This document shows, piece by piece, positions 1-36,185 of a stretch of DNA of 36,185 nucleotides. The position numbers and the translations under genes are program-made. The notes under the pieces were generated by a model. It was not told where the DNA came from. It ran no database searches and saw only the letters and a program-made list of their open reading frames with translations. The first letter of the stretch is position 1. Each line of letters starts with the position of its first letter. This DNA comes from a bacterium (lineage in GTDB: Bacteria; Patescibacteriota; Gracilibacteria; Absconditabacterales; Absconditicoccaceae): contig JAHDGZ010000012.1 of assembly GCA_020631605.1 (NCBI GenBank), positions 1 to 36,185 on the forward strand, written 5' to 3'.

Positions 1-278
1 ATATGCTTTTGTGACACTCCATGTAGGTTTGGGAACATTTAAGCCCTTGTATAAATGAGACGTGAGAGATCATGTGCTTCATCGTGAATCAGTGAGTATC
101 TCTAGCTGATTTTTGAAACAATTGGGTTTGCGAAAAAAGAATCATAAAAAAATAGTGGCAGTATGAACTACTGTGTGTAGGGTGTTGGAAACTCTCCCTT
201 ATCTACCCTTGGCCGATATGCATTGATGAGTGTGAGACTGGATACAGTCATACACCAAAGAGGATACGCATGGTTTTG

Positions 279-533
279 TTAGTAATGTAAGAATAGAGGA
301 GCATAAGATTCTGTTTCATACACAGCTTTTTGTCTATCCTTGATTTGCATTACACATCATAGGCGGGCTATTGACCAATTTCCACTTGCCCAAAACCTCT
401 CTATTGTTGCTGGTTTCAACGATTCTTTGATGATCAGAAAGGTTGATGTCTGTCTATCAGCACGCAATAGAAGAACGTTATAGGTTTTATAGTTTTGGTG
501 ACTGTATGTATCTTGATAAGAAATAACTTGCAT
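279..533 (-). CDS. small hypothetical protein (84 aa), code 25
   Basis: Open minus-strand frame with ATG and TAA and one internal TGA (MQVISYQDTYSHQNYKTYNVLLLRADRQ...). No family recognised; could be chance. Confidence 0.25.
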
Positions 534-593
534 TTTTCTTCCTCACCCGTATTATAGGAAATATCCGTTTATTATTTCTTTGTGTAATATATT

Positions 594-1568
594 ATGAGTG
601 ATACGAGAAAAATGATTATTATCTGATCGTGACCTGCTGGTCATACAGCTGCAATTTATGCTGGTAGAGCAATGCTTGAACCATTGATGTTTGAATGACG
701 AATGGCATGATGAGTAGCTGCATGATGACAGCTTACTACCACAACAGAAGTAGAGAACTATCCATGATTTCCTACCTGAATTACTGGTCCAGAGCTTATG
801 ATGAATATGAGAGAGCAGTCGCTAAATTCTGGTTGCGAAATAATCACAAAGACAGTTGATAGAGTAGAATTCTCTCAGGACCCTCGTGTGACACCTCATA
901 AAGTATTTGTTTGAAAAGACACATATACAGCGGAGACTATTGTGATAGCGACGGGAGCTACAGCAAAGCGTTTGTGATTGCCATGAGAAGAGAAATATTG
1001 GCAGCGTGGTATTAGTGCTTGTGCTGTTTGTGATGGAGCACTTCCTATCTTTCGTGACAAAGAATTGATCGTGATTGGTTGATGAGATAGCGCTTGTGAA
1101 GAAGCAAATTTTCTTACTAAATTTGCATCAAAGGTGACGATGTTGGTAAGACGTGATGTGTTGCGTGCCTCAAAAGTTATGCAACAAAGAGTGTTTGATA
1201 ATCCTAAAATTGAGATATTGTGGAATACAGAATGAGTGGAAATTGTATGAGATGGTGATGTTATGACGGGAATGAATATCATCAATAATAGTACACAAGA
1301 GACATCTGAATTGACTGCATGATGATTGTTTTATGCTATCTGACATAAGCCAAACACTGGTTTTCTAGAAAATCAACTGGCTCTTGATGATGCATGATAT
1401 CTTTTGGTAAAAGCTTGAACTGCTCAGACCTTTTCTTTTGGTACTGAAACAGCTATGCCATGAGTATATGCTTGATGAGATGTGCAAGATAAGAAATATA
1501 GACAAGCGATAACATCAGCTGGAACATGATGTATGGCAGCATTGGAAGCTGAGCACTTTCTTCAGTAA
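594..1568 (+). CDS. trxB: thioredoxin reductase (324 aa, TGA=Gly)
   Basis: [26 protein letters not shown]...; redox motif CAVCDG; second nucleotide-binding motif VIGGGDSACEEA; C-terminal [31 protein letters not shown]. Many TGA codons at conserved Gly. Confidence 0.96.
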
Positions 1569-1747
1569 TCTCTTTGCTCGTAAATTATATCTAAGAATTG
1601 AGATATCACTTGTAATATCTCTTTTTTGTCAAGCTCTTAATCGGCGCTACATGCTGGGTTTGTTTGACTGATCTGCTGTGATTGTTACCATGTAATATAG
1701 TTACATGTATTTTTTGCATTGAAAAAAAGTACTTTATCTTATGATTA

Positions 1748-3961
1748 ATGATTGTGGCGAGAAGAAAAACAACGAGAAGAAGAACTAGGTCGCGTCAAGC
1801 ACAGCTAGTTTTGGATAAGCATAGGGTAAGTGTTATATTGGTCGCATTGGGTTGATTCTATTTTTTTGCTATGAGCTTCGCTCCTGAATCACCTTTGATG
1901 CAATTTTTTCAGAGTTACGCAAGTTTCTTGGTTGGTGACTTTGGAGTGAATATTTTCTTCATGTTGTGTATCTTGGCTGGGCTGGTCATCTGGTTCAATG
2001 GAGAAAGAATGAGATCTATAATAAAGTGATTTTTCTGGGCTATTATGCTCATCTCATGAGTATTAAATTTCCCTTTGTTGGAATCAGGTAGTCTTCTGTA
2101 TCAACAATTTGGTTGATATTTTTCTTGGCCATTGATTTACCTGTTAGATCAACTATTTTGATGATCAGTTCAGGCTAGTAAGGCAATGATAGTGCTTTTT
2201 TCATTGATTTTTGTTTGATGGTTACGATATATGCTTCGTATCCCTGTGCCATCACTTAAGTTGAGCGTACCCCAAGATAAACCACTGAAAATCACGAAGA
2301 CCAAAAGCTCAAGATCATCTTCTAGACCTATTAAGAATGGATCACTTGCATCAACTGCAAAGAAGGTAGATAAACAATGATCATTGATGTGATCACTTTT
2401 CTGATCTAATGGTTCATGATCTAGTTCTCAGGAAAAGAAATTGTTGAAACAAGTGGTAAAATCACGTGTTGATAATAAGATGAAACAAGTAGAGGAAAAG
2501 AAGGAGTTATTAAAAATTGATTTTCCTAAGGAAAAACCTACGTTTCCAGCATCAATACTCGATAGCGGTGCTTCACACCAGAGTGATGTTGATGGTTCTT
2601 ACTTGGTAGAAAAAGCAAAAAATCTCCAACAAAAACTTTTGGAATTCAATGTTCCTATTAGTATAGAGGGATTTGATATTTGACCGTCTATTGTACAAAT
2701 CAGAGTAAGACCGGAAGCTGGGATAAAAGTGTCAGCGATCGAGAATCTGAAGAATGACGTCTCTCTTGCATTGAAATCTAAAGCATTACGTATCATATCT
2801 CCTGTGCCAGGTACTGATTGTATCGGTATTCAGCTGCCAAATCCACAACCACAAATGGTACATCTAGGTGATATGCTACAGTCTTCAGAGTTCCTTTCTT
2901 CAATGAAAAAGAATTTGACAAACCTGTCTATGGGTAAGGCAATTGATGGTTCTAGTGTAGTGAAATCATTGGAAAAAATGCCCCATCTTTTGATAGCTGG
3001 AGCAACAGGTTCAGGTAAATCTGTTGGAGTGAATGACTTTGTCTTGTCACTTATGTATCAGAATACACCATCTGAGCTAAAGTTTCTTATGGTAGATCCC
3101 AAACAGGTGGAAATGGAACTCTACTCAGGTCTTCCCTATCTCTTAGCTCCTATTGTGACACAGCCTGATAAGGCTTTGCGTCTACTCAAGTGGGCTGTAG
3201 AAGAGATGGAAGTAAGATATAAACTACTCAAAACAAATAGAGTAAAGAACTTGGTTGAATATAACAATAAGAATAAGAATGATCAGCTGTATCGTATTGT
3301 TATTGTAATAGACGAGTTGGCTGATTTGATGATGTCAGGAAACAAAAAAGATGTAGAAACATGTATCACACGTATAGCTCAAAAAGCTCGTGCTGTCTGA
3401 ATACATCTTATCGTAGCAACACAGAGGCCATCGGTTAATGTGATCACGTGATTGATTAAGGCTAATATGCCTACGAGAATTGCATTTGGTGTTGTATCTC
3501 AAATTGATAGTAGAACTATCTTGGGTGTGAAATGAGCAGAGGAGTTAGTATGAAGAGGAGACTTTTTATATATCGACTCATCTACTAAGTATCCTGTTAG
3601 GATGCAGGCTCCGTTTGTTGATACCCCAGAGATAGAACGTGTCGTAGAGTCACTCAAGGCTAAATATATGAAAGACCTGACAGAGGAGGATATTTATCAT
3701 CCTGAGTTGATGTCTGTGTTGGCATGACAAAAACATGTGTCACTAGCTACCTGATCAGGTAGCAAATGATGATGAACTGATGAAGACTTGGTAGAAGAAG
3801 CCATCATGGTTATCCAAAAAAGATGAAAAGCATCAGCAACTATGTTACAACGTACACTAAATGTTGGATTTGCACGTGCTGCCAGACTTATGGATATGTT
3901 GGAAGAGAGAGGAGTTGTGTGACCTCAAGACTGAGCTAAACCGAGAGAGATATTGATGTAG
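1748..3961 (+). CDS. ftsK: DNA translocase FtsK/SpoIIIE family (737 aa)
   Basis: N-terminal TM segments; [25 protein letters not shown] Walker [29 protein letters not shown]-terminal winged-helix gamma-like domain ([41 protein letters not shown]). Confidence 0.96.
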
Positions 3962-4142
3962 TATGAAAAGTATATCAATAATCCCTGTATTGATGCCTGT
4001 TATATCAAATTTTCTTGTTTGTGGTGTGCTTTCTCATGCGTAGTATGCCTCATGAATGGATTTCAGTCTCTTTTGGGATATACTTGTGTAGTTAGTATAC
4101 ATATGTTTGCTAACTTCTTATTGTGAGTTTTTTTCCTCAACT

Positions 4143-6602
4143 ATGGATTCAATTGTTCTAATAGTTATTGCTTTGCTTTTGATCTGTGCTGTTGCTTTTG
4201 TTGCAGCTAGATTTTTGCTACTCACATTTCGTACTGGTCGAAGAAAGACACAATGACAAGATATGCAATTCCTTTTGATCAAGATACCACATAGTGGTAC
4301 TTCAAAACAATGAGATATAGCAGCAGATGACAATATCCAAAGTATGAAACAGAACATCGAGGTGATGAGTCAGATCTACAAAAATTTTTGAGCATTGATT
4401 GATGATACTCGAAAAGCTCGTCGACTAGGTGCTGACTATATTAGCATGGAACTGATCGTAGAGAATGAGTTGATCAAGTATGTACTAGGTGTTCCCTTGA
4501 GATACAAGATGACGATAGAACAACTCATAGGATCGTTCTACCCAGGTGCTGTCATAGAAACTATTGATATGCCCAAGATGCTTGAGGCAGGAAAATATAT
4601 GTCAGGATGATGGTTCAAATTAAATAAAAAGGATGTCTTTCCTCTCAAAAACTATGACTCTTTTGAGGCTGATCCTATGGATAGTATCTTGTCTGCTTGC
4701 TCAAGATTGAGCAGAGATGAAAAACTTTCACTACAATTATTGGTAAGTCCTTTGTCATGAAAAAGATACGAGAGGTTCGTGAGTGTGGCAGAAAAAATCA
4801 AAGATGGTAAATCTGGATGGAGTCTGTGATCTTTACGAAAATTTTTCGTTTCTGGGAAAACAAAAGACGAAGATTGATGATCTGATAAGAAGTCTATTGT
4901 TCATGGACAAAGGACTTGAGCTATTGAACAAAAAGTAGAAGAAGAGTTGTTTGAGGTACGTATGAGATCACTAGTAACTTCTCCGATAGAAAATAGACCA
5001 AAGAGAGTACTTACAGATCTCTCTAAGACACTGACACAGTATAGTTATGTCTGATCAAACTCGTTGGGTATGAACAATGCCGAAAAAGATATTGTAGAAT
5101 TTTCTAGAAACTTTGTCAGAAGATTGGCTGTATGATTCGGTGGTTCACGAAAACGTTTTTGGAAGTGAGAAGGAGAGATGATTCTCAGTATCAAAGAACT
5201 TTCTTCATTGTATCATTTTCCCCATCGAAGATTCAATCGTAATCCACGTATCAAACGACAAAAATTTAAGATAGTTCCTGCTCCAGATAACCTACCTTCA
5301 GAGTGAATCTATCTTGGAGAGAATGTGTATGGAGGAATTAGGAAACCAGTGTATTTGAAACATAAGGATAGATTTAGACATTTCTATACTATAGGACAGA
5401 CTGGTACAGGTAAGTCTACTGCCATGCTGACCATGGCTATGCAAGATTTGAAGATGGGTAATGGATTTTGTTTGATAGATCCGCATGGAGACTTGTGTGA
5501 ACATCTGCTTCATCATCTACCCAAGGAGCGCATTGATGATTTGATCTATTTTGATTTTGCGAATACAGAATATCCGATAGGATTCAATGTGTTTGAGGCA
5601 GACAATGATGATGATAGAGATATTATCACCAATGATATTGTGGAGATGTTTGTGAATATGTATGGTCATGAGATTTTTGGACCTCGTATACAGGATTATT
5701 TCCGTAATGCTTCATTTTTGTTGATGGAACAACCAGATGGTTGAACCTTCCCTGAAATCATGAGACTATTTACTGATGATGCATTTTTGGAGACAAAGCT
5801 TAAGCATCTGAAAAACCCTGTGATAGCATCATGGTGGAACAAAACATATAGGGCGATGTGAGATAGAGAGAAGAAGGAGATTATCCCTTTCCTCCAAGCT
5901 AAGTTTGGACCATTTACGACATGAGTCTATGTGCGTAATGTAATTGGACAACCTAAGTCAGGGTTCAGTTTTTGGGATGCTATGCAAAGCAAGAAGATTA
6001 TCCTGTGTAACTTGAGTAAATGATTGACTGGAGAGATAAATTCACAGCTGATAGGTAGAATGTTTTCGATCCAGATTAAGCTTGCAGCACTGAAGAGAGC
6101 AGCGATCAAAGAAGAGGATAGAGTTCCATTCTTTTTGTATGTGGATGAATTTCAAAACTATGTTTCTAAATCTTTTGAAAGTATTTTGTCCGAGGCGCGT
6201 AAATACCGTTTGGGATTAAATATTGCCCATCAGTATATTGAGCAACTGAAATCAGCATGATTAGGTGGTAATGTAGATTTGAGTAAGCCTATTTTTGGTA
6301 ATGTGGGAAGTATGCTGGTATTGAAAGTATGACCTGAAGATGCAGAATTCTTAGAGAAGAATTTTGAACCAGAATTTGGAAAATCTGACTTGGTGAATAT
6401 GGATAGATTTATGGGAGTGACCAGACTTTCTGTTGATACACAACCATCCAAGCCATTTACCCTAAAGAATGCCAACCCCTATATTATTGATCATATCAAC
6501 AATGATGATAAGGTAGATGTGATTAAACAAATCAGTGCACTCAAGCGATGAACGAAGAGAGAGCTGGTAGAGAAAGAGGTGTTCTACAGAGTAGGTGTAT
6601 AA
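4143..6602 (+). CDS. VirD4/TraG-like (type IV secretion DNA-binding / DUF87-type) membrane ATPase (819 aa)
   Basis: N-terminal TM helix; RHFYTIGQTGTGKSTAMLTMAMQDLKMGNGFCLIDPHGDLCEHLL; VPFFLYVDEFQNYVSKSFESILSEARKYRLGLNIAHQYIEQL (Walker B and sensor region). Confidence 0.85.
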
Positions 6603-6631
6603 AAGTATTCTCATTTATAAAAAACATATCT

Positions 6632-7078
6632 ATGAAGTTTTTTTGGATTGTACTCCTTGTAGTATGTGATCAGGTGACGAAGTACCTGTTTTTTGATCTG
6701 CAGTTGCTGGAGTCTACACGACTTATGACACCATTGATCAATACGGGTATAGCTTGGTCTCTTCCACTTCCACAATGGATAGTGATAGCGCTGAGTATTG
6801 TTTTGATTGTGTTTATTCTCTGGTTTCTTGTGTGAGATAAGTATAGATCTTATGATCTTGCCGCGAAGTATTATACACCTATGAAGTGGTGACTAATTCT
6901 TTTTGTTTCATGAGCGATAGGTAACTTGTTGGATAGGTTGATCTACTCATGAGTCAGAGATTTTGTTGATTTTCATGTGCGACCCGTTTTTAATTTAGCT
7001 GATACGTTTTTGACTATCGCGTTCCTGATTATTGTATGGGTTGAGTTTGTCTGACCATTCGTGAACAAAGAGAAATAA
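6632..7078 (+). CDS. lspA: lipoprotein signal peptidase (signal peptidase II), 148 aa
   Basis: VCDQVTKYLFF; NTGIAWSLP; SGAIGNLLDRLIYSGVRDFVDFHVRPVFNLADTFLTIAFLIIV with catalytic Asp residues. Confidence 0.93.
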
Positions 7079-7148
7079 GACAAAATTTGCAAAAAATGTG
7101 ATTCGAGTTATATTGAGTATATCTAATTTTATTACTTTACGTGTATAC

Positions 7149-7877
7149 ATGGGTAGAATTTTGAAATGATTGTGAATTGCATTTTTGTGTTTGATCCTGT
7201 TTTTTGTTATTATCTGATTAGTGACATGATTGTTTTCAAACAATAAACAACTCAAAGCAGAAGCTAATCTCTTTGTAGATAATATCCAGGCAGAGAATTT
7301 TGCTGATGCATATGATGCAACGAGCCAACTCTTCAAAGATAGTATTTCACTTGAAGATTTTACTACTATGATGGGTAAAAGTGCTCTCTCTATGGGAGAT
7401 GTGAAATGGACAGGTATAGCTGCTAAGGTAGAAAACGGTATGAAGACTAAAACATATAATGGTACAGTATACGTAGAAGAGTATTGAGCAGATTATGATG
7501 TCACCTACACCACACTCAAAGAAGGGAAAGATTATAATCTGATCAGTATCAATGTAGACTTGGTAGAATGAGCAGCGCAAGGTGTTATCGTCAATGATGG
7601 CAGTGAGGAGTGAGCAATGTTGCCTGTAGAGGACACGAAGAAAATAGCGGATGATCGACCACAAGAAGAAAAAGATGCCGTAGTGGATACCTGTGTTTCA
7701 TCGATACCAGGAAACCTCTGACTGACTATTACTCAGAAGACTAGCTATTGTGGATGTGCTCTCGCGTTTATGCTCGATGCGTATCCACGTTTTGATGATA
7801 TACAATCAATGAGTATAGAAGAACTGAAGACTGTTTCTGAAGAAAGTGCTATGCAATGTGCACAGGAACTCAGATAG
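7149..7877 (+). CDS. membrane-anchored hypothetical protein (242 aa)
   Basis: Single N-terminal TM (GLGIAFLCLILFFVIIGLVTGLF) then a soluble domain (NLFVDNIQAENFADAYDATSQLFKDSISLEDFTTMM...); Cys-containing C-terminal segment; TAG stop followed by a terminator. Confidence 0.8.
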
Positions 7878-7891
7878 TTTCTCTGTACTAT

Positions 7892-7945
7892 AAAAACACT
7901 AGTGCTTTTCCTCACAGGGAGATGCAGTAGTGTTTTTCTTTTTTT
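7892..7945 (+). terminator. Rho-independent terminator
   Basis: Complementary arms aaaacactagtgc / gcagtagtgtttt followed by a T-rich run, directly after the TAG at 7875-7877. Confidence 0.75.
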
Positions 7946-8024
7946 GTGTTGATTGTGTTCGATATAAGTATATATGTTAGGAATATCGCACTATTGCGAA
8001 TACTTTTACTAGTAACTAGGCCGA

Positions 8025-8354
8025 ATGCAATTTGAAGGAAAAATTACACACATCTTGGATGTAGAAACAATTGGAGAAAACGCTACACCTAAGCAAACTG
8101 TTGTACTTGAAGAAGTAACAGACAGAGAGTATCCAGCATCTATCACAGTAGATTTCCGACGTGATAAAGTTGAACTACTTGCAAACATCTCCGTAGGTGA
8201 TGTTGTGAAACTATGATTGAACACGAGAGCAAGAGAGTATAACGGAAAATGGTATAACAGTGTTAGTGCTTGGAGAATGGATGTTGTTACTGATGGAGGA
8301 ACAGCTGCTGCACCAGCAACTAGCGACGAAGTAGACGATGATCTACCGTTCTAA
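8025..8354 (+). CDS. DUF3127-type OB-fold protein / SSB-like (109 aa)
   Basis: MQFEGKITHILDVETIGEN...REYNGKWYNSVSAWRMDV...DEVDDDLPF; acidic SSB-like C-terminal tip. Confidence 0.8.
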
Positions 8355-9295
8355 TTTTTTTTGAGAACTCTTCCTCTAGAAGTTTTCTCTATCTTACCTG
8401 TTTTGAAAAGTAGTGGTTCGACATCGTCTTCCACTGCTTTTTCATTCATTCATAATTGTATAGAGATTGTTTTGAGTCATACTGGTCATGAAGTGCCTTC
8501 AAGGATTTTGAGGTATTCTTTGTGGATATGAGAAATTCATCCATCTTCTAACTCTAGTCGATTGACAAATCCTGTTCGTGATGATTGTGTGAGTTTTTTT
8601 GCGCCATCATTTATGCTCAGTAGAAAATCTCTGAGTTGTGTGCAGAGGTTTTTGATTTGTCTTGGTACTGACTCAACTTTTTGTGAGATGTCTCCGACCA
8701 GTCATGTATCTGAGCATTCGATATTGTTGTATGCCAGGTAGTGTTGGATGATGTTTTCTTTTTCTGGTTGCGTATACGGCATGAAAGAAAAGTTGTATAC
8801 GAATCTGTTTTTGAGTGGGCTGGTAAGTTTCTCTGGTTGGGTAGTAGCACCAACGAGAGTGAATTGTTGGAGAGGGAGAGAAAGATTGGTTCCATCGGGG
8901 AGTATCATGTCTATACGATGATCTTCCATAGCGATGTAGAGTATCTCTTCTAGCTTGCTAGGGATCCTATGAATTTCATCAATAAAAAGAATGTCGTCTT
9001 TTTGTAATTTTTGTAACAAAGAGATGATCTCAGCTGGTTTGGTAATTGCATACGCTGTTACTTGAAAGAAGTTTTTCCCTAGTTGTTGACTGAGTAGTTC
9101 TGCTAGCGTTGTTTTTCCATATCCACTTGGTCATGCGAAGAGGATATGTCCGAGTGTGTGTTCATTTTTTTGAGCACTAATGATAGCAGTCTGGAGGACT
9201 TTTTTGATATGTTCTTGACCCACAAAAGTTGCAAAGTCTGTAGGACGATGTCAGTGATTGTTTGTCTGTTGTTCAAAGATATCTTGTTGGATCAT
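8351..9295 (-). CDS. ruvB: Holliday junction branch migration ATPase RuvB (314 aa)
   Basis: RPTDFATFVGQEHIKKVLQTAI, HILFAGPSGYGKTTLAELLSQQLG, ILFIDEIHRIPSKLEEILYIAMED, FTLVGATTQPEKLTSPLKNRF, C-terminal KTSRGRVLKKN. Start chosen at the first ATG after an in-frame TAG (9314-9316). Confidence 0.94.
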
Positions 9296-9313
9296 AGTAG
9301 GTTGATTGAGAGA

Positions 9314-10252
9314 CTATTGTTGGACAAATGAATCGGTGATGTCGTCATAGTCTAGTGTGATGTTTTGTGTTTCTGAAGTGATCATTATTTTGATAATCTG
9401 ATCTCATCTTTTGGTGATTTTGACGATAGCAGGGTATTCATCTACTACGGTTGAGATGATCGATGAGCTTTCTTGTTCTACGACTACTGGAGCTGATGAT
9501 GTATCCATTTTTTGATGTAATCTGTACATGTAGAGTGCTATCAAGTATCTATTGATGACTTGTTCTACATTGTCAGGGTTTTGTTCACTGGTGATCCCTA
9601 GGCTCTTGGCTTGATCATAGTAAGCTTGTCGTCGAGGATTGGTGCTTTCATCAAGACGATTACCGTTGTATATTCTCAAGATAACAGTCAGTGCTTCAGC
9701 TTTGGTTAATTTTTTGTTGGGTCTGAATGTATAGTCTTCATATCCTTTGAATATTCCTACCTTACACGTCTCTATGATGTGCGGTTCTAATGTCGGATCT
9801 GCATCTCCCAGATCTACGAAATCACATCTGTCGTTGACAGTATTACGGTTGTATCACGCAACTAGTGAAAAACGGTTGATCATCTTGGCGAATTGTGCTC
9901 TGGTGAGTTGATTGAATGGTTCGTAGCTATCTGCGTTGTTGAAGATAGTCATCTGATTCTGATACATCCATGCAAGTGCTTGTTCAAATTCTGATATCGA
10001 AGGTGATTTGATGCTTGTTTCAGTTACTGCTGTATTTACCTGGTTTGCTGTAGTGTCTACTGGTGGTACAAACTCTACTTCTTCTATTGGATTGACTACT
10101 TCTTCAACAGGTGCTTCCTGGATGCTTGGTTCAGAGTTATCATCGATGATTCTGATCTCATATGTTTCAGGATCAACAATAATTGTTTGAGCAAGTGCTA
10201 GTGTAGGAAAAGCTGCTAGAATACATGCTACTAGGATGCTAACTTTTTTCAT
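9314..10252 (-). CDS. secreted SLH-domain protein (312 aa)
   Basis: Signal peptide MKKVSILVACILAAFPTLALAQ; SLH-like motifs (LTRAQFAKMINRFSLVAG, GIFKGYEDYTFRPNKKLTKAEALTVILRIYNG). Confidence 0.88.
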
Positions 10253-10279
10253 GAGTTAGAGTGTATATAAATCTTGATG

Positions 10280-10307
10280 AGGATATGTAATTTGCTGATG
10301 TTGTCAA
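10280..10307 (-). promoter_or_regulatory. putative sigma70-type promoter for the SLH gene
   Basis: Minus strand TTGACA (10302-10307) - 16 nt - TATCCT (10280-10285). Confidence 0.5.
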
Positions 10308-10327
10308 TTGCTGTAAATTTCTTGCTT

Positions 10328-10355
10328 TTGACAATTGTTTCATAAGATGTAGAAT
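10328..10355 (+). promoter_or_regulatory. putative sigma70-type promoter for trpS
   Basis: TTGACA (10328-10333) - 16 nt - TAGAAT (10350-10355), upstream of the ATG at 10394. Confidence 0.55.
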
Positions 10356-10393
10356 AAACTCCCACAGACTACTTTATACACTAGCAACTATCG

Positions 10394-11371
10394 ATGAAAA
10401 GAATACTAACAGGAATTAAGCCAACAGGAGATATTCATGTAGGAAATTATTTTGGTGCAATCAAACCAATCATAGATCTGTGAGCAAAGCATCCAGATTC
10501 TGAAATATATCTGTTTATCCCATCTATGCACGCATTCACTACATTGCATGATCCAGATAGATTGAGAACAAATATCTTGAATGGGATGAAGATGTACTTG
10601 GCTATGGGTGCAGATCCTGATCGTTTTATGATTTATGATCAATCATATATCGCATGACATGCCCAACTAACACGAGTGCTTCAATGCCTAACGCATATGG
10701 GATTCATGGAACGTATGCATGTCTACAAAGATGCAGTAGCTAAGTGAACTGCTACCGATCTTTCTGTAGGTACGTTTTGTTATCCTATACTCATGGCTAT
10801 AGATATCATCATGTACGATGCTACCCATGTCCCAGTAGGTAAGGATCAGATACAACATGTAGAGTTCGCGAGGGATATAGCACAGAAGTTTAATAAGATG
10901 TTTGGAGAGACTTTTGTGGTACCTGAGTTGTTTGTCAGAAAAGAAGTGCAGACAATCATCGGAACAGATGGTCGTAAGATGTCTAAGTCATACAACAATG
11001 TGCTGTCGTTTCTCGATGATGAGAACACGCTGCTGAAAAAAGTAAAAAAAATACCAACATCAATGTTGGGTATCGACGAACCAAAGAACCCTGATGAATG
11101 TAATGTTTATGGTATCACCAAGCTGATCATCACTGAGGAAGAAGACGCAATGCTAAGAGACAAATACTTGGCTGGATGACTATCATTCAAACGAGCAAAA
11201 GATTACCTCTATGAGAAACTAGTCGCATTTATGTCTCCAATCCAATCAAAATTTGCAGCATTGGATGATGATTATGTGAGAAAACTACTGACAGAGAATG
11301 CAGAAAAAGCAAATATTATCGCTGAGAAAAAAGTAAAAGATGTGTATCAAAAAATAGGGTTCACCTTATAA
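10394..11371 (+). CDS. trpS: tryptophanyl-tRNA synthetase (325 aa)
   Basis: RILTGIKPTGDIHVGNYFGAIKPI; PVGKDQIQHVEFARDIAQKFN; GTDGRKMSKSYNN. Confidence 0.95.
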
Positions 11372-11411
11372 GACACCACTTACCATAGTTATTTTACCCT
11401 ATACACTATTC

Positions 11412-12560
11412 ATGAAATTAGTACTGACCTGTCCACGTTGATGTGGTCAGTTTCTCAAAAAAGAAGTAATCCGTCTGTGATATGACGTGACTGAAAGTCA
11501 GACGGGTTGGTTGTCATTGGAAACTGAAAAAGAGAGCTCGATTGCTCATCTTAATGTATGGAGTAGAGTAGCCAATACTGTTTTTCTCGAGCTAGGGATA
11601 GGAAATTGTGTCAATCTGGACGCATATTTTTGATTAGTAGAAAAGATAGACTGGAAGTCGTATGTGACTGATGGTCAAGCTGTAGTGGTTACTGCTCAGG
11701 CTTCAGGAGAATGATTCAACTCTCCTCGTACATTGCAATCATTATGAATGAAGGCAATTATGAAAAGCCTCGTAACTGAGTGAGAGAAGTGGCAAGAAGA
11801 TTCGAATATAGAACCACTACAAGTACATGTAGTAGTGAAATGATGACTGGTACAAATACTACTTAATACAAGTGGAGAGCAACTCTGGAAGCGTGGCTAC
11901 CGTCATGAGATAGGAGATGCTCCATTGAAAGAAAACTTAGCGGTATGCTTACTCTATACGATAGGTCGACGTTGGAAAGAAGCATTGTTGGATCCGTGTT
12001 GTGGTTCTGGTACTATCTGTATCGAAGCAGCGATGATCGCATTGAACAAAGCACCAGGAATGCATAGGACCTTTGCTTTTGAGTTGTTTGACTGGTATGA
12101 TGCTACTCATCTCAAGGCAGTAAGATCAGAAGCGTTGGATAAGATGTATGACGGAGATGCATCCAAGTATAGTATCACATGATCAGACAATGATGCACAT
12201 ATGGTAGATAGAGCAAATAGCAATGCAGTACGCGCCTGAGTGGCAGACTATGTGCACTTTGAGATCAAAAATGTACACGACGTAAAAAATCATCTGTGAG
12301 TGATTTGTTCTAATCCCCCGTATGGAATGAGACTAGATCATGATCAAGAAGATGCTGTTTTTGCTATACACAAGAAGCTTCTGACCTTGATCTCTGGTGA
12401 AGACACCAGGTGATGAGTGATCAGTGGATGGAAACTGATGCAGGGGAAGTGGAGGATGATACGCGATAGTTTGGAGCTACCGTTTACCAAAGAGGTGAGT
12501 CGAAAACCCAAGAGTATTATGAACTGACCGGTAGAGTGTAGTATCTGGAAGAGAATTTAG
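11412..12560 (+). CDS. THUMP/RlmL-like N2-guanine RNA methyltransferase (382 aa)
   Basis: LLDPCCGSGTICIEAAMIA (SAM motif); ICSNPPYGMRLDHD (NPPY motif); RGYRHEIGDAPLKENLA. Confidence 0.88.
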
Positions 12561-12584
12561 AGCTTTTATTATTCCTTTTTGTCT

Positions 12585-13373
12585 ATGAAATATATCTTGA
12601 GTGTTTGTTTACTTGTGTTGCTGACCGGAATTGCAACAGCCTATACACCATCTAGTGCCTTGGTTGATTTTCTTGAAACAAAGGTAGAAGTGTATGAAGA
12701 TCTGATAGAAGAGAGAGGAGAGGGTGTGCGTGACAAGCTGATTCTTGGCTTGCAAGATATTACGCTTCAATGACCTGCGAACAACTATCGATGAATCGGT
12801 GAGGAACGTTTTGGTTATATCTTTGGGTATATGATAGAGCGTCTCTCTGATACATGACCACAACTGTTGACCATAGATGATTTTTTGGATTCGTATGAAT
12901 GATTTACTGTTATTGATTATCCAGATCAACTTGTCGCAACTGTTCGTAACAACTGACCTTTTGGTCAAACCAATGATGATTCGTTTGAGAATTTGGCTGA
13001 TTTTATTTTTGGAAACAATTCTCAAAATACTGAAATAGCTATGACATCTCCTGTGACGAGAACTCAACTCAGTGACACTGTCTATGAAACTGCGTTTATC
13101 ATGCCTCCATGATGGACTAGTGATTCTCTTCCTTTGCCAAACAATGAGAGGGTAACTATCAAAACAATACCATGAGGACTCAAGGCTGTGAGAAGATTTT
13201 CATGATGGACTTCCCAAGAGAAAGTGACTGCTGAACGAGTGGCTTTTCAAGAAGATCTCGTTTACTATGGAATTACTCGATATGGAGCTCCAACATTGTC
13301 TCAGTATGATGGACCATGGGTTCCTGCTGCGAGAAGAAGAAATGAATTGTGGGTGAATTTGAATGATTGATAA
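12585..13373 (+). CDS. SOUL heme-binding-family protein with signal peptide (262 aa)
   Basis: MKYILSVCLLVLLTGIATAYT signal; IAMTSPVTRT signature; RVTIKTIPGGLKAVRRFSGWTSQEKV; YDGPWVPAARRRNELWVNL. Confidence 0.85.
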
Positions 13374-13376
13374 GAC

Positions 13377-13829
13377 TTAGTTTTTTTCTTTGAGCTTGTT
13401 GTGTGTGATACTGAATCAGATCAGAAAAGCTGAAATAGATAAGATGAGTAGTGATGGATATAATAGTAGTGAGATGTCTTGCTTGGTCGCTATGAAGACA
13501 GCTAGGAGTGCCTCAAGCATGATTGCTACGAAGATGACACTACAGAATTTCAGTAGCTTGTGTCTGACATCCTCGATAGTTTGGCTTGTTCCGATCACTT
13601 CTTGTTCGATCATATATTTGGCTACATCGATAATAGCGATAGCTACTACGACCAAACTAATAGAGTTGATGATGTTTTTCCCTAGTTCATCAGCATTTGA
13701 TCGATCGATGAAGAAGAGATTGTATATCGCTACTCAACAAATGAGTAGTCATGATGCGATGAGTACCAAGGAAATGACAAAAAGTAGCAACCCTATTTTT
13801 TTGTCGACATAATTTGCTATTCAGTTCAT
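13377..13829 (-). CDS. multi-pass membrane protein, hypothetical (150 aa)
   Basis: Several hydrophobic helices (KIGLLLFVISLVLIASGLLICGVAIYNLFF, NSISLVVVAIAIIDVAKYMI, FCSVIFVAIMLEALLAVFI, LLLYPSLLILSISAFLI). Confidence 0.75.
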
Positions 13830-13939
13830 TGTATTGACCTTATGAAGTTAAATCATATCAAGTATTTTATTGCTTTGCTGTTCAATGTCTACCATAAGTA
13901 GTTAATTTATGTTTCTTTATTGTTTTTTGTTGATAGCAT

Positions 13940-14212
13940 ATGAATGAAACGATAGTCTGATACATAGGAAGCGCTATGATGACGCTTCGATTTTTGTATG
14001 TGGTGATTTGATTTGGGACACAAATAAAAAAGAATCATACAGACAAAAGGTTCTGACGAAGCAAAGAACTCTTTGTTTTGTGATATGTTACCTATGTCTT
14101 GTGAACTATCTATGGGGTGATGATCAATGATATCTTTATCCTGCTACCCTATGCAGTAGGGCTAGTATTTCTTACTGTATTGGCGTATCAGTTTTTTGTT
14201 TTGAAAAAATAG
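13940..14212 (+). CDS. SemiSWEET-like PQ-loop sugar transporter (90 aa)
   Basis: MNETIVGYIGSAMMTLRFLYVVIGFGTQIKKNHTDKRFGRSKELFVLGYVTYVLGTIYGVMINDIFILLPYAVGLVFLTVLAYQFFVLKK: three-TM SemiSWEET pattern. Four TGA in TM2 and the loop are read as Gly. Confidence 0.75.
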
Positions 14213-14231
14213 GTGACTCTCTGGAAGAGAT

Positions 14232-14684
14232 CTATTCCACATGATTTTCGTGAACTTCTTTGGCAGAGAGTATTTCTAGTAATATATGATTGATAGAGTT
14301 GCTTGGTACCTTGCTGACAAACTTGGATGGTGTCAGTAGTTTGATACGTATACCATAGAGTGGATCAGGTTCGATAGTACATCGATCTCTGTGTCAGACA
14401 AACTCTTCGATCTGTTCATCTCACATTATCCTCACTGTCTTCCATTCATCGATGAGTTGGTATAGCTTTTCCATAGCATGATCATCTAGTTGTCCTATGT
14501 CTCCTGTCTCCGTAGACATCATCGTAAATGACATTTCTGCAGAGCTGAATTTCTGAAAGTATTTCCTTCCATCAGCTGTCTCCACGAAAAATCCATGCCC
14601 ATGATCTATTGCATTTTCGAAATGGTGAAAATACTTATGGCAATAGGTACATTTAGGGTTTTCGAAGGTGAAGGTAGTGTTCAT
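14232..14684 (-). CDS. hypothetical protein with N-terminal CxxC (150 aa)
   Basis: MNTTFTFENPKCTYCHKYFHHFENAIDHGHGFF...; contiguous only with TGA=Gly; TAG stop. Confidence 0.75.
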
Positions 14685-15039
14685 GGTGGAAATATTCTAC
14701 ATACTTTTATTGTAATGTCAATTTTTGTGTTGTTGTTAATGTAAGTTGCTTTACATGGACTCTCAAAAGAGCATTTTGAACACTATCTATAGTCATACCT
14801 CTAGTTCTAGGCTAGAGCTGATTGTGGGTCTTTGTACCTTCTATGAGAATGAGATGGATTTTTTTTATTTGAGAGTAATATAATCTCAGTAATAAGTAGA
14901 AGTTGCTATATAGACTTTAGATCCTCATAAGACTATTGTATATGTACATTATGCAGAGGGGAGTAGTTACAAGATATTAGCCAAGTAAGTTCTATCTAAC
15001 AAGGTCAGGATATGAACTAAGATAATAATTACTAAATTT

Positions 15040-16014
15040 TTACGCATGCTTCTCGACCCAAGATTGTATCATCTTGGTAAATCTATGATAGTCATCTTGG
15101 TAGACAAAATGTCCACAATTTTCAAATACCTCAACTTCACTGTTAGGCATTTTGGCCTCCAGAGTAAAAACATTTTCTATCGGTAGAATTCATTCATGAT
15201 CTCACCAAAATATTTTAGTAGGTATGTCGATGTTCTGCAAATTCTTATTAATTTCTTTCAATGCTTTTGGATATTTTTTGAACCATTTCATACAGTTGGC
15301 TACTTTGCCAGAATAGGATTTTTTATAATCTGATAGCTCATATTTATTTGGTACATATTTCACATTACAGAGGTTCTTTGCTGATTCTACTAAGGCACCG
15401 CTACCTGCAACTAAAAACATGAAACGCCAAAAACTCGAGTGCACCATTTTTTTAATTATGCTTGATTCAACGATTGGAAGAGCTGCAGGACCATCACCAA
15501 TCAGTAACGATTTAACCTTATGGTCATGATTTATAATATAAGATAAGGCACTTGGCATACCCACATCTGGAGCGACTATATGTACATTTTTGATTTCAAA
15601 ATGATTCAAAAATGAATGCAGGAATTCACCTTGAAAACGAAATGACATATACTCACTTTTTGTTTCACTAGCACCGAATCATGGCAGATCATAGGCATAC
15701 AAATTGTATTCTTTCTTTAATTCTTCCCAGATTGGAGAATAGGCTACAATACTATGTGGGAAGGCAGAGAGGAGAATTATTGTTTCTTTCTGCTGAGTGT
15801 TGATAATTGATCTAGCCATTCTTATTTTAACGCCATCTATATCGATAAACTTTAATGGAATCTCATATGGTTTTTCTAAAGTAGCTTTTTTTGAATAAAC
15901 ATTTTGTTTCCTTGCCTTATTCAATTCTGACATTTCTGGAGTGATGAGACTCACAAAAGCTGCATTTAGCTTGTCATATAAATTTATTTTGGTTAATGAT
16001 TTTTTATCAGTCAT
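15040..16014 (-). CDS. alpha/beta hydrolase (Asp-nucleophile dehalogenase/epoxide-hydrolase-like), 324 aa
   Basis: ETIILLSAFPHSIVAYSPIWEELKKEYNLYAYDLPGFGASE; nucleophile-elbow region HIVAPDVGMPSALSY; FWGDHEG; CGHFVYQDD. Confidence 0.87.
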
Positions 16015-16044
16015 GTAAAATTGATTTAGTATTATTAAAATATT

Positions 16045-16899
16045 TTATTGTATCTTATTTAGCAATGTTTTTGCAGCTAACTTCCCTAGCTCATTTGAAG
16101 CTAAAGGACTTGCTCCAGTAATAAGTCTTCTATCTAAACAAACAGTTTTGTCTGATTTGGTGTTTACGATAACAGCTCCTAACTTTTTCAATCTTTTGCT
16201 TAACCCCCATGGCATATGCCCTGGCAAATAACCAATCAGGGGAGTCTTTTTATCTATTGCATCGGGAAATACAGCCATTTTGTATCACTCGTAGAGAAAT
16301 TTTTGATTGTCTAGTGTCGTTGAGAGCAGTGAGCCTGGTCAATGACAGAGAGTGATAGTAAATAAATTGTTTTTGTGTGCCCAGTGAAGAATTTTTCCAA
16401 CATTCTTGTCTGTGGGTATACCCAACATAGATCCATGCCCTCCAGGGACAAATACCGCGGCATATGAGTCCGAATCAGATAGCGAATTATCAATAAAGTC
16501 TTGAAGTCATTTAGGCTTAGCAAAACTAGCCTTGTGTTCCTCATAGATTCAATTTATATGTTCGTCTTTTGTCGGGAATGCCCACATTTCAAAGACTACT
16601 GGTTTCCCTGTAGGTGTTACGACTTGAAAATCAAACCCAGCATTTTGGAGATGTAGCATGGGCAGTAAAGCTTCTACGGGATGATTACCAGTAGAGAACA
16701 TTTTGCCATTTTTCATGGTCATGTTTTTTTGTTCTGTAAAGATAACGAGAATCTTTGACCTCTTACCTTGGTACTTGGTGTAAGTAATCTTCTCAAAATC
16801 AGTTTTGTCATCTGTTCATAATTTTAATGCGAGTTTAGATGGACTATAAGAGCCATCAGATTCTAATTGTGGTCCGATTCCAAGTAACTTTTTAAACAT
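16045..16899 (-). CDS. hchA: HchA/Hsp31-type DJ-1/PfpI protein (glyoxalase III / deglycase), 284 aa
   Basis: KMFSTGNHPVEALLPMLHLQNAGFDFQVVTPTG; AAVFVPGGHGSMLGIP; FTITLCHGPGSLL; IGYLPGHMPW; LDRRLITGASPLASNELGKLAAKTLL. Confidence 0.92.
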
Positions 16900-16942
16900 G
16901 TGTTGTAAATGTATATATAATAAAGTGGATAGAGAGAAACTC

Positions 16943-17578
16943 TTATTTGATGTAAACAACATGATCTAGATCAAATCTTACTTTAGGTAATCATGCATAC
17001 GGATCATCGGCATGCCTATATCAAGCAGCAATAATTACACAACTTGCTAGGCCATCCTTTTCTAGTCCTAATATTTCGTCGTATTTTTTTAGATCAAATC
17101 ATTCCATTGGACAAGCATCAATGTGTAGCTGAGCACAAGCAGAAAGAAAAAATCATTGTGCAATATATACCTGTTTAGTTAACCGATTTGCTATTTCTTC
17201 ATCAGATTTTCCTTCCAAATGACCGAGCATCATATTTCTAAACCCATCGAGACTTTCAAAAGGAATTCATCTTACTTTAGCTATTTTTTCTAAGTACTTA
17301 TTGACTCGATCAGTGTCCATTTTTGTTGTCCTACATAGCACAATTAGATGTGATGCATCTATGACTTGAGGTTGATCTCGTGAATATGGTTTGAGTTGCT
17401 TTCTTAGGTCTTTGGATTCTACCACAACAAATCACCATCCCTGTAATCAAAAGCTTGATGGACTTAATCTGAGTGATTCTAGCAGTTGATTGAATTGATC
17501 TTGAGGGATCTTTTTTTCTGTATCAAATTGTTTGGTTGCATACCTTCGATGTAACTGTGTTGTTAGATTGTCATTCAT
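16943..17578 (-). CDS. NAD(P)H nitroreductase family protein (211 aa)
   Basis: HRRYATKQFDTEKKIPQDQFNQLLESLRLSPSSFGLQGWGFVVVESKDLRKQL; GLEKDGLASCVIIAAGYRHADDPYAGLPKVRFDLDHVVY. Confidence 0.92.
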
Positions 17579-17658
17579 TCTTGTTTAATTGAGAGTATAG
17601 TAAAGATAGACGAATCTTTATTTTTTCTTTCATTTATAATGTGATTGCATCTTTGATG

Positions 17659-17679
17659 TAAGTTACTATTGTAAACTTA
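17659..17679. promoter_or_regulatory. inverted repeat TAAGTT-N9-AACTTA, candidate HxlR operator
   Basis: Perfect 6-bp inverted repeat in the divergent intergenic region between the nitroreductase and HxlR genes. Confidence 0.45.
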
Positions 17680-17731
17680 GTATTCAATAGCTACCTAGCT
17701 ACTTAGTTACCTTTTAGTTACTAGAAGTGGT

Positions 17732-18055
17732 ATGTCAGAAGTTTGTAACATGTCTCAGAAAAGATCATGAGGTGAAAGTCCTATGTTTAAGTTATTTGAA
17801 CTACTAGGCAAAAAACGAATTATCAATATAGCGTATGCTATCAGTCAGGGTTTTTCTTGATTTAACGAGATTAAAGATTCGATACCATTTTTGAGTAGTA
17901 AAATTCTTTCTAGTAGACTTAAACTTCTTCAACAAGAAGGACTTATTGTTAGAGAGATAGAGAATGAAACACCCGTGAAGATAAGATACTATTTAACGAA
18001 TCTATGAGAAAGAGTTGCGGAGAAAGTATGTGAAATGTGAAAGATTGTTTGATAA
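17732..18055 (+). CDS. HxlR-family winged-helix transcriptional regulator (107 aa)
   Basis: MSEVCNMSQKRSGGESPMFKLFELLGKKRIINIAYAISQGFSGFNEIKDSIPFLSSKILSSRLKLLQQEGLIVREIENETPVKIRYYLTNLGERV. Confidence 0.9.
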
Positions 18056-18125
18056 AACATAGACATGAAATTGTTGCTTCAGTTTTTTTATGTTACAAAA
18101 AAAACACCGAAAGGCAGTTGTATAT

Positions 18126-18372
18126 TGGTGAAGGTGATGAGAATCAAACCTCATAGTTAATTTTTTTTCGATAAGAAAAAAGGAGTCGAACCTTATACGA
18201 TTGACTCCCGCTTTGACGGGAGTTGAGACCGGCATATACGCCGTATGTGCTAATGAATATGTTCCATTAATACATACTGGGTATATAATCAAGTTCAACT
18301 CCCATCAATAAGTGTAATAATCATCAGCCAGCTCACGGGTGTGGCGGTCAGATGGAGATGGATCTCACCTTG
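18126..18372 (-). ncRNA. candidate structured RNA with tRNA-like, CCA-containing 3' end (tmRNA-like?)
   Basis: Minus strand ends TATGAGGTTTGATTCTCATCACCTTCACCA (ATGAG/CTCAT arm), then a short hairpin and a T run. AAGGTG about 245 nt upstream can pair with CACCTT. Several internal hairpins. No canonical tmRNA 5' motif or tag found. Confidence 0.35.
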
Positions 18373-18548
18373 GTGGTGGTGATGCGTTTTATTATGATGT
18401 AAGGAGAATGCTCGCTACATCTACAATCAGCAATCACTAAAGTAAAGACCTAATAGTAGTAGACATGTCCGAGACATATCAATGTAATAATCAGCAATCT
18501 AGGTTTGGTAATCTCTGGTAATCTATTCTAAGCAATTTTGTCACGGGT

Positions 18549-18620
18549 ATGCTATGCTAATCAATGCTAGGTATTCTATTCTAATCTATTCTATTCAAAT
18601 CTATGCTATGCTATTCAAAC
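18549..18620. repeat. degenerate pentanucleotide (CTATG/CTATT) repeat tract
   Basis: tgctatgctaatcaatgctaggtattctattctaatctattctattcaaatctatgctatgctattcaaac. Confidence 0.6.
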
Positions 18621-18767
18621 AAGTGTTTTGTTGTGTATTCCTTTTGTTTGATGATGAGCTTATATCATTCTCGAATACTAAATCTAGTGTGTAGACCAAA
18701 AAGAGCCTAACATTGAGTTAGCCCTATTCAGCTTTTTGTATGTATCTGTTGTTTACAATTTTCTTAT

Positions 18768-20339
18768 TTAGTTCACAATAATTTCTAGTGAGATACGGTT
18801 TGAGCTTTGTGGTTCAGTCATCTCAGATCTCAGGTTGATGACCTTCGAAAACGGTGAACTAAATCTTTCCGAACGTGAAATATCTCCAGAAATGTTTTGT
18901 ATATCTCGATTGTATGGAAGATGTATCGTTGATTGGTTTGCTCGATAGAGATTATCGTAGGTAGGTCAGAGTCAGAGAATACCTAGTTCTCTCTCGGTCA
19001 TCGTTACCTGATTCTGATCAGCGAGCTGTTTCATATATCTGTGATAGCTTTGATCAATATTGAGATGGTAGTATATATGTATGGTATATGCGCCTTTGTC
19101 CAGATCAGCGTGTGAGATGATATCTTTGTTGAACTCATGTGTGACTACCTTTCCATCACGGTAGATGATGACTTCTTTGTCTACAAATCTATCTATCTTG
19201 TTGAACGCATGATTGGTATCCCAGATATAGAAGTAGTCCGGATTGTAGAGTGTGGTTAACTGGTTCTTTTCAATGACTTGCTTGAGTCATGGGCTAGCAT
19301 TGGGTAAATAGATGTTCAATAGACGATTGTCCTTGATGGTTTCAAAGTTTCTCACCATATTGGCTATCAGAGAGATGCTATTGTTGCTAAAATATTCGTT
19401 TACTTCATCCAAGTAGATCTCTTTTTTGTGACTACGATCTTCTCCCCTGATGAGATCGATGTTGGCATTGATAAACTGTCGCTTTTGCAACAGAGGAGTG
19501 ATCTGTGGACTAGATTGTTCAAACATCTCTGTATTGAGAAAAAGGATTCCATCTATCTTTTTTCCTACCAATGTTTTTTCTAGGTCACTATATTCTGATT
19601 CTTGGAACTTTTTTTTGTCGTAGGTCTGATTGAAAATCACTTCATAGAGTTGTTTAATCGTAGCTCCATCCAGATCAGTAAAACCAAACTTGTTGCTCGC
19701 AATAAATCTGATCGTATCTTCATCGAGCATAGGCAACGCCCACTTGGGTGCTTCAACACTTGTCTCTGGTGCGAGAAAATCAGGTAAATAACTATCTACT
19801 ACTCCTAGCTGTTGGATAAATCCATGACGTACATTGGCAAATGCAAATGATCCAAAAAATCATCCGTTAGGTCTTTTTTCTCCAGCATTTTGGAGTATAG
19901 CAAGATAGTTTCTATCGTCATGCTTCCCCAGAAGTGCGTAGATCTCTTGCTTGTGTGGGTAGAGATCAGTCAACAACTGAAAGAATGATTCATAATGACT
20001 AAATCACCACTTGGAGAGGTTCCTGGTGTTGGATACTGCGTAGGTTCGTGCATCATCTATTACCTGTGGATTTTCTACGAAGATGTTGTTGTTGTTTTGG
20101 TAGCTGCTGATGATAGTATCTAGATTTCTGATGAACTGTGACAATCATTCATCTACTGCATGCGCTTGGTTTGCGATGAGTTGAAGATCGTCGTTGGCTA
20201 TATCTATAGATTGTTGTTGGACAAATATTCTTTGGACAGTCTCATATGCACTGAAGAGAAAAAAACTAATCAGAATGATAAGAAAAAATGCAATTGCACT
20301 TCGCCAGTAAGTAATTTTGTGTTCGGTATATTTTCTCAT
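18768..20339 (-). CDS. DUF4012-like membrane-anchored protein (523 aa)
   Basis: N-terminal TM (RSAIAFFLIILISFFLFSAY); NYLAILQNAGEKRPNGGFFGSFAFANVRHG, characteristic of DUF4012; frame continuous through TGA. Confidence 0.8.
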
Positions 20340-20515
20340 CAGTTGCTAGAGAGCAAAAGTAATCCATTACCTCCTGTGTATACAAAACACTAATCATTGC
20401 AAAGAAAGCTCTCTTGCTGCCTTTTGCCCACGTGCATTTTGACTTTACATCTTCTCATGAATCGTTATGATCTATGTTCTTATGCTTTGGTACCTTTATG
20501 TATTTCAACCTACGC

Positions 20516-21886
20516 ATGACTATTCATAAACACGTGTGACTGATTGCTGTCCTTTTGATGGGATATGTTTCTTTTTCTGTTTCTCCAGCTTTGGGACAAA
20601 GTGGATGATCAGTAGAAGCCCAAGAAGTGGTGGCACCACAACCTCAGCCACAACCTGAACAAGTTGTTGTTCCTGTTGCTGAACCTGTTGTAGAACAGGC
20701 ACCAGTAGAGAAAGTAGCACCAACACCTGTAGAGAACGATCCTGTATTTGCTCCTAGATGAGTAGATCCTGTTGTTGATCCTACTGTAGATCAAGCACCA
20801 GCTCCAACTGCTGAAGCAGAGGATACAACATGATGAGATGATAGTGCATGAGACACTATCTGGGTAGTTGACCAGGTGGTTATCGAAGAAAACAATCCGG
20901 AAGAAAATACAGCATGAGATGAGAGGGATTGATCTGAAGCTGCAGAATGAAATAATATATGGGCTGTAGATACTGACAGTGATTCATCTGATGATGAAGA
21001 AATCATACCAGAGGCTACTTCTACATCAACCAAGCCTGTGAGAGTTGTTGGTAGTCCCTTTACTATACAATTTGATGAAAATAGGTTACCGATACTTTCA
21101 ACAGTGAGATCTATCGATGTGACTGGATGAGAAACAAGTTACTGCTCTATGATAGCAAGACTGAACAAACAACAATTCTATCCCAGTGGAGCAGTGGTTC
21201 GTGGACTGTGATGAATCGGACAGATATCAGTAGGTAACGCTACACAACTAGCACAATACGGAATAAGTCGTGGGCTGCTCAAGCGTGTCCCTGATGTGGA
21301 TTTGGAGGCAATATTGAACCAAAGTTCTGCAATTGCAGTAGATGTGTATCTGTACAAACCACACAAAAACTGAGTATTGACGCTAGCCAATGTGACAAAT
21401 TTCGATCCTAAGGATACAATTTATGATCGTTACCTCATGCAATGACATAGATTTGTCGCATTTCGTGCCAATGATTGAATACGATATGCTTTGGATACCA
21501 TCAGAGGAACAAGGTTAACAACACCTCAACCATTGAGCCAATATATTAAGACTCCGTACAACAGAACTCGATGATATTATATACATACTGATGTTATCAA
21601 TGGTGGATGAGTTGCTTCTGATACTGAAGAAGAAAAAGTGTCTAAGGAACGTTCAGAGATTTATACTAACATCATACCAACAGCTAACTTTTCATTAGGA
21701 CCATGGTCGATGGTATCTTTCTATGATACGTTTTTGGCACATCAACTAGATGTAGTGACCAATAGTTGTTCTGCAAGTATCGCAGATGATGACTACTTTT
21801 TCCGATGAGGAATGACTGTTTGATGAGCGGAGTGACATCGATGGGAGGAAGATAGACATATCTGGGCACTTGAACAATGAATATAA
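20516..21886 (+). CDS. secreted protein with Pro/Val/Glu-rich and acidic low-complexity linker (456 aa)
   Basis: Signal-like N-terminus (GLIAVLLMGYVSFSVSPALGQ), then APQPQPQPEQVVVPVAEPVVEQAPVEKVAPTPVE..., then a globular C-terminal region; terminator follows the TAA. Confidence 0.8.
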
Positions 21887-21893
21887 TAGAACA

Positions 21894-21919
21894 AAACGAG
21901 GATTATCCTCGTTTTTTTT
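21894..21919 (+). terminator. Rho-independent terminator
   Basis: aaacgagga tta tcctcgttttttttt immediately downstream of the TAA at 21884-21886. Confidence 0.85.
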
Positions 21920-21937
21920 ACTCTTGAAAAATACTAT

Positions 21938-23161
21938 ATGACAGCACTTGATATACTTAGGCAACTTGTAGCTATTCCTTCAGTATACCCTCATGAACAT
22001 TCGATTTCAGATTTTTTACAAGACTATCTTACAGCTTTGGGTGCCAAGGTAGAAACCATGCCTATAGCAACATCGTATTGTTCATGAGATGATCAGGAGA
22101 GGCTAAGTGTCCTTGCCACATTGTGACCGGTGGATGCAACAGAGTCACTGTTGTTGTATGCTCATATGGATACGGTACCATTACATGATGTTTCTTTGCG
22201 AGATACTGATCCTTTTGTGCTCACCCAATGAAATGATCCAGATCGTTACTATGGTTTGGGTGCAGTAGATATGAAATGATGACTGGCAATGATTTTGTCC
22301 GTGCTCTCAGATATTGATCAAGAACAACTACGTGCATCAAACAAGAATATCAAAATCGTGATAGGAGTGGATGAAGAGTTGTGGTCCAAGGGTGCTCATA
22401 CAGTAGTCACGCATCCAGGTTTTTTTGATTCAGTAGTTTGTTGTTTGGTTCCTGAAGTAGGAACGATAGTTGGTGAAACGGATAGTTCACAACAGAACTT
22501 GGTGTTGTGAAGAAGAGGAAGGATGCTGGTAGAAGTGACGGTTCATGGTAAAAGTGCTCATGCGGCAATTGCTGCTGAGTGACATGGAATCAATGCATTG
22601 ACTGAAATAGCTAAACTATTGATCTGATTTGATCGTTATCAATTGAGAAGACAGGCTGGGAAACTTCCTCCATGAAATCAATTGGTAAGATCATGTGCAT
22701 GAAGCGTTAGTTCACTCTCAGTGCCAGAAGTAGCTTCATTGGTCTTGGATATTCATACGATAGTAGGAGAAACTCCTGAAACTATACTAGAGTCAATAGC
22801 ACGTCAAATAGATGAGATCTATGATGCTGGTGATTTTCAGATTCAGAGAGATAATATAGAGTGTAAGATCAAACAAAGACCAACGCCAACACCATTGGCA
22901 TATGAGATCGCAGTTGACCATCCTTGGGTACAAAAAATTGCTAGACTCATACAACAACAAACAGGAAATGATCCAAGATTGGCCTATGGGTATAGTGTTG
23001 CGGACGAGAATGTTCTGCAGGCTTGATTCTCGCATTTTCCAGTACTCACTATGTGACCAGTAGGGGATAATGAGCATGCAGCGAATGAGCGAATCAGTCA
23101 TGCTAGTTTGGTGAGACTTGGATGAATCTATGCTTGAGTAGTTCGTGATTTTATCGCATAG
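21938..23161 (+). CDS. M20-family metallopeptidase (ArgE/DapE-like), 407 aa
   Basis: LLLYAHMDTVP; YYGLGAVDMKGGLAMIL; VIGVDEELWSKGAH; VTVHGKSAHAAIAAEGHGINAL. Confidence 0.9.
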
Positions 23162-23380
23162 TATGCATAGAGGTGTCGACCTTTCTTGATAAGAAGAATA
23201 ATTATATCACTCATGTCTTGATAGTTATTTTTTTATACACCATCATTGACGCATCTTTGTATATTTTTCCAGCTTGATGAATAGGGACTGCATTAGCGAA
23301 TGATGTAGAGGAATCAAAAAAATAGTTCCTACTGCATTGATTTTGGCAATTGCTTAGTAAGGTATCACAATAGGTGGAGA

Positions 23381-23411
23381 TAAAAAAGAAGGAGAGATCC
23401 TTCTTTTTTGG
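23381..23411 (+). terminator. Rho-independent terminator
   Basis: aaaaaagaagga gaga tccttcttttttgg hairpin with T run. Confidence 0.7.
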
Positions 23412-23464
23412 TTTAATAGAGAAAAATCTCTATACTTAATTATTGTTTATCTATAATGATTGTT

Positions 23465-24352
23465 ATGAATAATAAACTCTGAGAGAATCTTCCTGAATTT
23501 TCTATGGAATTGTTAGAGTGAACTCTCAAAGAAATGAGTGAAGGTAAAAACTATAACCCTGAGGCTATGGCTGCGATTCTACAAGATATCTACTCAAGAT
23601 TATGATTACTAAAGGATGCTAGGATACTCGAAGAAGTTACAGACGAAGTAGCAACAAAGGAGTTGGGAAAAACTCTTAATGAGATGGAAACAAAGGCTTT
23701 GGATGAAGATCAAATCTTATCTTTGCAACAAGATTTGGAGAACTCAGGAGAAAAGAGTTACTACTATGACTTTTTTATCGATCCAGAAGAAAGAGTTTCA
23801 CATCTATTGAAGCAAAAGATTCCAGAAACACAGATATGAGACCTACAATGTAAGGCAATGAAATGGTATGCTGCATCTTTTATGGATGGAAAATTATTGG
23901 GTGATATAAAACCTTCAGAGACTAATGAATGATGGTTTGTGTATACTGCTGTGAATGGTATAGATGTTACTTTCACATGGTGAACAGATAGGCATAAATC
24001 GTATACCAACCTCATTTTGAAAAGGGATGGAACAATGGATACTGACATACTGAATTTTTATGGAAGATCTGATAGTGAGCTAGAAGTGTGACTTTCTATC
24101 ATCAATCTAGTTCCCTATCTTTTAAATGACAATGAATGGGCTGATGACTACAAAAACTCTATCCCAGCAAATCCAGAAAAAGCTTTTATGCTAAAGAAAG
24201 ATAAGATAGTTTTTGATGCTGAAGATCCTAGTGTTTTTGTGTCATATGATGTTGATTTTCCAGAGACGAAAGCAGAAAATATTAGACATAGAGGAGAAAA
24301 AGTAATCGAGTATTTGAATCAAAGATATTTCTATACATACAAAAAAAATTAG
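23465..24352 (+). CDS. hypothetical protein (295 aa)
   Basis: MNNKLGENLPEFSMELLEGTLKEMSEGKNYNPEAMAAILQDIYSRLG...; continuous with TGA=Gly; TAG stop. Confidence 0.8.
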
Positions 24353-26061
24353 GTGCTGTTGATAAATACCATACATCGTTTGATATCCTCATAGGGAACC
24401 GAACGATCTAATTCTGTATATATGTTTTTCATATGAATGAGTCAGTACTCATTGAAATTATCTTTGTTCTGAGACAATACCTTGATGGCTGCTTGGACAC
24501 GAAGGAGTATGCTTTTAGGTGGTTTGACTCAGGAGAGATTGATATTAGGAGACTCGATTGATATTTTTTTGATGTGATTGATGATTGTTGTTTTTGTTAG
24601 TCAGCGTTTTGCCACGATTTCATCAAGCTTGAGACCTTCAGTTATCAAATCTGCAGTAACATCAGCTGTAGATTTTTTCTTCTTTTTTTGTTTGTAGTCT
24701 TTTTTCTTTGTTTCGTATTCTTGTGCTTCTTGTTCTGTGACATATTCTCATCCTGCACGTTGGGCAAAAGCCTTGTGTCTCTGCCTGATACTATCTTTGT
24801 TCTCATCTAGCATTGATGTAGCTAGTTCGTCAGACTGTTTGCGAAAATATGCATCACCTCTCATAATGAGATCATGAGATCAGAGCTGGTTTTTGTCTAA
24901 TCAGAGAAGTGAGAGTCACTCAAGACTTTTGATTCTGGATAATGCTACATACGATTGCCCAATCTCAAAAGATTTAGATAAATCGATGATAGCAGCATCT
25001 AATGTCATCCCTTGTGATTTGTGCACCGTAATGGCCCAAGCTAGTTTGAGTGGGATCTGGGATACACTAGCAATGATATCTTCTTCATCTTCGATACTCC
25101 ATGTTTCTTTTTCTACCATGATTTCTCTTCCATTGCTTATCGTGACTCTCGGGAGACCTGCTGAGTTGAAAGAGCTGACCACACCAGTAGTACCATTAAA
25201 ATATCATTTTTGAGGATTGTTTTTGACAAAGAGTACTGCTGCACCTTCTTTGAGTTCTAATGATTCAGGTGTCAGTAGTCATTTTAGTAATGCATTGGAG
25301 AGTTTGTTGTCTCACTTTTTTTCTGCTTCAAAGAGATATATCTTGCCTGGTAATTTTTCTAATTGTTCTTCGTTGATAAGATCAACATCTGCATTGTGTG
25401 TATAGAGTCTGACTGGTGATGGAGTAGTAAGCTTTGCGTGCATTCTAGACTCTAAGAGTGCAATCATACTCTCTGTCATCTGTCCTGTTCTGAGTGCATT
25501 GAGTAATTCACCAAACGCATTTTCTGATTGTCTGTATTGAGTAGTGAGATAACAGAAATGTAGATCTGATTTGTTCCATGCTTTTGCATAAAATGCAAAT
25601 TTTTTGTGTTGAGAAAAACTACGACTGATGGGTGGAAGTTGAAAAAAATCTCCGCAAAAAATGACCTGTAGTCATCACCATGGGCTATCGTCATAAGTCA
25701 CTGCTTGGACGATTCTTTCTATATTTTCCAAAAAGTTTGAACTCAGCATAGATATTTCATCAATGATCAGAACCTTGCAGTTTGAGATGTTGTTGCGTAT
25801 CCATTGTTTGGATGCTATGATATCTACATCTTCATCACTGAGGTATTCTTTGATTCCTATTCCACTCCATGAATGAATAGTGACACCTCCAATATGTGTA
25901 GCGGCGATACCTGTAGATGCTGTTATTGCAACCGGTATATCACAAGCTCGCAACCAGCTGATATATTTGTTTAGTACATATGTCTTCCCGCTTCCAGCCT
26001 GCCCAGTGAGGAACACATTGCACCCGGATTTGAGAACTGAGAGTGCAACAGACTGATCCAT
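24349..26061 (-). CDS. PIF1-like / RecD-type helicase with C-terminal HTH (570 aa)
   Basis: NVFLTGQAGSGKTYVLNKYISWL; ITASTGIAATHIGGVTIHSWSGIG; KVLIIDEISML; VIFCGDFFQLPPIS; LKLAWAITVHKSQGMTLDAAIIDL; SYVALSRIKSLEGLSL; C-terminal EGLKLDEIVAKRGLTKTTIINHIKKI. Confidence 0.92.
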
Positions 26062-26136
26062 AGAACGAGAAGAAATATAAAGGGTACTAGATATATACTA
26101 TGTTTGGATTCTATATCCACCCATAAATTAATAAAT

Positions 26137-26174
26137 AAAAAAAACGAGGTGACTTACTCCCTCGCTTTTTTTTA
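26137..26174. terminator. hairpin flanked by A-run and T-run (possibly bidirectional terminator)
   Basis: aaaaaaaacgagg tgacttact ccctcgcttttttttt. Confidence 0.55.
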
Positions 26175-26298
26175 TGTAACTTAGATCGGCTCAATATGAT
26201 GATGGTTTGTGTCTTTGATGTTGAGTCTTTTGTACGAAGTTAGGTAACAAATGCAAGTATTCTTAGATATATTTTTTTTGTTGATTTTTGTTCGTTTT

Positions 26299-26799
26299 TT
26301 ACATCAACGTTTTCCCGAGTTGGATTGCAAAAATGATGGGCGCATAGTTTGCTATTTTTCCTATCGTATGTGCTAAGACAAAGAGAGGTAGAGATGTCTT
26401 TTTTTGTAGATGGTAGACGATGAGTATGTCAGGCACGGGGAGTGTAGCTCCCAAAACAATCACTCAGAATATGATGAGTGGTTTATGGACTGTATGTAGT
26501 TTGTTGTGATAAGCGATGCGTATTTTCTCTATCCACGATAGTTGTTGATTTGATTCTTTACTTTCTTTGATTTTTTTTAGTAGTCTTGTTTCCATTGAAG
26601 AAGAAACAATATGACTAAAATACCACATGAGTATGGCAGATACTATAGTACCAAGAAGAGTAACCCCCAGTATAACAAAAGAATTGCTTTGATCATTTTG
26701 TAATAATACTATGAATCAGATAGTGACTGGTATTAGCCGTGGCACGAAGCTTGTCGTCAGCGATGAGAGCGCCAGACAAGCATATTGTAGAATCATCAT
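26299..26799 (-). CDS. small multi-pass membrane protein, hypothetical (166 aa)
   Basis: MMILQYACLALSSLTTSFVPRLIPVTIGFIVLL...HKPLIIFGVIVLGATLPVPDILIVYHLQKKTSLPLFVLAHTIGKIANYAPIIFAIQLGKTLM. Confidence 0.75.
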
Positions 26800-26962
26800 G
26801 CTTTGTTAAGGAGCTATAAAAGTAGACTCATTGTACGAAAACGAAATGAGTATTGCAATAGAATTTCAGGAAATATCCTAAATTGATTTGCATTTACTTT
26901 CCATTCTCCTATGTTGAGCTTAAGAAACTTGCTTAGTCGCTTTTACCCTTAGATCACTACCT

Positions 26963-28501
26963 ATGTTTGATAGAAGACACGATGCAGATACAGATATCTT
27001 GCTTATCTGATGATGAATCATGAGCGCTACTCTTTGAGTTTTTTTGCACCTCTTGGAGCCCGATTTGAAGATAGATGTGTTTGAGCGTAGAGATGCATTG
27101 GGCTATGAAAGCTCAGATACATTGAACAACGCATGAACATGACATTCAGCTTTGTGTGAGTTGCATTATACTCCTTATAAGGATGGTTCTATTGATACGA
27201 GCAAAGCAGATGCCATTGTAGAAAAATTTGAAATATCAAAACAGTTTCGATCTTACTTGGTAGAGCACAACTTTTTCCCGAAGTGAAATGAATTTATCAA
27301 CTGGGTTCCCCATATGAGCATCGTCTTTTGAGAAGATGATGTACAATTTCTTCGTGACCGCTATAACACGATGACGCAGAATCCACTGTTCAAAGATATG
27401 ATGTATTCGGAGGATTTTGAGCAACTCAAAGAGCGATTTCCACTGATCATGGATGGACGTAGTAAAGATGAAATAATAGCAGCAACGCGTCATGAGATGG
27501 GGACCGACATGAACTTCTGAATGCTTACGAGAAATATGTTTGATCATCTGAACAATGGAGAGAATGTCCATATCCATCATCATCAAGAGGTTGTAGATTT
27601 GCAACAACTGGATAATGGAACATGGAAAGTGTTTGTGAGAAATTCTTGAGTAGTAGGGAACAAAATTTCTACCAAAATTGCACGTTATGTGTTCTTGGGT
27701 AATGGTTGAATGGCAATACCATTGCTAGCAAAATCATGAGTTCCAGCAGGAAGAAACTATGCCTGATTTCCTGTGGATGGTCAGTGGTTGATCTGTAATA
27801 ATCCAAAAACTATTGCCCAGCACCATGGTAAAGTCTATGGGAAGGCTGCAGTATGAGCTCCACCTATGTCAGTACCTCATTTGGATACTCGTATTGTCAA
27901 CTGAAGAAAATCACTGCTTTTTGGTCCCTATGCTGGTTTTACGACTAAGTTTCTTAAACAATGAAGTGTTCGAGATTTTTTTAGATCACTGCGTTGGGAT
28001 TCTCTACTCCCTTTGATCAGAGTATGAATCAAAAATTTGTCTCTCACCATGTACTTGTTCAAACAATGATTTCAGTCTAATGATGACCGTTTGGCTGCAT
28101 TAAGATCGTATTATCCAAATGCTAACCCTGATGATCGATACTGTGCATATGCTGGTAAAAGAGTGCAAATCATTAAGAAAAACCCAGAGACATGACTGGG
28201 AGAACTGCAATTTTGAACTGAAGTTGTAGTCAGTGATGATAATTCTTTATCAGCTTTGCTTTGAGCTTCACCAGGAGCTTCAACTTCTGTTTCGATCATT
28301 CTCGAACTCTTGGAAAAGTCTTTCCCTGAACAGATGAAGACCTCAAAACGACAAAAACTCATTCAAAAGATTGTTCCTTCATACGGTACTTCTTTGAAAG
28401 ATAATGATGAGCTAGTAGCTCAACTTCGTTCACATACACATACAGTTTTGTGACTTTCAAAGGATTCCTTTGAGGAAAAAATTAGTGGTTTCTATGAGTA
28501 A
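26963..28501 (+). CDS. mqo: malate:quinone oxidoreductase (512 aa)
   Basis: [83 protein letters not shown]...[50 protein letters not shown]. Confidence 0.95.
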
Positions 28502-28539
28502 TTTTTCTTGCTACGACTAGTTGACAATGATGTTAAAAT

Positions 28540-29781
28540 ATGTATGATTTTTTCATGTGAACTATGCATACTTCCCATTCTGATAATGATATTTTCTCTC
28601 ATCAACAGTGATGAGATATGTTTGAGATACAACAAAAACCAGATGTCTTTTTGATCTCTGACTGAGAGCAACTTCTTATTACTTTGCTAGAGAATATTGA
28701 AAGAGAGTATACTGAAATCTACATCCAGATGTATATATGGAAAAATGATGACGTCTGAATGAGGATACTGCATGCGTTGCTGAGAGCAGCAAAAAGATGA
28801 GTTAAAGTATACATTTCAAAGGATAGAGGAGGAAGGGTAACTGAATGACCTAACTCACTTTTTCATGGCTATAGAATGTATACCCCATGATCAATGACTC
28901 TATCAGAACGTATTGCTCATAGTTTTTTGTGATTGTATGAGGAAAAGAATGAAGGTAATGACAAGAGACAGAGTTTTTATGATAGTTTGTGCAATCATGA
29001 AAACATCACGGTAGATGACTGAGTAAGAAATTTCTACCGTTGACCACATACTGTTGTTGAGAATAATCATTCTAAATTTGTCACATTTGGAAAGAAAAAA
29101 TTTCTTGTGATGACATCAAATTTCTCTGATGAGATGCTTTCTTGGTGAGATATATGAGCTCTCGTTACCTGACCATCTGCATACAATGCGCTTTCTCAAG
29201 CTGTTTTTGAACCTCAAAAATTCTTGCCATCTTTTTGAATAGATGTTGCAGTCAATACCACCCGTCAGGGATTGGGTAGCACTTTTGTGATGGATCAGTC
29301 ATGCTATGGAGAAAAGGTTCTCAAACTTTTTGATGAGGCAGAGGAGCATATCTGTATACAAGTTCCTTATCGATGAGACAAAAAGATTCTCAGAAAGATT
29401 AAGGAGAAAGCTAAGAGTTGAGTGAGAGTGAACATTATGGTGCCACTAGATTCCGATGTGCAGCATGATTTAAACTACAAAGTAATGAATGAGCTGTATA
29501 GATCTGCATATGCTGACAACATTGACATCTATTTTACATCAAAGATGTGCCATGCTAAGTATATAGTCACAGACAAAGCTTTTTTGTTGTGATCTTGAAA
29601 CCTCAATAGATTGAGTCTTCGCAAGATGTGAGAGACCAGTCTGATATTCCAAAGAGATGTCTATGAAAAACACTATATGAAAATGCTTTCTCTCTTTGAA
29701 AGTAGGTTGCAGCAGGCTAAACAGATGAACTGATTAGTAGATTATAACGCTTGTAAGGCTTTTGTTGAATCGTTGCAGTAA
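28540..29781 (+). CDS. phospholipase D / cardiolipin-synthase-like family protein (413 aa)
   Basis: Two HKD-like halves: ENNHSKFVTFGKKKFLVMTSNFSDE and KMCHAKYIVTDKAFLLGSGNLNRLSL. Start uncertain (28540 or 28555). Confidence 0.85.
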
Positions 29782-29818
29782 TGATTGAATCAACTAGATG
29801 TTATTGCTCTTGAAATCG

Positions 29819-29846
29819 TTTTACTTTTGAGTATTTTACTTTTGAG
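29819..29846 (+). promoter_or_regulatory. tandem 13-mer TTTTACTTTTGAG x2
   Basis: Exact copies at 29819-29831 and 29834-29846, upstream of the ATG at 29930. Confidence 0.65.
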
Positions 29847-29929
29847 GCAATGAGTTATTGTATACTTTATCTAGTAGTCAGATCATTGTATAGCGTAGTA
29901 AACAAGGTATTTTATTAGACTGAGACGTA

Positions 29930-30397
29930 ATGAAAGCAGTATTGTCCTGATGATCACAGGGACGACATATATCGAGAAATCATGTCAGTACAGCAATAGA
30001 GACAACAATCTTCGAGATTACATCTGAACAATTGATACTCTATTTATGATGACAACATACAGGGATAGCTCACTTAGTGTGAGACTCAGTATTGCATGTA
30101 CTGATGAATCTGGTGCATATTCATCCTGATTGAATTGCTAAGAAACGGGGTAAAAAAGCCCAGAAAGCAGTCGAAATTGGTGTTGATAGTGTTATGCATA
30201 TTGGAGTTAAATACTGATGACATGTAGGTATTGAACTTATTGAGTCCTTGGGGGACTCAGTGGAAAAAATGTGTGATCACAATGGACGAGTTATGGCTCT
30301 TGCCGTATGAGGCTGTACAATAGTTGGACAGATTAAGAAAAACTTTTTTGATAAGAACTTTCATCATTGACATGAATCTCATCTTGCTTGAACATAA
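29930..30397 (+). CDS. His-rich hypothetical protein (155 aa)
   Basis: MKAVLSGGSQGRHISRNHVSTAIE...LHVLMNLVHIHPDG...NFFDKNFHHGHESHLAGT; 14 His in 155 aa; frame needs TGA=Gly. Confidence 0.75.
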
Positions 30398-30477
30398 AAA
30401 ATACTTTTATGCATATCATTCACCACACTATGATGGAACATTTGTCAGATTCTTTTTCTCTAAGGAGAGAAGATAAA

Positions 30478-30546
30478 CTCAAAAGTAAAATTACCTTGCT
30501 TTTGTTTTACCTTTGAGTATTTTTTTGTTCCTATTTTACTTTTGAG
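30478..30546. promoter_or_regulatory. cluster of three 13-mer motifs (one inverted)
   Basis: CTCAAAAGTAAAA (30478-30490, inverted), TTTTACCTTTGAG (30505-30517), TTTTACTTTTGAG (30534-30546), upstream of the NAS-like gene. Confidence 0.65.
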
Positions 30547-30664
30547 GCCTTTGTGCTATCGAAAATTCCTGCTACTATACCTCTGTAACTTGTCTAACTA
30601 CAAATGATAAGTGGTGCTACTAGAGAATACACGATGTTTTACTTCTGTGCAAGAATACGATCCT

Positions 30665-31456
30665 ATGAGTAAGCAAACAATAGATACAAGCTTGGTAAGA
30701 GAGAAGATACTTGCATTTTATGAAGATATCAAAGCATTATCTACTCTGATGCCTGATGAAGCAACATCAAAAGTGTTTAGTAATTTATGTCATTTTGTTC
30801 AAACCACAAATTATAGCTGATCACTACCTGATCAAGAATCCCACTATATAAGGGAAGCAGCAGCGCAGGCAGAAACTTTTATGGAAGTAGAGACGACTGA
30901 AAAGATCTTGATCGCAAAAGACAAACGGAAACAGTTAGAATCGTTCATATACTATCAGAACTACTCTGATCTGACGGAGATGGAGTATGCTACGATACAA
31001 CTACTACAAAAAGATAGTAAGAAAATCCTCTTTATAGGATGATGACCTCTTCCTCTGACAGCAATTATCTTAGCAAAGAGTTATGGTTGTCATGTAACAG
31101 TTATTGATAGAGACGAGATAGCGGTACGCTTATCACAGAAACTGGTACAGAGTCTTTGACTGGAAGACTTGATCACTATCGTACAACAAGATGTCATGGA
31201 TTTCACGTCTGATGCTTCTTTTGACTGTACTGTTGTTGCATCTTTACTGTTTGGGAATGGACAAGAGAATGACATCTTATCGCAGATTAAAACCATACCA
31301 TCATCATGTTATCTTCTGAGAAGTGCTGATTGATTGAAAAGATTGTTATATGCAGGGATCAGTGAAACCATGCTGTCAGATCATTTCTCACTCAAGTACG
31401 TCATCCATCCTCACAATCATATTATCAACTCTCTTGTTTTAGCTACCTGACTCTAA
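30665..31456 (+). CDS. nicotianamine-synthase-like protein (263 aa)
   Basis: ILAFYEDIKALSTLMPDEATSKVFSNLCHFV; IYYQNYSDLTEMEYATIQLL; KKILFIGGGPLPLTAIILAKSYGCHVTVIDRDEIAVRLSQKLV; CYLLRSADGLKRLLYAGI; VIHPHNHIINSLVLA. Closely follows the plant/archaeal NAS pattern (FVGSGPLPLTSIVLA; HPTDEVINSVVVA). Confidence 0.85.
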
Positions 31457-31463
31457 AAGCATA

Positions 31464-32945
31464 ATGAATGCTCCCGATTCCACCACAGCGATCTTAGTAC
31501 TAGGATTTTTGTGAACAGGAAAAACTACTCTGATTGAGGCATTGTCTGCTGAACTTACGAGACAAGAAAAGCCAGTGACTATCATCATCAATGATAGTGG
31601 TCTTATCAACACGGATGCCCTTCGTCTTGCTGATTATGAAACTACAGCAATCACCAACTCATGTATTTGTTGTAGTAGTATCGATGATCTTGAACTAGCC
31701 CTACTTAAAGCCAAAGACACTGGAAAGACTATTATCATAGAGCCTACAGGGATAGCAGATGGTACTGCATTGTCCAATCTTCTTAGAAAACACAGAATAC
31801 AATGAAAAACTGTTAGCTTGACAACATGAGCTGATCTCCCACATGAGACGTCTAATAACATACAAGACATACAACTGGACCTGGCACATGTGATAGGAAT
31901 CACTCATTGATGAAGCCAGGAGACGAAGATATGATTGGAAGAAAAATACTCCGAGACTCCCGTATTTCTCATTCCTGATATATCCAAAGCCCTTGAAAAT
32001 GTGATTCTTGCTGATGAGGATCCAAATGTGTTTCAGAGTATATTAGCATACCCACATCAAGAATTTAAAGAATGATGAATACCAGAGAAGCATGAGCGTT
32101 TCCCTAATACAAGTATCTCCTCACAAGATGTTGATTGCTTGTTTACTACCCAATGACTAGAAGCAATTATTGATCAGCTTGGTCCCAACCTGCAACGTGC
32201 AAAAGGTGTCATAGGATGAAGAGCATTCGATGTCACTTGTTCTACATGATTTATCCAAGTGATTCGATGAAAATCTAGTGATCAGGAAGATTTCCTTACG
32301 GTAATTGTTAAGAATCCTTTAGAAAATAATTCATTAAAACAAATGTGTATAGATTGTTTGAACGAGCATCAAGATAGCACCAATAGCTTTGGCAATACAA
32401 TAGTGCCCAGAGAATGGAAGCTTTCTTCTGAAGAGATACAGCAACAGACTAATAAACTCCTAGAGCAATATACCGAGTATATGGCTCTGGATCAGAGATA
32501 TAATGAACTCGAGAAAACGTATGAAACAAATAAAGATCTGCCTATAGCTCAGAAGATGACAGAACTCAAAGCTGAGATGCAAGCATTGTGAGACGATATG
32601 AAATATAATAATCCGTTTATCTGGCTTGATTATAAGCTCAAAGCATATGCGCATCTACCTGAGAAGAAAGTCACAACTATCGCAGAACTCAGAAAACACT
32701 GTGAACGTGAGACGTATATCTGTCATAAGAGACTCGATTATCTGAATAAAGTGCTTAAGGAAAAGTACGCTATTGATTTACAAGATGACGACAGCGTTGC
32801 ACCTGACACTTCGCTAGCAGAACTATTAGAAAAATCTTCTATTATTGATCTTTCTCATGATGAGTCATTTATGAAAGAACGATTAGCTTACGAGTATTTT
32901 TCTCTCAATGGTGGTACAAACAAGCGAGAAAATTATGTAAAGTAA
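31464..32945 (+). CDS. COG0523/CobW-type G3E GTPase with long C-terminal extension (493 aa)
   Basis: TTAILVLGFLGTGKTTLIEAL (P-loop Gly encoded by TGA); ITNSCICCSSIDDLELAL (CxCC motif); IIIEPTGIADGTAL; C-terminal CobW-like region then a charged, coiled-coil-like extension. Confidence 0.88.
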
Positions 32946-33025
32946 TGCTACTACTTCATGTGTAAGCAGATAGATCTGGTTGAAGAAGAGTTCCTGTTGA
33001 TTTATCTTGGTAGAGAGAAGATAGC

Positions 33026-33373
33026 TTATCCAAGTGGTTCAATAAGATCAGAAAGTTCTACTCATTCAGGTAATTTTTCTCCTAAAGAAGCATATATCAT
33101 ATATAGTGTATCAGTAACTTCAGCAATATGTTTTTTAGCTCATTTAGCTATTTTGTATCAGGCAAGTAGTGTTCATCAAAGCATGAACGGAGCTAGTGCT
33201 AGACAAAGTCCTCTTGAGTGCGGAGTCTCATGTGGATCATTGTGATCAGCAGTTCCATATGGAAAGTTAGAGTTTTTATAGCCATATTTCATATTAACTC
33301 TTTTGAAGTCGTCTTTTACATCTTCCCATTTTTCAATAGAGTCTTCTTCAAATCCTCAGGGTCTATTTGGCAT
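33026..33373 (-). CDS. hypothetical protein with central hydrophobic segment (115 aa)
   Basis: MPNRPGGFEEDSIEKWEDVKDDFKRVNMKYGYKNSNFPYGTADHNDPHETPHSRGLCLALAPFMLGGTLLAGYKIAKGAKKH...; six TGA read as Gly. Confidence 0.6.
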
Positions 33374-33409
33374 CAATTTCTGATCTAGGAACTAAAGGGT
33401 ATTGAGTAG

Positions 33410-33514
33410 TATTGATGATCTTATTTTTTACAAGAAAGATCACTACTAGCAACTCAGATGACTGCATTGGTACATGATACTATCTGTAAGGTTTTTGTTG
33501 AATGGTTGCAGTAA
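33410..33514 (+). pseudogene. C-terminal remnant of a PLD-family paralog of the gene at 28540-29781
   Basis: Translation LLATQMTALVHDTICKVFVEWLQ* aligns with QQAKQMNGLVDYNACKAFVESLQ* at the end of the upstream PLD gene; nucleotide identity tgtaaggYttttgttgaatSgttgcagtaat. Confidence 0.55.
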
Positions 33515-33583
33515 TAATGCATTAAATTAATTCCATTTTTTGTTAACAAAAAACCACCCTTGCGGCAGTCTCATAGAAGAATT

Positions 33584-33655
33584 CAGGATGTACAGGACTC
33601 GAACCCGTAATGGCGGTTCCGAAGACCGCTGTGTTACCGATTACACCAACATCCC
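33584..33655 (-). tRNA. tRNA-Arg (anticodon TCG)
   Basis: GGGATGTTGGTGTAATCGGTAACACAGCGGTCTTCGGAACCGCCATTACGGGTTCGAGTCCTGTACATCCTG: acceptor GGGATGT/ACATCCT, D-arm GTGT/ACAC, anticodon loop CTTCGGA, T-arm ACGGG/CCTGT. CCA not encoded. Confidence 0.9.
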
Positions 33656-33662
33656 ATGTTGT

Positions 33663-34514
33663 TTAATTTTTCGGCAAGAATTTGATGTACTTTCATTCTA
33701 TGTCTCTTGTTTGCTGATCTTGTTCTTTGCAGAATGATCAAAAACTATCCTGCAATACAGCAGTGGAGCTTTTTTTAGTGATGTAGTAGTTTTTTGCAAG
33801 ATCGAATGAAGCCAATACAGAGATGATCTCATCATCATTGATGGTATACTGAATAGTAGATCATTCGCTATGCTGCATGATAGAAAGAGTGTTGAAATAT
33901 CCTTGCTTTTGTAATCTTTGATGCATCTTGTTAAACCACTCGATAAGATGAGTGTTTTGGAAAAGCAGAGGACATTGTATAGAGATAGAACGGAGATGTT
34001 CTTCTTCGTTGAACTCACGCGTGTCTCGTTTGCCGTATATTTTGCTCACAAGATAGAGAATACTCATATCGCTTTCTAATGTTTCATCAGGAGATTTCTC
34101 ATGAGCACTCAAATCATGTTCGATGCGCAATTGTCATTGATGAGTGGTGAGTATATCTTCTCCATAGATACTAGCGTAGAGAGTTTGTATGTTGTTGAAT
34201 GATTCAGTTTTTACATCATGGAGGAAATAATATTTTGATCATTTTTCTTCATCAAATCATTGGAACCATGTGAGACACCATTTGCTACTTTCTTTATTGA
34301 ATGTATGGCTTTTTATGGGTTGGTTCTTGGCATAGAGTATAGACATTTTTTTTCCTAGATCTTTCCATTCTATAGTTTTTATTTCTCTTTTGTGATAGAC
34401 GGGGAGTGTGAAATTTGTATGCGTGAAGAGTGCTCACTGGCACATGTGAGTGTATTCTTTACCCCCTTCTTCTGGTAATGAAAAAGCGACTATATTATGT
34501 ACTGTTGTTTTCAT
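33663..34514 (-). CDS. hypothetical protein (283 aa)
   Basis: MKTTVHNIVAFSLPEEGGKEYTHMCQGALFTHTNFTLPVYHKREIKTIEWKDLGKKM...; continuous with TGA=Gly, TAA stop. Confidence 0.75.
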
Positions 34515-34536
34515 GCTATCACTGTAGATAAAAGTC

Positions 34537-35814
34537 CTAACTACTGACACGTCTCGATTCCATGATTTTGAAGAGAATCACAATCTCTACAAGATTGATC
34601 ATTAATGCAGTACCACCATAGCTCATGAATGGAAGAGTAAGTCCTGTGTTTGGGATAATATTACTATTCACTCACATGTTTACAAATGCTTGAATGATGA
34701 TCAGTGAAATAATGCCCAGTCAGATCATTTTGTAGTGTGGATCTTTGACTCTAGAAAGACCAATGACGACATGATATGCTAATGCAAAATAGAGCAATAT
34801 GATATAGAAATTTCCTACAAATCATATTTCTTCGGACATCGCTGCAAAAAGAAAATCACTTTGTGCTTCTGGTATTCTTCCAAATTTTTGTAATCATTTT
34901 CCATATCCTTGTCATCGCGTACCTCCACCTCAGATACCAATCAAAGCTTGTACAGTTTGGTATTTCACTCATTGATCAAGTTGTTCGTTTCATTCTAAAG
35001 TGGTATACGCTTCTAGTCTATCAGTAATATAACCAAACTTACTAGGAACGAGGCTGATAATAGAGAGAGAGATGACGAGTCCTGCAACACAAATAGCAGC
35101 TAAGTGTTTGATCTTGGCTCAGGCAAACCATGTCATGATAAGCGCAACAATTGCCATCACCAATATGGCTCATACATCAGGGATGAATAGGAAGAGTATA
35201 AATACTATTCCTAAAATAGCTGCTAAACCTACGAAGAAAATACTTTTATTTGTACGAAGTAGTTGTTGTTTTCTGAGTAACCAAGAACTAAGGAAGACTA
35301 CCAATCATACCTTGAAAAATTCTGCTGGTTGCAATGTTCATAATCATGGCACTCTTAGCCGTCATCTAGCTCCATTGAGCTCAATTCCTACTCAAGGAAC
35401 AAATACCAGTAGTTGTAAAAGGATCGCTCAGATCGCCACACTTATTATCACGCTAGGCTTCTTTAATGTTTTGATAGGGATTAGTATGACCCCGAGCACT
35501 GGAATCAGTGAAACAAGGATGTTTTTGATTTGCTCGTTGAAATAGTAGTAGTTTGAAGGTTGTCCTTCCCAGACTCATCTATTGATTCGCTTGAGTGTTT
35601 GATCAAAAGATTCAAATATGCTGATGCTATACAAAGAAAATATACCAAATATGACTAGTAGAGCAGTGATCACTACTACCTGTGTACTGTGTTTCAACTC
35701 TAAAACACTCATCACTCAGAGGATGAGAAGTCATAAACTGATCACGAAAACGTGAATCGATAGAGTCATTATTGCTACGACAAGGAGAACTCATCAAGCA
35801 ATCAGAAATCACAT
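34537..35814 (-). CDS. FtsW/RodA/SpoVE-family cell-cycle protein (425 aa)
   Basis: PSNYYYFNEQIKNILVSLIP; GARGRLRVPGLGTLQPAEFFKVGLVVFLSSWL; GQGYGKGLQKFGRIPEAQSDFLFAAMSEEIGFVGN; NSNIIPNTGLTLPFMSYGGTALMINLVEIVIL. N-terminal start approximate. Confidence 0.93.
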
Positions 35815-35958
35815 GCAACCATATTATCAACTAAATGGATCGAATTTGACCTTTTAATACAGTAGTACTTGTTTAGCATTGTTGGACTAAGTAGCAAGAT
35901 AAGATGAGTAAAACTCCTTTTTGTTTTGTCTTTTTACCTGAGGGATGAGCGGTACTTC

Positions 35959-36185
35959 ATGACATTTGATCCACGAGATTATTATAATCGTAAAGCGAAG
36001 AATTCTTGATTCAAGGCAAGAGCAGTCTATAAGCTTGAAGCCATAGACAAAAAGCACCGTATTTTTACCTGAAAGGAAAAAAATATACTGGATGTGTGAT
36101 GTGCACCTTGATCATGGTTGCAGTATGCGAAGACTATTGTCAAAGATCCTCGTTCAGTTATGATAGGTATTGATTTGCAGGAGGT
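35959..36185 (+). CDS. RlmE/FtsJ-type 23S rRNA 2'-O-methyltransferase, N-terminal part (runs off window)
   Basis: MTFDPRDYYNRKAKNSGFKARAVYKLEAIDKKHRIFTGKEKNILDVGCAPGSWLQYAKTIVKDPRSVMIGIDLQE: K...D SAM motif DVGCAPGSW. Confidence 0.88.

Follow-up and report, generated by a model that had tools for sequence, protein, structure and literature searches.

Does the minus strand of an unusually long gap between two convergent genes encode a structured RNA, and is such an RNA related to tmRNA or tRNA? The question arises at positions 18126 to 18372 of the window, that is, the whole stretch of DNA analyzed here (36,185 nucleotides), and the window corresponds to the complete contig C26 of a MAG. The original prediction had described this element as a candidate structured minus-strand RNA without convincing coding, with a suggestion of alternative folding and a resemblance to a divergent tmRNA or tRNA-like transcript ending in CCA. 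The MAG comprises 1.1 Mb, is 87% complete, and reads UGA as glycine; code 25 alone opens long frames in it, and a tRNA-Gly(UCA) gene was found. The nearest relatives of one flanking gene are SR1/Absconditabacteria records, the complete RAAC1_SR1_1 among them. According to gene calls under code 25, the element is located inside a convergent intergenic region of 712 nt, as compared to a median of 28.5 nt for convergent gaps in this genome. The following features define this setting.

18056..18767, no strand assigned: convergent intergenic region holding the element (code-25 gene calls)
17732..18055, plus strand: flanking gene for an HxlR-type helix-turn-helix regulator (Pfam PF01638, E 1.1e-17)
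18768..20339, minus strand: weakly DUF4012-like flanking gene, upstream on the strand of the candidate RNA (family conservation, ~38% identity)
18453..18482, minus strand: TTGATA-18-TACTAT, a sigma-70-like promoter match at chance level

The promoter search returned three sigma-70-like matches against 4.6 expected, and none stood above chance. A 17-nt repeat (TATGCTATGCTAATCAA) occurs in five iteron-like copies, spaced by 10 to 29 nt, at 18519-18618, directly upstream of the candidate RNA and on its strand. Elsewhere in the window, a protein of the nicotianamine-synthase family (PF03059, E 1e-31) is encoded beside a CobW-type GTPase at 30611-32945; such a pair for handling metals is unusual in a genome so reduced. 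A malate:quinone oxidoreductase is encoded nearby at 26963-28501.

Fold predictions single out the minus strand. Over 296 nt, its fold reached -90.2 kcal/mol, as compared to -60.1 ± 4.4 kcal/mol for shuffled sequences (z = -6.9). Among 548 intergenic 150-nt windows taken from 394 kb, about a third of the host genome, the minus strand of the element ranked first (z = -7.66), whereas its plus strand reached -4.67; the element is the strongest intergenic fold within a third of one Absconditabacteria (SR1) genome. The minimum-energy fold contains two hairpins, H1 (18308-18213) and H2 (18209-18181), the second of which is followed by a U tract.

18213..18308, minus strand: main hairpin H1, 96 nt, 41 pairs, -43.9 kcal/mol (folding)
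18181..18209, minus strand: hairpin H2 (regions 3 and 4), terminator stem, -13.0 kcal/mol, containing the "T-loop" TTCGACT
18176..18181, minus strand: U6 tract directly 3' of H2, putative 3' end of the RNA (sequence and terminator calibration)

H1 is the second strongest local fold (up to 110 nt) across the 394 kb, the strongest being located inside a coding repeat. Both hairpins are weaker on the plus strand, where H1 amounts to -36.4 and H2 to -10.0 kcal/mol and where 33 pairs form, as compared to 41 on the minus strand, 5 of them G-U. The minus strand folds more strongly because its G-U pairs turn into A-C on the plus strand, and the retention of these pairs favors the view that an RNA may be read from the minus strand. 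The claim of a structured RNA is thus supported by the z-scores and by the genome-wide rank. Two other folded intergenic stretches of this genome are recorded here: (i) L160:6018-6404 (minus strand), the second most structured intergenic window of the sample (z = -6.5), lies directly upstream of a gene for a 1303-aa, probably secreted, S-layer-like protein and appears to be a structured leader, and (ii) L143:15837-16358 (plus strand; z = -5.35) ends in a very strong terminator-like hairpin (-22.8 kcal/mol) located 632 nt from any same-strand stop, has no Rfam match, and is a second candidate for an orphan RNA.

H2 has the sequence GGGAGTCAATC-GTATAA-GGTTCGACTCC; its 3' arm is the T-loop-like AAGG-TTCGACT-CCTT, and six U come next. 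We calibrated this arrangement on the genome and found 80 hairpin-plus-T sites of the same type. Gaps make up about a tenth of the sequence, yet 47 of these 80 sites are intergenic, and 30 of the 47 are located within 300 nt after a same-strand stop. With a stable stem, a direct U tract, and a type that is enriched after genes, H2+U6 is very probably an intrinsic (Rho-independent) terminator. The terminator tract is present on the minus strand only, and the nearest same-strand stop, that of the DUF4012-like gene, is 558 nt away. A further hairpin lies close to this stop.

18696..18725, minus strand: probable terminator of the DUF4012-like gene, GGGCUAAC-UCAAU-GUUAGGCUC and then U5, -13.4 kcal/mol

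This terminator-like hairpin probably separates the DUF4012-like gene from the RNA unit. Since H2+U6 is far from any same-strand stop and the upstream gene is already followed by a terminator-like hairpin, an independent RNA with its end near 18176 is the natural reading.

The element consists of five degenerate copies of one ~16-nt motif, with a consensus near GGTTCAACTCCCATCA. Two copies are inverted (18308-18291 and 18209-18201) and three are direct (18226-18213, 18193-18181, and 18151-18135). Two of the copies form the arms of H1.

18291..18308, minus strand: region 1, inverted motif copy with three possible partners
18213..18226, minus strand: region 2, direct motif copy and 3' arm of H1 (folding, helix comparison)

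Because the arms are copies of one motif, region 1 may pair with 18226-18213 (14 bp), 18193-18181 (13 bp), or 18151-18135 (17 bp). None of 300 shuffles reached the length of the longest or of the second-longest of these helices. The 14-bp helix contains one G-U pair and includes the 9-bp pairing GGGAGTTGA/TCAACTCCC; the alternative folding proposed originally is supported by the three competing helices. Region 2 in turn has region 3 as an alternative partner (ACTCCCGT/GCGGGAGT). This pairing would break the terminator, and the whole alternative fold containing it lies 5.6 kcal/mol above the minimum. The helices named in the original prediction (GTATGT/ACATAC, TAATG/CATTA, CGGC/GCCG, ACTCCCG/CGGGAGT, and AAGG-TTCGACT-CCTT) are all present in the minus-strand sequence, but ACTCCCG/CGGGAGT and the AAGG/CCTT T-loop are absent from the minimum-energy fold, and forcing them costs 5.6 to 5.8 kcal/mol. 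The inverted and direct copies of the motif therefore explain why T-loop-like sequences recur and why several of the helices exclude one another.

We found no homologue of the element, either by DNA search in 192 relatives or with a covariance model in 147 relatives and at 22 further loci carrying the flanking gene. The DNA search gave short matches of 17 to 48 nt (best E 7e-4 over 192 genomes), which were treated as chance; the covariance model was sensitive to weak matches, as the antisense palindrome scored 34.5 bits. At most of the 22 loci the gap after the flanking gene is far shorter than 712 nt, the gene neighborhood around the element is not conserved in the relatives, and no similar element was found downstream of the HxlR gene where synteny was followed through its counterpart in relative G034 (72%). 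The element is thus a single sequence and offers no covariation across relatives, which had been proposed as a check; the case for an RNA is made by the strength of the fold, its bias toward one strand, and the terminator. To the tools applied here, the small RNAs of Absconditabacteria (SR1, UGA = glycine) are nearly uncharted territory.

A number of other identities were considered and rejected. (i) The genome has an ordinary RNase P RNA elsewhere (C13, 126.5 bits). (ii) The element has neither an RF00169 match nor the helix-8 motif of SRP RNA. This bacterial small SRP RNA model found nothing elsewhere in the host genome either, and it matched 0 of 59 genomes (the host genome and 58 same-class relatives, near-complete ones included), yet 11 to 12 of 14 controls; it is a small-type model. 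(iii) The arms of the palindrome read GTTGA ... TCAAC, an orientation opposite to that of an integron attC site (5' RYYYAAC ... GTTRRRY 3'). (iv) No protein family match was obtained for the open reading frame at 18002-18298 or for the other small frames, and there is no coding signal, in agreement with the original statement that coding is not convincing. (v) A mobile copy was sought as well; the genome holds no second copy, and phage and plasmid collections gave nothing convincing (a single phage match of 34 nt, E 0.2, and no viral contig with an exact 23-nt piece of the element). (vi) A tRNA with a long intron was not found by ARAGORN with introns of up to 500 nt at default settings, and matches at score thresholds of 30 to 50% were spurious. 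(vii) As for a tRNA that the genome is missing, 34 different tRNAs were read out, His being absent, but completeness of the genome stands at 87%, and the element does not fit a cloverleaf. The rRNA genes of this genome (L152:17404-20000 and L153:1-2258; G000:C28) are arranged on one strand in the order 23S, 5S, 16S, as compared to 16S, 23S, 5S.

The following features bear on the resemblance to tmRNA.

18137..18154, minus strand: T-arm-like hairpin ATGAG-GTTTGATT-CTCAT with an 8-nt loop, located beyond the terminator and representing the third direct motif copy
18126..18136, minus strand: CACCTTC-A-CCA, acceptor-like 3' end, ~50 nt beyond the terminator
18366..18371, minus strand: AAGGTG, possible 5' acceptor partner with a C1-C72 mismatch and A3-U70

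The sequence features noted originally were confirmed, namely, ATGAG/CTCAT before CACCTTC-A-CCA, the AAGGTG/CACCTT pair, and the T8 run after the CCA (18103-18096), which follows a weak stem of -2.7 kcal/mol. A second and divergent tmRNA or some other tRNA-like RNA, ending in an encoded CCA at 18126, would explain why GGTTTGATTCTCATCACCTTCA shares 19 of 22 positions with the 3' end of the genome's own tmRNA, in the correct register and with the unusual CACCUUC included, a match that 12 of 500 shuffles equaled in score. It would also account for a rare arrangement, namely, a perfect T-stem closing a T-loop-like loop, N8, CCA, and an acceptor partner of at least 6 bp; over 787 kb of strand, the only other occurrences were at tRNA genes or their antisense. 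However, the genome has an ordinary tmRNA elsewhere (C39:164-546, 78.9 bits with RF00023; UGA is read in frame on this contig as well), and tmRNA is present in most relatives. At the element, Rfam gave no match across 1.2 kb even at E<=10, tmRNA RF00023 and tRNA RF00005 included; ARAGORN found neither tRNA nor tmRNA at default settings and made only spurious tmRNA calls with relaxed scores. The 5' motif of tmRNA (GGAUUCGA-type D-loop region) and the tag reading frame are absent from the sequence, as had been stated at the outset. In the best acceptor partner, CAAGGUG, C1-C72 is a mismatch and A3-U70 replaces the alanine-specifying G3-U70. The T-arm, A73, and CCA do exist in the sequence, but they lie ~50 nt beyond the strong terminator. 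In the free fold, the T-stem has a probability of only 0.13 to 0.24, and no closed tRNA-like domain forms there. We thus consider this identity, proposed originally, very unlikely; the tRNA/tmRNA look is very probably that of a short motif repeated in both directions and not of a real tRNA-like molecule. As this case shows, a TTCGA loop-like sequence in a terminator arm, together with inverted copies of it, can be mistaken for a tRNA- or tmRNA-like end. A 144-nt tmRNA-like match (42.4 bits) was seen in relative G034 (L163:1451-1594; G034:C1:145950-146093, minus strand), with the 3' T-arm, acceptor, and CCA intact and most of the middle missing; it represents either a reduced tmRNA or what is left of one close to a contig end.

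Two further explanations were weighed. The locus may be a non-transcribed DNA palindrome and not an RNA gene, either a decayed mobile element or nested inverted duplications of the ~16-nt motif within an unconstrained gap. The degenerate inverted and direct copies, the unusual length of the gap, the adjoining iteron-like repeats, and the lack of a conserved neighborhood or homologue next to short gaps in relatives would all suit such an origin. It would not by itself account for the strand bias of the fold and the G-U pairs retained on the minus strand, nor for a terminator tract restricted to that strand, and neither another copy in the genome nor an adjoining transposase or phage gene was found; we regard it as somewhat doubtful. 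We judge it unlikely that the DUF4012-like gene instead has a long 3' untranslated region to which the element belongs and in which tandem terminators stop read-through ahead of the convergent HxlR gene. The shared strand, the distance downstream of the stop, and the quality of H2+U6 as a terminator agree with this account, but a terminator-like hairpin is already present ~45 to 70 nt after the stop, and in relatives of the gene the gap is short and lacks an element of this kind.

The most likely explanation, which we put forward tentatively, is a stand-alone, orphan structured RNA of ~145 to 270 nt that would be read from the minus strand and end at an intrinsic terminator. From the computed structure, strand bias, terminator-like site, and competing helices, we infer that transcription would start inside the 712-nt region and that the transcript would fold into the 96-nt H1 and then into H2, with U6 as its end. 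Region 1 could pair with region 2, with the 3' arm of the terminator, or with the stretch beyond it, and the layout of 1:2 plus 3:4 versus a terminator-breaking 2:3 is attenuator-like. The most likely action would be that of a small regulatory RNA with leaky termination, the longer transcript being antisense to the convergent HxlR gene. Switching between the folds is a possibility, but it would need an outside factor, since the stability of the 1:2 helix greatly exceeds that of 2:3. A more elaborate version, in which five T-arm-like motif copies and a three-partner arm set the choice between a stop at 18176 and read-through antisense to HxlR, possibly with a tmRNA-like CCA on the long form, appears quite improbable. 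A His-rich open frame (LHHNKTHHHHQGEIHLHL) at 18330-18400 on the minus strand recalls a his leader peptide; CATCACCACCACCAA encodes HHHHQ, but the in-frame TAG is followed by no ATG, GTG, or TTG ahead of the His codons. The frame (CATCACCACCAC) thus lacks a start codon and lends no support to a leader-peptide mechanism, and a histidine-leader attenuator was rejected.

Comparison with known systems places the element as follows. Its 3' end recalls tmRNA (RF00023), from which it differs in its missing 5' motif, tag, and Rfam score, in A3-U70, in its position beyond a terminator, and in the normal tmRNA encoded elsewhere. Bacterial Y RNA (YrlA) has a long stem and a tRNA-like look, as does the element, but no TROVE/Ro/Rsr (PF05731) gene was found in the 87%-complete genome and there is no Rfam match, so that this class was rejected. 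With trp- and his-type attenuators it shares the four-region layout in which 1:2 and 3:4 (terminator) are opposed to 2:3; it differs from them in the much greater stability of 1:2, in the absence of a leader peptide with a start codon or other sensing element, and in its surroundings, as the next feature is the convergent, antisense HxlR gene and not a regulated downstream gene on the same strand. With neither an above-chance promoter nor conservation, the candidate RNA differs from orphan intergenic small RNAs with intrinsic terminators, but it resembles them in being a stand-alone folded unit whose terminator is located far from a same-strand stop.
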